Origin: Oscillospiraceae bacterium
Lineage (GTDB): Bacteria > Bacillota > Clostridia > Oscillospirales > Oscillospiraceae
DNA length: 64,000 nucleotides
Direction of reading: 5' to 3'
Assembly (NCBI GenBank): GCA_015067995.1
Contig: SVLJ01000010.1
Location: 1-64,000 of the forward strand
Shown: piece after piece, positions 1-64,000 of the stretch
Position numbering within the stretch: position 1 is the first letter of the stretch
Layout: each line of letters starts with the position of its first letter
Translations under genes and position numbers: made by a program
The notes under the pieces: model-generated
What the model saw: only the letters and a program-made list of their open reading frames with translations
What the model was told of the DNA's origin: nothing
Databases searched by the model: none

Positions 1-1418
1 AGGTCATCGAGGCAGGCGGCAAGAAGATCGCCTTCATCGGCATCACCACCCCCGAGTCCTTCACCAAGTCCACCCCCGCCTACTTCCAGGATGCTGAGGG
101 CAAGTACATCTACGGCATCGCCGGCGGTAACGACGGCGCCGCTCTGTACGCCGCCGTCCAGAAGGCCATCGACGCCGCTTCTGCCGAGGCCGACTACGTC
201 ATCGCTCTGGGCCATCTGGGCGTGGACGAGGCTTCCAAGCCCTGGACCTCCGAGGAGGTCATCCTGCACACCTCCGGACTGGACGCCTTCATCGACGGCC
301 ATTCCCACACCACCATGGAAAACCAGAAGGTCATCGATAAGGACGGCAACACTGTCATCCTCACCCAGACCGGCGAGTATCTGGGCACCGTCGGCCAGCT
401 GACCATCAACGCTGACGGCTCCATCACCACCAAGCTCCTCACCGCCGAGGATATCTCCTCCATCACTCCCGATGCCGCCGTCAAGGCCATCGAGGACGCA
501 TGGATCGCCGAGCTGGACGCCAAGCTGGGTCAGGTCATCGGCTCCACCGACATTGTCTTCGACAACTATGACGCCGAGGGCAACCGTCTGGTGCGCAAGC
601 AGGGCACCAACACCGGCGCATTCACCGCCGATGCTCTGTACTACCTGTTTGACAACATGGGTCTGGATGTTGACGTGGCCATCATGAACGGCGGCGGCGT
701 CCGCAACAAGGCCATCACCGGCGAGCTCACCTACAAGACCATGAAGGCCATCCACACCTTCGGCAACGTGGCCTGCCTGCAGACCGTCACCGGCCAGCAG
801 ATTCTGGACGCTCTGGAATGGGGTGCCAAGTCCGTGGGCACTGCCGAGAGCGGCGGCTTCCTCCATCCCTCCGGCCTGAAGTATACCATCGACACCACCA
901 TCCCCTCCACCGTTCAGGCGGATGAGAAGGGCGTCTGGATCGGCGGCCCCACCGGCGAGTACCGCGTGAAGAACGTGGAGATCCTCAACAAGGAAACCGG
1001 CAAGTATGAGCCCATCGATCTGACTGCCAAGTACAATCTGGCAGGCTACAACTACACCCTCCGCGATCTGGGCGACGGCTTCGCCATGTTTGACGGCGCT
1101 GTCAACGTGCTGGACTACGTCATGGAGGACTACATGGTTCTGGCCAACTACGTCCAGTCCTTCGAGGGCGGCAAGGTCACCGGCTATGACAATGAGGCTG
1201 ACTGGAACAACATCACCGTTGTCACCGAGGCTGAGACTCCCGCCGAGCCCGAGCCTGTCACCTACGCCGTTGTCAAGGGCGATACCCTCTGGAAGATCGC
1301 TAAGAACACCTACGGCAAGGGCACTCTGTGGACCGTGATCTACGAGGCCAATAAGGGCATCATCAAGAATCCCAACATGATCTACATCGGTCAGACCCTG
1401 ACCATCCCCGCCGCATAA
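1..1418 (+). CDS. 5'-nucleotidase/metallophosphatase with C-terminal LysM domain (5' end missing)
   Basis: The gene is cut by the window start; the reading frame is open from base 3. The visible part reads through the end of a calcineurin-like phosphatase domain, with the family signature GHSHTT, then the 5'-nucleotidase C-terminal domain (GGGVRN is the substrate-loop motif, and the F-x-N-x-x-x-x-x-x-x-G substrate-stacking region follows). The last ~45 residues form one LysM module (VVKGDTLWKIAKNTYG...IGQTLTIP). Family members are exported enzymes that dephosphorylate extracellular nucleotides to supply nucleosides and phosphate. A terminal LysM suggests non-covalent peptidoglycan attachment instead of the sortase or lipid anchors used by many relatives. 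Exported location is inferred because the signal peptide lies outside the window. Confidence 0.9.
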   Translation, partial: VIEAGGKKIAFIGITTPESFTKSTPAYFQDAEGKYIYGIAGGNDGAALYAAVQKAIDAASAEADYVIALGHLGVDEASKPWTSEEVILHTSGLDAFIDGHSHTTMENQKVIDKDGNTVILTQTGEYLGTVGQLTINADGSITTKLLTAEDISSITPDAAVKAIEDAWIAELDAKLGQVIGSTDIVFDNYDAEGNRLVRKQGTNTGAFTADALYYLFDNMGLDVDVAIMNGGGVRNKAITGELTYKTMKAIHTFGNVACLQTVTGQQILDALEWGAKSVGTAESGGFLHPSGLKYTIDTTIPSTVQADEKGVWIGGPTGEYRVKNVEILNKETGKYEPIDLTAKYNLAGYNYTLRDLGDGFAMFDGAVNVLDYVMEDYMVLANYVQSFEGGKVTGYDNEADWNNITVVTEAETPAEPEPVTYAVVKGDTLWKIAKNTYGKGTLWTVIYEANKGIIKNPNMIYIGQTLTIPAA

Positions 1419-1433
1419 TTCTCCCCACAGCAT

Positions 1434-1471
1434 AAAAGGAACGGCAGCTTTCGCTGCCGTTCCTTTTCGTT
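1434..1471. terminator. bidirectional rho-independent terminator
   Basis: A GGAACGGCAG/CTGCCGTTCC hairpin is flanked by A and T runs on both sides. It sits between the convergent nucleotidase and degV genes and can serve both. Confidence 0.85.
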
Positions 1472-1491
1472 TTCTTTGTTTGGAACGCCCG

Positions 1492-2340
1492 TCAGAAGCT
1501 GACGATGAGTCCGTTCTGCATGGCGTAATAGGTGGTGAGACCGCGGCAGGAGCAGAAGCCAACGCTCTTCACCGGCAGCTCCCTGACGATGACATCCCGC
1601 AGGCGCATGGCGCCGGTGAGATTCTCGCAGTGGTGGATCACCACCTCCGCGCCGGTACAGTCCTTGCTCTCGCCCATGTGCTGCACCAGCGCCTTGAAGG
1701 TGCGCAGCTCGCCCTTGGCCTTGCCGCAGACGTGAATGGTGCCCTGGGGCGTGGCGTCGGCAATGACATGGATGCCCAGAGAATGGAGCAGGTTGCCCAC
1801 CAGCGGACGCATCCGTCCGTTCTTGATGAGGTTGTCGTAGGCCTCCAGCGTAAACACCGTCCGCAGGGACGCCTGATACATCCGCAGCTGGTCGCAGATG
1901 CCGTCGAAGTTGGTGCCCTCGGGGTCGGCCTCCATCAGCTCTGCCGCTCTGCGGATCAGCAGCTCCATGGCGCCGGCGGTGGACTTGGAGTCGATGATGC
2001 AGATCTTCTTCTCCGGATGATCCTCCAGCACCATCTCCCGTGCCAGCACGGCGGCGTTGTAGGTGCCGGAAAGGTTGGCGGAAATGGTGAAGCAGATGCT
2101 GCAGTCACCGGCGATAAAGGCCTGTGCAAAGGCCTCCGGAGAGGGACAGGCGGTGGATGAGGCGGACTTTTCCGCCGCCATGGCGTTCAGCAGCTCCGGA
2201 ATCACCAGCGCATCGTTGTCAATATATTCCGTTTCACCCACCAGAATTCGCAGAGGCACGGACTCAAACCGGATCCGCTCGTTGGTAAAGGAAGACTCCA
2301 GCACGTCGCTGCTGCTGTCGGTCACAATGTTCCAAATCAT
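1492..2340 (-). CDS. DegV family fatty-acid-binding protein
   Basis: The 282-residue length is typical of the DegV family. The N-terminus has the TDSSSD signature (residues 7-12), and later come SANLSGTYN and DSKSTAG, which line the lipid pocket in known structures. DegV proteins (FakB-like) hold a fatty acid that a FakA kinase can phosphorylate; they are cytosolic. No fakA-type kinase lies next to it, so its place in fatty-acid uptake is family-based inference. It is a single-gene unit read from its own promoter, with ribosome site GGAGG just upstream of the ATG. Confidence 0.9.
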   Translation of the reverse strand: MIWNIVTDSSSDVLESSFTNERIRFESVPLRILVGETEYIDNDALVIPELLNAMAAEKSASSTACPSPEAFAQAFIAGDCSICFTISANLSGTYNAAVLAREMVLEDHPEKKICIIDSKSTAGAMELLIRRAAELMEADPEGTNFDGICDQLRMYQASLRTVFTLEAYDNLIKNGRMRPLVGNLLHSLGIHVIADATPQGTIHVCGKAKGELRTFKALVQHMGESKDCTGAEVVIHHCENLTGAMRLRDVIVRELPVKSVGFCSCRGLTTYYAMQNGLIVSF

Positions 2341-2384
2341 AAAAACCTCCGCAATCTGGTTTTGAAAACCACTTTTCCGTTTAT

Positions 2385-2413
2385 ATCTTACCGCCTCACG
2401 GACTCCTTGTCAA
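2385..2413 (-). promoter_or_regulatory. sigma-A promoter of degV
   Basis: On the minus strand TTGACA and TAAGAT are separated by 17 bases, about 45 bases before the degV start. It is arranged divergently to the MATE gene promoter. Confidence 0.7.
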
Positions 2414-2454
2414 TGCAAACGTGCTTCCTGATGAAACAAGATTTTTAATAGGGT

Positions 2455-2483
2455 TTGACCTTCCCGTCTCTCCGTGCTATACT
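2455..2483 (+). promoter_or_regulatory. sigma-A promoter of the MATE gene
   Basis: TTGACC, 17 bases, TATACT; the MATE start codon follows 32 bases downstream. Confidence 0.75.
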
Positions 2484-2515
2484 GCATATCTACCCTGTTT
2501 CTTTCGGAGGTCACT

Positions 2516-3892
2516 ATGTCCCGTTCTTCCGCCGATCTTGGCAGCGGCAATGTCCGCAAACTGCTGTTCTCTCTGGCGCTTCCCACCATCACCTCCCAGA
2601 TCGTCAATATGCTCTACAATCTGGTGGACCGGGTGTACATCGGCCGCATCGCCCCGGTGGAAACGGTGGGCAAGCTGGCCCTCACCGGTGTGGGCGTGTG
2701 TATGCCCATCATCCTCATTATCTCCGCCTTCTCCTCCCTGATGGCTGCCGGCGGTGCGCCCCGGGCGTCCATTGCCGCGGGACGCGGAGAGCCGGAGCAG
2801 TCAGAAGCCATTCTGGGCAGCTGCTTCACCATGCTGCTTTGTACCTCTGCGGTGCTGACGGTTCTGTTTTCCGTCTTCGCCGAGGACCTCCTGCTACTGT
2901 TCGGTGCCAGTGAAAACACCATCGGCTATGCCCTCAGCTACATCCGCATCTATGTGCTGGGTACGGTGTTCGTCCAGCTGACGCTGGGTATGAATACCTA
3001 CATCACCGCCCAAGGCTTCACCTCTGTCAGCATGAAGACCGTCCTCATCGGTGCAGGACTGAATACGGTGCTGGACCCCATCTTCATTTTCCTGCTGGAC
3101 ATGGGCGTGGAAGGCGCGGCGCTGGCTACGGTGCTCTCTCAGGCAGTATCCGCCTGCTGGGTACTGCGGTTTTTGACGGGCAAAACCACCCGCTGGAAGC
3201 TGCGGAGGGAGAACCTCCGTCCCCGGGCCAGAGTGGTACTGCCCTGCATCGCGCTGGGTCTTGCTCCCTTTATCATGCAGTCCACGGAAAGCCTGCTGTC
3301 CGTCAGCTTCAACTCCTCTCTGCAGAAATACGGCGGCGACATGGCTGTGGGCGCCATGACCATTCTCACCAGCATCATGCAGTTCGCCATGATGCCCCTG
3401 CAGGGTCTGACACAGGGCGCACAGCCCATCATCAGCTTCAACTTCGGCGCGCGGAACGCCCAGCGTGTCCGGGATGCCTTCCGGGTCCTGCTGACGGCCT
3501 GCGTCACCTATTCCATGGTGATGTGGACGCTGGTGCAGCTGCTTCCCCGGGTGTTCGTCGGCATCTTCACGCCGGACGCCGCACTCATCGAATACGCCGC
3601 GTGGGCGGTGCGGATCTACATGGCCGCCACCGGCATCTTCGGCATCCAGATCGCCTGTCAGCAGACCTTCATCGCTCTGGGCAATGCCAAAACCTCCCTG
3701 TTTCTGGCAGTGCTGCGAAAGATCATTCTGCTGATCCCGCTCATCTTTATTCTGCCCCACTTCTTTGAGGATCAGGTGTTCGCCGTGTTTCTGGCGGAGC
3801 CGGTGTCTGATACACTGGCCGTTGCCACCACCGCCGTTCTGTTCTCCCTGCAGTTTAAAAAAGCCATGAAAGCCATGGAGCCTGCGCCGTAA
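2516..3892 (+). CDS. MATE family multidrug/cation efflux transporter
   Basis: The protein has 458 residues with about twelve hydrophobic helices in two related halves, as in MATE (DinF/NorM/MepA-like) exporters that use Na+ or H+ gradients to expel cationic drugs and metabolites. The start PTITSQIVNMLYNLVDRVYIG is the typical first-helix region, and a second half beginning near MQSTESLLSVSFN repeats the pattern. I chose ATG 2516 because GGAGG lies 5 bases upstream; an in-frame GTG at 2474 falls inside the promoter -10. It is monocistronic, with a terminator overlapping its stop. The substrate cannot be told from the sequence. Confidence 0.92.
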   Translation: MSRSSADLGSGNVRKLLFSLALPTITSQIVNMLYNLVDRVYIGRIAPVETVGKLALTGVGVCMPIILIISAFSSLMAAGGAPRASIAAGRGEPEQSEAILGSCFTMLLCTSAVLTVLFSVFAEDLLLLFGASENTIGYALSYIRIYVLGTVFVQLTLGMNTYITAQGFTSVSMKTVLIGAGLNTVLDPIFIFLLDMGVEGAALATVLSQAVSACWVLRFLTGKTTRWKLRRENLRPRARVVLPCIALGLAPFIMQSTESLLSVSFNSSLQKYGGDMAVGAMTILTSIMQFAMMPLQGLTQGAQPIISFNFGARNAQRVRDAFRVLLTACVTYSMVMWTLVQLLPRVFVGIFTPDAALIEYAAWAVRIYMAATGIFGIQIACQQTFIALGNAKTSLFLAVLRKIILLIPLIFILPHFFEDQVFAVFLAEPVSDTLAVATTAVLFSLQFKKAMKAMEPAP

Positions 3893-3908
3893 CGCGCAGG
3901 CTCCTTTT
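3877..3908 (+). terminator. rho-independent terminator of the MATE gene
   Basis: An 11-bp GGAGCCTGCGC hairpin followed by TTTT; the 5' arm overlaps the last codons of the gene. Confidence 0.8.
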
Positions 3909-3926
3909 GCGTTCGGTCCGCCGGTA

Positions 3927-5315
3927 TTATCCCAGCCACGCGCCCGCCACCAGAAAAGCCACAGTCAGCAGCAGGAAAATGCCCATCAGCTTCCAGACGT
4001 ACCGGAACCACTGGTCGTAGCCCACATGCCCCAGCGCCAGAGCGCCCATCAGCACCGCCGCGGTGGGGGTCACCATGTTCACAAGACCGGAGGCCGACTG
4101 GAAGGCGGTGACGATGAGATCGCCTCCCACACCGGCAAACTGACCCAACGGTGCCAGAATGGGCACCGACAACGTGGCAAGGCCGGAGGATGAGGGGATC
4201 AGTACACTCAGAGGCAGATAGATGAGATATACCAGCACCGTGAAGCCCAGCGCACCTGCGCCGGAGAGGGCGTTTTCGCCCCAGTGGAGAACGGTGTCCG
4301 TCACCGCCGCGTCGTTCATCACCACGGTGATGCCCCGGGAGATGCCGATGATGAAGGCCACGCCCAGCAGATCGGCACAGCCGGAGACGAAGCACTCTGC
4401 CAGCTCCTCCTCCCCCATGCCGTCGATGATGCCCGCCACGATGGCACCCACCACGAACAGGGCGGACAACTCCGGGAACCACCAGCCCAGCACCGGCAGA
4501 GGCAGTCCCATCTCGTCGAAGGGCACCACGCCGTAGACCATGATGACGAAGGTAATGACAAATACCGCAAGGATCACCTTCCGTTTCCCGGTAAGAGGCA
4601 GGGTCTCCCGGGCGTCCACGTGGAGCCGTCCCGCGCCCACGCCCACCACCGAGGCGGAGGGGTCGTGGCGCACTTTTGCGGCGTAGGCCATCACAAACCA
4701 GATAGCAACGCCCTCAAAGGCCACCCACATGGCAAGGCGCAGGAGGATGCCCTCCCCCAGCGACACCCCGGCAAAGCCGGAGGCGATGCCGGTGGCAAAA
4801 GGGTTGACGGTGGAGGCGATGACGCCTGCCCCGGCGCCCAGCAGGATCACGGAGATACCCACGATGGCGTCGTAACCGGCGGCCAGAAACACCGGGATCA
4901 GCAGCGGATAGAAGGCCATGGTCTCCTCCCACATGCCGTAGGTGGTGCCGCCCAGTCCGAACACCAGCATCAGAATGGGGATGAGATACTTTTCCCGTCC
5001 CCCCAGCAGGCGGATGACGTTGGACACGCCTGCGTCGATGGCGCCGGTCTTCATCACCACGCCTAAAAAGCCGCCCACCATCAGGATGAACACGCACACA
5101 TCCACCGCGTCATAGAAGCCGGAGAAGGCCGCCTTCAGCACATCCCCCACGCCTGCCGGGTTGGACTCCACGGTGTGATAGGAGCCCGCCTGAGGCACGC
5201 CGTCCACGTAGTCATAGCTGCCCGCCGGGATGAACCGGGTGGCGACAGCCACTGCCACGATCAGCAGAAACAGGATGGTGTAGGCGGTGGGCATCCGGAA
5301 TTTTCGTTTTTCCAT
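3927..5315 (-). CDS. YfcC family transporter, probable arginine/ornithine antiporter
   Basis: A 462-residue integral membrane protein with about 11-12 helices. It matches the YfcC/DcuC-type family (the conserved region FGLGGTTYGMWEETMAFYPL and the late loop IPSSSGLATLSVPILAPLG). Some members in lactic bacteria and clostridia act as arginine/ornithine exchangers. Position supports that role: it is the third gene after arcA and arcB, 22 bases after arcB. Start ATG 5315 has GGAGG five bases upstream; a longer frame upstream runs into arcB and is not used. A C4-dicarboxylate substrate is possible from family alone. Confidence 0.82.
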   Translation of the reverse strand: MEKRKFRMPTAYTILFLLIVAVAVATRFIPAGSYDYVDGVPQAGSYHTVESNPAGVGDVLKAAFSGFYDAVDVCVFILMVGGFLGVVMKTGAIDAGVSNVIRLLGGREKYLIPILMLVFGLGGTTYGMWEETMAFYPLLIPVFLAAGYDAIVGISVILLGAGAGVIASTVNPFATGIASGFAGVSLGEGILLRLAMWVAFEGVAIWFVMAYAAKVRHDPSASVVGVGAGRLHVDARETLPLTGKRKVILAVFVITFVIMVYGVVPFDEMGLPLPVLGWWFPELSALFVVGAIVAGIIDGMGEEELAECFVSGCADLLGVAFIIGISRGITVVMNDAAVTDTVLHWGENALSGAGALGFTVLVYLIYLPLSVLIPSSSGLATLSVPILAPLGQFAGVGGDLIVTAFQSASGLVNMVTPTAAVLMGALALGHVGYDQWFRYVWKLMGIFLLLTVAFLVAGAWLG

Positions 5316-5337
5316 GGTTTCCTCCGCTGCCGGTCCG

Positions 5338-6336
5338 TTACTTGCCGATGGTAGCCACCATGATGGCCTTGATGGAGTGCATCCGGTTCTCCGCCTCGTC
5401 GAAGACCACGGAATGGCGGCTGCGGAACACCTCATCCGTCACCTCGCGGATGTCGATGCCCTTGTCCTTCCACTCCTTTGCCATGCCGGTCTCGAAGTCG
5501 TGGAAGGCAGGCAGACAATGCATATACAGCACATCGGGGTTTCCGGTGGCCTTCATGGTGTCCTCGGTGACGCGGTAGGGCGTCAGCAGCTTGGTGCGCT
5601 CGGGGATGAGAGCCTCCTCGCCCATGGAGGCCCAGATATCGCCGTAGATAACGTCCGCGCCCCGGATGGCCTCCAGATCGTCGGTGATCTCAATGAGGCC
5701 TCCGGTCTGGCGGGCGGTCTCAAAGGTGGTCTTCACCACCTGCTGATCCATTTCCTCTGCCAGAGACTTGGGGCCCAGACCCACAAAGTGCATACCCATC
5801 TTGGCGGCGCCGATCATCCACGCATAGCACATGTTGTTGCGCACATCGCCGGGGAACACCACCTTCACCTTGTTGAGCGGCTTGGCGCAGTGCTCCTCGA
5901 TGGTCATCATGTCGGCAAGGATCTGGGTGGGATGGTCGGCGTCGGTGAGGCCGTTCCACACAGGGACACCGGCGTGTCTTGCCAGCGCCTCCACATAGCT
6001 CTGGTGGAAGCCCCGGTACTCGATGCCGTCAAAGAACCGGCCCAGCACCTTGGCGGAGTCCTCCAGACTCTCCTTCTTGCCCATCTGGGAGCTGCCGGCG
6101 TCCAGATAGGTGACGTGTGCGCCCTCCTGGGTGGCTGCCACCTCGAAGGAGCAGCGGGTGCGGGTGGAGGTCTTTTCAAACAGCAGCACAATGTGCTTGC
6201 CCTTCATGGTAGGCTCACAGATACCGGCCCGGCGCTTGGCCTTCAGGTCGTGGCCCAGATCCAGCAGATAGCGGATCTCCGCCGGGGTAAAGTCCTGCAG
6301 GGTGAGAAAGCTTCTGCCTTTCAGATTCACTGCCAT
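5338..6336 (-). CDS. arcB: ornithine carbamoyltransferase (catabolic)
   Basis: 332 residues, the usual length. Carbamoyl-phosphate motif STRTR is at 57-61, HPTQ at 135-138 and the ornithine-binding HCLPAFHD at 273-280. The enzyme interconverts citrulline plus phosphate with ornithine plus carbamoyl phosphate. Its place directly after arginine deiminase, 24 bases apart, argues for the catabolic direction. Ribosome site AGGAGA precedes the ATG. No carbamate kinase gene is adjacent, so the carbamoyl phosphate must be used by an enzyme encoded elsewhere. An anabolic argF role cannot be excluded. Confidence 0.93.
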   Translation of the reverse strand: MAVNLKGRSFLTLQDFTPAEIRYLLDLGHDLKAKRRAGICEPTMKGKHIVLLFEKTSTRTRCSFEVAATQEGAHVTYLDAGSSQMGKKESLEDSAKVLGRFFDGIEYRGFHQSYVEALARHAGVPVWNGLTDADHPTQILADMMTIEEHCAKPLNKVKVVFPGDVRNNMCYAWMIGAAKMGMHFVGLGPKSLAEEMDQQVVKTTFETARQTGGLIEITDDLEAIRGADVIYGDIWASMGEEALIPERTKLLTPYRVTEDTMKATGNPDVLYMHCLPAFHDFETGMAKEWKDKGIDIREVTDEVFRSRHSVVFDEAENRMHSIKAIMVATIGK

Positions 6337-6360
6337 AGTTATCTTCTCCTGTTTCGTCAG

Positions 6361-7587
6361 TTATTGTGGGTCGTCGCGGATGAGGGGCATGGACATGCAT
6401 CGGGGGCCGCCCCGGCCACGGGACAGCTCTGCGCTGGGGATGGTGTGGATGCGGATGCCCGCCTCCTCCAGAGAGCGGTTGGTGACGTGGTTGCGGGAAT
6501 AGACCACCACCTCGCCGGGTGCGATGGCAAGGGTGTTGGAGCCGTCGCTCCACTGCTCCCGGGCGGCGTCGATCTCGCTGCCCTCGCCGCAGGGGATCAG
6601 CTTCACGCTGTCCAGCTCCAGATGCTCCTTCAGGATATCCTCCAGCCGTCCGTCCTCCTGCCGGATCTTCACCCGGCGGTTTTCGTCCAGCTCCATGACA
6701 AAGACGGTGATCTGCTGGAGGATGTTGGGATGGACGGTGAATTTGTCCCGATCCACCATGGTGAACACCGTGTCCAGATGCATGAAGGCACGGGTCTTGG
6801 GGATGTTGAAGGCCAGGATCTTCCGGAAGGTCTTGCTGCGGCTGAGAACGGTCTCCGCCAGCTGATCGATGGAGTCCTCCCGGGTGCGCTGGGAGATGCC
6901 CACCGCCAGCACCTGCGGGGACAGCACGAGGATATCGCCGCCCTCCAGAGAGGAGGTCTCGCCCCGGTCATACCAGCGGGGTGCATTGCGGTAGAGGGGA
7001 TGATGCTCGAAAATGAACTTGCCGAAGAGGGTCTCCCGGTTGCGGGTAGGGGTGTGCATCCGGTGGATGGAGACGCCTGTGCCGATGGTGGCAAAGGGAT
7101 CGCGGGTGAAATAGAGGTTGGGCAGCGGATCGATGGCAAAGGGATATTCCTCCTCACCGGCGGTGAGATAGTCGGACAGCCGCTGCTTGCCGATGCGCAG
7201 GTCACGCTTGCGGACGCCGGCCATGCAGGCGTCCACCAGCCGCTTGTCGTCCATGGGTGCGAAGTAGTCCTCCAGACTCTCCCGCAGCTTCTGATCCTCG
7301 ATGCCGGCCTCCCGCAGGAACTCCCGCAGGAACTCGCCCCGCACCTCCGGCCCCGTAAAACTCTCCGCCACCAGATCCCGCAGGTACACCACCTCCACAC
7401 CTGCGCTGCGCAGGCAGTCGGCGAAGGCGTCATGCTCCCGCTGCGCCTCCTTCAGATAGGGGATGTCGTCGAATAGCAGCCGTTCCAGATACTCCGGCAT
7501 AAGGTTTTCCAGCTCGCCGCCGGGGCGGTGGAGCAGCACCTTCCGCAGGCGGCCGATCTCCGATGTGTTATGGATACCGGTTTCCAA
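6361..7587 (-). CDS. arcA: arginine deiminase
   Basis: 408 residues with all family landmarks: FTRDPF (160-165), SLEGGD (213-218), the catalytic HLD (270-272) and the nucleophilic Cys397 in CMSMPL near the C-terminus. It hydrolyses arginine to citrulline and ammonia as the first step of the ADI pathway, giving ATP and acid protection in anaerobes. The start is TTG at 7587; an in-frame stop lies three codons upstream and AAGGAG precedes it at about ten bases, so no ATG start is available. It is the first gene of arcA-arcB-yfcC. Confidence 0.95.
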   Translation of the reverse strand: METGIHNTSEIGRLRKVLLHRPGGELENLMPEYLERLLFDDIPYLKEAQREHDAFADCLRSAGVEVVYLRDLVAESFTGPEVRGEFLREFLREAGIEDQKLRESLEDYFAPMDDKRLVDACMAGVRKRDLRIGKQRLSDYLTAGEEEYPFAIDPLPNLYFTRDPFATIGTGVSIHRMHTPTRNRETLFGKFIFEHHPLYRNAPRWYDRGETSSLEGGDILVLSPQVLAVGISQRTREDSIDQLAETVLSRSKTFRKILAFNIPKTRAFMHLDTVFTMVDRDKFTVHPNILQQITVFVMELDENRRVKIRQEDGRLEDILKEHLELDSVKLIPCGEGSEIDAAREQWSDGSNTLAIAPGEVVVYSRNHVTNRSLEEAGIRIHTIPSAELSRGRGGPRCMSMPLIRDDPQ

Positions 7588-7689
7588 AATCCATCAACTC
7601 CTTTTTGAACTGGGAAATACAATACTTCCGCTGCACCATAGGTTTTCAGTTTTTCAGCGTTTCATGCATTGCGCCGCAAAAAAGACGCA

Positions 7690-7718
7690 TTGTGTTTTGA
7701 CGAAAAATCCCGTATACT
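7690..7718 (+). promoter_or_regulatory. promoter of the YwaF-like gene
   Basis: TTGTGT, 17 bases, TATACT. The spacer contains TTTTGACGAAA, a motif also repeated upstream of the DUF3100 gene at 56.8 kb. Confidence 0.5.
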
Positions 7719-7781
7719 GTCAGTGATAAAACCAGCAAACGAAAAACGCCGCCTTAGCGGCGACGATACGGAGGATACCTC

Positions 7782-8522
7782 ATGGAGCATTTTCTGGATA
7801 CCGTGGAAACCATCCCGGAGGGCTTCGGCTTCCCGACGCTGGGGGGTGTGCACCTGATCTGGCTGGCGGTGCTGGGCACATTCATCGCAGGCAGCGTCAT
7901 CCTCTACCGGCGGCTGGACGCCCACCGGCGTCAGAAGCTGCGGCGGCTCTATGCGGCTCTGCTTCTGGCGGACGAGCTTTTCAAAATGATCTGCCTCACC
8001 ATCGGCGGCAACTATCTGCTGAAATATCTGCCGGTGCATCTTTGCAGCATCAACATCTTTGTCATCGCCTTCCACGCATGGAAGCCGGTGCGGGCAGTGG
8101 GCGACTATCTGTATTTCGTGTGCATCCCGGCTGCCGCGGCGGCACTGCTGTCCCCCACCTGGGCCACCCTGCCTTTTGGGAACTTCATGGTCTGGCACAG
8201 CTTCACCGTCCACGCGCTGCTGGTGGCCTATCCCCTGATGCTGACCATCGGCGGCGATATCCGTCCCACACTGCGGAACATCCCCCGCTCCCTGCTGGTG
8301 CTGGCAGGTCTGGGCTGCGTGGCGCTGGCGGTAAATCTGGCGCTGGACACCAATTTCATGTTCCTGATGTACGCCGAGCCGGGCACCCCCTTTGTCTTTT
8401 TCCAGGAGGCGCTGGGACATTACCTCATCGGCTTCTTCGTGCTGATACCGGCGGTGCTGGCCGTGATGATGGTTCCCATCCTGCTGGCGGATGCACGGCA
8501 AAAGCGCGCCGAAAAAGTATAA
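7782..8522 (+). CDS. YwaF/TIGR02206-like polytopic membrane protein
   Basis: 246 residues with about seven hydrophobic helices. The LPVHLCSINIF segment (residues 83-93) is the hallmark of the YwaF family (TIGR02206), a group of uncharacterised seven-helix proteins. The function is unknown; the family has distant resemblance to TMEM164-like acyltransferases. It has its own promoter and a terminator directly after the stop, so it is monocistronic. Ribosome site GGAGG lies 7 bases before ATG. Confidence 0.8.
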   Translation: MEHFLDTVETIPEGFGFPTLGGVHLIWLAVLGTFIAGSVILYRRLDAHRRQKLRRLYAALLLADELFKMICLTIGGNYLLKYLPVHLCSINIFVIAFHAWKPVRAVGDYLYFVCIPAAAAALLSPTWATLPFGNFMVWHSFTVHALLVAYPLMLTIGGDIRPTLRNIPRSLLVLAGLGCVALAVNLALDTNFMFLMYAEPGTPFVFFQEALGHYLIGFFVLIPAVLAVMMVPILLADARQKRAEKV

Positions 8523-8531
8523 CCGGACACA

Positions 8532-8564
8532 AAAAATCCGCTCTCGTAGTGAGAGCGGATTTTT
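8532..8564. terminator. bidirectional terminator between the YwaF-like gene and ftsH
   Basis: A TCCGCTCTC/GAGAGCGGA hairpin is flanked by A6 and T5, so it works for both converging genes. Confidence 0.85.
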
Positions 8565-8565
8565 C

Positions 8566-10449
8566 TTATGCCTCTTCGGTTTCCTCTGCGGAAGCATTCT
8601 CCGGGACGGGGGGCTCTTCCGTTTCTCCGAACACGGCAAGGAACTCCTTGCGGTCCATGGTCTCGTTGGCCAGCAGGTACTGGGCCACGTCCTCCAGAGC
8701 CTGACGGTTCTCCGTCAGCAGCTTCTCGCAGCGATCGTAGGCGGCGGCGATGACGGCCTTGACCTCTTCATCGATCTGCGCCGCCACATGCTCGGAGTAG
8801 CTGCGGCCCTGTGCCATGGTGCGTCCGATGAACACCTCGTCACGACCGGAGTCGAAGCAGACGGTGCCGATCTTTTCGCTCATGCCGTAAGCCGCCACCA
8901 TCCGGTGGGCGATCTGGGTGGCACGCTGGATGTCGTTGGACGCGCCGGTGGACACATCGCCCAGCACCAGCTTCTCCGCCACACGGCCGCCCAGCAGGGA
9001 GACGATCTGATCCTCCATATACCGCTTGGAGAGGTAGGAGCGATCCTCCTCCGGCAGGGAGATGGTCATACCGCCGGTCTGTCCCCGGGGGATGATGGAG
9101 ATCTGATTGACGGGGTCGTGATCCGGCAGCACGTGCATCACCACGGCGTGACCGGCCTCGTGATAGGCGGTGAGATTGCGCTCATGCTGGGGAATGACCC
9201 GGCTGCGCTTTTCCGGGCCTGCGATGACCTTGATCTTGGCCTCCTTCATATCCGCCATGGAGATGAAGCGGCGCTCGTTGCGGGCGGCCAGCAGAGCGGC
9301 CTCGTTGACGAGATTCTCCAGATCCGCGCCGGTGAAGCCCGGCGTGCCTCTTGCCACCTCGTCCAGAGAAACGTCCTCTGCCAGTGGCTTATCCTTGGCA
9401 TGGACATCCAGAATTTCCCGACGACCCTTGATGTCCGGCAGACCCACATAAACCTGACGGTCGAAGCGGCCGGGACGCAGCAGAGCGGGGTCCAGCACGT
9501 CGGCACGGTTGGTGGCGGCCAGCACCACCACACCCTCGTTGCGGCCGAAACCGTCCATTTCCACCAGCAGCTGGTTGAGGGTCTGCTCGCGCTCGTCGTT
9601 GCCGCCGCCAAGGCCGGTGCCGCGCTGACGGCCCACGGCGTCGATCTCGTCGATGAAGACGATGGCGGGTGCGCGTTTTTTGGCCTGATCGAACAGGTCG
9701 CGGACGCGGCTTGCGCCCACGCCCACATACAGCTCCACAAAGTCGGAGCCGGAAATGGTCAGAAACTCCACACCGGCCTCACCGGCCACAGCCTTGGCAA
9801 GGAGGGTCTTACCGGTACCCGGCGGGCCCACCAGCAGCACGCCCTTGGGGATGCGCGCGCCCAGTGCGATATACTTCTGAGGGTCCTTCAGGAAGCCCAC
9901 GATCTCCCGCAGCTCCTCCTTCTCCTCATCGGCGCCGGCCACGTCACGGAAGGTGACGGTCTTATCCTTGTCGGAAAGGGATCGGACGTTGGCTGTGCCG
10001 AACTTGTTCATCCGGTCTCCGCCGCCGGACCGCCGCCCGGCCAGGAAATACCAGAACAGCATTCCGCCGCCCAGCACCAGCGCGTAGGGCAGCAGGATCT
10101 CCAGCCAGTTGGGCTTGGCAGGCTCGGGATAGTCGTAGGAGGTGATGATGCCCCTGGCGGCCTGTTCCTTCACAAGGTCGCCGAAGTCATCGTAGAACAG
10201 CTGGAAGTCGTAGAGCTGATAGTGCAGCGTTTCGCTGCCCTCTGCGGCATCCCGAATTTTCATCACCAGCACCAGATCGGAGGTAATGGTGAACTCCTCC
10301 ACCTTCTCCTGCTCAAAGAGCTGGCGCACCTGAGAGTAGCCGGGCTTCTCGCCGCCCATGGTGCTCTCCACCACCCACATAAGGCACGCGGCGAACACCA
10401 GCAGCAGCATCAGATATCCCGGAGCGAATCCGCTCTTTCTTTGTTTCAC
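8566..10449 (-). CDS. ftsH: ATP-dependent zinc metalloprotease FtsH
   Basis: 627 residues. Two N-terminal transmembrane helices (about 10-27 and 117-137) bracket an extracytoplasmic FtsH domain. The AAA+ ATPase follows with Walker A GPPGTGKT (208-215), Walker B VFIDEID (264-270) and the second region of homology ending RPGRFDRQV. The M41 protease has HEAGH at 430-434. FtsH degrades misfolded membrane proteins and unstable regulators at the inner face of the membrane. The start is GTG, overlapping the hpt stop in GTGA; GGAGG lies inside hpt. It is last in the tilS-hpt-ftsH group, a conserved Firmicute order. Confidence 0.97.
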
Positions 10450-10997
10450 TTGGCATAGACCTCCGGTTTCAGAACGCCGATATACGGCAGATTGCGGTAG
10501 TTCTGGGCATAGTCCAGACCGTAGCCCACCACGAACTCATCCGGCACGGTGATGCCGACAAACTCGGCGGTGATGGCCTTGGCGCGGCGGGCGGGCTTAT
10601 CCAGCAGAGTGGCAATGGTGACGGAGGCTGCGCCCTTGGTCAGCAGATATTCCTTCAAAAAGGCCAGCGTGTTGCCGGAGTCCAGAATATCCTCCACCAC
10701 GATGATATCCCGGCCGGTGATATCCTGACGCAGATCGTAGTTGATCTGGACGCGGCCGGAGAACTCGGTGGCGTTCTGATAAGAGGACAGCGCCATAAAC
10801 TCCAGATCGCTCTTCAGAGGGCAGGCGCGGACAAGGTCGGCCATGAAGATAAAGCTTCCCTTCAGCACGCCCAGAAACAAGGGATTCTTCCCCTGAAAGC
10901 GCTCTGCGATCTCTGCGCCCAGCGCTTCCACACGCGCCTTCAGTTCTTCCTCGGTAACCAGGACCTTCAGAATATCCTTTTCCATTTCATGCACCAT
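10446..10997 (-). CDS. hpt: hypoxanthine phosphoribosyltransferase
   Basis: 183 residues, with the PRPP-binding signature [11 protein letters not shown] and a flexible-loop region around ALSSYQNAT. It salvages hypoxanthine (and usually guanine) to nucleotides in the cytosol. The start at 10997 is set by GAGGAG seven bases upstream; the first 11 bases overlap the end of tilS. The ATG at 10985 would be the alternative. It lies in the classical tilS-hpt-ftsH order known from Bacillus. Confidence 0.95.
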
Positions 10998-12321
10998 GGC
11001 GATTCTCCTCTGTTTCTATATAATGTTGATAAAATGTGACAAACACCGTCTCCGGATGGGAGCCCGATGCAAAATCCTGATCCATGCCGATCCCCGGCAC
11101 AACGGCGCACTGTCCGTTGACCCGCAGCACCGGAAGCCGGTCACGCTGCTCCGGAGAGATTCCCGCGTCGGCACACAGCCGCTTGAGGCTGCGCCGCCCG
11201 CGGCTGCCGGGGAGGGTCATGCCGTCGTCCCGGCTCCACGGGGTCACCGTCAGCTCCGCACCTGCGGGGACAGACAGCACCCACGCTCCGCTGTCGGCCG
11301 ACAAACACACCTGCCAGCGGCCGAAAAATACCGTTTCACCGATGGTGAGCACAGCCGCCTCCGGCGATTCCTCACTGCGCTGCACCAGAAGATTTCTGCC
11401 GTCCTGCCGGGCAATGACGCCGTAGGGCAGGCGCACCTCCCGTCCGGGCGGCCCCTGCAGAAGTCCGCACACCGCCTCCACATGGGCGGCGGAAAGATCC
11501 TTCCGGTGTCCGCCCACCCGACTCAGCAGTTCCAGCACGCAGCGGCTGCGCACGGCATCGTCCGCCCGCAGGCAGTCCGCTGCGGAGATGCCCAGGCCCC
11601 GTTCCATGGGGTAACATCTGCTCAGCAGTTCCTGTGCCCCACGGGTCAGGGCAGCTTCGTCACGCTCCAGCAGCAGGGCGGTGCGGGTCATGTTCTCCAC
11701 CGCCCGTGGGTTCAGCTCACGCAATACCGGCAGCACCCGATGGCGCAGCACGTTCCGTGCGGCGTCCTCCTGCGCGTTGGTGCTGTCCTCCACCCAGACG
11801 AGGCTCTGCTCCGCGGCGTAGACCGCCAGCTCCGTCCGGGGAATTTCCAGAAAGGGTCTCACGATGCCCTGCCGCTGTGCCGGAATTCCGGTGAGGCCCC
11901 GGAGGCCTGTGCCCCGCAGAAGATTCAGCAGCATAGTCTCGGCATTGTCGTCGGCATGGTGAGCAGTCAGAATGGGGCTCGTTTCCCCCGCCGCCTCCCG
12001 AAGGAAAGCGTAGCGCGCCTCCCGGGCGGCTTCCTCAATGGAAAGTCCCCGTTCCTCCGCCAGCGCTCTGACATCTCCCCGGCCGCAGACCACGGGAATA
12101 CCCCGCTCTGCGCACCAGCCTCGGACGAAGGCCTCGTCCCTGTCGGCTTCCTCCTGCCGCAGCTGATGGTTGAAATGGGCTGCCGTTACACGGATGCCCC
12201 GCACTCCGCCCCAGCTGTGGAGCAGCTGCAGCAGGCACATGGAATCCATGCCGCCGGACACTGCCGCCAGCACCTCCCGACCGGCAAGACCGGACAGGAC
12301 TTCTTTCGCACGTTCCAGCAT
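10987..12321 (-). CDS. tilS: tRNA(Ile)-lysidine synthase
   Basis: 444 residues with the PP-loop ATP motif SGGMDS at 22-27 and the HxxxD-type region TAHHADDNAETMLLNLLRGTGLRGL. It is followed by substrate-binding and C-terminal TilS domains. It converts C34 of the CAU-anticodon tRNA-Ile to lysidine so that AUA is read as Ile. It starts six bases after the dnaB stop, with a weak AAGAAG ribosome site made from the end of dnaB, so translational coupling is likely. Confidence 0.95.
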   Translation of the reverse strand: MLERAKEVLSGLAGREVLAAVSGGMDSMCLLQLLHSWGGVRGIRVTAAHFNHQLRQEEADRDEAFVRGWCAERGIPVVCGRGDVRALAEERGLSIEEAAREARYAFLREAAGETSPILTAHHADDNAETMLLNLLRGTGLRGLTGIPAQRQGIVRPFLEIPRTELAVYAAEQSLVWVEDSTNAQEDAARNVLRHRVLPVLRELNPRAVENMTRTALLLERDEAALTRGAQELLSRCYPMERGLGISAADCLRADDAVRSRCVLELLSRVGGHRKDLSAAHVEAVCGLLQGPPGREVRLPYGVIARQDGRNLLVQRSEESPEAAVLTIGETVFFGRWQVCLSADSGAWVLSVPAGAELTVTPWSRDDGMTLPGSRGRRSLKRLCADAGISPEQRDRLPVLRVNGQCAVVPGIGMDQDFASGSHPETVFVTFYQHYIETEENRHGA

Positions 12322-12327
12322 AGCTTC

Positions 12328-13683
12328 TTATTCGTCGTCCTCGTCGTAGCGGTTTTCCAGCGTGCTGAAGGCCGTGTATTCCGGCACCCAGCGCAGCTCC
12401 ACCTTGCCGGTCTCGCCGTGGCGGTTCTTGGCGATGATGCACTCGGCGATGTTATGCTTTTCGGAGTCCTCATTATAATAGTCGTCACGATACAAAAACA
12501 TGACGATATCGGCATCCTGCTCGATGGCGCCGGACTCACGCAGGTCGGACAGCATGGGCCGCTTGTCGTCGCGCTTTTCGTTGGCACGGCTCAGCTGGCT
12601 CAGGCAGATCACCGGCACGTTCAGCTCTTTGGCCATGATCTTCAGCATACGGGAGATATCCGACACCACCTGCTGGCGGTTTTCACCGGCATGTCCCTTG
12701 CCTCCGGCGGAGGTCATCAGCTGCAGATAGTCGATGACCACCAGACCGAGATTGTCCAGACGGCGGCACTTGGCGTTCATGTCCGCCACGGTGAGCATGG
12801 GGTTATCGTCGATGCGGATGTCCAAACGGTTCATAATGGTGGCGGCGTCGGCGATCTTCTGCCAGTCGGTCTCCCGGAGATTTCCGGTTTTCAGCCGACC
12901 GTTTTCCACCAGCGCTTCGGAGGCCAGCAGACGGGTCACCAGCTGCTCCGCCGACATTTCCAGTGAGAATACCGCCACGGTCTTCTGAGAGCTCTTGGCC
13001 ACATTCAGCGCCACGTTCAGGGCGAAGGAGGTCTTGCCCATGCCGGGACGGGCGGCCAGCAGCAAAAGGTCGGATTTGTTCAGGCCGGTGATCTTGGCGT
13101 CCACGGCGGAAAGTCCGGTGGACAGACCCGGCAGATGGGTGTCGCTCTCGCTCATTTCCGACAGGCGGTCCAGCACCTCCGGCAGCACCTGCCGCAGAGG
13201 CACCATGTCCCGGGAGCCCTGTCCCCGGCGGATGGCAAAGATCTTCTGCTCCGCCGCCTCCAGCATGTCGGCGGCGTCGCCGGTGCCGTCCTGCACCAGA
13301 GCGGTGATCTCCGAGGCGGCCTGGGCGACAGAGCGCATCAGCGCCTTGTCCCTGACGATCTTCACATACTCCATCACGTTGGCAGAGGTAGGTGTGATCT
13401 CCATCAGCTGGACAAGGTAATTCCGGGTCACCCGCTCGTCGTAGGTGCCGTTGCGCTGCATCTCCTCCGCCACGGTGATGCCGTCCACCGGCTTGGCGTA
13501 GCTGAACATGGAGTAGATGGTCTCAAAGATCTCCCGGTTCTGCCGCAGGTAAAAGTCACCCGGCTGCAGCTTGTCCATGACCTCCTTGATACACTCCGGA
13601 TCAATGAGCATGGAACCCAGAACGGCCTGCTCACCCTCCAGAGAGTGGGGCATCTGCCGCAGCAGCAGATCTTCATTTGCCAT
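12328..13683 (-). CDS. dnaB: replicative DNA helicase DnaB
   Basis: 451 residues. The N-terminal DnaB domain (HSLEGEQAVLGSMLIDPE) is followed by the RecA-like helicase domain with Walker A ARPGMGKT (211-218) and a Walker B-like VVIDYLQL. It unwinds DNA at the replication fork. ATG 13683 is preceded by GAGAGGTG; a GTG three codons further upstream is part of that ribosome site and is unlikely. It lies after rplI as in Bacillus (gdpP-rplI-dnaC). No intein or insertion is seen. Confidence 0.97.
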   Translation of the reverse strand: MANEDLLLRQMPHSLEGEQAVLGSMLIDPECIKEVMDKLQPGDFYLRQNREIFETIYSMFSYAKPVDGITVAEEMQRNGTYDERVTRNYLVQLMEITPTSANVMEYVKIVRDKALMRSVAQAASEITALVQDGTGDAADMLEAAEQKIFAIRRGQGSRDMVPLRQVLPEVLDRLSEMSESDTHLPGLSTGLSAVDAKITGLNKSDLLLLAARPGMGKTSFALNVALNVAKSSQKTVAVFSLEMSAEQLVTRLLASEALVENGRLKTGNLRETDWQKIADAATIMNRLDIRIDDNPMLTVADMNAKCRRLDNLGLVVIDYLQLMTSAGGKGHAGENRQQVVSDISRMLKIMAKELNVPVICLSQLSRANEKRDDKRPMLSDLRESGAIEQDADIVMFLYRDDYYNEDSEKHNIAECIIAKNRHGETGKVELRWVPEYTAFSTLENRYDEDDE

Positions 13684-13733
13684 TGCTGTCACCTCTCGTA
13701 CTTACAAACTTTGCCTGCAATCGGCTTTGCCGA

Positions 13734-14183
13734 TCAGTTTTCCTCGCTGACCATCACGCTGAAGGATGCGCTGATCTCAAAGCCCAGCTTGGCCTTCACC
13801 GTGTAGGTGCCGAAGGACTTGATGGCCTCGTCCAGCACCAGCTTCTGCTTGGGAATATCCAGCGCAAACTGCTTGTTCAGTGCCTCGGAGATCTCCTTGG
13901 TGGTGACGGCGCCGAAGAGGCGTCCGCCGGTACCGGCCTTGGCGGCGATGCGCACGGTGCACTCCTTCAGCTTATTGGCGGTATTCACCGCCTCCTCACG
14001 CTGACGGGCTTCCTCGGCGCGGCGTGCCTTTTCCTTCAGATTCATGGTATTGATGGCATCCGTGGTGGCGGGGATGGCCAGCTTCTTAGGCAGGAGGAAG
14101 TTGCGGGCATAGCCCTCAGACACTTCCACCAGCTGACCCTTCTTGCCCTGACCCTTCACGTCCTGCTGCAAAATCACTTTCAT
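13734..14183 (-). CDS. rplI: 50S ribosomal protein L9
   Basis: 149 residues, full length. The N-terminal signature [20 protein letters not shown] identifies bL9, followed by the long linking helix and C-terminal RNA-binding domain. It is second in the gdpP-rplI-dnaB run, 28 bases after gdpP, with AGGAGA before the ATG. Confidence 0.97.
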
Positions 14184-14211
14184 ATTCGTTTCTCCTTTGC
14201 GGTTATATACA

Positions 14212-16200
14212 TTATCTATCCAGATAGTCCTCGATGGCAGCCATCAGCTGTGTCCGCACGGCTGCGGTATCGGAGTCCTTGACGCGGCCTCCGGCGATGG
14301 TGGAATTTCCGCCGCCGCCCAGTGCCTCCAGGATCACCTGCACGTTGATCTCACCCAGAGACCGGCCGGAGATGGCCACGTCCTCGCCATCCTGATACAG
14401 CACGAAGGACGCACGCACGCCCCGGAGGGTCAGCAGCTCGTCGGCTGCCTGCGCCACCGCCACACGGTCGGTGGTATTTTCCGGCGCGACGCAGACGGCA
14501 ATGCCGTCGAAATGGATCTCCGCGCCCCGGACGATGTCAAACCGTGCCACCACCTCTGTCAGCGTGTTCTGGAACAGCCGCTGCACGGTGACGGTATCGG
14601 CGCCGGCACGGCGCAGGAAGGCTGCCGCCTCGAAGGTACGGCCGCCGGTACGCATGCTGAAATGCTTGGTATCCAGCACGATGCCCGCCAGCAGCGCCAT
14701 AGCCTCCTCATGGATCAGATCAGATGCCTCCACCAGATACTGCAGCAGCTCTGTCACCAGCTCGGAGGCGGAGGAGGCGTAGGGCTCGTGGAAGTTCAGC
14801 GCCGCGTTTTCGATGTAGGAGGCGGCGCGGCGGTGATGATCAATGACGGCCACCCGGTTGCTGGCCTCCAGCACCTGCTGTGCCTGCACCTGATCGGGGC
14901 GGTTGGTGTCCACCACCACCAGCAGGGAACCGGGCTGCATCTCCAGGAAGGCGTCGTCGGGTGAAATGAACACATCGGCGTAGGCCGGGAGCTTTCGCAG
15001 CTCTGAAAGCAGCTCCTTGGCGGCGTTGCGTTCCAGATCGATGATGATCTTGGCCTTCTTGCCCCGCTTACGGGCAATGCAGCACACGCCTGCCGCCGCG
15101 CCCACGGCGTCCATGTCGGCGTAGGTGTGACCCATGACATAGATCTGCCTGGCGTCCTCAATGAGCTCGCCCAGGGCGTTGGCCATGACCCGGGACTTGA
15201 CCTTGGTTCGCTTTTCCGTAGCCTTGGCGCGTCCGCCGTAGAAGCTGAAGTCCAGACGGTTGCGCACCACCGCCTGATCGCCGCCGCGGCTGAGAGCCAT
15301 CTCCAGGGAGAGGCTTGCGTTTCGGTACAGCTCGGCAAACTCGTCGCAGTCCTTGCCGATGCCGATGGAGAGTGTGGCGTTGAGTCCGTCGGCCACTTTG
15401 GTTTCCCGGATGGCGTCCAGCACGGAGAACCGCTGGGCCTCGTAGTCGGCGAAATACTGCTCCTCAAAGATGTAGAGGTAATGGTCTTGATCGGTTTTCA
15501 GCAGCAGGCCCTTCCCTGCCGTCCACTGGTTGATCTTCTCATCGATCTGAGCCAGCACGGCGCTGCGCTGGGTGTCGGGACAGGCCTTCATGAGATCCTC
15601 ATAGTTGTCGATCTGCATAATGGCGATCATAGGACGGCTGGCGTCGTAGGCGGCCTGCAGGGCGTCGGCCTCGGTGGTATCCACCCAGTAGGTGGTGGCC
15701 ACCAGATTCTGCCGTCCGTCCTTGGCCTTGCTGCGCACCATGCTGCCGTAGACCTGGAACATGCGTCCGTTCATCCGTACCCGCTCAGGGCACTCCGTCT
15801 TGCCCTCCAGCAGCCACTGGACGGAGAACTCCGGCACGGTGTCCTCCACCCGCACCTCGAACAGATGCTCCCGTGCTCCGGCCAGCTGCAGGAAATTCTC
15901 GTTGCTCCAGATCACCTCGCCGGTGTCGGGCCGGAAGACCATGATGGGCAGCGGTGAATTGATGAGAGTGGACTTACTGGCGGAATCCACGCTGCCGGTG
16001 AGGCTGTCGATATACTGCAGGACGCTCTGGCGGCGCAGCTTGCTGCTGCTGCGGAAGTAGAAATAGAGCGCCGCGGTGATGAGGATCTCCACCACCGCCA
16101 TGGTGCGGTCCACGGCGAAGGCAGCCAGACCAAAGGCCAGCATAAAGAAGAAATACAGCTTCATGTTGGGTTCCAGCAGGCGGGAGATTTTTTTATGCAT
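14212..16200 (-). CDS. gdpP: GdpP-type cyclic-di-AMP phosphodiesterase (TM-PAS-degenerate GGDEF-DHH/DHHA1)
   Basis: 662 residues. Two N-terminal membrane helices (about 13-45), a PAS-like segment (about 80-130), a degenerate GGDEF domain (the motif reads SRGGDQAVV) and then a DHH phosphoesterase. Metal ligands are H358, D362 and D364 in [15 protein letters not shown] and the DHH at 454-456; a DHHA1 domain closes the protein. Family members hydrolyse c-di-AMP and so control osmolyte uptake and cell-wall stress. ATG 16200 is chosen for its AGGAGA ribosome site; the frame extends further upstream without one. It leads the minus-strand run into rplI and dnaB, as in Bacillus. Confidence 0.95.
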
Positions 16201-16307
16201 AAAATCCGTCTCCTTCTGTGATTTTCTGTGATTTGTATGGTTTTTCCGCGCATCGGCGGGAACTGTTCTCCGTGCGCGCATAGTTGGGCATATTATAAGA
16301 TTATATC

Positions 16308-16336
16308 AGTATAACAGATTATCCGCAAAGGTGCAA
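16308..16336 (-). promoter_or_regulatory. promoter of the gdpP-rplI-dnaB-tilS-hpt-ftsH run
   Basis: On the minus strand TTGCAC, 17 bases, TATACT, about 105 bases before gdpP. It is the only strong promoter seen upstream of the six genes, whose gaps are 50 bases or less. Confidence 0.7.
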
Positions 16337-16411
16337 GAACAACCCTGCCGCCGATGAAAAAAGTCTTTTTCCGGTTTGCGCAAAAAAATGGTATACATTT
16401 GCGTCTTTCTG

Positions 16412-16743
16412 TGATATACTAATTTGGATGAAGCTCCTCCGGGAGCTGTTTGCTTTGTGTTTTGCCGGGAGTTTGTGTACCTCCGGTCAAAAAAATAGAC
16501 AGGCCTGTCCGCCGCTGCACGCGTGCCGGACACGCCGCCCCCGCGCACCCGACGGAGAACTGACCCGCCTCCCTCCCGACGCGGCAAAAACCGAATATCT
16601 CCCCCACACAGGATGCATTTGTCCTCTCCTTCCGGCGATACAGGGCCGAAAGGAACGGCCATTCGGTGCGGTGCTGTTATTGCGTCCAAAAACGCCCTTT
16701 TCGGGGAGATTTTCCTACATATTGATTGTAAAAGGAGCATTTT
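16412..16743 (+). promoter_or_regulatory. extended -10 promoter and ~320-base leader of RNase J
   Basis: TGATATACT at 16412-16420 is an extended -10. The following ~320 bases hold no convincing gene. They include a short AGCTCC/GGAGCT hairpin just after the start and a perfect 12-bp palindrome at 16498-16509. I cannot match the leader to a known riboswitch. Confidence 0.4.
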
Positions 16744-18411
16744 ATGGCAGAAAAACTGAAAATCATCCCCCTTGGCGGTCTGGACGAGGTGGGCAAGAAC
16801 ATGACCGTATTCGAGCACGGCGGCGAGACCATCGTGGTGGACTGCGGCATGGGCTTCCCCGGCGACGACATGTACGGCATCGATTCCATCATCCCCGACG
16901 TCAGCTATCTGGTGAAGAACAAGGCCCGTATCCGCGGTCTGTTCATCACCCATGGTCACGAGGATCACATCGGTGCCATCCCCTACGTGCTCAAGCAGGT
17001 GAACATCCCCATCTACTGCACCCGCTTCACCGCCGGTCTCATCCGGCTGAAGCTGGAGGAGCACGGCCTCACCAAGTCCACAAAGCTCACCACCGTGGAG
17101 CCCGGTGAAACGGTGAAGGTGGGCAGCAAGTTTCAGGTGGAATTCATCCACGTGAACCATTCCATCGCCGACTCCGTGGCGCTGGCCATCCACACCCGGA
17201 TGGGCACCATTGTCCACACCGGCGACTTCAAGATCGACTCCACCCCCATTGACGGCGACGTCATCGATCTGGCCCGCTTCGGCGAGCTGGGCAAGGCGGG
17301 CGTTCTGGCGCTGCTGGCAGACTCCACCAACGTGGAGCGTCCCGGCTATACCCCCAGCGAAAGTCTGGTGGGCAAGACCTTCATGCGTCAGTTCTCCGGC
17401 TGCAGCGAGCGCATCATCGTCACCACCTTCGCCTCCAACGTCCACCGCATCCAGCAGGTGCTGGACGCTGCCGCCGCCTGTGGCCGGAAGGTGGCCGTCA
17501 CCGGCCGTTCCATGGAGAACATGATGAAGGTCTCCACGGAGCTGGGCTACATGAAGGTGCCCAAGGGCGTCCTCACGGATCTCAACAAGCTGAAGGGTCT
17601 GCCCGCCAACAAGCAGGTCATCGTCACCACCGGCTCTCAGGGCGAGGAAATGAGCGCCCTGTACCGCATGGCCTTCTCCACCCACAAGCAGGTGGAGATC
17701 GGCGCCGGGGACAAGGTCATCATCTCCGCTTCCGCCATCCCCGGCAACGAGGTGACGGTGGGCCGTGTCATCAACGAACTGTTCCGCAAGGGCGTCAACG
17801 TGGTCTATGACCGGGCAGACATGCTCCATGTCTCCGGCCACGCCTGTCAGGAGGAGCTGAAGATCATCCACGCGCTGGTGAAGCCCCGGTTCTTCATTCC
17901 CGTCCACGGCGAGCAGCGGATGCTGCAGATCCACTGCCAGCTGGCCCAGCAGATGGGTATGCCCCGCAACCATGTGGCCATCGCCGAAAACGGCAGCGTC
18001 ATCGAGCTGACCGCCAAGACCATAAAGCTGGGCGGCACCGTCCCCGCCGGCGAGGTGTATGTGGACGGCTCCGGTGTGGGCGATGTGGGCGCGGTGGTCA
18101 TGCGCGACCGCAAGCGTCTGGCAGAGGACGGCATGGTGGTGGTGGTTCTGCCCCTGTCCGACTATGACGGCACCCTCCTCAGCACGCCGGAGATCATCAC
18201 CCGCGGCTTCATCTATGTGAAGGAGTCCGAGGAGATCATGATTGAGCTGCAGAACGTGGCGCTGGAAGCCGTCATCGCCGCCACCGGCCGCCGCAAGCGC
18301 AGCCGGGACGACAACGAGATCAAGGGCGCCGTCAAGAGCGCCGTCAGCAACTACCTCTACAAAATGACCCGCCGCAACCCCATGGTGATCCCCGTGATTA
18401 CAAAGGTCTGA
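16744..18411 (+). CDS. rnj: ribonuclease J
   Basis: 555 residues, the usual length. The metallo-beta-lactamase motif HGHEDH is at 70-75, followed by the beta-CASP domain (DSTNVERPGYTPSE, TTGSQGEE, SGHA) and the C-terminal dimerisation domain. RNase J is the 5'-3' exonuclease and endonuclease that drives RNA turnover and rRNA maturation in Firmicutes. AAAAGGAG stands seven bases before the ATG. It is monocistronic with a strong terminator. Only one paralogue is in the window, so J1 or J2 cannot be assigned. Confidence 0.95.
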   Translation: MAEKLKIIPLGGLDEVGKNMTVFEHGGETIVVDCGMGFPGDDMYGIDSIIPDVSYLVKNKARIRGLFITHGHEDHIGAIPYVLKQVNIPIYCTRFTAGLIRLKLEEHGLTKSTKLTTVEPGETVKVGSKFQVEFIHVNHSIADSVALAIHTRMGTIVHTGDFKIDSTPIDGDVIDLARFGELGKAGVLALLADSTNVERPGYTPSESLVGKTFMRQFSGCSERIIVTTFASNVHRIQQVLDAAAACGRKVAVTGRSMENMMKVSTELGYMKVPKGVLTDLNKLKGLPANKQVIVTTGSQGEEMSALYRMAFSTHKQVEIGAGDKVIISASAIPGNEVTVGRVINELFRKGVNVVYDRADMLHVSGHACQEELKIIHALVKPRFFIPVHGEQRMLQIHCQLAQQMGMPRNHVAIAENGSVIELTAKTIKLGGTVPAGEVYVDGSGVGDVGAVVMRDRKRLAEDGMVVVVLPLSDYDGTLLSTPEIITRGFIYVKESEEIMIELQNVALEAVIAATGRRKRSRDDNEIKGAVKSAVSNYLYKMTRRNPMVIPVITKV

Positions 18412-18436
18412 GGCCGCTTTCCACAGCAGAGACAGC

Positions 18437-18483
18437 GTGCGTTGGAATTTCCGGTTTTTCCGGAAATTCCAACGCACTTTTTT
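18437..18483 (+). terminator. strong rho-independent terminator of rnj
   Basis: A perfect 18-bp stem with GTGCGTTGG at its base and a T5 loop, followed by T6. Confidence 0.9.
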
Positions 18484-18535
18484 ATTATGAAAACCGTCTT
18501 TTTTGTTCTCTATACATATTGTACAATAGTTTTTA

Positions 18536-18545
18536 CCCCCCCCCC
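18536..18545. repeat. homopolymeric C10 tract upstream of the envelope locus
   Basis: Ten consecutive C bases lie about 30 bases upstream of the -35 box of the giant surface protein gene. Long mononucleotide runs are prone to slippage, so this could modulate promoter spacing or an upstream contact; that is inference. Confidence 0.6.
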
Positions 18546-18574
18546 ACTTTATCACATTAATGCATTGTACCCTG

Positions 18575-18603
18575 TTGCTTTTTTCAGTTGTCTGTGCTAC
18601 AAT
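18575..18603 (+). promoter_or_regulatory. promoter of the glycine-rich surface locus
   Basis: TTGCTT, 17 bases, TACAAT. The leader to the start codon is about 105 bases. Confidence 0.65.
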
Positions 18604-18712
18604 ATATCAACTATAAAATGGCCTCGTATAATCAATTCCACATCGTGTGCTGCCCACCGGAATTCCCGGTGATGTGCCGGCATACCATGCATTGCAAACA
18701 GAGGGTTTTCAG

Positions 18713-21700
18713 ATGAAGCAAATGTTCAAACGCAGCCTGTCGCTGATCATGTCGGCGGCACTCCTCTTACAGATGATTATATTCCCTTCCCGTGCGTCTG
18801 CTGCGGCGGCCGCGGAAGTCGCCTCTGACGGCAGCATCGTCTTTGGCGGGACCGTGCTGACCCACCACCAGACCCTGCGGGACGATAACGGCGCGTTCAC
18901 CTTCACGATGCAGGTGAACTCTGCCCTTGTCCGTGAGGATGCCAACACCGCCCACGACGCCTCCCGCAACCACTACTTCACCGCGCCCATCACCGGTGAC
19001 TATCTGGTGCAGGTGTGGGGCGGCAAGGGCGGCGCAGGCACCGACTATGTCAGTCCCGGCGGCAAGGGCGGCGCAGGCGGCTACGTGTACGGCGTGGTAC
19101 ATCTGACCGCCGGTGAGACCCTGTACTACCAGCTGGGCGGCGACGGTCAGCAGACTGCCGCCACCGACGAGGGCGGCGGCATCAACGGCGACGGCGGCCA
19201 CCATGGTGACACCGGCAGTATGCTGGTGGGCGGCGGCGGCGGTTACTCCGTTGTCTACAAATTCGCCCCTCAGGAATTCGAGCGCAAATACACCGACGGC
19301 GCCGGTAATCAGACCTCGGAGATCTCTGACGAGGATCGCGCCACCAAGTACATCCTCATCGCCGGCGGCGGTGGCGGCGGCGGCGCAGGCAACGGCAACT
19401 CGCCCCTGCTGGGCATCACGGCCACCGGCACCGCGGACGGCGGCGCAGGCGGCTCCGTGGGCAGCACCTCCGGTGTGCTCTCCGGCAGCGGCTACGATGT
19501 GGAGGGCACCTTCTTCGCCGGTGAGAACGGCAAGTCCAGCGGCCCCTCCACCAACTATGTGGGCCGCGGCGCAACCAACGTCCCCGGTGCCATCGAAGGC
19601 ACCGCGCTGGGCAGCCTGATCGGCCTTTTCAACGGCAAGGAGCCCAACGACTGGCGCGGCACCAACAATGCCAACTATTCCGGCGGCGGCGGTGGTTCGG
19701 GCAACCTCCGCGGCGGCGCAGGCGGCGCGGGCTTCTGCGGCGGCTCCGGCGGCGTCCAGTCCGGTCTGCTGAGCCCCACCTACGTGGGCGGTGGCGGCGG
19801 CGGCTCCTCCTTCATCGCCAGCACCGTCACCTACACCGGTATTGACAGCATCCTTGCCGCCTCCGGCAAGACCGGCAACCCCAGCAGCACCGGCGGTGGT
19901 GTGTATATCTGCGCACTGGAGAGCGACGAGCTGTCCTATCTCAGCGACCTGACCCTCACCGCGCAGATCTCCCCCTACTTCACCGTGGCTCCCCAGCCCA
20001 GTACCTATTGTACCGTCAGCTTCGACCCCGCCACCAACGGCCTCACCGTTTCCGGCGTCGACCTGATCAGCAATCCCTATCTCCGTCTGGAGCTTCAGTT
20101 TACCCCCGTCAGCGGCTTTGCCGGCGGCAACGACATTCCCCTGTGGAACGGTGGCTTCACCTGCACCTCCAACGTGGACAGCAGTACCGTTCTGCTGCCG
20201 GTTTCCGACCAGTGCGGCTATGTCAATCTGCCGCTGACCGGCTTTACGGCCAAGGGACAGAGCATTGACAGCGCTCCCGCCGATGAGCGCCCCGTTTCCG
20301 CGCTGAAGGGCTCCAACTATGAGGGCTGGGCAGGCAAGTGGATGTACGCCGGCATCCAGAACATCTCCGACTACACGGTGGATCCCACCGGCGATCCCAC
20401 CTACAACGCAGGCTCTCAGACAGTTGCTCCCGTGGAGACCACCTATTATCCCATTTCCGTCACAGTGACCCCCAAACCCAATCTGCTGGCGGTGGTGGGC
20501 ACCCAGGCGGTGGAAAAAATCTACCACGGCAAGTCTGCCATCAAGATCGGCGCAAACAGCGGAACCCTCAACGGTAACGCCGTGACTTACAGCAAGCATC
20601 TCTCCTACAACAGCGAAGAGCAGCGCTACGAGCTGAAGCTCAACACCTCCATCACAACCGACCCCGCAGCAGCGGCATCCAATGAATCCACACCATTCAC
20701 AGACACTACCGCCGTGGTCAATGGTGTAATCAGCTATGACAGCCATCTCATCCCCGCCTCCGGTTACTATTACATCCAGGCCTGGGGCGCTTCCGGCGGC
20801 ACAGGCGGCACAGGCCAGCTTGGTGGCAACGGCGGCAGCGGTGCAAACGGCGGCTACGTAGCCGGCTGGAAATACTTTGAGCAAGGTGAAACCGTATACT
20901 TCGTTGTAGGTTCCAAGGGCGCTAATGCTAACCAACAGTCCGGCGGCTCCGGCGGTGGCGCCTCCGGCATCAGCAGTACCAACACCACAAACAACAGCGG
21001 CTTCTACCTCGTCGCCGGTGGTGGCGGCGGCGGTGCCTGCGGCGCTTGGGGGCAGACCGGTAACAGTGCTGCGGAAAACAACAGCCAAACTTCCGGCGAG
21101 GCAACGGTAGCCATCTCCGGCTATAATGGTGGAAACGGCTCCTATTCGATTCTCGGAGGTTCTGCTGGCGCATCCAAAGCAAGCTATCACAGCACCAATA
21201 TCATCGGTATCCAACCCACCGGCAAACCGGCACTGACCACCGAAGCACAGGCCATAATCAATACCCTCTCCTCCGACGAAAACACTGCCAATCCCAACGC
21301 AGCAAACGGCAACGGCGCGGTACGTTTCACCCTGATCCAGCAGGTCTACGAGGAGCAGGCCTCCATTGCAGACTACTTCATCACCGCCCAGCTTTCCGAT
21401 TACTTCGTGCTGAATGGTGCAGCAGCCAGCAACGTGGTGTTCACCGGTCTGGCGGAGGGCAATGCCCCCACCGTCACCTACACCAGCATCGACGAACCCG
21501 GCGACAACGTCATCGCCATTTCCAACCTCGACCCCTATGTCACCGACACAGAGGCCGATGGTGAGCACGTTTTCTCCGCGGAATTCACCGTCACCCTCTA
21601 TCTCAACCCCCGTGACGGCTTCCTGGGCGGCAACGACGTTCCCCTACTGAAGCCGGGCGCGGATTCCATGCGGATGCAGTACCAGCAGGCAGACGCCGGC

Positions 21701-24196
21701 GGCACGCTGCAGACACTGGGCATTGCGGCCAATCCGGAGACGGACTATGCCAACGTGGTCATCAATCCCACCAACGGCTGGACAGATGCCGTCACGCCCA
21801 CCATTTACTCCACGGAGTCCAATCCCAAGACCATCACCGCCGGTGACACCGTGGCTCACAGCGAGCTGTACAACAAGGCGGCGCTGGAGACGAAAAAGAG
21901 CGAGCTGGAGGCGGCAGCCGACTGGCGCGACGACTTTGTGAACTTCACCTTCCACCTGATCAACCGCACCACCGAACTGGCGGAGAGCGACGATCCCCTG
22001 TACCCGCCCCACACCACCTATTACAACGTGGTGCTGGCACTGGAGCCCAAGGAGTCCTCCCCCAACGCGACATGCGTTGCCCCCCCGGTCACCGGCATCA
22101 CGGAGATCCGCGGGGAGACGCTGGTAAAGGTGCTGCCCCGGATCATCTATCAGCTGACCGATCTGGTAAACAGCGACAAGGTTGCTCTGGCCACCACCAA
22201 CGGCACCATCAAGGCGAATGTGGACTACACCGCCACTCTCTCCCCCGGGAAGGATTACGCCCTGCCCGGCGGCATTGCCGTGACCAAGCGCGAGGGCAGC
22301 AGCTCCGTCACCCTCACCGCCGGTACGGATTATACCTACAATGCCGGCACCGGCGTCATCTTCATCAGTGCGGCAGTCATCGGCTACAGCGAGATCACCA
22401 TCATTGCCACGGCGGAGAAAGCCACCTTCACCCTGAATTACATCTATCAAACCTCCCCCACCGGCGCACCCATTCAGGGCAAAGTGACCGGTCTCTGTCC
22501 CGGCGACTCTCTGTTGGCCACACTGCCTCATACCCACGCCCCCGCCAATTATGCGGGATATGAATTCCAGTGGAGCTGGGAATACGGTGACGGCTCGGAG
22601 CTGGAGCAGATGCCCGCCGCCGATGTGTGGGTCATGGGCAGCTACGTCCCCAGGGAATACACCCTCACCATCCACTACACCTATGCGGTGGGCGGCGGCA
22701 CAGCCGCACCTGACCATGTGGAGACCGTGAAGTACGGCAGTGCTTACTCAGTCACCTCTCCCACCATTTCCGGCTATATGCCGGATCAGGCCGTGGTGTC
22801 CGGCACCATGCCGGCCAATCATGTCACTGTCACCGTCACCTACACCGGCACTGCCAACCAGCTGAACATCCTCTACTTCAAGGAGCAGCCCGACGGTACG
22901 CTGGTGCAGTTTGACAGCTACCGTGACGACGATGTTGCCACCGGCACCGCCTACTCCGTCACCTCTCCCGCCGTGGACGGCTACACCGTGGAAAGCGGCA
23001 AGGAAGTCATCAGCGGCACCATGGTGACGGAGGGCGTCACCGCACAGGTGATCTACCGTCCCAACACCTTTGCTGTCACCATCGATCCCAACGGCGGCAG
23101 CTGCACCACTGCGGAGCTCACCGCGGTATACGACAATATTTACGGTTATGACCCGGAGGCCAGCGGATATACTACTGCAGGCGGCTATGCCGGTCTGACA
23201 GCGGCATACCGCTCCCTGCCCACTCCCGTCCGCATCGGCTTCGACTTTGAGGGCTGGTATCTGGACAAGGACGTCTGGGCACAGCCGGTGAAGGAGGACA
23301 CTTCCGTCTCCCTGACCGCCGGTCACACCCTGTACGCCAAGTGGAAGGGACAGACCTTCTCCTACACCATCAAGCACGTCTATGACAACGGCCTGCCCGT
23401 GAATGATGGTCATCTGGACTATACCAACACCGAAATGACGGTGGGCATGGACATCCCGCCCGCGGGTTATGATGCCATCCCCGTCATCGACACGTACACC
23501 GCTGACAAGGTCTATAAAAACCTCGAAGGCACCATGCCCGCTCAGAATGTGGTGGTGACCATTACCTACACCAGTAACTTCCGCCACATCACCATTCAGT
23601 ATCTCTACGCGAACAACGTAAAGGATGAGACTCTCCGCGGCAAGATGGCCCATGAACCTCACACCGGACAGGTGGAGATCGGCAAGGAATACAACGTTAC
23701 CAGCCCCATCATCCCCGGTTATACCCCCTCTGAGGCAGAGGTCACCGTCATCATGGGCACCACGGATGTAGAGATCACCGTGTTCTACTACGATGACAAC
23801 TCTACGCCGGTGGTCGCTGTCACTGTCACGTGGGGCTCCCTGTCCTTCCGGTACACCCACGGCGAATGGGACCCCCAGACCCACACCTACAGCACGGAAC
23901 CCGTCTATCCGGTGACCGCCGGCACCAACTATGTCATGGTTACCAACAACGCCGAGTCTGAGATCAATGTCAATGCATCCTTCGCCTACGCGGCCAACAG
24001 CGGCTTTGAGGGTCTGACCCACTACTTCACTGCCACAGACAACAGAAATGCCGCCACCATCACCCAATCCGGCATGCTGGCTCCCGGCGGCGTGGCAGCC
24101 AAGGCCTTCCTCTGGCTGCAGGGCACGCTGCCCACGAATATGACCGGCAATCAAATCTCCGGTGTCTGCACCGTTACCATAACAGGAGGTGGTTGA
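18713..24196 (+). CDS. giant secreted protein: two glycine-rich domains, MucBP/InlB-type repeats and a C-terminal shared module
   Basis: 1827 residues. A signal peptide spans 1-32 (cleavage near SRASA). Two blocks of about 500 residues follow. Each has a glycine-rich lectin-like domain (about 95-400 and 685-875, with WGGKGG/WGASGG and long GGGGG runs) and a beta-rich domain containing GF(A/L)GGND(I/V)PL (469-477 and 970-978). Residues 1235-1700 hold tandem repeats of MucBP type (YSVTSPTISGY, YNVTSPIIPGY) and one InlB B-type repeat (GFDFEGWYLD...LYAKWKG). The last ~127 residues match the two small secreted proteins downstream. There is no LPXTG or SLH motif. ATG 18713 has GAGGG seven bases upstream. 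Adhesion to host or mucus glycans is the likely role, by inference from the repeats. Confidence 0.85.
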   Translation: MKQMFKRSLSLIMSAALLLQMIIFPSRASAAAAAEVASDGSIVFGGTVLTHHQTLRDDNGAFTFTMQVNSALVREDANTAHDASRNHYFTAPITGDYLVQVWGGKGGAGTDYVSPGGKGGAGGYVYGVVHLTAGETLYYQLGGDGQQTAATDEGGGINGDGGHHGDTGSMLVGGGGGYSVVYKFAPQEFERKYTDGAGNQTSEISDEDRATKYILIAGGGGGGGAGNGNSPLLGITATGTADGGAGGSVGSTSGVLSGSGYDVEGTFFAGENGKSSGPSTNYVGRGATNVPGAIEGTALGSLIGLFNGKEPNDWRGTNNANYSGGGGGSGNLRGGAGGAGFCGGSGGVQSGLLSPTYVGGGGGGSSFIASTVTYTGIDSILAASGKTGNPSSTGGGVYICALESDELSYLSDLTLTAQISPYFTVAPQPSTYCTVSFDPATNGLTVSGVDLISNPYLRLELQFTPVSGFAGGNDIPLWNGGFTCTSNVDSSTVLLPVSDQCGYVNLPLTGFTAKGQSIDSAPADERPVSALKGSNYEGWAGKWMYAGIQNISDYTVDPTGDPTYNAGSQTVAPVETTYYPISVTVTPKPNLLAVVGTQAVEKIYHGKSAIKIGANSGTLNGNAVTYSKHLSYNSEEQRYELKLNTSITTDPAAAASNESTPFTDTTAVVNGVISYDSHLIPASGYYYIQAWGASGGTGGTGQLGGNGGSGANGGYVAGWKYFEQGETVYFVVGSKGANANQQSGGSGGGASGISSTNTTNNSGFYLVAGGGGGGACGAWGQTGNSAAENNSQTSGEATVAISGYNGGNGSYSILGGSAGASKASYHSTNIIGIQPTGKPALTTEAQAIINTLSSDENTANPNAANGNGAVRFTLIQQVYEEQASIADYFITAQLSDYFVLNGAAASNVVFTGLAEGNAPTVTYTSIDEPGDNVIAISNLDPYVTDTEADGEHVFSAEFTVTLYLNPRDGFLGGNDVPLLKPGADSMRMQYQQADAGGTLQTLGIAANPETDYANVVINPTNGWTDAVTPTIYSTESNPKTITAGDTVAHSELYNKAALETKKSELEAAADWRDDFVNFTFHLINRTTELAESDDPLYPPHTTYYNVVLALEPKESSPNATCVAPPVTGITEIRGETLVKVLPRIIYQLTDLVNSDKVALATTNGTIKANVDYTATLSPGKDYALPGGIAVTKREGSSSVTLTAGTDYTYNAGTGVIFISAAVIGYSEITIIATAEKATFTLNYIYQTSPTGAPIQGKVTGLCPGDSLLATLPHTHAPANYAGYEFQWSWEYGDGSELEQMPAADVWVMGSYVPREYTLTIHYTYAVGGGTAAPDHVETVKYGSAYSVTSPTISGYMPDQAVVSGTMPANHVTVTVTYTGTANQLNILYFKEQPDGTLVQFDSYRDDDVATGTAYSVTSPAVDGYTVESGKEVISGTMVTEGVTAQVIYRPNTFAVTIDPNGGSCTTAELTAVYDNIYGYDPEASGYTTAGGYAGLTAAYRSLPTPVRIGFDFEGWYLDKDVWAQPVKEDTSVSLTAGHTLYAKWKGQTFSYTIKHVYDNGLPVNDGHLDYTNTEMTVGMDIPPAGYDAIPVIDTYTADKVYKNLEGTMPAQNVVVTITYTSNFRHITIQYLYANNVKDETLRGKMAHEPHTGQVEIGKEYNVTSPIIPGYTPSEAEVTVIMGTTDVEITVFYYDDNSTPVVAVTVTWGSLSFRYTHGEWDPQTHTYSTEPVYPVTAGTNYVMVTNNAESEINVNASFAYAANSGFEGLTHYFTATDNRNAATITQSGMLAPGGVAAKAFLWLQGTLPTNMTGNQISGVCTVTITGGG

Positions 24197-24200
24197 TTTG
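24184..24200 (+). promoter_or_regulatory. ribosome site in the giant gene's last codons, setting a TTG start
   Basis: AGGAGG (24184-24189) lies within the final codons of the giant gene and is followed after eight bases by TTG at 24198. Translation of the membrane protein is thus probably coupled to the giant protein. Confidence 0.7.
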
Positions 24201-25004
24201 CAGCACAGCTTTATGATGATGGACGATTACGACCAGAAGGTAAAGATCGAAAAGGAAAACATCCTCTGTTACTCCAAGAAGCAGCTGGATCGTCTTTATC
24301 CCAACGGCGATTATCACATCATCGGTGAAACCAAGAAGAAGAACAAGAAGGAGATCATTTCCCAGCTGCGGGTCCGCAAGCTCATGCTGGACATCTGTAA
24401 GCCGGATCAGCACAGCGGACTTCTGTACCGCCGGGCAGGCTATGTCCGGATCGGCGGCGATGATTTCGTCGCCCTGCTGGTACCCCGCTGGCCGTTCCTG
24501 CTGATTCTGCTGCTCCTGCTGGGCATCACCGGCATCCTGCTGAGCCTTCTGCTCAACGGCCCGGCGCCCTCCACACCCGTCAACCCCGATCACCCCCTGC
24601 CGCCGGAGGATGTGCTGTCCAAGCCCATGGAGGACGACACCACCGAAAAGGCAGACGTGCCGGAGGGCGGCGGTTCTCTGTCCATGATTTACACACTGGA
24701 CGCCAGACTGAGCCTCTCCACCGGCCAGATCGCCGTGTACTTCAAAAACCCCAACGCCTCCAGCCATAACGTAGCTCTGGAGCTCATCGTCATCTCCGGC
24801 GGCGAGGAATACGTCATCGCCCAGTCCGGTCTGGTGAAGGCGGGCTACGCTCTGGAAACGCTGGAGAAACTGGCAGGCTCCGCCTCCCTCAGCGAGGGCG
24901 TCTACACCGGCCTGTACCGGCTGCATTGCTATGACCCCGTTAGCGGTGAGCGGGCGCTGGTCTCCCCCGAGATCACCGATGTCAAGATCACCGTGATGAA
25001 TTGA
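24198..25004 (+). CDS. single-pass membrane protein of the surface locus, with a cytosolic domain and an extracellular beta domain
   Basis: 268 residues from TTG 24198. Residues 1-97 are charged and probably cytosolic (KKQLDRLYPNGDYHIIG and a KKKNKK patch). Residues 98-119 form a leucine-rich transmembrane helix, then a Pro-rich linker and an extracellular domain of ~130 residues. That domain resembles the one at 26234-26728: IAVYFKNPN against AQVYFASNE, and SGLVKAGY against TGLLRPGE. I do not recognise the family. It is the second gene of the locus, one base after the giant gene. A role in tethering or assembling the secreted partners is plausible but inferred. Confidence 0.75.
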   Translation: MQHSFMMMDDYDQKVKIEKENILCYSKKQLDRLYPNGDYHIIGETKKKNKKEIISQLRVRKLMLDICKPDQHSGLLYRRAGYVRIGGDDFVALLVPRWPFLLILLLLLGITGILLSLLLNGPAPSTPVNPDHPLPPEDVLSKPMEDDTTEKADVPEGGGSLSMIYTLDARLSLSTGQIAVYFKNPNASSHNVALELIVISGGEEYVIAQSGLVKAGYALETLEKLAGSASLSEGVYTGLYRLHCYDPVSGERALVSPEITDVKITVMN

Positions 25005-25027
25005 GAATGAGAAGGGAGAAACACATC

Positions 25028-25555
25028 ATGAAAAAGCTTCTGGCATGCATCCTCGCACTGGCAATGGTCTGCGGTCTGGCCGTTACCGCATCCGCCGCAG
25101 GCGGCAACCTGACCATCAGCGCCAGCGGTACCCCCGCAGACATCGGCGACGTCACCGTCAACGTCACCGAGGGCGCCACCATCAACACCTACTATGTCAT
25201 CGTGGCATGGGAAGACCTGAGCTTCAGCTTCACCAAGAACGGTCAGCGCTGGGACGCTGAGCAGCACACCTATGTCAGCACCGGCAGCGGTGCCTTCACC
25301 GGCGGCACCACCGCGGACATCACCGTCACCAACAAGTCCGACGTGGACATCTCCGTCACCGCCAACGTCGCGGACAAGAGCGCTTCCGACGGCTTCAAGG
25401 CCACCCTCAACAAGACCACCTTTGATCTGGATTCCTATGTAGGCCTCGCCACCCCGGACACCAACACCTTCACCCTCACCGTCAGCACTGACGGCACTCC
25501 CGGCACAGGCACGGTGAATGTGGCCGACGTCAGCGTTACCATCACCAAGAAGTAA
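25028..25555 (+). CDS. small secreted protein carrying the module of the giant protein's C-terminus (1)
   Basis: 175 residues; signal peptide 1-23 (ends ASAAG). The mature part is one beta-rich domain: IVAWEDLSFSF, then RWDAEQHTYV, then ITVTNKSDVDISV, ending in VADVSVTITKK. The same order of motifs closes the giant protein and makes up the next gene, so the three share one module. It has no anchor of its own. AGGGAG lies nine bases before the ATG. Possible roles are a polymerising subunit or a wall-bound partner of the giant protein, both inferred. Confidence 0.8.
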   Translation: MKKLLACILALAMVCGLAVTASAAGGNLTISASGTPADIGDVTVNVTEGATINTYYVIVAWEDLSFSFTKNGQRWDAEQHTYVSTGSGAFTGGTTADITVTNKSDVDISVTANVADKSASDGFKATLNKTTFDLDSYVGLATPDTNTFTLTVSTDGTPGTGTVNVADVSVTITKK

Positions 25556-25659
25556 GCCTCCCCCACCCTCTGTTCATTATTGATCAGCCGTTCCGGCAAA
25601 GGCGGCGCGGCTGACCCGTACATAATGAAACCCATCACAAAGAAAGGAAGATACATACT
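25556..25659 (+). other. intergenic spacer with a stem-loop between the two small secreted genes
   Basis: TCAGCCG (25584-25590) pairs with CGGCTGA (25608-25614). There is no T run, so it may be an mRNA-processing or stability hairpin that lets the two proteins be made in different amounts. Confidence 0.35.
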
Positions 25660-26208
25660 ATGAAGAAGTTCGCATGTCTCGTTCTGGCTCTGGCCATGGT
25701 CCTCAGCCTGAGCATCTCCGCAAATGCTGTCTCTCCGATTGAGGCGTTGGATGGTACGGATGCCAAAGACGTCACCATCGTCGTTGACGGCTCTGGCGCA
25801 GAATCACCGCGCTATTATGTCACGGTAACTTGGAAGGATCTCAAGTTCACCTATAACAGCAACGGTGCCGGAAAAACATGGAATCCCGAGAATCATGAAT
25901 ATACATACACAACCGAACCCGGCTGGACTTCCACCGCGATCTCTGATGCTATTAAGGTTGACAACCACTCCAACGTGAGCGTGAAGGTCTCCACTGCCAA
26001 AGCTCTCGGTGCAGGTGCCAACGGAAAAGACTTCACCATTACGCCGACCGCCGACCAAACTCTGACCAGAGCAATTGCGGGCACCGGATTCAACACTGCC
26101 CCCTCTATCTCTTATGATATTGCTCTGACCAATGATGATGCCCCTACCGACCTGACCGCCGGTAACTATACACTGGGCACCGTCACCGTCACCATCACCG
26201 CTCCCTAA
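25660..26208 (+). CDS. small secreted protein carrying the module of the giant protein's C-terminus (2)
   Basis: 182 residues; signal peptide 1-23 (ends SANA). Core motifs VTVTWKDLKFTYN, TWNPENHEYTY, IKVDNHSNVSVKV and the end GTVTVTITAP parallel those of the preceding gene and of the giant protein's end. The coding sequence uses more A/T-ending codons than its neighbours, which hints at a different history or faster change. AAGGAAG precedes the ATG. Family unrecognised; the fold is probably an Ig-like beta sandwich. Confidence 0.8.
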   Translation: MKKFACLVLALAMVLSLSISANAVSPIEALDGTDAKDVTIVVDGSGAESPRYYVTVTWKDLKFTYNSNGAGKTWNPENHEYTYTTEPGWTSTAISDAIKVDNHSNVSVKVSTAKALGAGANGKDFTITPTADQTLTRAIAGTGFNTAPSISYDIALTNDDAPTDLTAGNYTLGTVTVTITAP

Positions 26209-26233
26209 CCTTTAACCATTACGGAGAACACCT

Positions 26234-26728
26234 ATGAGCAAACTGGAAAAACGAATCCTGCTGATATTCGGCATGATCGTGCTGGCCGTTGCAGCCGCCG
26301 TCCTGATCCGGTGGGGCGGAGAGCGAGATGTGATCGTCAACGATTTCATTCCGCCGTCCTTTGACTCCGCCGCCGTTTCCGGATTCCCGGAAGGCGTGGA
26401 CAAAACCATATACGGCACACTGATTCTTGCAGACGGGATCGCTGTTTCTCTCTATAGTGCCCCCACGGTCACAGACGGAGCAGCTCAGGTGTATTTCGCG
26501 TCCAATGAGATCAATACCGCCTGGGTGCGGCTGCGGCTTCTGGATGCGCAGGGTGCTCTCCTTGGCGAGACCGGCCTGCTTCGCCCCGGCGAATATGTGG
26601 AATCCCTGATTCTGCAGACCCAGCCGAAATCGGCGCAGGTCACGGCAAAGATCCTCACCTATGAGCCGGACACCTATTACAGCAAGGGTACGGCCACCGC
26701 GCAGCTGACGCTGCGCTTCGCGGACTGA
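26234..26728 (+). CDS. N-terminally anchored membrane protein with the extracellular beta domain
   Basis: 164 residues. A membrane anchor at about 7-25 is followed by an extracellular domain related to that of the 24198-25004 protein (AQVYFASNE, TGLLRPGEYVESL). It is the last gene of the locus, 25 bases after the second small secreted protein, with GGAG before the ATG and the common terminator behind. Two anchored proteins plus two small and one large secreted protein resemble WxL-type wall systems in layout, but no WxL, DUF916 or DUF3324 motif is seen. Confidence 0.72.
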   Translation: MSKLEKRILLIFGMIVLAVAAAVLIRWGGERDVIVNDFIPPSFDSAAVSGFPEGVDKTIYGTLILADGIAVSLYSAPTVTDGAAQVYFASNEINTAWVRLRLLDAQGALLGETGLLRPGEYVESLILQTQPKSAQVTAKILTYEPDTYYSKGTATAQLTLRFAD

Positions 26729-26752
26729 CCCCGCCCGGCCACAGGAACAAAC

Positions 26753-26797
26753 GCAAAAAAGGATGACCCGGTCGCCCGACCGGGTCATCCTTTTTGC
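26753..26797. terminator. bidirectional terminator closing the surface locus
   Basis: A GGATGACCCGGTC/GACCGGGTCATCC hairpin with A6 on one side and T5 on the other; it also serves the convergent XRE gene. Confidence 0.9.
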
Positions 26798-26813
26798 CCT
26801 CGTAAGGGGTCGT

Positions 26814-27035
26814 TCATTTCTTCGGATACGGCTTTTTCACATCCGTCCGCCCCAGCAGATAATCCACGCTGACGCCGTAATAGTCTGCCAGCGTGTGCAG
26901 AGCGGATACCGGCACATTCAGTCTCCCCAACTCATAGTCCGAATAGGTCGTCTGATGCACATTCAACAACTCTGCCACCTGTGTTTGATTCAGGTCGCGG
27001 TCTTCCCGCAAGTCACGAATACGAAGCTGGTACAT
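26814..27035 (-). CDS. small XRE family repressor
   Basis: 73 residues, almost entirely one Cro/CI-type helix-turn-helix: LNQTQVAELLNVHQTTYSDYE is the HTH, followed by the usual DYLLGRTD end. GGGTGATG precedes the ATG. It is divergent from a 54-residue gene, with two matching inverted repeats between them, so autoregulation and repression of that neighbour are likely. A link to the surface locus on its other side is not shown by the sequence. Confidence 0.88.
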   Translation of the reverse strand: MYQLRIRDLREDRDLNQTQVAELLNVHQTTYSDYELGRLNVPVSALHTLADYYGVSVDYLLGRTDVKKPYPKK

Positions 27036-27061
27036 AGCATCACCCAGTCATTATTATGACT

Positions 27062-27078
27062 TAAGGGAATATTCCTTA
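27062..27078. promoter_or_regulatory. inverted repeat 1, candidate XRE operator
   Basis: TAAGG-N7-CCTTA with an AATATT core, just upstream of the -35 of the 54-residue gene. Confidence 0.65.
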
Positions 27079-27107
27079 TTGCATTTTAAGGGGTATAGCC
27101 TTAAAAT
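27079..27107 (+). promoter_or_regulatory. promoter of the 54-residue gene
   Basis: TTGCAT, 17 bases, TAAAAT. Inverted repeat 2 fills the spacer and part of the -10, a classical repressor position. The predicted leader is very short, only about 12 bases. Confidence 0.5.
27084..27106. promoter_or_regulatory. inverted repeat 2, candidate XRE operator
   Basis: TTTTAAGG-N7-CCTTAAAA. It contains the same TAAGG-N7-CCTTA dyad as repeat 1, with centres 25 bases apart. Confidence 0.7.
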
Positions 27108-27125
27108 ATACCCGAGGTGAGGACA

Positions 27126-27290
27126 TTGACCAGCTATCGGGAGTTGTATTTCCATATGTTCCGCGCCGCGGCGCAGGCCGTGGAGCATCTGGAGCAGGGA
27201 CAGCCCCTGCTGGCTCGTACCTGCCTCATCCGCGCCCAGCAGGAGGCCGAGGATGCCTGTCTGGAAACCGATATCCTCCCGGAACAGTAA
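27126..27290 (+). CDS. 54-residue conserved-type small protein
   Basis: TTG start at 27126 with GAGGTGA eight bases upstream and TAA at 27288. The product begins LTSYRELYFHMFRAAAQA, and its second half is a predicted helix with ARTCLIRAQQEAEDACLE. I recall similar unnamed proteins of about 55-60 residues in Clostridia, but the function is unknown. It is divergent from the XRE repressor and followed at once by a terminator, so it is a one-gene unit that the repressor probably controls. Confidence 0.65.
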   Translation: MTSYRELYFHMFRAAAQAVEHLEQGQPLLARTCLIRAQQEAEDACLETDILPEQ

Positions 27291-27319
27291 CAGCAGCCGC
27301 TTGCGCGGCTGCTGTTTTT
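27291..27319 (+). terminator. terminator of the 54-residue gene
   Basis: A CAGCAGCCGC/GCGGCTGCTG hairpin with loop TTGC and then T5; it directly follows the stop. Confidence 0.85.
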
Positions 27320-27332
27320 CTCAACGGCGGCC

Positions 27333-27548
27333 TCACGGCCACATGGAAGTTCTTTCTTCCGCCATTTCATAGGCGCTTTTGCTGTCCAAGTCCTGCTTCT
27401 CGTATGCGGCGTCACTCTTCAAGCGTTCCTGCCGGTCTCCGACACTCTCTTCCGCATATCTGCCGTTTTCCGCCCGTCTTCGGAGGGATGAGAGCTTAAG
27501 GCACAGCAGCAGGACCGCCACAGCGATCAGGCACCAGAGGATGATCAT
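27333..27548 (-). CDS. small single-pass membrane protein
   Basis: 71 residues. Residues 1-17 are a hydrophobic helix (MIILWCLIAVAVLLLCL) followed by a charged cytoplasmic tail rich in Glu, Arg and Lys, probably helical. AAGGGAGG stands five bases before the ATG. It follows the SPFH gene by 42 bases on the same strand, so it probably belongs to that operon. Function unknown. Confidence 0.6.
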   Translation of the reverse strand: MIILWCLIAVAVLLLCLKLSSLRRRAENGRYAEESVGDRQERLKSDAAYEKQDLDSKSAYEMAEERTSMWP

Positions 27549-27590
27549 AACGGCCTCCCTTCGTCCACATACAGTCTGCCTTCGGGGTTT

Positions 27591-28523
27591 TTACTGGGGA
27601 TCAGGCGTGTCGAACACCGTCTTGGCGCTGGCGGCCAGACCGGCCAGACCCTGCAGCTCAGAGGGGATGATGATCTTGGTGGCCTTGCCGTCCGCCACCT
27701 TCTCCATGGCCTCCAGAGCCTTCAGCTTCACCACCTGATCGTTGGGTGCGGATTCGTTCAGCAGCTTCAGAGAGTCTGCCAGCGCCTGCTGCACCTTGGC
27801 GATGGCCTCCGCCTCGGCCTCGGCGGCCATGATGCGGGCAGCCTTCTCACCCTCGGCACGGAGGATGGCGGCCTGCTTCTCCGCGTCGGCGCGGAGGATG
27901 GCGGACTGCTTCTCGCCCTCGGCCACCAGGATCTGGGACTGCTTGGTGCCCTCGGCCTGCAGAATGGACTCACGGCGCTCGCGCTCCGCCTTCATCTGCT
28001 TCTCCATGGCGTTCTGGATCTCCTTGGGGGGGATGATGTTCTTCAGCTCCACGCGGTTGACCTTGATGCCCCAGGGGTCGGTGGCCTCGTCCAGAATGGA
28101 GCGCATCCGGGAGTTGATGGTATCGCGGGAGGTCAGGGACTGGTCCAGCTCCATGTCGCCGATGATGTTTCGCAGGGTGGTGGCGGTGAGGTTCTCGATG
28201 GCGTTCATGGGATGCTCCACGCCGTAGGTGTAGAGCTTGGGATCGGTGATCTGGAAATAGATCACGGTGTCGATCTGCATGGTGACATTATCCTTGGTGA
28301 TCACCGGCTGGGGCGCGAAGTCCGCCACCTGCTCCTTCAGGGACACCTTCTTCACCACACGCTCAATGAAGGGGATCTTGATATGCAGGCCAACGCCCCA
28401 CACCGCGCGGAACGCACCCAGACGCTCCACCACATACGCACGTGACTGCTGCACGATGACGATGTTGCAGATGATGAGGATCAGCAGCAGGGCAACCAGA
28501 ATCGCGATCATGATAAATTCCAT
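27591..28523 (-). CDS. SPFH/band-7 membrane protein (paraslipin/QmcA-like)
   Basis: 310 residues. One N-terminal helix (about 2-24), the SPFH domain (VVERLGAFRAVWGVGLHIKIPFIERVVKKV) and a long Ala/Glu/Lys coiled-coil (KAERERRESILQAEG...AEGEKAARIMAAEAEAEA). Such proteins form large membrane-microdomain assemblies and almost always pair with an NfeD protein, as here directly upstream. ATG 28523 is set by AGGAGG seven bases before it. Confidence 0.93.
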   Translation of the reverse strand: MEFIMIAILVALLLILIICNIVIVQQSRAYVVERLGAFRAVWGVGLHIKIPFIERVVKKVSLKEQVADFAPQPVITKDNVTMQIDTVIYFQITDPKLYTYGVEHPMNAIENLTATTLRNIIGDMELDQSLTSRDTINSRMRSILDEATDPWGIKVNRVELKNIIPPKEIQNAMEKQMKAERERRESILQAEGTKQSQILVAEGEKQSAILRADAEKQAAILRAEGEKAARIMAAEAEAEAIAKVQQALADSLKLLNESAPNDQVVKLKALEAMEKVADGKATKIIIPSELQGLAGLAASAKTVFDTPDPQ

Positions 28524-28567
28524 AACATTTCCTCCTGACAATAGTTTGTATAATTACATATGTAATA

Positions 28568-29383
28568 TTACTTTTCCACAGGCTTTACCAGCAGCTTCAC
28601 ACCCTGCATGGCCTCCACCCGTACCCGGCTGCCCGCGGCGATCACCGTGTCGTCGGCGCTGCGTGCCGTCCATGTCTTGCCGTCCACATAGACAGCTCCG
28701 GTGGAGTTTTCGTTGTCGATGCGCTCCGTCACCTTGGCCACCTCGCCCAGCACCCGGTCGGCATTGGTAGCCACGGCAGGGGCGGTGGTGATTTTGCTCA
28801 GCAGCGGACGGGTCATGGCCAGCGCCGCCGCGGACACCACCAGAAACAAAACGATCTGCACCGGCAGCGATGCGCCCACAAAGGCCGCCACCAGCGCCGC
28901 CAGAGAGCCGGCCACGAACCAGATGGAGACAAGGCCGGCAGTCATAGCCTCCACCACGGCGAACAGAATGATGGCCGCCGTCCATACAATGGTCATCACT
29001 TGGTCTGTGCCTCCTTTCAGATGATGGCTGGTCAGCAGAACCAGCACGGCAAAGGCCAGCAGGATTCCGCCGATCATGCACTTGTTTCGATAGGAAAGAT
29101 TGCTGAAGAAATCCGAGAGGATGGTTTTCAGCGTCCGGTCATCCCGGAAGTCCTCCGCCTCCGGCTCCTCCCGCTGCTCCTCCGGCAGCTCGTCGGCAAA
29201 AAGCTCGTCCATGGTGGTGCCGTACCGGTTGCAGATGTAGAGGATTTTCTCGATCTCCGGATAGCCCCGGGAGGACTCCCACTTGCTCACCGCCTGACGG
29301 GAGACATTCAGCTGTGCCGCGAATTCCTCCTGTGTCAGTCCGTTCTTACGCCGCACCGCCTGCAGCCGTTCTCCGAAAGCCAT
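28568..29383 (-). CDS. XRE helix-turn-helix fused to an NfeD membrane protein
   Basis: 271 residues in one frame. Residues 1-65 are an XRE DNA-binding domain (LTQEEFAAQLNVSRQAVSKWE). Then comes an acidic linker, a first helix (about 103-118), and from about 130 a complete NfeD protein with its helices (VEAMTAGLVSIWFVAGSLAALVAAF) and a C-terminal OB-fold (about 205-271). NfeD partners SPFH proteins. Just before the NfeD part lies AAAGGAGG (29010-29017) with GTG 28999 and ATG 28996, so a free NfeD may also be made. ATG 29383 is preferred over 29389 for ribosome-site spacing. Confidence 0.85.
   Translation of the reverse strand: MAFGERLQAVRRKNGLTQEEFAAQLNVSRQAVSKWESSRGYPEIEKILYICNRYGTTMDELFADELPEEQREEPEAEDFRDDRTLKTILSDFFSNLSYRNKCMIGGILLAFAVLVLLTSHHLKGGTDQVMTIVWTAAIILFAVVEAMTAGLVSIWFVAGSLAALVAAFVGASLPVQIVLFLVVSAAALAMTRPLLSKITTAPAVATNADRVLGEVAKVTERIDNENSTGAVYVDGKTWTARSADDTVIAAGSRVRVEAMQGVKLLVKPVEK
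28994..29017 (-). promoter_or_regulatory. internal ribosome site inside the XRE-NfeD gene
   Basis: A strong AAAGGAGG is 10 bases before an in-frame GTG and 13 before an in-frame ATG, exactly where the NfeD domain begins. Confidence 0.6.
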
Positions 29384-29500
29384 GTGCATTCCCTCCTTCT
29401 GCCATCAGTATGCCGTACCGCCGGTATTTTTTCCACCAACTTCAGGTTTCCAGCGTCGGTTTTTGCCGAAATTTCTCCGCAACTTCAAGGTTACATGTTT

Positions 29501-29508
29501 AGTATAGC
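29501..29508 (-). promoter_or_regulatory. extended -10 promoter of the XRE-NfeD/SPFH operon
   Basis: Minus-strand TGCTATACT; no good -35. Two copies of AACCT(T)GAAGTTG (29480-29492 and 29437-29448) lie at and after the expected start point. Confidence 0.5.
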
Positions 29509-29546
29509 ACATCTCCGTCCGCAAATGGATTTCATTTCGGTTACAA

Positions 29547-29575
29547 TTGCACAACGTCAAACAATCTGCTATACT
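29547..29575 (+). promoter_or_regulatory. promoter of the RNA methyltransferase gene
   Basis: TTGCAC, 17 bases, TATACT; the start codon follows 37 bases downstream. Confidence 0.75.
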
Positions 29576-29612
29576 GTCTATAGCTATGCAGTTTGATCAA
29601 AGGAGAATGACC

Positions 29613-30722
29613 ATGAAACTGACCGTCCCCTGCCTGTTCGGACTGGAGAGTCTGGTGTCCGACGAGATGAAGCGTCTGGGGCTGCAGGATGTCCGTGCGG
29701 AAAATGGCCGCGTGCACTGCACCGGCACGGAGCTGGACATTGCCCGGCTGAACCTCAATCTGCGCTGCGGTGCCCGTGTACTGATGGAGCTGGCCAGCTT
29801 CCACGCCCGGGATTTTGAGTCGCTGTTTCAGGGCGTGACCGCCCTGCCATGGGAGGATTATATCCCCCGGGAAGGCGAGTTCCCCGTAAAGGGCTACTCC
29901 CTCAATTCCCAGCTCCATTCCGTTCCCGCCTGTCAGGCCATCGTGAAGAAGGCCGCCGCCAAGCGGATGGGACAGGCCTACGGCATGGAGACTCTGCCGG
30001 AGACCGGCAGCCGCTATCAGATCCAGTTTGCCATCATCAAGGATGTCGCCACGCTGTATCTGGACACCTCCGGCGACGGTCTTTATAAGCGCGGCTACCG
30101 CGCACGCAACATGGGTGCTCCTCTGAAGGAGACCATGGCGGCGGCGCTGGTAACCCTCTCCCGCTACCGGGGCAAGGACCCCTTCTGCGACCCCTTCTGC
30201 GGCAGCGGCACCATTCCCATTGAGGCCGCCCTCATCGCCAAAAACCGCGCTCCCGGACTGGATCGCAGCTTTTCCGCCCAGCGCTGGAAGAATCTGCCCA
30301 GCAGCATCTGGAGCACCGCCGCTGAGGAGGCCATGGACAAGGAGTACCACGGCAGCTACGACATCTGGGGCGGCGACATTGACCCCGCCGCCGTGGAGCT
30401 GGCACGGCATAACGCGGAGCTGGCTGGTGTGGAGGACTGCATCCGTTTCGAGGTGGCCGACGCAGGCAAGTTCCGCCGTGACTCCGAATACGGCCAGCTG
30501 GTGACCAATCCCCCCTACGGCGAGCGTCTGCTGGAGCGTGCGGAGGCGGAGGCGCTGTACCGCAGCTTCGGTGCGGCCTGCCGCACCCTGCCCCCAAAGT
30601 GGCGGGTGCTGGTGCTCTCCTCCCACACGGAGTTTGAGCGCTGCTTCGGCCGTCCCGCCGACAAGAAGCGCAAGCTCTACAACGGCATGCTCAAGTGCGA
30701 CGTGTTCCAGTACGGACGATAA
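29613..30722 (+). CDS. THUMP-domain class I RNA methyltransferase (RlmL/YpsC-like)
   Basis: 369 residues. An N-terminal THUMP RNA-binding domain (about 1-155) is followed by an SAM-dependent methyltransferase with DPFCGSGT (193-200) and the N-methyl-guanine motif NPPYGERL (299-306). Relatives make m2G2445 in 23S rRNA. The bifunctional Proteobacterial enzyme is longer; this is the single-domain Firmicute type. AAAGGAGA lies before ATG 29613. The lipid kinase gene follows after 30 bases and may be co-transcribed. Confidence 0.92.
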   Translation: MKLTVPCLFGLESLVSDEMKRLGLQDVRAENGRVHCTGTELDIARLNLNLRCGARVLMELASFHARDFESLFQGVTALPWEDYIPREGEFPVKGYSLNSQLHSVPACQAIVKKAAAKRMGQAYGMETLPETGSRYQIQFAIIKDVATLYLDTSGDGLYKRGYRARNMGAPLKETMAAALVTLSRYRGKDPFCDPFCGSGTIPIEAALIAKNRAPGLDRSFSAQRWKNLPSSIWSTAAEEAMDKEYHGSYDIWGGDIDPAAVELARHNAELAGVEDCIRFEVADAGKFRRDSEYGQLVTNPPYGERLLERAEAEALYRSFGAACRTLPPKWRVLVLSSHTEFERCFGRPADKKRKLYNGMLKCDVFQYGR

Positions 30723-30752
30723 CAAGATCGATCAACCAGAGGTGTTTCCGCT

Positions 30753-31697
30753 GTGAAGCATATTTTCATCATCAATCCCACCGCCGGCAAACGGGACGCC
30801 ACGGCGCATATTATGGAAATGGCAGACAGTCTGCGCGCCCGGCACGGGCTGGAGTGCACCTGCCTGCTGACAGAGCATCCCCGCCACGCCGAGGAGCTGG
30901 CCAGAGAGGCCGCCGAGAGCGGCGAGGATGTGCGGCTGTACGCCTGCGGCGGCGACGGTACCCTCCACGAGGTGGTCAACGGCGCGGCGGGCTATGACAA
31001 TGCCGCCGTCACCTGTATTCCCGTGGGCACCGGTAACGACTTTCTGAAGAACTTCGGCGCGGACGCGGAGAAATTCACCGACCCGGAAAATCTCTGGGAC
31101 GGGGAAGCCGTACCGTTGGATCTCATCGACTGCAATGGCCGTCTCTGCCTCACCATCGCCTGCACCGGTCTGGACGCGCAGGTGGCGGAGGATGTGCATC
31201 GCTACGGTGACCTGCCCCTGCTCTCCGGCAAGGGCAGCTACCTGCTGGCGGTGGCTGTCAACTTCCTGTTCCGGAAGATCAGCCAGCGCTGGACGGTGTC
31301 GCTGGACGGCGAAACCTTTACCGACGATTTTGCCCTCAGCGCCGTGTGCAATGGCCGCTACTACGGCGGCGGCTTCAATCCCATCCCCCAGGCACGGATG
31401 GATGACGGTGTGCTGAACACCATCCTCGTCCGGAAGGTCAGCCACCTGACCTTCGCCCGACTGCTGGGCACATATTCCGCAGGCCGTCACGAGGAACTGA
31501 CCCAATGGGTACAGCTTTCCAACGCCCGGGAGGTGTGCATCTCCACCGAAAACGGCGCCGTTGCCGTCTGTCTGGACGGCGAATGCTTTCACAGCAGCCG
31601 CATCACCATGACCCTTTCCGACAGGAAGCTGCGGTTCTTCGGCCCGGCAGGCTGCAGCTGCAACGCCACCGCCAAAGGCACCGCCATCCACGCATAA
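30753..31697 (+). CDS. diacylglycerol kinase family lipid kinase (YegS/DagK-like)
   Basis: 314 residues with the catalytic GGDGT at 66-70 and the IPVGTGNDFLKN nucleotide loop at 89-100. Such soluble kinases phosphorylate diacylglycerol or related lipids at the membrane face and recycle DAG from lipoteichoic acid synthesis. The start is GTG 30753 with GAGGTG upstream. It is probably read from the methyltransferase promoter. Confidence 0.9.
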   Translation: MKHIFIINPTAGKRDATAHIMEMADSLRARHGLECTCLLTEHPRHAEELAREAAESGEDVRLYACGGDGTLHEVVNGAAGYDNAAVTCIPVGTGNDFLKNFGADAEKFTDPENLWDGEAVPLDLIDCNGRLCLTIACTGLDAQVAEDVHRYGDLPLLSGKGSYLLAVAVNFLFRKISQRWTVSLDGETFTDDFALSAVCNGRYYGGGFNPIPQARMDDGVLNTILVRKVSHLTFARLLGTYSAGRHEELTQWVQLSNAREVCISTENGAVAVCLDGECFHSSRITMTLSDRKLRFFGPAGCSCNATAKGTAIHA

Positions 31698-31749
31698 GGA
31701 AAGATTTCCCCAATTCACAAATTCTTTACAGAAATTCGTCCCAATCCCC

Positions 31750-31778
31750 TTTACAAATCGGGCGCATTGTAATAAGAT
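31750..31778 (+). promoter_or_regulatory. promoter of groESL
   Basis: TTTACA, 17 bases, TAAGAT; the CIRCE element begins nine bases after the -10. Confidence 0.7.
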
Positions 31779-31786
31779 AGTCAGCG

Positions 31787-31813
31787 TTAGCACTCCACCT
31801 TTTCGAGTGCTAA
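31787..31813. promoter_or_regulatory. CIRCE element (HrcA operator)
   Basis: Exact TTAGCACTC-N9-GAGTGCTAA; flanking CAGCG/CGCTG lengthens the dyad. It overlaps the expected transcription start of groESL, so HrcA repression relieved by heat is expected. hrcA is not in the window. Confidence 0.97.
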
Positions 31814-31860
31814 CGCTGATTGTGTTTATCGTAATATATATTATAAGGAGGCACATACCC

Positions 31861-32145
31861 ATGAAACTCACCCCCCTCGCAGACCGTGTCATTCTGACCA
31901 TGGTTGAGCCCGAAGAGACCACCAAGGGCGGCATCATCCTCACCGGCACCGCCAAGGAGAAGCCTTCCATCGCAGAGGTCATCTCCGTGGGTCCCGGCGG
32001 CAATGTGGACGGCAAGGACGTTGTCATGACCGTAAAGGTCGGCGACAAGGTCATCACCGACAAGTATGCCGGCACCAAGGTCACTCTGGAGAACGTGGAG
32101 TACGTTGTTGTGCGTCAGCACGACATTCTGGCAATCGTCGAGTAA
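31861..32145 (+). CDS. groES: co-chaperonin GroES
   Basis: 94 residues, full length. MKLTPLADRVILTMVEPEE and the end YVVVRQHDILAIVE are typical; GGIILTG marks the mobile loop that docks on GroEL. It caps the GroEL ring during protein folding. AAGGAGG stands before the ATG. It is under CIRCE control together with groEL, which is set 180 bases downstream behind a run of hairpins. Confidence 0.97.
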   Translation: MKLTPLADRVILTMVEPEETTKGGIILTGTAKEKPSIAEVISVGPGGNVDGKDVVMTVKVGDKVITDKYAGTKVTLENVEYVVVRQHDILAIVE

Positions 32146-33957
<1,812 letters not shown>

Positions 33958-33980
33958 GCCATACGTCTATACACCATTCC

Positions 33981-34015
33981 GGATATCCGTGGGTTTTTCC
34001 CACGGATATCCTTTT
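33981..34015 (+). terminator. terminator of groESL
   Basis: A perfect 13-bp GGATATCCGTGGG hairpin with a T5 loop, then TTTT. Confidence 0.9.
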
Positions 34016-34113
34016 GCTCTCCCGCCCATGTCGTCCGCCCACCGTCGCGGCATTGCGGCTGCCCGCCCCCGGCTTCCCTTTCAAAACCCACGCAAAATTT
34101 TCAAAAAAACATA

Positions 34114-34142
34114 TTGACAATCTCCGCATCATCTGATATAGT
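34114..34142 (+). promoter_or_regulatory. promoter of the tRNA cluster
   Basis: TTGACA, 17 bases, TATAGT; 29 bases upstream of tRNA-Met. Confidence 0.8.
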
Positions 34143-34171
34143 AATTCGTGCCTGTCGAGGGCGATCTCTAT

Positions 34172-34248
34172 GGCGGCGTAGCTCAGTTGGCCAGAGCATT
34201 CGGTTCATACCCGAAGTGTCACCGGTTCGAATCCAGTCGCCGCTACCA
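34172..34248 (+). tRNA. tRNA-Met(CAT), elongator type
   Basis: 77 bases including CCA. The acceptor GGCGGCG pairs with CGCCGCT, the anticodon loop is TTCATAC on a TTCGG/CCGAA stem, and GGTTCGAATCC forms the T arm. The stem lacks the GGG/CCC of initiators. A tRNA-Ile with lysidine-modified CAT is the alternative. Confidence 0.92.
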
Positions 34249-34251
34249 TAA

Positions 34252-34283
34252 CCAGAAAGCATCGGAAGATGCTTTCTGGTTTC
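34252..34283 (+). terminator. hairpin after tRNA-Met
   Basis: A 12-bp CCAGAAAGCATC stem with GGAA loop and a short TTT tail. It could be a weak terminator or a processing signal before tRNA-Glu. Confidence 0.55.
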
Positions 34284-34287
34284 CTAA

Positions 34288-34362
34288 GGCCCGTTGGTCA
34301 AGTGGTTAAGACACCGCCCTTTCACGGCGGTAACACGAGTTCGAGTCTCGTACGGGTCACCA
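34288..34362 (+). tRNA. tRNA-Glu(TTC)
   Basis: 75 bases with CCA. The acceptor GGCCCGT pairs with ACGGGTC; the anticodon loop CTTTCAC is on a CCGCC/GGCGG stem. Confidence 0.95.
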
Positions 34363-34368
34363 AAAGTT

Positions 34369-34445
34369 GGAGGCTTAGCTCAGCTGGTTAGAGCGCCTGC
34401 TTCACACGCAGGAGGTCACTGGTTCGAGTCCAGTAGTCTCCACCA
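34369..34445 (+). tRNA. tRNA-Val(CAC)
   Basis: 77 bases with CCA. The acceptor GGAGGCT pairs with AGTCTCC; the anticodon loop TTCACAC is on a CCTGC/GCAGG stem. Its 3' 51 bases and the following terminator recur at 36360, marking it as an integration target. Confidence 0.95.
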
Positions 34446-34513
34446 AAGAAAAGCACTGCTTCGGCAGTGCTTTTTCTTTGTTTTGGACTCGGCGCAAGGA
34501 CATTCGCGCCGTT
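34395..34513 (+). repeat. 119-bp direct repeat, left copy (tRNA-Val 3' part and terminator)
   Basis: Identical to 36360-36478 except for one base (34503 T against 36468 C). It covers tRNA-Val from the anticodon stem to CCA, the tRNA terminator and a GGCGC/GCGCC hairpin. The likely origin is an attachment-site duplication. Confidence 0.9.
34446..34479 (+). terminator. terminator of the tRNA cluster
   Basis: An AAGCACTGC/GCAGTGCTT stem with TTCG loop and T5. Confidence 0.9.
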
Positions 34514-34638
34514 GTCCCAATTAACTTAAAGTGTTGGCGACACTTAGCTTCGGCAGTTTCACTAGTCATTGAAACAAACGAGAAAATATGATAGAGTGAA
34601 TCAAAAGACAAATAAGAATTTGACGGGGAGAATAATCT

Positions 34639-34845
34639 ATGAAAAAATATATTGGAAAAATCATTCTTATGCTTTCGTTTTTGTTTTGCTGTGGACTGCT
34701 TTTGGTGCTCATTTCACTGTCGAATGACAATCTTTTAGGACGAAGCGAGAATTGGGGGTTAATTGCTTTACTGCTAATTGCGACAGGACATTTTCTAGCA
34801 TTATATAGAATTATCGACCTGCTTGAGAAGAAACCCAAAGAATAA
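34639..34845 (+). CDS. small two-helix membrane protein of the tRNA-Val islet (A)
   Basis: 68 residues with two hydrophobic helices (about 5-27 and 39-58) and a Lys-rich end. GGGGAG precedes the ATG. The first part (MKKYIGKIILMLSF) and the ENW motif between the helices resemble the next gene, and the DNA around both starts is alike, so the two look like diverged tandem copies. Function unknown; small immunity or toxin-like membrane proteins have this shape, but no specific family is recognised. Confidence 0.6.
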   Translation: MKKYIGKIILMLSFLFCCGLLLVLISLSNDNLLGRSENWGLIALLLIATGHFLALYRIIDLLEKKPKE

Positions 34846-34921
34846 TTCATTTTGAAACGCAGAAACAAGCAATAAGTCGAACAGTTAGATAAATAAGAAT
34901 TTGTCGCAGGAGGTGCGTAAA

Positions 34922-35086
34922 ATGAAAAAAATATTGTTGGGAATTTTTCTTATGCTTTTAAGTGTATGGTGCTTAATTTTTGGCTCTATAGAGAATTGGA
35001 CTCCGGTTCTGTTCGTTGGAGTATATCTACCGTTCGTAGCAATTATCGTCTTCCTTCTTGGTTTCTTTGATAAGGCTAACAAATAA
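34922..35086 (+). CDS. small two-helix membrane protein of the tRNA-Val islet (B)
   Basis: 54 residues from ATG 34922, set by AGGAGG eight bases upstream. Two hydrophobic helices flank SIENWTP. Upstream it shares AAATAAGAATTTG (34891-34903) with gene A (34610-34622). Function unknown. Confidence 0.6.
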   Translation: MKKILLGIFLMLLSVWCLIFGSIENWTPVLFVGVYLPFVAIIVFLLGFFDKANK

Positions 35087-35124
35087 ATTCCAATTTGTCA
35101 TTGTTAATTTGAGCGCATCGTCTT

Positions 35125-35157
35125 GACACACAAAAGCGCACAGACTTCAAAAACCTG
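35125..35157 (+). repeat. degenerate copy of the islet's terminator sequence
   Basis: ACACAAAAGCGCACAGAC here matches the 5' arm of the hairpin at 36157-36199, but the 3' arm is reduced to CCTGT, so it no longer folds well. Confidence 0.5.
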
Positions 35158-35195
35158 TAAAGAAGGTTATGAGAAAGAGAAAGGGGGGATGGTTT

Positions 35196-35747
35196 ATGAA
35201 AAAACATATGGCATGGATTTTATTTTTGCTGTCATTACTTTGCCTAATGGCGGCCGGAAACTTGATTTTGGTTCTTTTGGCAATATATCAGCAGCCTGCA
35301 AAGCAAGATAATACGTCATTCTTACCGACGGAAGCTGAACTTGGAACTTGCGAGATTTTTGTTAACAATATAACCTGCCGGGATATACATACGGTACATC
35401 AGGTTAAAGGGGAGCTTTGCGAAAGGATTACCACACTGGCTGCAAAACTGGTTCCGTTCAGACAGACGGTATGGACGGAGCGAGTTTTGGGAGAGCGAGA
35501 GGATGCTTTCGTAAGGTTTAAAAACGATAAGGTGCAGTATACGATTTCGTTTATTGATACAGACAAACAGCTTGCTTGGGACTATATTCATCGTGATGCG
35601 CCGGTCGTTGCCATTCAAAAGATTGAGTTTGACGAAGAGTACGGCAACCCACATATTATCTGGGGATGGGTTTGCACTATGACCGCAGCCGATTTCGCAG
35701 AACTGTTTGATATGGTTAGCAGTTATAGCGAACCATATCAAAGTTAA
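35196..35747 (+). CDS. membrane-anchored or exported protein of the tRNA-Val islet
   Basis: 183 residues from ATG 35196 (AAAGGGGGGA upstream). An N-terminal helix (about 5-28) acts as anchor or uncleaved signal. The rest is a soluble extracellular domain of mixed alpha/beta type with two nearby cysteines (CEIFVNNITC). No family is recognised. The codon use is A/T-rich, like the rest of the islet. Confidence 0.65.
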   Translation: MKKHMAWILFLLSLLCLMAAGNLILVLLAIYQQPAKQDNTSFLPTEAELGTCEIFVNNITCRDIHTVHQVKGELCERITTLAAKLVPFRQTVWTERVLGEREDAFVRFKNDKVQYTISFIDTDKQLAWDYIHRDAPVVAIQKIEFDEEYGNPHIIWGWVCTMTAADFAELFDMVSSYSEPYQS

Positions 35748-35821
35748 GCGAGAGAAATCCCACTCCTTTGTGTGATAAGGTAAGAAGAAATTGACCAATA
35801 AGAAGTTGGTGGGGTGATAGT

Positions 35822-36067
35822 ATGAAGAAAATCAAAGAAATTTTTCTTTCAGAAAAAGGGATGGAAATTGTTAATGCGATATTCTTTCTGTCAATTATTT
35901 TCTCCAGAAGTGGATTAAGTGGCTTTCTGTTTATCGCCTATATTGTATGGATTGCTTATCTTCTGTTTTGTATTAAGCACACAAGCTCAAAAGACAGAAA
36001 GGTAATTTATTCTGGAATTGCAGTTATTATCATTTGCTTAAATCTATACTTTTTGCTGCGTGGATGA
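35822..36067 (+). CDS. small membrane protein of the tRNA-Val islet (D)
   Basis: 81 residues with three hydrophobic stretches (about 17-28, 33-50 and 61-79). It starts MKKIKEIFLSEKGMEIVNAI, with GGTGGGG as ribosome site. Upstream AATAAGAAGTTG (35797-35808) resembles the leader of genes A and B. Function unknown. Confidence 0.6.
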   Translation: MKKIKEIFLSEKGMEIVNAIFFLSIIFSRSGLSGFLFIAYIVWIAYLLFCIKHTSSKDRKVIYSGIAVIIICLNLYFLLRG

Positions 36068-36156
36068 TACGGTAACAAACTCCGATTTGTCTAACGGTTA
36101 GGTCGGAGCAAGAGCAATCCTGCTCCATTTCTTTTGGTGTTCGCACGGATATAGAC

Positions 36157-36208
36157 GCACAAAAGCGCACAGACACAAAAAATCTGTGCGCTTTTGTGCG
36201 CTTTTTCT
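36157..36208 (+). terminator. strong terminator closing the islet
   Basis: A perfect 17-bp stem (36157-36173/36183-36199) with an A-rich loop, followed by a T5 run. Confidence 0.9.
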
Positions 36209-36359
36209 TCTGGAATCCACCGAAAAAGGTTGTATTCGCGGCGGAGGTGTGGTACAATATAGTTGCAAATATAAATCAAATAAATGCGGATTTAAGACTT
36301 TTGTGCATCAAAAAGTTTCGTCTTTTTGGTTGTAGTGATTTCGGCGGCAAGCCGCCGCA
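36209..36359. other. non-coding islet end
   Basis: No gene is seen. There is a short CAAAAAG/CTTTTTG hairpin (36309-36328) and a CGGCGGC-AA-GCCGCCG palindrome (36342-36357) that ends just before the right repeat copy. TACAAT at about 36253 resembles a -10 but has no gene after it. Confidence 0.5.
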
Positions 36360-36478
36360 GCCTGCTTCACACGCAGGAGGTCACTGGTTCGAGTCCAGTA
36401 GTCTCCACCAAAGAAAAGCACTGCTTCGGCAGTGCTTTTTCTTTGTTTTGGACTCGGCGCAAGGACACTCGCGCCGTT
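36360..36478 (+). repeat. 119-bp direct repeat, right copy (truncated tRNA-Val and terminator)
   Basis: It carries tRNA-Val bases from the anticodon stem to CCA (36360-36410) and the terminator (36411-36444). It lacks the acceptor 5' strand and D arm, so it cannot make a tRNA. Confidence 0.9.
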
Positions 36479-36485
36479 TCCACTC

Positions 36486-36514
36486 TTGCCATTTTCTCAT
36501 TTTGAGAGTACAAT
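36486..36514 (+). promoter_or_regulatory. promoter of the NifX-SlyD fusion gene
   Basis: TTGCCA, 17 bases, TACAAT, directly after the right repeat copy. Confidence 0.7.
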
Positions 36515-36549
36515 GTTGTGTTGAAAATTATGAACGGAGGAAATCATCC

Positions 36550-37404
36550 ATGAAAATAGCAGTTACTTTTGAAAACGGCGAGGTCTTCCAGCACTTCGGC
36601 CACGCCGAACATTTTAAGCTGTATGAAGTCGAGGCCGGCCAGATCATCTCCGGCGAGGTTGTGGACACCGACGGCAGCGGCCATGATGCCGTAGCCAGCT
36701 TCCTGGCCGAGCAGGCTGTGAACGTTCTGATCTGCGGCGGCATCGGCGACGGTGCTCAGTCCGCTCTGTCCTCTTACGGCATCGAGATCTGCTCCGGTGC
36801 CGCCGGTGACGCAGACGCAGCCGTCAAAGCATGGCTGAACGGCGAACTGGAGTCCGCCGGTGTCAACTGTGACCACCACGATCACGACCACGGCGAGGAA
36901 GAAGGCTGCAGCTGTGGCTGCAGCGGCGGCTGCGGTGGCTGCGGCGGCGGCTGCCACTCCTCCACCCCCGGCATCGAAGGCCCCAATGTGGGCAAGGTCT
37001 GCAAGACCCATTATCGCGGCACACTGAATGACGGCACGGTCTTTGACTCTTCTTACGACCGCGGCGAGCCGCTGGAATTCACCTGCGGTGTGGGCATGAT
37101 GATCCGCGGCTTTGATGCCGCCGTGGCCAACATGGAGGTAGGCCAGAGCATTGACATTCACCTGACTCCCGACGAGGCCTACGGTCATGCGGATCCCCGT
37201 TCCATCTTCACCGTGGAAATCAGCCAGCTGCCCGGCAGCGAGAAGCTGAGCGTTGGCGAGCAGGTAGTCCTGTATATCAACGGCGTGCAGCCCGTGCAGG
37301 TCAAGGTGACCGCCCGGGACGAGACCACCATTACCTTTGATGCCAACCACGAAATGGCAGGCAAGGAACTGAACTTCCACATCGAACTGCTGGAAGTCCA
37401 GTGA
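36550..37404 (+). CDS. NifX/NafY-like domain fused through a Cys/His-rich linker to an SlyD-type FKBP peptidyl-prolyl isomerase
   Basis: 284 residues from ATG 36550 (GGAGG upstream). Residues 1-100 resemble the dinitrogenase iron-molybdenum cofactor family (IAVTFENGEVFQHFGHA, NVLICGGIGDGA). Residues 107-136 hold seven Cys and five His in clusters (CDHHDHDH, CSCGC, CGGCGGGCH), a probable metal site like SlyD's His/Cys tail. Residues 145-284 are FKBP with an SlyD insert-in-flap (DGTVFDSSYD, TPDEAYGHADP). A metal-handling chaperone/isomerase is likely. The frame stays open far upstream across the tRNA repeat, but only this start has a ribosome site. Confidence 0.88.
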   Translation: MKIAVTFENGEVFQHFGHAEHFKLYEVEAGQIISGEVVDTDGSGHDAVASFLAEQAVNVLICGGIGDGAQSALSSYGIEICSGAAGDADAAVKAWLNGELESAGVNCDHHDHDHGEEEGCSCGCSGGCGGCGGGCHSSTPGIEGPNVGKVCKTHYRGTLNDGTVFDSSYDRGEPLEFTCGVGMMIRGFDAAVANMEVGQSIDIHLTPDEAYGHADPRSIFTVEISQLPGSEKLSVGEQVVLYINGVQPVQVKVTARDETTITFDANHEMAGKELNFHIELLEVQ

Positions 37405-37414
37405 GCTCCGCCAC

Positions 37415-37451
37415 AAAAGCTCCCGAAGCCGCAAGGCTTTGGGAGCTTTTT
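37415..37451 (+). terminator. terminator of the NifX-SlyD fusion gene
   Basis: An AAAAGCTCCC/GGGAGCTTTT stem with a nested AAGCC/GGCTT, then T-rich sequence. Confidence 0.85.
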
Positions 37452-37799
37452 ATCTTCACGGCGGAGCAATGCGGATTTTCATTTCTCCATTTCTTTTTAA
37501 GGACATTTTCAGCTGTGTGTTGTACGTTTGAAATATCCGGCGGCAAAGCGTCGGCAGAAATAAACAGCCGAAACGCCACCGGATATGTGCACAGCGAAAA
37601 CATCTTCGGTCAGGTCTGGACTACTGCTCGATAACCATATATAATGATCATCAGCATATTATGCGGATCTCCATCCATGCGCCTGTACCGGGCAGCGGCT
37701 TATCCCCGGCACAGACGGAATCGCGCAGAGAGCACGCGGAACGCCCTCGTCTGCACATTGGTTTTAATTTGAAAATTCAGAATAAAGCGAGGTTCCTGT
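37452..37799. other. 350-base intergenic region before the SLH gene
   Basis: No gene is supported. A TATAAT (37640-37645) without a good -35 is the best promoter candidate, leaving a leader of about 150 bases with no structure I recognise. Confidence 0.4.
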
Positions 37800-40700
37800 A
37801 TGAAAAAGAGAGTCGTATCCCTGCTTCTGTGCGTCATGCTGCTGGTAAGCGCCATGCCTGCTGCCGCCGCTGCCGCCGACAGCAAAGCAGGCTTCACCGA
37901 CATCACCGACAGTGAGACGGCTGAAGCCGCCAACGCCCTGCGGAGCATGGACGTGGTCTCCGGTACCACGGACACCACCTTCTCCCCCGAAAACCCATTG
38001 ACCAGGGCGCATGTCTGCAAAATGATCATCAGCGCCATGGGTCTGCAGAATCAGGTAGCCAGCTACGCCCGGAAGACCCTGTTTTCGGACGTTTCCCCCA
38101 CCTCCGTGTTTGCGGGGTACATCAATCTGGCGTATGACAGAGGGATTTTTCAGGGCTACGGCGACGGAACCTTCGGCCCTGGCAACCCCATCACCTACGG
38201 ACAGCTGGCCTCAGTGCTGCTGCGGATGCTGGGCTACACCTCCGGTGACATCGGCTCCGTCTGGCCCACGGACTATACCGCCTTCTGCGAAAGTCTGGAA
38301 CTCAACGGCAGTCTGGAGCTGACTCCCTACCAGACGCTGAACCGCGGGCAGGCCGCAATTCTGATCTACAATGCCCTGAAAGCGGATACCGCCTCCGGAA
38401 AGGCATATTACACCACCATCGGCACCGTTGCCTCTACCCAGATGGTGACCGTGCTGGATACGGACGCCCGCCAGAACAACATCACCGGCCTGCTGCGCTG
38501 CTATACAGTCTCCGGCAGCAGCGTTTCCGTGAAGCACTTCCGTCAGGCTAATCCCGTCCCCGCAGCCTTTGCGGGTTATTCCGGCATTCTGCTGCTGAAC
38601 AATGCCGGCAGAACGGTGGGCTTCCTCCCGGACGACTATGACAGCAGCGAGGGCATCCTGCAGGATACGGAATCGGACAGCATCACCATTTCCGGTGAGA
38701 CCCTGGACACCGCCTCCAACGCGGTGGTCATCGTGGGCGAGAGCGTATACAGCTGGAGCAGCACCGGCTACCTGCAGGGCAGCCGCTATGCGGGAAAAAC
38801 AATCCGGGTGTTCCGGGATGACATAGGCGACGTCACCTGCGTCTATATCTCGGTGGATGACGAAGCTCAGGCCCGGAAGCTGGCGGTAGCCTCCACTCAG
38901 ACCGGCACGATTCTGGATACAGATGCCGCCGACGGCGATGAGCAGCACCTCCTGATGGCCTATCTCCCTTCCGGCAGCACCGGCACAGTGAAATATTTTG
39001 AGCAGGCCGATGCCCTGTCTGCGGATGCCATGGGCAAGTCCGGTGACATCCTGCTGAACAGCGACGGCGACGTGGTGGGTTTCCGCCCGGACACCACCGG
39101 CAAACAGCTGACGCTGCTGGCCGCCGACGAGGACGAAATTTCTGACGGCAGCACGGTGTACGAACCGGCTGACAACGCCGTGGTCATCGTAGGCGAAAAG
39201 GTCTACAGCTGGAGCGGCTCCGGCTACCTGCAGGCCAACCGCCATCTGGGCAAGAGCGTCCGTCTGTTCACAGAGAGCGGCGACGTCACCTGCCTGTTCA
39301 TCCCGGTGGAGGACTCCGACGCCGAGGCAAAGCTGGCGGTAACCTCCACCCAGAACGTGATTCTTGTCAGCGCCGATACCGTCCGCGGCACATCTGCCGA
39401 TGAGCTGACGGCTTGTGTTATCAGCGGCAATGCCGCCTCCATTTCATACTATGACCGCAAAGCCGACTTCACCGGCTACGAGGGACAGCTGGGCAAGCTG
39501 CTGCTGAACAGGGACGGCGACGCCGTGGGCTTCATCCCCTCCACCCGGGAGAGCAGAGACATCACCGTGGCCTCCGCCAAACTATCCGGCATCGTGGACA
39601 GCAGCGGCGCTTCCCATCGCATTCCCGGCAGCGCCACGCTGATCGCAGGCGACACGGTGTATGTCTGGAAAGACAGCGGATATCTCCGACTGAGCAGTAA
39701 TTCCGGCAAAATGGCCCGCCTCTATTACGATGACGACGGCTCCGTGAGCTGTGTGCAGCTGCTCTCCGGCGGCACGGCTTCGGATACCGGGGCGATTCTG
39801 GCGGAAACCGTCACCGCCGCCGGTGAGCTGGTGCGGCGGCTGGGCATCAGCGGCGCATACAGCATCACCAAGAACGGTATGGCCGCATCTGCCGACGATC
39901 TGGCACGGTACGACATCGCCTACTTTGACGAAGCCACCCGCACGCTGCGCGCCTCGGACTATCAGTTCACCGGCTACTTGGAAGCCGCGTCCCCCAATGT
40001 GGCCGAGGCAGAGACCATCACCGTGGGCGGTCACGAATTCACCGTTCTGGATGCTGCGTGGGCGTCTCTGGACAACTACACGCTGGGCAGCCGCGTGACG
40101 CTGCTGCTTACCGACGATCTCAAGGTGGCCATGGCAACCAGCGACAGTAATATCGCTGCCGATATTCTGGGCGTTCTCGATTCCACCGGCAAATCCGTCA
40201 CCCTGCTGGGCAGCGGTCTCACTATGACCGCGGACACCGTTTCCGCCCAGGAGAATCTGTACGGCACCATCGTCCGGGTCACCGTTTCCAGAGATCAGCT
40301 GAACTGCTACCGCTACACCTCTTCCGGCAGCGTCTCTCTGAACATCCCTGCAGGCACGCTGGGCAGCTATCCTCTGGCTCCCAACTGCGCCATCTTCGAG
40401 CACACCAGCTCCGGCAGCTACGGCAGCCACGTTTACAGCCTGTCCGGCGAAAAGGGCAAGGCCTCCTATAACTTCGATGATCTCCTCTGGACGGACACTC
40501 TACCCGCCGTTTCCATCAGCGCATGGCACCTGAACTCCGCAGGCAAGGTGGATATGCTGCTGCTGAAGGACGTCACCGGCAACTGCTATGAATACGGCGA
40601 GGCCACCCGCTATACCGGCACCGACGGTGTCAACGTGGGCACCAGAGAGCTGGCCGCCTACAACGACGCGGTGACCGTCACCAATGCCGCCGGTGAAAGC

Positions 40701-41054
40701 GCCAAGCGGATCTGCCAGCTGTATGACGCCAGAACCGGTGCATGGCTGGGCGTCTCCTACGGCAACTACAACGCCAACAGCCATCGGGTGATCTCCCTGA
40801 AGGTGCTCACCGAAATCACCGATGTGGATACCCGGCAGTTCTTCCTGTCCGATGACCGCTGGTATGTGACCGCCGATGCGTCGGAGATCCCCGTCAGCGA
40901 TGCCGTACAGGTCTATGTGGAAGCCACCGACCGATGGCTCAGCGGCGAAACCGGCCTGAAAACCGCCATGGATATGGCGCAGGACATGACTGTGTACTAT
41001 GACCGTTCTGTCACCAACGGCGCACAGATCCGCGTCATCGTAGTTCACAAGTAA
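37800..41054 (+). CDS. S-layer homology domain surface protein with three tandem ~150-residue repeats
   Basis: 1084 residues. Signal peptide 1-26. SLH motifs follow: about 30-85 (LTRAHVCKMI), 95-146 (ITYGQLASVLLRMLGY) and a weaker third around 155-195 (LNRGQAAILIYNAL). SLH triplets bind pyruvylated secondary wall polymer. Residues about 211-665 form three tandem repeats, each with GxxGxxLLNxxGxxVGFxP and VVIVGExVYSWSxxGYLQ; about 420 residues without recognised domains close the protein. ATG 37800 has GAGG upstream. It is monocistronic, with a terminator after it. Role: surface-layer or wall protein; ligand unknown. Confidence 0.9.
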   Translation: MKKRVVSLLLCVMLLVSAMPAAAAAADSKAGFTDITDSETAEAANALRSMDVVSGTTDTTFSPENPLTRAHVCKMIISAMGLQNQVASYARKTLFSDVSPTSVFAGYINLAYDRGIFQGYGDGTFGPGNPITYGQLASVLLRMLGYTSGDIGSVWPTDYTAFCESLELNGSLELTPYQTLNRGQAAILIYNALKADTASGKAYYTTIGTVASTQMVTVLDTDARQNNITGLLRCYTVSGSSVSVKHFRQANPVPAAFAGYSGILLLNNAGRTVGFLPDDYDSSEGILQDTESDSITISGETLDTASNAVVIVGESVYSWSSTGYLQGSRYAGKTIRVFRDDIGDVTCVYISVDDEAQARKLAVASTQTGTILDTDAADGDEQHLLMAYLPSGSTGTVKYFEQADALSADAMGKSGDILLNSDGDVVGFRPDTTGKQLTLLAADEDEISDGSTVYEPADNAVVIVGEKVYSWSGSGYLQANRHLGKSVRLFTESGDVTCLFIPVEDSDAEAKLAVTSTQNVILVSADTVRGTSADELTACVISGNAASISYYDRKADFTGYEGQLGKLLLNRDGDAVGFIPSTRESRDITVASAKLSGIVDSSGASHRIPGSATLIAGDTVYVWKDSGYLRLSSNSGKMARLYYDDDGSVSCVQLLSGGTASDTGAILAETVTAAGELVRRLGISGAYSITKNGMAASADDLARYDIAYFDEATRTLRASDYQFTGYLEAASPNVAEAETITVGGHEFTVLDAAWASLDNYTLGSRVTLLLTDDLKVAMATSDSNIAADILGVLDSTGKSVTLLGSGLTMTADTVSAQENLYGTIVRVTVSRDQLNCYRYTSSGSVSLNIPAGTLGSYPLAPNCAIFEHTSSGSYGSHVYSLSGEKGKASYNFDDLLWTDTLPAVSISAWHLNSAGKVDMLLLKDVTGNCYEYGEATRYTGTDGVNVGTRELAAYNDAVTVTNAAGESAKRICQLYDARTGAWLGVSYGNYNANSHRVISLKVLTEITDVDTRQFFLSDDRWYVTADASEIPVSDAVQVYVEATDRWLSGETGLKTAMDMAQDMTVYYDRSVTNGAQIRVIVVHK

Positions 41055-41076
41055 CCTGATTTCCCCATACAAACCC

Positions 41077-41117
41077 TTCCCCTCCCCGGCAGCGTTCCGG
41101 GGAGGGGAAAATTTTTT
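41077..41117 (+). terminator. terminator of the SLH gene
   Basis: A 13-bp TTCCCCTCCCCGG stem followed by T6. Confidence 0.9.
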
Positions 41118-41128
41118 ACAGTTTCGGC

Positions 41129-41157
41129 TTGACATTCGAGTTTACATGATGTAGACT
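41129..41157 (+). promoter_or_regulatory. promoter of blaI-blaR
   Basis: TTGACA, 17 bases, TAGACT; operator 1 covers the spacer's end and the -10. Confidence 0.8.
41143..41153. promoter_or_regulatory. BlaI-type operator 1
   Basis: TACA-TGA-TGTA dyad, as bound by BlaI/MecI repressors, inside the promoter. Confidence 0.8.
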
Positions 41158-41169
41158 GCAAATATAGAC

Positions 41170-41180
41170 TACACAATGTA
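41170..41180. promoter_or_regulatory. BlaI-type operator 2
   Basis: TACA-CAA-TGTA dyad centred 27 bases after operator 1, just past the expected transcription start. Confidence 0.8.
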
Positions 41181-41195
41181 GACCGGAGGTTATGT

Positions 41196-41555
41196 ATGAG
41201 TGAATTGCGAATGGGAGCCATTGAGTCTCGCTTTGCCGATATGATCTGGCAGAACGAGCCCATCTCCTCGCCGGAGCTGGTGAAGCTGGCCGCACAGGAG
41301 CTGAGCTGGAAGAAGTCCACCACCTACACGGTGCTGAAACGTCTTTGCGAACGGGGCATTTTTCAGAACAGTGACGGAACGGTGACTTCCCTGATCTCCA
41401 GAGAGGATTTCTATGCCGCACAGAGCGAGAAGTTCGTGGAGGAGACCTTTTCCGGCTCTCTTCCGGCTTTTCTGACAGCCTTCACCACCCGGAAGAAGCT
41501 GTCTGACGCGGAAATCAGCCAACTGCAGGAGTTGATCGACCGGAACAGGAGGTAA
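41196..41555 (+). CDS. blaI: BlaI/MecI family transcriptional repressor
   Basis: 119 residues. A winged helix covers 1-70 (WKKSTTYTVLKRLCERGIF is the recognition region), followed by the C-terminal dimerisation and cleavage helix. In this family an M56 sensor protease triggers loss of the repressor from TACA/TGTA dyads, two of which stand in its promoter, so it is autoregulated with the next gene. GGAGG precedes the ATG. The sensor gene begins four bases after its stop. A beta-lactamase is not adjacent, so the name reflects the family only. Confidence 0.92.
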   Translation: MSELRMGAIESRFADMIWQNEPISSPELVKLAAQELSWKKSTTYTVLKRLCERGIFQNSDGTVTSLISREDFYAAQSEKFVEETFSGSLPAFLTAFTTRKKLSDAEISQLQELIDRNRR

Positions 41556-41559
41556 CGCC

Positions 41560-44500
41560 ATGCTGGACACGGTATTTATGCAGGTCATTGATATGACCAA
41601 AGCAGCAAGCATTGTCATCGTATGTGTTCTGTTGGTGCGGCTGCTGATGAAAAAAGCCCCCCGCATCTTCTCCTATGCCCTGTGGGCGGTGGTGCTGTTC
41701 CGGCTGCTCTGCCCGGCATCCATCCAGGCGCCGGTCAGCGTGGTGCCGGAAATGAAGCCGGTTTCGGAATCCTATACCCTCGCCGACGTGCCCATCTCCT
41801 TTGCGGGAGCCAGTCAGGCCATGCAGCAGGCGGTGGGCGATGCATGGAACGGCGGACTGGGCGTGCAGCATATCGGCACCACCACGCCCAACAATGACGG
41901 CGGCGTGGAGGTGGTCAGCTCCAGCTGGTGGGAGGTCTGGATTCTGTTCGGCCAGTACGTCTGGCTGGTGGGGATCGGCGTGCTGGCGGTTTACAGCACG
42001 ATCTCCTGTATCCTGCTGCGCCGCAGGCTGGTGGGGTCTGTTCCGCTGGAGGACAACATCTATCTGGCGGACGGCATTGATTCTCCTTTTGTCATGGGTC
42101 TGTTCCGTCCCAAAATCTATCTCCCTTCCTCTCTGCCGGAGCAGGAACGGAGCTACATCATCCTCCACGAGCAGCACCACATCCGCAGAGGCGACCACAT
42201 CATCAAGGCGCTGGCCTTCTTTGCCCTCTGCATCCACTGGTTCAATCCGCTGGTGTGGGCGGCCTTCATCCTGTCCTCCAAGGACATGGAAATGAGCTGC
42301 GACGAGGCCGTGGTGAAGCAGCTGGGCGAGGAAATCCGCGCGGACTATTCCGCCTCTCTCCTGAGCCTTGCCACCGGCAGACGCATCATTGCCGGTACGC
42401 CGCTGGCCTTCGGCGAAGGCGACACCAAAAGCCGCATTCAAAACATGCTGCGCTGGAAGCGCCCCCGGCTGTGGGTCACGGTAAGCGCCGCCGCGGTATG
42501 TCTTGTCATTGCCATCGTCTGCGGCCTTGATCCCCAGACCCACGCATACGCAGACCCGCCGGAGGACACCGGGGATGCGCCGATCGTCTCCGTACAGCCC
42601 GGCACACAGGAGGGGCAGCCGGTTCCCCCCGTCCCGCAGCCGAATACCCCGGAACCCTCACAGCCGTCTGCGGAAACCATACCGGACGCCTTACGGGACG
42701 TCTCCTATCATCTGGAGCTGGCCGCCGGTGAAGTCTTCCGGAACATGGGGTCGGCGGAGCGGATCGGCATTCTGGCAGAATACGAGGAGCTGCTGGATAA
42801 CTATACCCTCATGGCACGGGAAACCGAGGATGGAAAGACGGCCTATATCGCAGGTCACTACAACGGCGCTCCCACCGAAAGTCCCCTCCACGGCATGTAC
42901 AGCATGGAGTATAGCACCGGTGACGATCCATACTGCCAGCTTCTCTACCGCGAGTCGGACTCCGCCGCCGTGGAGGAGGCGCTGGCTGCCCAGCGAACGC
43001 CTCCTGTCGGCTGCCGCATTGAGGACAGCAGGATCTTCTGGTCTCCCGACAGCGGACTGGTGCTGATCCAGCCCGCAGATACGGCGCTGTCACTGGATGT
43101 GGCATGGAACCGTTACCTGTATACCCCCAACGGACGGGAATACATTCAGGACGCCGTTTCCCGCGGCATCGATGTATGCGGCCGCACCGACACCTACCTG
43201 TACGTGTATCTGATCTCTCCCCGCTTCGGCGAGATCGCCGAGCGCATCGCCCTCACCGGAGCGGAGGCGCAGGCCATTGCCTCGGAGGAACGGGTGCACA
43301 TCACGGATGGCTTCGGCTTCTCCGCATCGCTGCATATGGGCGGAGAGACCACCTATTATAACGAGCGATCCGGCATTCCCCAGACGGTTCTGGATCTGGC
43401 GGTGGAGCGGTGCGACTACCGCTTCGGAGACCCCAGCTACATTACGGACACCATTCGCGAGGCGCGGCTGGACTGCGACTGGCTGGACGTCCCCCTCTAT
43501 GCCGGCGAGAAAGACCTGCCCCAGCTGCGGAAGATCCTGAAAAACGCAGAACAGGGCTATGTGGGTGCCTGCGGCTACGGTGCCAAACTGACACTAACCT
43601 TTACCGGCGGCGAAAAGCTGACGCTGTTCAAGGGCTGCGACGGCTGCGACAGCATCGTATTCGGCTCCTACGGCGGCTACTTCCTTGGCAACCGGGAGAA
43701 TACCGCCTTCTGGGAAATGTTCGGTCTTGACCCGGACAGCAAGCTGCCCCTTGGTGAAAACCCGCTTTCCATCGCCCCGCCAACGGAAGGCGACATTCAC
43801 AACGCCATTATGACCAACAACCGCTGGACAAACGACCCCAACGCCCTTTATCCCTTCCGCACAGAGGCGCACCATATCTGGGGTATCCGGGAGGAGGGCA
43901 GCCGCTGTGCCGTATACGCGCTGGTTTACGCCACCACCCACGTGTGGGGGAATGGTCAGCCCACACGCCTGTATCCGGAGCAGCTCGCGTCTGCGAAAAT
44001 GATCTTTACATGGGACGGCGCATGGCAGCTCACCGACTTCTGGATGCCCGGCGAGGACGAGGACGCCGCCTCCGGCATCCGAAAGCGCTTCCCCGCCGAT
44101 ATGGCGGCGCTGGCGCTGGGGGAAATCTCCTCCGACCTGTATGCCTCTCTGAACACACGGTGCAGCGAGGCCGCCGCGCAGTATTACGCCGCGCTGACGG
44201 ACCTTCCGCCCGCCAAAACCTTTACCCCGGCAGATGTGAACTTCTCCGACCGGCCGCTGACCACCGTTCCCGATGAGATGACCTACGATGCGCGGCTGGC
44301 ATGGGCGACGGCAGACCCGAACATGCAGCAGTCCCACACCTCTCTGGGACGGTATGCGCAGGGCGACGGCTGCATTGCATATCTGGGTGAATGGATCGGT
44401 ACGCCCCATGGAAACCAGTACACCTTCCACCTTCGCTTTGCAGACGGCAGCGCCGCCAGCCTTCCGCTGCCCGGAAACGGCGGCTGGGGCGTTGTCCCGC

Positions 44501-44661
44501 CGGATACCATGACCTTCCGGGACGGCAGACTTCTCTATGAGATCACCTTCTCCACGGAAGCCGTCACCGACGAGGGAAAGACGCTGGTTCACCTGCAGGG
44601 CACCTATCACTACGAGGTGGATCTCTCCGCAAAAACCGTCTCGCTGACGGTGCTGCAGTAA
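41560..44661 (+). CDS. BlaR1/MecR1-type M56 sensor protease with a very long extracellular domain
   Basis: 1033 residues. Helices at about 15-30, 36-53, 125-152 and 215-238 surround the cytoplasmic M56 zinc protease site HEQHH (203-207) and the family motif MEMSCDEAV (244-252). A further helix (about 305-323) leads to some 700 extracellular residues. That part has no SxxK-SxN-KTG penicillin-binding set that I can find, unlike classical BlaR1, so the signal sensed is probably not a beta-lactam bound in the usual way. GGAGG lies before the ATG. It forms an operon with blaI. Confidence 0.88.
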   Translation: MLDTVFMQVIDMTKAASIVIVCVLLVRLLMKKAPRIFSYALWAVVLFRLLCPASIQAPVSVVPEMKPVSESYTLADVPISFAGASQAMQQAVGDAWNGGLGVQHIGTTTPNNDGGVEVVSSSWWEVWILFGQYVWLVGIGVLAVYSTISCILLRRRLVGSVPLEDNIYLADGIDSPFVMGLFRPKIYLPSSLPEQERSYIILHEQHHIRRGDHIIKALAFFALCIHWFNPLVWAAFILSSKDMEMSCDEAVVKQLGEEIRADYSASLLSLATGRRIIAGTPLAFGEGDTKSRIQNMLRWKRPRLWVTVSAAAVCLVIAIVCGLDPQTHAYADPPEDTGDAPIVSVQPGTQEGQPVPPVPQPNTPEPSQPSAETIPDALRDVSYHLELAAGEVFRNMGSAERIGILAEYEELLDNYTLMARETEDGKTAYIAGHYNGAPTESPLHGMYSMEYSTGDDPYCQLLYRESDSAAVEEALAAQRTPPVGCRIEDSRIFWSPDSGLVLIQPADTALSLDVAWNRYLYTPNGREYIQDAVSRGIDVCGRTDTYLYVYLISPRFGEIAERIALTGAEAQAIASEERVHITDGFGFSASLHMGGETTYYNERSGIPQTVLDLAVERCDYRFGDPSYITDTIREARLDCDWLDVPLYAGEKDLPQLRKILKNAEQGYVGACGYGAKLTLTFTGGEKLTLFKGCDGCDSIVFGSYGGYFLGNRENTAFWEMFGLDPDSKLPLGENPLSIAPPTEGDIHNAIMTNNRWTNDPNALYPFRTEAHHIWGIREEGSRCAVYALVYATTHVWGNGQPTRLYPEQLASAKMIFTWDGAWQLTDFWMPGEDEDAASGIRKRFPADMAALALGEISSDLYASLNTRCSEAAAQYYAALTDLPPAKTFTPADVNFSDRPLTTVPDEMTYDARLAWATADPNMQQSHTSLGRYAQGDGCIAYLGEWIGTPHGNQYTFHLRFADGSAASLPLPGNGGWGVVPPDTMTFRDGRLLYEITFSTEAVTDEGKTLVHLQGTYHYEVDLSAKTVSLTVLQ

Positions 44662-44699
44662 TCGAGACTGCCATCCGCATACACCGCTTCCATATCAGA

Positions 44700-44736
44700 A
44701 AAGGAGGCGTTGCATTTTGCAACGCCTCCTTTGTTC
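44700..44736. terminator. bidirectional terminator between blaR and the CARF nuclease gene
   Basis: A perfect 14-bp AAAGGAGGCGTTGC stem with ATTTT loop; T-rich on both sides. Confidence 0.85.
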
Positions 44737-45949
44737 ATGTTCCGTTGGATCGGCCGCGGGGGGCGCACGTCTCCCGCAGACAGCCGGCCAGCCGCGCCGC
44801 CGGTATTTTGCCGATGCTGTCCATCAGCACCACGCCCATTTCCGCCGCCCGGGCACGGACGGCATCCTCCGCCCGCATGGTGGAAAACACCATAGGCACC
44901 GCATGGATGCCGCCGAAATGGCGGGTCATGGTCATGATCTCGTAGAGATACTCCTTGGTGACGTTGGTGTTCTTGCAGCTGACGAAGCAGGGGACGTGTC
45001 CCCGTGTCAGCACCAGATCGATCTCGTTGTTGGGATTGCTGCCCCGCTGCGGCCTCCCGTTCCAGTCCAGCTTGACGCCGGTGCAGCAGTCGGCAAAGAG
45101 TCCGCAGTCCCGGGCAGCACGATACATCATCAGCTCCAGCAGGTTGCCTGCCTTTTCATAGAGGAAGGCGCTGGTATACGCGATCTCCAGACAGGCGGTG
45201 ATCCGCATCCGGTCATGCTCCCGGCTCTCCTGCAGACTGTGCAGCAGGCCGGACTTTTCCAGCAGCCGGAAGATCATCTGACAGCCCCGGTACTGCCCTT
45301 CGGTCATCTCCTTCTCCATCACCACGCGGCCGTTCTCCCGGTAAAACTCGGAGGCAGTGTTACAGAAGGCGTTCCACGCCCGGAGATTCCCCCGGACAGA
45401 CTCCCACAGGCGGGTCAGGTCACGCCCAAGGCCATGGGCGTCCAGATCGTACCGGATGGGCGTGCCGCCGTCCAGCAGCGCAATATCCCGCAGCTTGAGA
45501 AACTCTGTCACGGCAAGGGTTCCGGCAACATCGGCACGCTCCGTCCCCTCATCTGGATGGCGGTACAGACACGCGCCGGAGGCCGGATCATATTCATGGA
45601 GACGCATCCGCTCTGCCCCGTAGTGGGCCAGCAGCATACCCGCAGCCGCGATAAACACGGAGGAGCCGCCGGTAATGTCGAAATCGCAGCTGCCCTCTTC
45701 CTTCAGCAGCGCGTGGAAATGCTCCAGCGCACAGGAAATGCAGTGCTCCGGCAGCCCCAGAAACCGGCAGGGGATGTCAAACCGCTTCTCCACCCACCGG
45801 GTCAGTGCCCTGCGCTCCTGAGGGTCCGGCTCATTGGCACGGGCAAAATAAACAAAGACCACCTTCCGGTAGGTGCCCCGGAGCAGGGACACGATGTTTT
45901 CCAGCGGATCGTGGTCGTAAAACTCCACAAGAGTTCGGGCGGTATCCAT
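44735..45949 (-). CDS. Card1/Can2-like CARF-domain nuclease (DUF1887 family)
   Basis: 404 residues. The N-terminal CARF fold (about 1-150) has DITGGSSVF at 91-99 where cyclic oligoadenylate binds in Card1. A helical/winged-helix linker follows, then a PD-(D/E)XK nuclease: KAGNLLELMMYRAA (Glu272), NEIDLVL (Glu309, Asp311) and FVSCKN (Lys326). In type III CRISPR systems such enzymes cut nucleic acid when activated by cyclic oligoadenylate. No CRISPR array or cas10 is in this window. AAAGGTG stands before the ATG, and TATAAT boxes lie at about 45980-46000 on this strand. Confidence 0.87.
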   Translation of the reverse strand: MDTARTLVEFYDHDPLENIVSLLRGTYRKVVFVYFARANEPDPQERRALTRWVEKRFDIPCRFLGLPEHCISCALEHFHALLKEEGSCDFDITGGSSVFIAAAGMLLAHYGAERMRLHEYDPASGACLYRHPDEGTERADVAGTLAVTEFLKLRDIALLDGGTPIRYDLDAHGLGRDLTRLWESVRGNLRAWNAFCNTASEFYRENGRVVMEKEMTEGQYRGCQMIFRLLEKSGLLHSLQESREHDRMRITACLEIAYTSAFLYEKAGNLLELMMYRAARDCGLFADCCTGVKLDWNGRPQRGSNPNNEIDLVLTRGHVPCFVSCKNTNVTKEYLYEIMTMTRHFGGIHAVPMVFSTMRAEDAVRARAAEMGVVLMDSIGKIPAARLAGCLRETCAPRGRSNGT

Positions 45950-46139
45950 AGTACAGCACCTTTCTGATAAAGTATGTATTATATGTTATGTATTATACCA
46001 AACCGCAGCCGCCGTTGAAAGTACTCCGCAGAATTTTTATCATTTCCTCTACAACAAACCGGCAGACTGTGCTATAATCCCTGTTAACGGTATCAGACCC
46101 GGCGGCAGGGCCGCCATCGGACAGTAAGGGAGGCCCATT

Positions 46140-46997
46140 TTGAACAAGAAGACCCGTCAGGAACGGAAATTGGAGAAGAAAAGCTTTCGCAATGCAGTGG
46201 AACAGGAATTGCGGGAGCACAAAAGTTCCTTCCTCGTATTCTACACACTGCGTATTCTGGTGATGGTAACGCTGGTGCGCCAGCTGATGCTGGGCAGCTA
46301 TGAAAGTGCCTTCTTCTGCATTATGACGCTCCTGCTGCTGTATATCCCCAGCTGGGTGCAGGTGCGGCTGCATATTGAGCTGCCGCCCACACTGGAGATC
46401 ATCATTCTCTGCTTTATTTTCGCCGCGGAGATTCTGGGAGAAGTGAACGCCTTCTATGTGAAGATCCCCGGTTGGGACACCATGCTCCACACCCTCAACG
46501 GCTTTCTGTCTGCGGCGGTGGGTTTCTCGCTGGTAATGCTGCTCAACGATGATGAGCGGCTGACCTTCGACCTGTCCCCCCTGTTTCTGGCACTGGTGGC
46601 CTTCTGCTTCTCCATGACCATCGGCGTACTGTGGGAGTTTTTCGAGTTCCTCATGGACATGGTCTTCCACAGCGACATGCAGAAGGACACGGTGATCCAC
46701 GGCCTCTACACCGTGGCGCTGGACCCCACCCTCACCAATACGGTGGTGGCGGTGCCGAACATCCATGAAGTGGTCATCAACGGGCAGGAACTGGGGCTTG
46801 GCGGTTATCTGGACATCGGTCTTATCGACACCATGAAGGATCTGCTGGTGAACTTCATCGGCGCGGCGGTGTTCTCCACCATCGGCTATTTCTATGCCGC
46901 CAGCAAGGGCAAGCGCCAGACGGCAGCCACCCGCTTCGTCCCCAGCAAAAAGACCGCAGAGCGTGATTACTGGAAACAGGATCAGGAAAACCACTGA
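46140..46997 (+). CDS. polytopic membrane protein, DUF2238-like
   Basis: 285 residues with a charged N-terminus and about seven helices. The central signature WDTMLHTLNGFLSAAVGFSL and WEFFEFLMDMVFHSDMQKD suggest a DUF2238-type integral membrane family of unknown function. The start is TTG 46140 with GGGAGG six bases upstream. A TATAAT at about 46074-46079 is the probable -10. The next gene follows after 16 bases, so the two likely form an operon. Confidence 0.7.
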   Translation: MNKKTRQERKLEKKSFRNAVEQELREHKSSFLVFYTLRILVMVTLVRQLMLGSYESAFFCIMTLLLLYIPSWVQVRLHIELPPTLEIIILCFIFAAEILGEVNAFYVKIPGWDTMLHTLNGFLSAAVGFSLVMLLNDDERLTFDLSPLFLALVAFCFSMTIGVLWEFFEFLMDMVFHSDMQKDTVIHGLYTVALDPTLTNTVVAVPNIHEVVINGQELGLGGYLDIGLIDTMKDLLVNFIGAAVFSTIGYFYAASKGKRQTAATRFVPSKKTAERDYWKQDQENH

Positions 46998-47013
46998 CAA
47001 GGAGGATCGTTCT

Positions 47014-47655
47014 ATGAAAATCACCGTCATCGGCGCGGGCAAAATGGGCAGCGGCCTTGCCATGCGCTTTGCTATGGCAGGCCACGATGTGACCATTGCC
47101 TCCTTTGACCGGACGCTGGCGGAGGAAGCCGTCCAAACCGCCCGGCAGCTCACAGGCCGTACGAACATCTTCAGCGGCGAAAATGCCGAAGCAGCCGCTT
47201 GGGCGGAGCTGGTGGTAATGGTGATCCCTGTCACCAGCCGCCGGGAGGTGCTGGAGTCTCTTCGGGACATCCTGCGGGAAAAGATCCTGGTGGACGTCAC
47301 CATCCCCATGGCCATGGGCCCCATCCGCTACGCGCCGCCGGCCGAGGGCTCCAACGCCCAGGAAACCTATGCCATTCTGGGAGAAGGCAGCCGTGTGGCC
47401 GCCGGCTTCCACACCGTCTCCTTCACCCTGCTGCGCAAAGTGGATACCCCCCTTTCCGGCAGCACTCTTATCGTGGGCAGCGACCCCGCCGCCGTGGAAA
47501 CCGTCATGTCACTGGCAAAGAGCATCGGCCTGCGGCCGGTGAATGCCGGCGGTCTGGAGTTCGCCCCCACGGTGGAAAGCCTCACGCCCATGCTGCTGGG
47601 CATCAATAAACGCTGCGGTGTAGGCGGCGCCGGCATCGATATCACCGGTATCTGA
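47014..47655 (+). CDS. NADPH-dependent F420 reductase-like (NAD(P)-binding) protein
   Basis: 213 residues. An N-terminal Rossmann motif GAGKMGSGLA (7-16) and the region VVMVIPVTSRREVLESL match the NADP:F420 oxidoreductase / reductase-dehydrogenase NAD-binding family. Clostridia mostly lack F420, so the true substrate is open. AAGGAGG lies before ATG 47014. Confidence 0.82.
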   Translation: MKITVIGAGKMGSGLAMRFAMAGHDVTIASFDRTLAEEAVQTARQLTGRTNIFSGENAEAAAWAELVVMVIPVTSRREVLESLRDILREKILVDVTIPMAMGPIRYAPPAEGSNAQETYAILGEGSRVAAGFHTVSFTLLRKVDTPLSGSTLIVGSDPAAVETVMSLAKSIGLRPVNAGGLEFAPTVESLTPMLLGINKRCGVGGAGIDITGI

Positions 47656-47660
47656 CACAA

Positions 47661-47694
47661 ACCGGCCTTTTCAAAAGAAAAGGCCGGTTTTTCT
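47661..47694 (+). terminator. terminator after the F420-reductase-like gene
   Basis: A 12-bp ACCGGCCTTTTC stem with AAAA loop and T5. Confidence 0.9.
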
Positions 47695-47796
47695 CTTGCG
47701 CACATTTTTTCCGTATGTGTTACGCCAGCAGAAGAAAGGCAGAAAACCATTAGGTAATCGCTTACACAACATAAGTAAAAACGTATGTGAACGCTC

Positions 47797-47825
47797 TTGC
47801 TCCCGGCAAAATTTGAACGTATAAT
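47797..47825 (+). promoter_or_regulatory. promoter of hppA
   Basis: TTGCTC, 17 bases, TATAAT; a leader of ~85 bases includes an AGCAGAA/TTCTGCT stem-loop. Two copies of CGTATGTG (47712 and 47782) lie upstream. Confidence 0.7.
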
Positions 47826-47915
47826 AGGAAAAAGGCTCTGAAATCCGCATCTGTTGTCGACATCAGACAGCAGAAGGCGGGTTCTGCTACCTAATGAGAA
47901 GGAGGAGCTTATCCT

Positions 47916-49994
<2,079 letters not shown>

Positions 49995-50010
49995 CTTCAC
50001 AACAGGCGAA

Positions 50011-50042
50011 ACCGCCGGCGGATATCCGCCGGCGGTTTTTTG
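50011..50042 (+). terminator. terminator of hppA
   Basis: ACCGCCGGCGG-ATAT-CCGCCGGCGGT with T6; it lies between converging hppA and lysR. Confidence 0.9.
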
Positions 50043-50048
50043 CTGTCT

Positions 50049-50939
50049 TTACCCCAGCCGCTCCACGAAATGCCGCAGCGCGGGACTGAGATTCTTCTCG
50101 TGCCACACTGCCAGAATTTCCTCCGTCTCCTCCTCACCCCGCAGGGGACAGAAAGTGATGTTGTCCACACTGCGCAGCTTGCCGATACAGTACTCCGGCA
50201 CGATGCAGATGGCCTGCTCTGCGGCGATCATCATCATGATGCTCTCATAGTCGCTGGTACGCATGAGGATGTTTGGCTGATAACCGGCCTTCTGGTAGAG
50301 CTGGACGTAGTAGGCGTCGCCGAAGGAATCGCCGCCGCCGGAGGGAGACATGAACAGAATCGTCTCCCCCTTCAGCTCCTCCCGGGCCAGACTGGGACGC
50401 CGTGCCAGCGGATGGCTGGTGTACATGGCCACATACAGCGGCACCTTCTCCACCAGCCGGATCTGCAGGGAATCCTCCTGCCTGATGTTGGTGCTGTCCC
50501 ACGTAAAGATGATGTCATACTCCATGTTCAGCAGTCCCGCCGCCAGTGCGTCGGTATCGTTGCGGTAGCAGGTGATGAGGATGTTGGGATATTCCCGGTG
50601 GAACTCCCGCAGCCGTCGGGGCAGACCGCTCTGCTCATAGCCCTTGGTAAAGCCCACCCGCAGGCTGCCCATCAGGCCGGTGGATGCCTCCCGGGTGCGC
50701 CACACCGCCGTATCCATATGCTTGAGAATGGCACGCGCCTCCGTCAGAAAGATCTGTCCGGCAGGGGTCAGGGAGATGGGTCGGGTGCCCCGGTCGATAA
50801 GTGCCAGCCCCACCGTGGTCTCCAGTGCGTGGATCTGTTGGGTGATGGCCGTCTGGGAAATAAAATACTGGGTGGCCGCCTTGGTGAAGCTCTGCTGCTC
50901 CGCCACCGCCACAAAATATTTCAGCTGATTCAGATTCAT
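50049..50939 (-). CDS. LysR family transcriptional regulator
   Basis: 296 residues. Winged HTH at 1-60 (FTKAATQYFISQTAITQQIHALE), linker helix, then a periplasmic-binding-type effector domain (about 90-296). It is divergent from the amino-acid dehydrogenase gene, with overlapping -35 boxes and a perfect palindrome in between, the usual arrangement for a LysR activator of the neighbouring catabolic genes. The effector is unknown; an amino acid or related acid is a fair guess. Confidence 0.93.
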   Translation of the reverse strand: MNLNQLKYFVAVAEQQSFTKAATQYFISQTAITQQIHALETTVGLALIDRGTRPISLTPAGQIFLTEARAILKHMDTAVWRTREASTGLMGSLRVGFTKGYEQSGLPRRLREFHREYPNILITCYRNDTDALAAGLLNMEYDIIFTWDSTNIRQEDSLQIRLVEKVPLYVAMYTSHPLARRPSLAREELKGETILFMSPSGGGDSFGDAYYVQLYQKAGYQPNILMRTSDYESIMMMIAAEQAICIVPEYCIGKLRSVDNITFCPLRGEEETEEILAVWHEKNLSPALRHFVERLG

Positions 50940-50957
50940 GACATCATCCCTTGTAGT

Positions 50958-50972
50958 ATAAGTTTAACTTAT
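50958..50972. promoter_or_regulatory. LysR-type operator palindrome
   Basis: ATAAGTT-T-AACTTAT. Its centre is about 62 bases upstream of the expected start of the dehydrogenase transcript and it touches the lysR -10, which fits activation of one gene and autorepression of the other. Confidence 0.75.
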
Positions 50973-50999
50973 TATATAATCGAAATCTGATATTGGCAA
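50971..50999 (-). promoter_or_regulatory. promoter of lysR
   Basis: Minus-strand TTGCCA, 17 bases, TATAAT. Confidence 0.75.
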
Positions 51000-51020
51000 T
51001 TCCTTTTTTTCTGATATAGA
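50993..51020 (+). promoter_or_regulatory. promoter of the amino-acid dehydrogenase gene
   Basis: TTGGCA, 16 bases, TATAGA. The -35 overlaps that of the divergent lysR promoter. Confidence 0.6.
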
Positions 51021-51085
51021 ATAAGCTTCATCAATAACTCTGCAGGCCCTGCGCCTGCAGCATTTTCATGAAAGAGAGTTTGATT

Positions 51086-52417
51086 ATGGAAAAGAGCCTG
51101 TTTATCCCCCTGCGTGCAGAGGGTCTGACTACCATGAAGATCCGCTACGACTTCAAGACCGGCAAGGTGAAGCTGTACGCCGCTAAGGAGTGGGAGAAGG
51201 ATCACGACTTCGCCGGTTACAATCACAGCTGGTGGATCGACGGCATCTACACCGAGGACGCCCGCTATCTCAACACCAAAGAGGTGTGGGCGCTGTTTGA
51301 ACAGCACGGCCAGAAGGAATATCTGGAGGAAGTCATCGACCTGCTGCGTGCCGGCCGCCACTTCGGCATCGACATCTACTATTATGAAAAGTACGATATC
51401 CGCTACATGATGAACGAGCACAGCCGCAAGTTGGGTCTGCTGAACAAGAGCCACGCCATTATGGCCGGCGGCATCCGCCGTCACTCCTACGACGAGCCGG
51501 AGATTGAGGTCATCATCGACGGCCTGAATCTGGGCCGCGGCATGAGCTTCAAGAACATCGCCGGTCACCTGCCCTTCGGCGGCTGCAAGGCCACCGTCAC
51601 CATGGACCCGCTGGACATGGAAAATCTGGAGATCATGGGCTTCCTGGCATTCGCACTGGACAGCTGCCGCGACATGACCGGCCCGGACATGAACTTCCCC
51701 GTGGAAATGAGCGACGTGATGATCGAGCAGGGCTACTCCATGCAGTATACCGGCGGCGTCAAGGCCAAGACCGGCCCCACCGGCACTCCCACCGCCTACG
51801 GCGTGTATCTGGCCTTGCTGGAGGCCATCCACTTTCAGGAGGGCGTCCGCAGCGTGAAGGGAAAGACCGCCGCGCTGATGGGTCTGGGCGCTGTGGGCTG
51901 GTACATGGGCGAGCATCTGCTGCAGGGCGGTGTCAGCAAGCTGACGGTTGCCGACATCAACCCCGCCGCTGTGGAGCGTTTCATCGCCGAGCATCCCGGC
52001 TATGAGATCACGAGCTGCCCCGTATCCGAGGTGCTGTATCAGAATGTGGACATCCTCAGCCCCTGCGCCATCGGCGGCATTTTCAGCGATGAGAGCATCG
52101 CAAAACTCAACTGCAAATACATCTTCGGTTCCTCCAACAACGGTCTGAAGGCTTCCTCTCAGGAGGAGGAGATCCGTCTGGCCAAGCTGATCGCCGACCG
52201 GGGCATCCTCTATCAGGTGGAGTGGTGGCACAACACCGCCGGTGTCATCTGCGGTGCGGAGGAATACCTCTACGACGGCGACGCCGATTCCCTGCGCAAA
52301 AAGGTGGAGGAGATCATGCCCGCCAACACCATCCTCTCTCTGAACGGTGCAAAGGAACAGGGCATCACCCCCACCGAATGGGTCTACCGTTACTGCGAAG
52401 ACCTGCTGTACAAGTAA
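51086..52417 (+). CDS. Glu/Leu/Phe/Val dehydrogenase family amino-acid dehydrogenase
   Basis: 443 residues from ATG 51086 (GAGAG upstream; an ATG six codons earlier has none). FGGCK at 164-168 carries the substrate lysine region, GPDMN at 199-203 the catalytic Asp, and GLGAVG at 266-271 binds the dinucleotide. Members oxidatively deaminate an amino acid to a 2-oxo acid with NAD(P)+. The extra N-terminal ~60 residues and the divergent core mean the substrate is not assignable. The NSS transporter directly downstream suggests an imported amino acid. Confidence 0.85.
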   Translation: MEKSLFIPLRAEGLTTMKIRYDFKTGKVKLYAAKEWEKDHDFAGYNHSWWIDGIYTEDARYLNTKEVWALFEQHGQKEYLEEVIDLLRAGRHFGIDIYYYEKYDIRYMMNEHSRKLGLLNKSHAIMAGGIRRHSYDEPEIEVIIDGLNLGRGMSFKNIAGHLPFGGCKATVTMDPLDMENLEIMGFLAFALDSCRDMTGPDMNFPVEMSDVMIEQGYSMQYTGGVKAKTGPTGTPTAYGVYLALLEAIHFQEGVRSVKGKTAALMGLGAVGWYMGEHLLQGGVSKLTVADINPAAVERFIAEHPGYEITSCPVSEVLYQNVDILSPCAIGGIFSDESIAKLNCKYIFGSSNNGLKASSQEEEIRLAKLIADRGILYQVEWWHNTAGVICGAEEYLYDGDADSLRKKVEEIMPANTILSLNGAKEQGITPTEWVYRYCEDLLYK

Positions 52418-52436
52418 ATCGCAAGGAGAATATCAT

Positions 52437-53795
52437 ATGGAAAACAAGAGAGGCTTTTCCTCTACACTGGGCTTCCTGCTGAGCATGGCAGCCTTCAGCA
52501 TCGGCATCGGCAACCTGTGGAAGTTCCCCTACATCGTGGGCGCCAACGGCGGCGGTGCGTTTTTGCTGGTATATCTGCTCATCGTCATTCTGGTGGGCAT
52601 CCCCGGCTTCCTCATTGAGCTGACTCTGGGCCGCACCTCCGGCCTGTCCCCCATCAAGGGCATGGAAAAGCTGGAAGGCAAAAAGACCGGCTGGTCTGTC
52701 ATCGGTGTTCTGGGCTGCTTCGCCATCTTCACCATCTGCAGCTACGCCACCATGATCGTGGGCGGCTGGACCGGCAACTACATCCTCAACCTCATCACCG
52801 GCTCCATGAAGAGCCTGGACAGTGCCGGCATCTCCAATCTGTTCGGCGCCACCGCAGGCTCCAATCTCACCATCGTCTTTTCCTTCCTGCAGGCGGCGCT
52901 GCTGTGGCTGTGCCTGATCTCCGGCGTGAAGATCGGCGTGGAGAAGGTCTGCTCCGTGCTGATGCCCACCCTGTTCATCATTCTGGTGGTGCTGGCCTTC
53001 TATTCCAACTCCCTGCCCGGCTCCGCAGAAGGCTTGCTGTGGTATCTGACCCCCAATCTGAAAAACGTGTCCATGAACACCGTTTCCGCCGCAGCCTGTC
53101 AGGTGTTCTATTCCATCGGTATGGGACAGGCCGGTGCCTTCGTATACGGCAGCTACATTGACAAGAAGACCAACCTCACCAAGTCCGTGGTGGCAGGCGC
53201 GGCTATGGATACCTTCATCGCCGTGCTGGCGGGTCTGGTCATCGTTCCCGCTCTGTTTGCCTTCGATCTGGAGCCTGCCATGGGTCCCTCTCTGGTGTAC
53301 ATCACCCTGCCCAACCTGTTCAACGCCATGGGCAGCTTCGGCACCGTGTTCGGTCTGCTGTTCATGATCTGCGTGTTCTTCGCCGGCTTCACCTCCATTC
53401 TGGGCGGCAGTGAGGCTCTGGTGGCCACCGTCTGCGACAATCTGCCCAAGCTGAACCGCAAGGTTGCCGCCACCATCGTCTGCACGGCGGAGTTCCTGTT
53501 CAGCCTTCTCTTCACCTTCTCCTTCCGCGGCGGCTTCTTTGCCGAGTTCAAGGCGCTGGGTCTGGGCTTCTTTGACTTCTTCGACTTCCTGGCCACCACC
53601 GGCATGGCGCTGGGCGTTGCCGTGATGCTGGTATACATCCTCTCCCGCTGGAAGTTCTACAAGTTCCAGAGTGAGGCCAATGAGGGCGCCGGCAGCAAGA
53701 TCCGCGTCCACAGCTGGATGAAATACTATATCAACTATGGTTATCCCGTTGTTCTGGTCATCGTGTTCGTGTGCCTTGCGCAGATGTACTTCTGA
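52437..53795 (+). CDS. neurotransmitter:sodium symporter (NSS/SNF) family transporter
   Basis: 452 residues, about 11-12 helices. The start GFLLSMAAFSIGIGNLWKFPY contains the Na1/Na2 and substrate-binding unwound helix 1 of the family (LeuT-like). Bacterial NSS proteins import amino acids with Na+. It follows the amino-acid dehydrogenase by 19 bases, so substrate uptake for that enzyme is likely. AAGGAG precedes ATG 52437. Confidence 0.93.
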   Translation: MENKRGFSSTLGFLLSMAAFSIGIGNLWKFPYIVGANGGGAFLLVYLLIVILVGIPGFLIELTLGRTSGLSPIKGMEKLEGKKTGWSVIGVLGCFAIFTICSYATMIVGGWTGNYILNLITGSMKSLDSAGISNLFGATAGSNLTIVFSFLQAALLWLCLISGVKIGVEKVCSVLMPTLFIILVVLAFYSNSLPGSAEGLLWYLTPNLKNVSMNTVSAAACQVFYSIGMGQAGAFVYGSYIDKKTNLTKSVVAGAAMDTFIAVLAGLVIVPALFAFDLEPAMGPSLVYITLPNLFNAMGSFGTVFGLLFMICVFFAGFTSILGGSEALVATVCDNLPKLNRKVAATIVCTAEFLFSLLFTFSFRGGFFAEFKALGLGFFDFFDFLATTGMALGVAVMLVYILSRWKFYKFQSEANEGAGSKIRVHSWMKYYINYGYPVVLVIVFVCLAQMYF

Positions 53796-53802
53796 TTTCT
53801 TC

Positions 53803-53835
53803 AATCCTCCCGGCAGCAGCCGGGAGGATTTTTTT
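53803..53835 (+). terminator. terminator after the NSS transporter
   Basis: An AATCCTCCCGGC stem with AGCA loop and a T run. Confidence 0.85.
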
Positions 53836-53866
53836 ACCGTTCCGCCTGTACAACCCCATCCCCACA

Positions 53867-53875
53867 TGATATAAT
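53867..53875 (+). promoter_or_regulatory. extended -10 promoter of the amidohydrolase operon
   Basis: TGATATAAT; the -35 is poor (TGTACA). Confidence 0.5.
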
Positions 53876-53911
53876 GCAGTAATACATCAAAGTGCAGCAG
53901 GAGGCATGTTT

Positions 53912-55246
53912 ATGAAAAAAATCCTGATCAAAAACGGCATCATCATCACCGTGGACCCTGCCGACACCGTCTGGCAGAAGGGCTGGGTACTGGTGTCCGA
54001 TGACCGCATCGAAGCAATGGGCGAGGGCGACGCCCCTGCCGCCGAAGAGGGCTGGCAGGTCATCGACGCCAAAGACAAGGCGGTACTGCCGGGCATCGTG
54101 GATGTCCACACCCATGTGTGCGGTTCCCTGTTCAAGGGCATGACCGAGGATGCCCACAACGGCTTTTACGGCTTCGCCCTGCCTATGGAGCGGCTGCTGA
54201 CACCGGAGAACACCTATACCCTGAGTCTGCTGGGCGCAGCGGAGTGCCTGATGGCCGGTGTCACCTGCATCAACGATATCTACCACTACATGCGGGATAC
54301 CGCCCGTGCCGTCCGGCAGCTGGGTATCCGCGGCGTACTGGCCCACAAGATCATCGAAACGGATCTGGCAAAGATCCAGTTCGGCGACTACACCCGCATT
54401 CCCGACGAGGCCAACGCCCGGGTGGAGGAGAACATCCGCCTCATTGAGGAGTATCACAACACCGGCGACGGCCGCATCACCTGCAAATTCGGTCCCCACG
54501 CCACCGACACCATTTCCGTGGAGCTGGCCAAACGCATCGCGGAGCTGGGCCGTCAGTACGGCGTGGGCTTCCACACCCATGTTGCCCAGAAGCCGCAGGA
54601 GGTGGCCTTCCTGAAGGAGACCTACGGCCTGACGCCGGTGGAATACCTCTGCGAGACCGGTCTTATGGGACACAACCTCACCGCTGCCCACTGCGTCTAC
54701 ATCACCGACAACGACATCCGCCTGCTGGCGGAGGGCGGCTGCACCGTGGCGCACTGCGCGGAGATGAGCGGCAAGCGGGGCAACCTGATGCCGGTGAAGA
54801 AAATGTACGATGCCGGGGTAAAGGTCAGCTTCGGCACCGACTGGGTCACCATGGACCCATGGACCAATATGCGCATGGCCATCATCGTGGATCGCATCGG
54901 CGGCTGCGGACTGGACGACATCAACGCCCGCATTGCCCTGCGCCGCTCCACCATCGAGCCGGCCATCCATCTGGGATTGGGAGACAAGATCGGTTCTCTG
55001 GAGGTGGGCAAGCAGGCGGATATCATTATGATGGATCTGGATGCGCCCCGTCTGCGCCCCGTCTTTGACGAGCCCATCCCCACGCTGGTCTACAATGCCA
55101 ACGGCGCCGACGTGGACACCGTCATGGTAGCCGGTGAAATTCTGGTGCAGAACAAGACTCTGCTGAAGGCCGACATGGGCGAGCTGCTGCGGGACGCCCA
55201 GCAGGTGGCGTCCGAGCTGTATGACGACTACCGGGCAGGCCGGTAA
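53912..55246 (+). CDS. amidohydrolase family metal-dependent deaminase/hydrolase
   Basis: 444 residues of the TRZ/ATZ/MtaD-type subgroup. Metal ligands are HTH at 66-68, H223 (in GFHTHVAQ) and D310 (in SFGTDW); the usual third site is near AHC 280-282. Relatives deaminate S-adenosylhomocysteine, 5'-methylthioadenosine, guanine or related rings. The substrate cannot be chosen from sequence. ATG 53912 is placed by AGGAGG seven bases upstream, better than the ATG two codons earlier. RidA follows after 18 bases, which fits an amino-group-releasing pathway. Confidence 0.85.
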   Translation: MKKILIKNGIIITVDPADTVWQKGWVLVSDDRIEAMGEGDAPAAEEGWQVIDAKDKAVLPGIVDVHTHVCGSLFKGMTEDAHNGFYGFALPMERLLTPENTYTLSLLGAAECLMAGVTCINDIYHYMRDTARAVRQLGIRGVLAHKIIETDLAKIQFGDYTRIPDEANARVEENIRLIEEYHNTGDGRITCKFGPHATDTISVELAKRIAELGRQYGVGFHTHVAQKPQEVAFLKETYGLTPVEYLCETGLMGHNLTAAHCVYITDNDIRLLAEGGCTVAHCAEMSGKRGNLMPVKKMYDAGVKVSFGTDWVTMDPWTNMRMAIIVDRIGGCGLDDINARIALRRSTIEPAIHLGLGDKIGSLEVGKQADIIMMDLDAPRLRPVFDEPIPTLVYNANGADVDTVMVAGEILVQNKTLLKADMGELLRDAQQVASELYDDYRAGR

Positions 55247-55264
55247 TATCAGGAGGATATGAAT

Positions 55265-55648
55265 ATGAAGGAAGCATTCAACTGCGCCAGCGCAGTGCCC
55301 CCGCAGGGCCCTTATTCACACGGCAACAAGGCCGCCGGCCTGTGCTTCGCCTCCGGCCAGATGCCCGCCGACCCCATCACCGGCGTCATCCCCGAGGGCA
55401 TCACGGAGCAGACCCGTCAGGTGCTGAAGAACATCGAGGCCATCCTCCGGGACGGCGGCTGCTCTCTGGCAGACGTGGTAAAGATGACGGTATACCTCAA
55501 GGACATGGAGGACTTCGCCGCCATGAACGCCGTGTATGCCGAGGTGTTTGCCGGTACGCTGTACCCCACCCGCACCACGCTGGAAGCCGCACGGCTGCCC
55601 AAGGATTCTCTGGTGGTAATGGACGCCATCGCCGCCATTCCCGACTGA
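55265..55648 (+). CDS. RidA family enamine/imine deaminase
   Basis: 127 residues, full length. VYLKDMEDFAAMNAVYAEVF and YPTRTTLEAARLPKDSLVVMDAIA are the YjgF/RidA signatures, including the conserved Arg of PTRTT. It hydrolyses reactive enamines made by PLP enzymes, and the next gene is a PLP enzyme of a type that forms them. ATG 55265 has AGGAGG eight bases upstream. Confidence 0.95.
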   Translation: MKEAFNCASAVPPQGPYSHGNKAAGLCFASGQMPADPITGVIPEGITEQTRQVLKNIEAILRDGGCSLADVVKMTVYLKDMEDFAAMNAVYAEVFAGTLYPTRTTLEAARLPKDSLVVMDAIAAIPD

Positions 55649-55663
55649 CAGGAGGCCATACAT

Positions 55664-56767
55664 ATGCATTATCGTGAGCTTTCCACCCCGGCGCTGCTCA
55701 TCGACCGGGAGATCATGGAGGACAACCTCCGCTTCATGCAGGACTATGCCGATTCTCAGGGCGTGGCTCTGCGTCCCCACACCAAGACCCACAAGATGGC
55801 CTCCATCGCCCGCCGTCAGGCGGAGCTGGGTGCAAAGGGCATCACCGTTGCCAAGGTGGGCGAGGCCGAAGCCATGGCTGCTGAGGGGCTGACGGATATT
55901 TTCATCGCCAACGAAGTGGTGGGCGGCGACAAGCTGGCCCGTGTACGGAAGCTGGCGGAAACCATCGACATTTCCTTCGGTCTGGACAGCATCGAGCAGG
56001 CCGAGCTGGTGGAGCGCGCCTTTGCCGGCGGCAAGCCCGCCCGGGTGGTCATCGAGATCGAGGTTGGCGAGGAGCGCAGCGGCATCATCGAGGAGTCCGA
56101 TTTCCGCGCTCTGCTGGCACACCTGAAGACCTGTCCCCACATTCAGCTGCTGGGCGTCTTCTCCCACGAGGGTCACTGCTACAATGTGGAGAGCAGGGAA
56201 GCCTGCCGGGAAGCCTTTGAGGTAGCGGTGAACCGCACCCTCGGTTTTGCCCGGATCATGGAGGAGCAGGGCTTTCCCGTACAGGTGGTGAGCATCGGCT
56301 CCACCCCCTCCCTGATGTTCGGCTTTGACATTCCCAAGGGCGTCACGGAGATGCGCCCCGGCACCTATGTTCTGATGGACGCCTCTCAGGGTCACGCCAT
56401 CGGCACACTGGACCGCTGCGCCGCCACCATTCTCACCACCGTCATCAGCCGCCCCACGGCGGAGCGTGTCATCACCGACGTGGGCGCCAAGGGCATCACC
56501 GCCCAGACCCGCACCAAGGGTATCTGCGCCACCCCCGGTCTGGGCCTCATCAAGGGCTATGAAGGCGTTCATGTATTCGACGTGTACGACGAGCACGCCA
56601 TCATCTACCACGCCGGCTTCCGGGACGCCGTCCGTGTGGGCGACAAGGTGGAGTTCTATCCCAACCACATCTGCCCGGTGGTGAACCTCTACGATCGGGT
56701 GTATCTGGTCAGCGGCGGAGAAGTGGTGGAGGAACTGAAGGTCACCTGCCGCGGTCTGCTCACCTGA
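55664..56767 (+). CDS. PLP enzyme of the D-threonine aldolase / D-serine dehydratase (DSD1) type
   Basis: 367 residues with the alanine-racemase-like barrel. RPHTKTHK at 37-44 holds the PLP lysine. The C-terminal NHICP segment gives the His-x-Cys metal pair of DSD1/D-threonine aldolases. It would cleave or dehydrate a D-hydroxy amino acid. Together with RidA before it, a dehydratase that releases an enamine is attractive, but this is inference. AGGAGG precedes the ATG. Confidence 0.88.
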   Translation: MHYRELSTPALLIDREIMEDNLRFMQDYADSQGVALRPHTKTHKMASIARRQAELGAKGITVAKVGEAEAMAAEGLTDIFIANEVVGGDKLARVRKLAETIDISFGLDSIEQAELVERAFAGGKPARVVIEIEVGEERSGIIEESDFRALLAHLKTCPHIQLLGVFSHEGHCYNVESREACREAFEVAVNRTLGFARIMEEQGFPVQVVSIGSTPSLMFGFDIPKGVTEMRPGTYVLMDASQGHAIGTLDRCAATILTTVISRPTAERVITDVGAKGITAQTRTKGICATPGLGLIKGYEGVHVFDVYDEHAIIYHAGFRDAVRVGDKVEFYPNHICPVVNLYDRVYLVSGGEVVEELKVTCRGLLT

Positions 56768-56936
56768 TCGCAAAACCCTTTTTCTGGGAATGACGAAAAA
56801 ATTCATCGGCATTTTGACGAAATTTTTATGGAATTTTCGTCATTTTCCTCCTTGCACGGACAGTTGTCCGTCTTGCCTTTCTGTGAATAAATTGTTAAAA
56901 TGTATATGTTCCTAAATCAAAAAGGGAGGTAAGTTT
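56768..56936. promoter_or_regulatory. regulatory region of the DUF3100-type transporter: three TGACGAAA sites and a palindrome
   Basis: TGACGAAA occurs at 56791-56798, 56815-56822 and inverted at 56835-56842; the outer two form an 11-bp inverted repeat. ACGGACA-GT-TGTCCGT (56856-56871) ends just before the -35. Confidence 0.55.
56873..56901 (+). promoter_or_regulatory. promoter of the DUF3100-type transporter
   Basis: TTGCCT, 17 bases, TAAAAT; GGGAGG and ATG follow. Confidence 0.65.
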
Positions 56937-57791
56937 ATGTCCAAAGTTCCTGAGACAACCCAGGCTGCGGAGAAGAAGACCGACGGTAAGCTTCTCATCA
57001 AGGTCGCCGCAGCCGCTGGTGTGTTCGCCACCCTCGGCGAGCTCATCGGTACCTTCAAGTTCCCCGTAGGCCCCGGCAACTTCATCCTGCTGCCCATGAT
57101 CTTCGCAATGATCATCGCCATCATCCTCACCCCCGATGCGCTGGGCAAGAAGATCCCCTCTCTCAAGAAAATCATCGATGTCAAGGAAGTCAATCTGGCC
57201 GGCGAGCTGGTCATGTTTGAGCTGCTGTATCTGGGCGTGCCTCTGGGCATCTCCGCTGGCAAGAACATCATGCAGGTTCTGGAAGCCGGTCCCGCTCTGA
57301 TCCTGCAGGAGTTCGGCAACCTGGGCACCATGATCATCGCACTGCCTCTGGCACTGGCTCTGGGTATGCGCCGCGAGGCTGTTGGCGCCACCATCAGCAT
57401 CTGCCGCGAGCCCACCATGGGCCTCATCGGCGAGCACTACGGCATGGACTCTCCCGAGGGTCTGGGCGTCATGGGTACTTACATGTGCGGCAACCTGTTC
57501 GGCACCATTTTCTACGGCCTGCTGGGTTCCCTCAGCCCCCTGACCGGCCTGCATCCCTACGCACTGGCCATGGCCTGCGGCATGGGCTCCGGCTCCATGA
57601 TGACCGCTTCCTACTCCTCTCTGGCAGCTGCTGTGCCTGAGATGGCGGATTCCATCACCGCATTCGCCGCCACCTCCAACGTCATGACCAACCTGACCGG
57701 TCTTTACATGGATCTGTTCATCGCCTTGCCTCTGGTCAACATCCTGTATAAGTTCTGGAGCAAGATTCTGGTCCGGAAGAAGGAGGGCTAA
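56937..57791 (+). CDS. DUF3100-like membrane protein, larger subunit of a probable transporter
   Basis: 284 residues with about eight hydrophobic helices after a charged, soluble start. GTFKFPVGPGNFILLPMIFAMI and GSGSMMTASYSSLAAAVPEM are conserved-looking loops. I assign DUF3100 from memory of the family; biochemistry is not known. A second small membrane protein follows three bases later, and an M20 amidase plus aspartate dehydrogenase come next, so uptake of an N-acyl amino acid or similar compound is plausible. Confidence 0.65.
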   Translation: MSKVPETTQAAEKKTDGKLLIKVAAAAGVFATLGELIGTFKFPVGPGNFILLPMIFAMIIAIILTPDALGKKIPSLKKIIDVKEVNLAGELVMFELLYLGVPLGISAGKNIMQVLEAGPALILQEFGNLGTMIIALPLALALGMRREAVGATISICREPTMGLIGEHYGMDSPEGLGVMGTYMCGNLFGTIFYGLLGSLSPLTGLHPYALAMACGMGSGSMMTASYSSLAAAVPEMADSITAFAATSNVMTNLTGLYMDLFIALPLVNILYKFWSKILVRKKEG

Positions 57792-57794
57792 ACA

Positions 57795-58283
57795 ATGAAG
57801 AAGATTTCTCTGGAAAAGACCATGGACCAGCTGAAGATGCTGGTGGTCCTTGGCGTTATTACCTACATCGTTCTGGTGGTCAATAAGGCCCGCGCCGGCG
57901 GCGCCCTTACCCCCGATTATCTGATCAATCTGGCCATCGGCGTGGTCGTCATCGGCCTGATCTGCCTGCTGGGTCTGAAGATCAAGGAAGTCGTCCCCCT
58001 GAAGATCCCCGCCTTCGCATGGGCTTCCCTGCTGGGCACCGTGCTGGCCTTCCCCTTCTGGCCCTGGCACGCATGGTTCCTGAATGTCACCGGCGGCGTT
58101 GGCGCCGGCGTGGCAGGCACCGTGATCCTGGCTCTCACCGGTATCTCCATCGGCACCAAGCTGGCTGACCTGAAGAAGATCAGCTGGAGAATCGCCATTG
58201 TTTCCATCTTCGTTTTCTGCGGCACCTTCTTTGGCTCCGCCATCGTTGCCCAGATCATCATGAAGGTTCAGGGCATCATCTGA
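57795..58283 (+). CDS. small membrane protein, second subunit of the probable transporter
   Basis: 162 residues with about five helices. GGAGGG lies in the last codons of the preceding gene, so the two are translationally coupled. No family is recognised; a GTxLAFPFWPWH segment and a GISIGTKLADLKK loop stand out. It is probably an obligate partner of the DUF3100-like protein. Confidence 0.6.
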   Translation: MKKISLEKTMDQLKMLVVLGVITYIVLVVNKARAGGALTPDYLINLAIGVVVIGLICLLGLKIKEVVPLKIPAFAWASLLGTVLAFPFWPWHAWFLNVTGGVGAGVAGTVILALTGISIGTKLADLKKISWRIAIVSIFVFCGTFFGSAIVAQIIMKVQGII

Positions 58284-58300
58284 TATCCGGCAACTTTTAC

Positions 58301-58333
58301 CGGGCAGCATCAGTTACTGATGCTGCCCGATTT
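58301..58333 (+). terminator. hairpin after the transporter genes (weak terminator)
   Basis: A perfect 13-bp CGGGCAGCATCAG stem with a TTA loop, but followed only by ATTTCTAA. Partial read-through into the M20 gene is likely. Confidence 0.5.
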
Positions 58334-58359
58334 CTAATCACAAGGAGGATTGATTCTCT

Positions 58360-59676
58360 ATGGATAAGCAGCAACTGAAGCAGGCGGTCATGACCGCCAT
58401 CGACGCCCGCCGGGAGGACATCCTGTCCATTTCCCACGAGATCTACAAGCATCCCGAAACCGGTTACCGTGAGTTCAAGACCACGGAGCTGCTGGCGGAC
58501 ACACTGGAGAAGGAAGGCTATGAGGTGGAGCGGGGCATCGCCTACACCGGCTGCCGCGGCAGAGCCGCAGGTGCCAAGGCCGGCCCCAAGATCGCCGTCA
58601 TGGGCGAGCTGGACTCCGTCCTGTGTCCCACCCACCCCGACTGTGACGCCGCTACCGGCGCCATGCACGCCTGCGGCCACCATCTGCAGACCACCGTCAT
58701 GGCAGCTGTGGCTATCGGTCTGAAGCCCGTGCTGGATCAGCTGGGCGGCAGCGTGGACTTCATCGCCATCCCCGCCGAGGAATGCATCGAGCTGGGCTAT
58801 CGTGACGAGCTGAAGCGCACCGGGAAGATCACCTATCTCAGCGGCAAGCAGGAATACACCTACAAGGGCGGCTTTGACGATGTGGACATCGCCGCCATGA
58901 TCCACAGCTTTGATCTGGACGCCATGGGCAAGAAGGTGGCCGCCACCAACACCGGCACCGGCTTCATCAACAAGAGCACCCGCTTCATCGGCAAGGAAGC
59001 CCATGCCGGCGGCGCTCCCTGGGACGGCATCAACGCTCTGAACATGGCCGATATTGCCATCGCCGCCATCAACACCCAGCGTGAGACCTTCAAGGACACC
59101 GACCGCGTCCGCATCCACCAGATCATCACCAAGGGCGGCGACCTGCTGAACGCCGTGCCTGCCGATGTCCGGATGGACACCACCATCCGCGCCATGAACG
59201 TTCCCGCCATGAAGGACGCCTGCGCCAAGTTTGACCGCTGCGTCCACGGCGCCGCCATCGCGCTGGGTGGTCATGCCGAGATCTCCGACACTCCCGGCTA
59301 CCTGCCCATGTTCCCCGACGCCACACTGGCAGAGACCTTCACCGAGAATGCCAAGCTGTTCTACGCCCCCGAGCAGATCTCTCCCCAGCTGGAGTCCACC
59401 GCTTCCTTCGACATCGGCGACCTGTCCCACTTCATGCCCATCCTCCACGCCATGACCTCCGGCGTCTCCGGCGGTCTGCACTCCCGTGAGTTCCAGATCA
59501 CCAACGAGGACGACGCCGTCATCATCCCCGCCAAGATCGTGGCCTGCACCATCATTGATCTGCTGGCGGACGACGCCGCTCTGGCCAACAAGGTGGTTGC
59601 CGACTTCCAGCCCCGGATGACCAAGGAGGAGTATCTGGCCTATCTGAAGGAAATGACCGTGGAAAAGAGCTATTGA
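58360..59676 (+). CDS. M20 family amidohydrolase (aminoacylase / AbgB-like)
   Basis: 438 residues. Metal and catalytic motifs are GELDSV (82-87), HACGHH (103-108) and AEE (139-141); an M20 lid domain follows (GKEAHAGGAPWDGINAL). Such enzymes remove acyl, aminobenzoyl or amino-acid groups from N-terminal amides. It resembles the p-aminobenzoyl-glutamate hydrolase subunit class, and an AbgT transporter is encoded 1.2 kb downstream. Aspartate dehydrogenase follows after 12 bases, so an aspartate-releasing amide is a reasonable guess. AAGGAGG precedes the ATG. Confidence 0.87.
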   Translation: MDKQQLKQAVMTAIDARREDILSISHEIYKHPETGYREFKTTELLADTLEKEGYEVERGIAYTGCRGRAAGAKAGPKIAVMGELDSVLCPTHPDCDAATGAMHACGHHLQTTVMAAVAIGLKPVLDQLGGSVDFIAIPAEECIELGYRDELKRTGKITYLSGKQEYTYKGGFDDVDIAAMIHSFDLDAMGKKVAATNTGTGFINKSTRFIGKEAHAGGAPWDGINALNMADIAIAAINTQRETFKDTDRVRIHQIITKGGDLLNAVPADVRMDTTIRAMNVPAMKDACAKFDRCVHGAAIALGGHAEISDTPGYLPMFPDATLAETFTENAKLFYAPEQISPQLESTASFDIGDLSHFMPILHAMTSGVSGGLHSREFQITNEDDAVIIPAKIVACTIIDLLADDAALANKVVADFQPRMTKEEYLAYLKEMTVEKSY

Positions 59677-59688
59677 GGAGAACAAATC

Positions 59689-60498
59689 ATGCAGAATCGT
59701 AAAATTGCCCTCTTGGGCTGTGGCAATCTGGGCCGCATCATCATGACCGGTATTCTGAACGGCACCGTGGCCGGTTATACCCCTGTGGCTGTGATGGACG
59801 TTTCCGAGGCTGCCCGGAACGCCATGGCGGAATACGTCGGCTGCAAGGCCTGCGCCAGTCTGGATGAGGTGTTGGCCTGTCAGCCCGACATCGTGGTGGA
59901 GGCCACCGCCCCCAATCCCCTGAAGGCGCTGGCACTGCCCATCCTGCAAGCCGGTGTGGATCTGGTGTCCCTGTCGGTGGGCGCCTATGCCGACGATGAG
60001 TTTGCCGCCAAGGCCAGGGCCGCCGCCGAGGAAAGCGGCGCGCACATCTACCTGCCTTCCGGCGCGGTAGGCGGCTTTGACGTCATCAACGCCGTGAAGA
60101 TGATGGGCGGTCTCCATGCCCGCATCGTCAATACCAAGCCCCCCTATGCGCTCAACGGCGCTCCCATGCTCAACGGCCGCCTGCTCTCCGAAACGGAGAC
60201 GGAAGAGCTGTTCCGGGGCAGCGCACGGGAGGCCATCCGCCAGTTCCCCCACAACGTCAACGTGGCCGTGGCGGTGGGCATCGCCTCCACCGGCGTGGAC
60301 GAGACGGAGGTGGTGGTCACCAGTCAGCCCGGTCTGGAGCTGAACTGCCACCGCATTGAGCTGGAGGGCGTCTTCGGTGAAGCCGTCATCGACATCCGCT
60401 CCGCTCCCTCTCCCGACAATCCCAAGTCCAGCACGCTGGCAGCATGGAGCGTTCTGTCTCTGCTGAGTCGCCTGCAAAGCCATATGTGCTTCTTCTGA
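59689..60498 (+). CDS. aspartate dehydrogenase (NadX-like)
   Basis: 269 residues. The dinucleotide motif GCGNLG is at 10-15; LPSGAVGGFD, FPHNVNVAVAVGIA and NPKSSTLAAWSVLSLL are hallmark stretches of L-aspartate dehydrogenase. It converts aspartate to oxaloacetate (via iminoaspartate) with NAD(P)+. No nadA or nadC gene adjoins, so a catabolic role with the upstream amidase is more likely than NAD synthesis. AGGAG precedes the ATG. Confidence 0.92.
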   Translation: MQNRKIALLGCGNLGRIIMTGILNGTVAGYTPVAVMDVSEAARNAMAEYVGCKACASLDEVLACQPDIVVEATAPNPLKALALPILQAGVDLVSLSVGAYADDEFAAKARAAAEESGAHIYLPSGAVGGFDVINAVKMMGGLHARIVNTKPPYALNGAPMLNGRLLSETETEELFRGSAREAIRQFPHNVNVAVAVGIASTGVDETEVVVTSQPGLELNCHRIELEGVFGEAVIDIRSAPSPDNPKSSTLAAWSVLSLLSRLQSHMCFF

Positions 60499-60512
60499 TC
60501 ACAATGCTCCGC

Positions 60513-60548
60513 CCCGGCGGGACAGAATTTCTGTCCCGCCGGGTTTTT
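60513..60548 (+). terminator. terminator after aspartate dehydrogenase
   Basis: A 13-bp CCCGGCGGGACAG stem with AATTT loop and T5. Confidence 0.9.
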
Positions 60549-60707
60549 CATCTCTTTACCACACGCTCTCACTAACACTCTAATAAGCCAAAACGCACCA
60601 TGGCCGTTTGTTTTTCCACGAAATACACAGAATAGGATTTTCTCCCTTTCCTTCACAGAAAATTCAAAAAAATTATGAAAAAAGACTAAAATTCTCATAA
60701 AACATAT

Positions 60708-60735
60708 TGACGAATCGTTAATTTTTTGTAATAAT
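60708..60735 (+). promoter_or_regulatory. promoter of the AbgT gene in an AT-rich spacer
   Basis: TTGACG with TAATAAT 15-16 bases on. The region 60549-60846 is otherwise AT-rich and holds no gene; the leader is about 105 bases. Confidence 0.5.
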
Positions 60736-60846
60736 TTCAAATCGGGTCGCCTGTTTTCTGAGCGCGGACTGTCTCTGGCGGAGAGATACGCACTGCGGTT
60801 TGGGATGTGGAGACCACAATTAATATTTTTTATGAGGTGACATTTC

Positions 60847-62421
60847 ATGAGCAAAAAGAATGCCCCCCAGAAGACCGGCCTCCTCGATCGCGCACTGAAT
60901 GCCGTCGAGCGTGCCGGTAACAAGCTTCCCCATCCCGTAACCCTGTTTGCCTGTCTGGCTCTGTTCGTCGTGGTCCTGTCTGCCGTTTTGGCCGCCCTGG
61001 GCGTGTCCGCTACCGGTATGCTGGTTTCCGGCGGCAAGCTGCAGGAGACCACCGTTACCGCCGTCAGCCTGCTGACCCGTGACGGTCTGGCCTACATCTT
61101 CTCCAACGCAGTGAGCAACTTCACTTCCTATGCTCCTCTGGGCATGGTTCTGGTTGCCATGCTGGGCGTCGGCGTTGCCGAGCAGTCCGGTATGATCAAC
61201 ACCCTGCTGAAGAAGGCCGTTAAGGTCACTCCCACCAAGCTGCTGAGCCCCATGATGGTGTTCCTGGGCGTTATGTCCAACATCGCATCTGACTCCGGCT
61301 ACGTTATCCTGATCCCCCTGGGCGCCATGATGTTCCGCGCCTGCGGCCGTCATCCCATTGCCGGTCTGGCCGCTGCTTTCGCCGGCGTGTCCGGCGGCTT
61401 CTCCGCCAACCTGCTGATCGGCACTCTGGATCCCCTGCTGGCCGGTATCACCCAGTCCGCTGTTACCATCATCGACCCCACCTATCAGGTCGACGTCATG
61501 GGCAACTACATCTTCCTGTGTGTGTCCACCTTCATGATCACCATTCTGGGCACCATCATCACCGACAAGGTTGTTGAGCCCCGTCTGGGCAAGTACGATC
61601 CCTCCATGGGCGAGGGTGACGAGGACACCGATCTGACCACCATCACCGACGCTGAGAGCAAGGCTCTGAAGAAGGCCGGCATCGCTGCCCTGATCTATGC
61701 TCTGATCATCGTGGTCTGCTGCGTCATGCCCAACTCCTTCTTCCTGAACGAGAACGGTTCCCTGTTTGGCCGTCCCGCTTCTCCCTTCGTCAACGGCATC
61801 GTGCTGATCATCGCTCTGCTGTTCTTCATCCCCGGTGTTGTGTACGGCAAGGCTGTCGGCAAGTTCCAGAACGATAAGCATGTTGCTTCCGCCATGTCCA
61901 AGGCCATGGCCGGCATGGGCTCCTTCCTGGCTCTGGCTTTCGTTTCCTCTCAGTTCATCAACTACTTCAACTACACCAAGCTGGGCACCATCATTGCTCT
62001 GGCCGGTGCTTCCTTCCTGGATTCCATCAACATCGGCCTCATCCCTCTGGTCATCATCTTCGTGTTGTTCTCCGCCTTCATGAACCTGTTCATGGGTTCC
62101 GCTTCCGCCAAGTGGAACATTCTGGCTCCCGTGTTCGTCCCCATGTTCATGCTGCTGGGCTACAGCCCCGAGCTGTGCCAGCTGGCCTACCGCATCGGTG
62201 ACAGCTGCACCAACATCATCACTCCCATGATGACCTACTATGCCGTCATCATCATCTTCGCTCAGAAGTATGACAAGAAGGCTGGTATCGGCACCGTCAC
62301 CGCCACCATGCTGCCCTACAGCGTGGCTTTCCTGGTGGTCTGGACTCTGCTGTTCATCATCTGGCTGCTGGCGGGACTGCCCATCGGTCTCAACGCGGGT
62401 CTGTACTATCCCATGGTTTGA
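60847..62421 (+). CDS. AbgT family transporter
   Basis: 524 residues, about 11-12 helices. The AbgT pattern is clear: RALNAVERAGNKLPHPVTLF near the start, MSNIASDSGYVILIPLGAM, a re-entrant region and MGSASAKWNILAPVFVPM near the end. The E. coli relative imports p-aminobenzoyl-glutamate; others move related amides or export sulfonamides. The M20 peptidase downstream suggests an amide or dipeptide substrate. GAGGTGA precedes the ATG. Confidence 0.93.
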   Translation: MSKKNAPQKTGLLDRALNAVERAGNKLPHPVTLFACLALFVVVLSAVLAALGVSATGMLVSGGKLQETTVTAVSLLTRDGLAYIFSNAVSNFTSYAPLGMVLVAMLGVGVAEQSGMINTLLKKAVKVTPTKLLSPMMVFLGVMSNIASDSGYVILIPLGAMMFRACGRHPIAGLAAAFAGVSGGFSANLLIGTLDPLLAGITQSAVTIIDPTYQVDVMGNYIFLCVSTFMITILGTIITDKVVEPRLGKYDPSMGEGDEDTDLTTITDAESKALKKAGIAALIYALIIVVCCVMPNSFFLNENGSLFGRPASPFVNGIVLIIALLFFIPGVVYGKAVGKFQNDKHVASAMSKAMAGMGSFLALAFVSSQFINYFNYTKLGTIIALAGASFLDSINIGLIPLVIIFVLFSAFMNLFMGSASAKWNILAPVFVPMFMLLGYSPELCQLAYRIGDSCTNIITPMMTYYAVIIIFAQKYDKKAGIGTVTATMLPYSVAFLVVWTLLFIIWLLAGLPIGLNAGLYYPMV

Positions 62422-62457
62422 TCCCGGTCGGATCCTGAACTTTACGGCATAATTTTC

Positions 62458-62494
62458 GGGCCGCAGCGGAATACTCTGCTGCGGCCCTCTTTTT
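62458..62494 (+). terminator. terminator after the AbgT gene
   Basis: A 10-bp GGGCCGCAGC stem followed by TCTTTTT. Confidence 0.85.
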
Positions 62495-62520
62495 AAATCA
62501 ATTTAAGGAGGAATTCTCTT

Positions 62521-63627
62521 ATGGCAATCGATAAGAAGGCACTGCTGGAGCGCTTCCTGGAGTATGTCCAGATCGACAGCGAGACCGGCAACGAGGGCGC
62601 CATGGCTGCCCGTCTGGTGGAGGATTTCAAGGCCATCGGCTGCGAAGTCACCACCGACGATGTCCACGAGGCTGCCCAGACCACCGGCTGCAATGTGTAC
62701 GCCACCCTGCCAGGCAAGGCCGGTCTCGAGCCCATCATGTTCAGCTCCCACATGGATACCGTTGTTCCCGGCAACGGCGTGAAGCCCCGTGTGGATGCTG
62801 ACGGCTACGTCCGTTCCGACGGCAGCACCGTTCTGGGCGGCGACGACAAGGCCGGCATCGTAGCCATCATGGAGGCCATGAAGGCTGCCCGCGATGTGGA
62901 GCATCGCACCGTGGAGGCCGTCATCACCGTTCGCGAGGAGAGCGGCATGTTCGGTGCCAAGAATCTGGACTACAGCCGCATCGTTTCCAAGAACTGCATC
63001 GTGCTGGACTCCAGCGGCGGCCCCAACAAGATCATCACCGCTGCCCCCGGCCAGAACAAGATCCGCGCCACCATCACCGGCCGCCGCGCCCACGCAGGTC
63101 TGGCTCCCGAAACCGGCATCAGCGCCATTCAGGTAGCCGCCAACGCCGTGGCCGCCATGCAGCTGCTGCGCATTGACGAGGAGACCACCTGCAACATCGG
63201 CACCTTCAAGGCCGAGGGTCCCACCAACGTGGTCAGCGAGACCGCTTTCGTGGAGCTGGAGGTCCGCAGCCGAAACAACGAGAAGCTGGAGGCTCACACC
63301 AAGCATCTGGTGGGCTGTCTGGAGAGCGCCTGCGAGAAGTTCGGCGCCAAGCTGGACTGCAGCGTTTCCACCAGCTATCTGGGCTACAGCCATCCCGCCG
63401 ATCATCCCCTGGTGCTGAAGCTGTCCGAGGTTGTCCGTGCCGCAGGCATGACCCCCGAGCTGGCTGCCAGCGGCGGCGGTAGCGACGCCAACATCTATGG
63501 CAACAATGGCATTGACGCTCTCAACATGGGCGTGGGCATGGAGAAGGTCCACACCACCGGTGAGCAGCAGAACATCGCCGACATGGAGAAGGCTTCCGAG
63601 ATCTGTCTGGAGCTGATGAAGGCCTGA
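62521..63627 (+). CDS. M20 family peptidase T-like aminopeptidase
   Basis: 368 residues. HMDT at 77-80, GGDDKAG at 106-112 and REE at 138-140 give the two-zinc site; a lid domain contains GRRAHAGLAPETG. It is closest in form to the PepT-like tripeptidases of Firmicutes. It releases amino acids from small peptides in the cytosol. AAGGAGG stands before the ATG. It is separated from AbgT by a terminator but may share the same substrates. Confidence 0.92.
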   Translation: MAIDKKALLERFLEYVQIDSETGNEGAMAARLVEDFKAIGCEVTTDDVHEAAQTTGCNVYATLPGKAGLEPIMFSSHMDTVVPGNGVKPRVDADGYVRSDGSTVLGGDDKAGIVAIMEAMKAARDVEHRTVEAVITVREESGMFGAKNLDYSRIVSKNCIVLDSSGGPNKIITAAPGQNKIRATITGRRAHAGLAPETGISAIQVAANAVAAMQLLRIDEETTCNIGTFKAEGPTNVVSETAFVELEVRSRNNEKLEAHTKHLVGCLESACEKFGAKLDCSVSTSYLGYSHPADHPLVLKLSEVVRAAGMTPELAASGGGSDANIYGNNGIDALNMGVGMEKVHTTGEQQNIADMEKASEICLELMKA

Positions 63628-63647
63628 TCCTTCCGCATGATCCCTCA

Positions 63648-63682
63648 ACCGTCCGAACCGGCAAAGGTTCGGACGGTTTTTT
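63648..63682 (+). terminator. terminator after the PepT-like gene
   Basis: A CCGTCCGAACC/GGTTCGGACGG stem with T6. Confidence 0.9.
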
Positions 63683-63744
63683 GCATATTCTCCCTGTCAT
63701 CCGGGCATAATCTCCCCATTCTGATTTCCCGGAGGTCATTTTCT

Positions 63745-64000
63745 GTGAAGCTTTCCAAACTCTCCGCATTGCTCCTTGTTCTCTGTCTGCTGTGCGGCTG
63801 CACCGCCGGCGGCTACACCTCGGTATCCTCACTGGGCAGCGCGTCCATGGCCGCACTGCCTGCTGCCAGCTGGGGGCTGTCCTTCCCGGATGAGGGCGCC
63901 ACCCCCATCGGCAACGCCACCACTGAAGAGCTGGCTCGGTACAACGGCTGGTATGTGGGCGACACATCGGAAAAGGTCATCTACCTGACCTTCGACTGTG
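63745..64000 (+). CDS. lipoprotein polysaccharide deacetylase, PdaA-like (3' end missing)
   Basis: GTG start at 63745 with GGAGG nine bases upstream; the window ends after 85 codons. The N-terminus is a lipoprotein signal with lipobox LCGC (Cys19). The region LARYNGWYVGDTSEKVIYLTFDCG matches the start of NodB-type polysaccharide deacetylases of the PdaA/delta-lactam group, where TFD holds the first catalytic Asp. It probably acts on peptidoglycan or another wall glycan outside the membrane. Confidence 0.75.
   Translation, partial: MKLSKLSALLLVLCLLCGCTAGGYTSVSSLGSASMAALPAASWGLSFPDEGATPIGNATTEELARYNGWYVGDTSEKVIYLTFDC

Follow-up and report, generated by a model that had tools for sequence, protein, structure and literature searches.

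A probable surface operon of Clostridia that combines a shared protein module with two related families of membrane-anchored proteins

How might an exported protein of almost two thousand residues be held outside a clostridial cell, and does the module that it shares with two small exported proteins serve to anchor it or to polymerise it? This question is raised by five open reading frames on the plus strand at positions 18713-26728 of the window, by which we mean the whole stretch of 64,000 nucleotides of DNA from an Oscillospiraceae bacterium that was analysed (Table 1). The initial annotation of this DNA had proposed that the five genes form a surface system built on one shared C-terminal module, either a wall anchor or a polymerisation unit, with a layout that parallels WxL systems but lacks their motifs. 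Our analyses give surface display good support, and from the features of the small proteins we infer polymerisation.

Table 1. Features of the five-gene locus and their positions in the window.
Feature	Position	Strand	Remarks
Candidate promoter TTGCTT-17-TACAAT	about 18575..18603	+	by eye; TGC precedes second hexamer
Large module protein ("giant", P0001), 1827 aa	18713..24196	+	signal peptide, repeats, C-terminal module
Module, large type, in giant (residues about 1693-1827)	23789..24193	+	
Anchor A (P0002), 271 aa	24198..25004	+	N-terminal ~90 aa, one TM segment, anchor-family ectodomain
Small module protein 1 (P0003), 175 aa	25028..25555	+	signal peptide, arm, module
Arm of small protein 1 (GDVTVNV)	25097..25183	+	N-terminal, candidate donor strand
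Small module protein 2 (P0004), 182 aa	25660..26208	+	signal peptide, arm, module; structure predicted
Arm of small protein 2 (KDVTIVV)	25723..25812	+	N-terminal, candidate donor strand
Anchor B (P0005), 164 aa	26234..26728	+	N-terminal TM segment, PPxFDxxA linker, anchor-family ectodomain
Terminator-like inverted repeat, operon 3' end	26756..26795	.	listed on minus strand; repeat symmetrical

The locus had been read as a unit with one promoter and one terminator. The terminator-like hairpin at its 3' end agrees with the second part of this reading, and the promoter was left unconfirmed by a strict scan, which gave no plus-strand promoter at 18478-18713. A second terminator-like hairpin lies 5' of the operon (18437-18477), behind a gene at 16744-18411 that we took by eye for RNase J. 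Two module genes of a relative (L113:681-4096) also lie near an RNase J-like ORF, as in the window at 16744-18713, which may reflect a favoured site or chance. Anchor A likely starts at a TTG codon placed directly 3' of AGGAGG. Rfam gave nothing above the gathering score at the locus, and four tRNAs only in the whole 64-kb window.

The first finding is the homology of the module itself. The last ~130 residues of the giant are homologous to the mature parts of both small exported proteins, with BLASTP E values of 1e-7 (small 1-small 2), 4e-9 (giant-small 1) and 3e-18 (giant-small 2) and Smith-Waterman scores of 107, 135 and 147 against shuffled means of 35.6, 35.3 and 44.0 (sd 6.4, 6.4 and 7.6); none of 2000 shuffles reached the real score in any of the three pairs. 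The three-row alignment shows V-x-V-x-W-x-x-L-x-F, W, H-x-Y, V-x-N-x-S (as aligned) and V-T-I-T without variation, so that the ordered motifs first noticed in these proteins hold. No Pfam or NCBIfam family covers the module, and among the papers listed by literature searches we recognised no description of it. By sequence, the PDB gave nothing (the best match to the module was a cohesin at E 0.46), and viral contigs searched with the giant gave nothing either. Homology of the module to the anchors and to two further families introduced below (the base proteins and the small exported 'IP' family) was also considered and is unsupported by hhalign.

The first search with small protein 2 gave seven weak matches in six genomes outside its own (E 6e-4 to 0.008). 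Most of these covered the signal peptide or a part of the module, and signal peptides were therefore removed. With the three-row alignment, a degenerate-pattern scan over genome contigs yielded 12 loci (L034-L045) hosted by Oscillospiraceae, Lachnospiraceae, other Clostridia and one Coriobacteriia contig, and relatives of anchors A and B were present in most of them, though the search had used the module only. Another candidate, G336 (E 7.6e-4 with the three-row model), was dropped, as the refined model did not confirm it. Refined profiles were made for the module (A3, 29 rows), anchor B (A4, 10 rows) and anchor A (A5, 10 rows). At E 1e-5, profile A3 detected the module in one of the 86 genus genomes, the window's own, in 16 of 295 of the order and 3 of 391 in a sample of the class (own genome included in both), and in 2 of 13 and 1 of 6 genomes in the families of two distant carriers, counts that depend on profiles derived from the first 12 loci and the window. 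This scattering over genomes suggests horizontal spread or frequent loss.

The linkage of module proteins to the anchored families, whose recurrence had been anticipated, was observed in 23 of 33 distinct loci (the window, L034-L045, G430 and L106-L124), A being present in 20, B in 18 and both in 15. Many of the loci come from metagenome assemblies. Among the 19 regions around the order-level hits (L106-L124), which were found by the module alone, 10 have anchor genes next to module genes. The locus table omits L125 and L049, which are the same loci as L034 and L040, and counts the close relatives L036, L037 and L042 apart; it keeps L118, where nothing passes E 1e-5 in the final count (module at 1.8e-5 in an earlier scan), and includes the anchor A of L106, not seen in the 19-region scan, which discards overlapping ORFs when picking genes. 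In the usual order, a large module gene is followed by A, one to three small module genes, B and then, in part of the loci, a gene for a wall-type protein that we call the base. In 13 loci, anchor A lies directly 3' of a module gene that is large or large-like (the large-like ORF has 311 aa in L044 and 222 aa in L116); in L110, L114 and L122 it lies 5' of the large gene. The proposed five-gene system is thus a recurring multi-gene system with both anchor families, and five genes are an incomplete account of it, given the base gene in 10 of the 18 loci with B.

Ten of the 33 loci have neither anchor: L042, L117, L118 and L123 end at a contig edge with the module gene, in L108 the sequence ends 147 bases downstream, and L109, L111, L112, L113 and L115 lack anchors within the fetched stretch, L109 and L113 being second loci of genomes (G743 and G695) whose other locus has both. 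The module proteins encoded at three of these anchorless loci (L109:7302-8186, L113:681-1601, L108:148-1089) are extended by about 117-130 aa at the C-terminus. The module might be no more than a common beta-sandwich present in neighbouring genes that have no joint function, and module genes standing alone in the fetched stretch (L108, L111, L115) would suit this reading, as would the weak, general fold matches in the VIA and Foldseek lists; it is nevertheless disfavoured by the recurrent gene order across Clostridia and one Coriobacteriia contig, by the short gaps and by the clustering of large and small module types, and we regard it as very improbable.

This clustering was seen in a tree of 62 modules, which leaves out matches whose E value exceeded 1e-6 or which covered fewer than 95 model positions. 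The large (17 rows) and small (36 rows) labels required 8 and 9 changes, against 15.0 and 20.1 after shuffling, with none of 500 shuffles as low as the real value, and the 9 middle-sized modules were unclustered (7 changes vs 8.5 shuffled, 47/500). The labels are clustered but do not form clean clades; bootstraps are unsettled and branches long. The window's large module groups with the large one of L043 and with the 222-aa ORF of L116, labelled small (99/94), and its two small modules group with the small one of L043 (94/85). It seems from the clustered labels that the roles of large and small modules have long been distinct. The description of the module as a C-terminal unit is right for the window's giant and does not extend to the whole family, since 11 of the 62 rows carry tails of 58 to 422 residues (in L036, L037, L042, L111, L108, L109, L113, L117 and L039, two in the last, plus rows of L122 and L114).

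What the module carries is informative as well. The giant contains two glycine-rich (ALK_LTK_GRD) stretches, MucBP/Muc_B2 and Listeria-Bacteroides repeats according to Pfam, and it resembles the giant of L043, alignable over its own residues 3-1567 and 1647-1826, with E 2e-174 for the best stretch. The report that it has no LPXTG, SLH or LysM signal was upheld: Pfam listed none of these, nor a WxL family, at E up to 5, a setting at which HMMER drops most matches above about 0.1. No Pfam match to a sortase-type anchor was obtained in any of the five proteins, and NCBIfam gave sub-threshold matches only, one for giant residues 6-50 to a sortase-dependent family (17 bits vs 47) and one for anchor B (9.8 bits vs 23.5). 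The window's genome has three sortases and 15 SLH matches; a protein with two SLH matches is encoded in the window itself (37800-41054), so the organism has SLH proteins too.

In relatives, the module is joined to other domains. Phosphoesterase domains accompany it in L106 and GLUG repeats in L036 and L042 (below cut-off in L121), and the large proteins of L035 and L045 have no Pfam match at E 0.01. Cohesins were found in only three of the module proteins scanned, above the Pfam cut-off for the whole protein in L112 (E 9e-9) and L119 (E 5e-6) and below it in L044 (E 0.005). The adjoining large proteins of L044 (2494 aa, E 2e-4) and L112 (1423 aa, E 0.023) have weak dockerin matches, both below cut-off. 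Anchoring scaffoldins of cellulosomes are built with a cohesin attached to an anchoring domain, and because a cohesin is joined to it, the module appears to stand where an SLH domain or sortase signal would. By this analogy, the cohesin-module joins are the best evidence that the module takes part in surface attachment, and we consider surface display by the module probable. As a separate observation, in L112:6821-12103 and L044:1-8417 the cohesin-module protein directly adjoins the very large protein with the sub-threshold dockerin match, and it is possible that these pairs represent an anchoring scaffoldin held by the module instead of SLH.

Attachment of this kind could be achieved by a platform similar to that of WxL proteins, in which the module would bind peptidoglycan or a secondary wall polymer, the small proteins would form a carpet, the large ones would be displayed and the membrane partners would act like WxLIP, with no fibre at all. 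The fusion of the module to cohesin and to enzymes suits any wall-binding domain, and the small, large and membrane-partner layout matches that reported for WxL clusters (PMC10599100). A conserved free arm, present in the small subunits and also in wall proteins that have no module, is unneeded for wall binding, and no sequence relationship to WxL was found; we judge such a platform unlikely, though it is the most serious of the alternatives.

The arm lies upstream of the module in the small subunits as a strand-like D-V-x-A-x-Y-like element, with V, I or L in 34 of 34 rows. Its score was 9.49, vs -0.41 (sd 1.24) after shuffling, and none of 200 shuffles was as high. From this test the ORFs of L034 (217 aa), L107 (214 aa) and L116 (222 aa) were left out as not clean small proteins, and removal of L036 near-copies then reduced the rows from 37 to 34. 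Upstream of the module, 16 of 18 large proteins scored below 7 for the motif. The evidence of the arm leans towards polymerisation over a wall-anchor role for the module, and it makes the question directly testable with the two small proteins.

A similar arm motif follows the signal peptide of the base proteins, which have no module (Fisher p 5e-9, 9 proteins; the ORF start of the L121 copy is mis-set and its arm lies outside the segment tested). Between the module and base families, hhalign gave a short arm-to-arm alignment with probability 0.7, not significant. The base proteins are homologous to one another, and their gene, absent from the window, lies directly after B in all 10 of the loci that have it. 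In nine of the 10, the C-terminal end carries an xTGD motif with a TM segment and a basic tail, which we take to be a sortase-type sorting signal; the L040 copy is short, without that end. Pfam gave Gram_pos_anchor below cut-off in one scanned base protein (E 0.021), and two had no Pfam match above a cut-off.

The two anchored proteins were said to resemble each other, and this holds, weakly for the pair (BLASTP E 0.19; 12 of 2000 shuffles as high) and firmly for the family profiles, which hhalign joins into one family (probability 98.3, E 1e-14). Neither has a Pfam or NCBIfam match above a cut-off. The sole TM segment precedes the ectodomain, at residues 92-126 of 271 in anchor A and 4-29 of 164 in anchor B, from which we infer that the N-terminal ~90 aa of anchor A are cytoplasmic. 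This pre-TM region (24198-24480) is common to the anchor A of L043 (pattern DYDxx...CYSKxxLxxLYP) and is absent or not clearly common in the other eight alignment rows. Anchor A has an extended N-terminal part and a length of about 490-530 aa at L110:539-2044, L114:8699-10213, L122:10722-12317 and L038:7572-9035; L038 gave a sub-threshold GLUG match (E 0.047) and L110 none.

The anchor B profile matched 9 of 391 genomes of the class sample, namely two module carriers and seven others with no module in the fetched stretch. In 5 of these 7 the anchor adjoins another small exported family with a Y-x-V-x-I-P motif (the 'IP' family), and the anchor family may therefore act more generally in Clostridia, as a partner of small exported beta-proteins. 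These loci (L066:5804-6937, L068:6821-7929, L070:6582-9141, L071:6421-7607 and L067:1525-3005) can be read as another two-part system, related to the first. Pfam gave no match above a cut-off for the members scanned, and the family profile has a weak match to WxL (probability 54) that lies in part across the signal peptide. An anchor beside a different secreted family would also be consistent with a discrete membrane-tethered complex, adhesin or receptor rather than polymer or coat, in which A and B each hold one module protein, and the different neighbours of these two homologous single-TM proteins (A by the large gene, B by the last small one) point the same way. Against this, a locus may encode as many as three or more small proteins but a single A and a single B, and 10 loci add a wall-type protein, which suggests a stoichiometry beyond 1:1; such a complex seems to us quite improbable.

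Small protein 2 is predicted to be all-beta (pLDDT 84.6), with an arm that is left unfolded in the model (block pLDDT 53-71, no strand assigned). The fold matches are weak and general, the best at E 0.042; 19 of the best 50 Foldseek matches, the top three included, are titled pilus, fimbria or pilus-chaperone, all non-significant, and in such lists the absence of a family is no evidence either way. The module may be an Ig-like beta-sandwich, by hypothesis incomplete, whose open groove would be filled by a strand from outside.

Therefore, we hypothesize that the operon assembles module proteins outside the membrane, in the window's copy with no sortase signal, and that the arm of one small subunit would complete the module sandwich of the next. 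A donor-strand chain or coat of this kind on the cell surface is our preferred reading, held at somewhat less than even confidence. The distribution of the parts (arm only in the base, arm and module in the small proteins, module only in the large) would give the chain the polarity of a donor-strand pilus. The wall-linked base would start it in many relatives; in the window, which lacks the base, it would rest on anchor B or on an unlinked protein. The giant, having a module and no free arm, would sit at the far end as tip adhesin, as does the adhesin of chaperone-usher pili through its pilin domain. Anchors A and B would be membrane-held partners that receive, stabilise or tether exported subunits. 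The complete picture, a Gram-positive counterpart of the chaperone-usher pilus with a wall-linked base whose arm would start a chain of small donor-strand subunits, a giant adhesin or, in certain genomes, an enzyme-docking cohesin as cap, and two membrane-bound chaperones replacing the usher and the periplasmic chaperone, is put forward more tentatively still.

Comparison with known systems places these readings in context. In chaperone-usher pili of diderms the adhesin has a C-terminal pilin domain and no donor arm, the rod subunits have arm and domain, and the chaperones are separate proteins. The subunit types found here are alike, and pilins rank high in the weak fold list; no sequence relationship was found, the chaperones here would be membrane-anchored, strand exchange is proposed only, and to our knowledge no usher is to be expected in a clostridial host. 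We know of no large domain-fused subunits sharing the fibre module in the TasA/CalY systems, and no Pfam match to camelysin (Peptidase_M73) or TasA was obtained in P0001, P0003 or P0004 at E up to 5. In TasA and camelysin fibres of Bacillus an N-terminal donor strand completes the next subunit; the conserved arm found here, unfolded in the model, may be a counterpart of that strand, and the partners differ. TasA/TapA and CalY/CapP are reported as Gram-positive beta-sandwich fibres with a helper protein (PMC9674648, PMC13082335, PMC10151520), TasA fibres form by donor-strand exchange (PMC9674648, PMC10151520), and TapA and WxLIP are reported or proposed to hold or hand over their subunits (PMC10151520; PMC10599100).

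The WxL clusters are reported to consist of a small domain-only protein, a large one with the domain at its C-terminus and a TM partner, for which AlphaFold2 predicts a strand that completes the WxL sandwich (PMC10599100). The WxL/WxLIP (DUF916-DUF3324) systems of Lactobacillales and Bacillales share with our locus the small, large and membrane-partner layout; here the TM segment is N-terminal, not C-terminal, there are two partner families, and some loci add a wall-type base. WxL (PF13731), WxLIP_PGBD and WxLIP_HBD were not matched in the five proteins (Pfam, E up to 5), nor DUF916 or DUF3324 in P0002 or P0005, and WxL had no match in the genome itself. An alignment of two WxL proteins, a weak test, gave an hhalign probability of 0.2 with the module. 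Homology of the module to the WxL domain is thus unsupported, and the WxL-like layout without WxL motifs, as first described, is retained: on sequence evidence, the locus appears to be a surface system whose module and anchors have no detectable relationship to WxL/WxLIP.

Finally, cellulosome anchoring scaffoldins combine cohesin with a surface-attachment unit, which here would be the module and not an SLH domain or sortase signal. The module and the two anchor families, none of which has a Pfam or NCBIfam name, recur together as a surface operon in Clostridia and on one Coriobacteriia contig. Alongside SLH, sortase and WxL, this would be one more means by which monoderms display very large adhesins on their surface and, in some genomes, cohesins as well.
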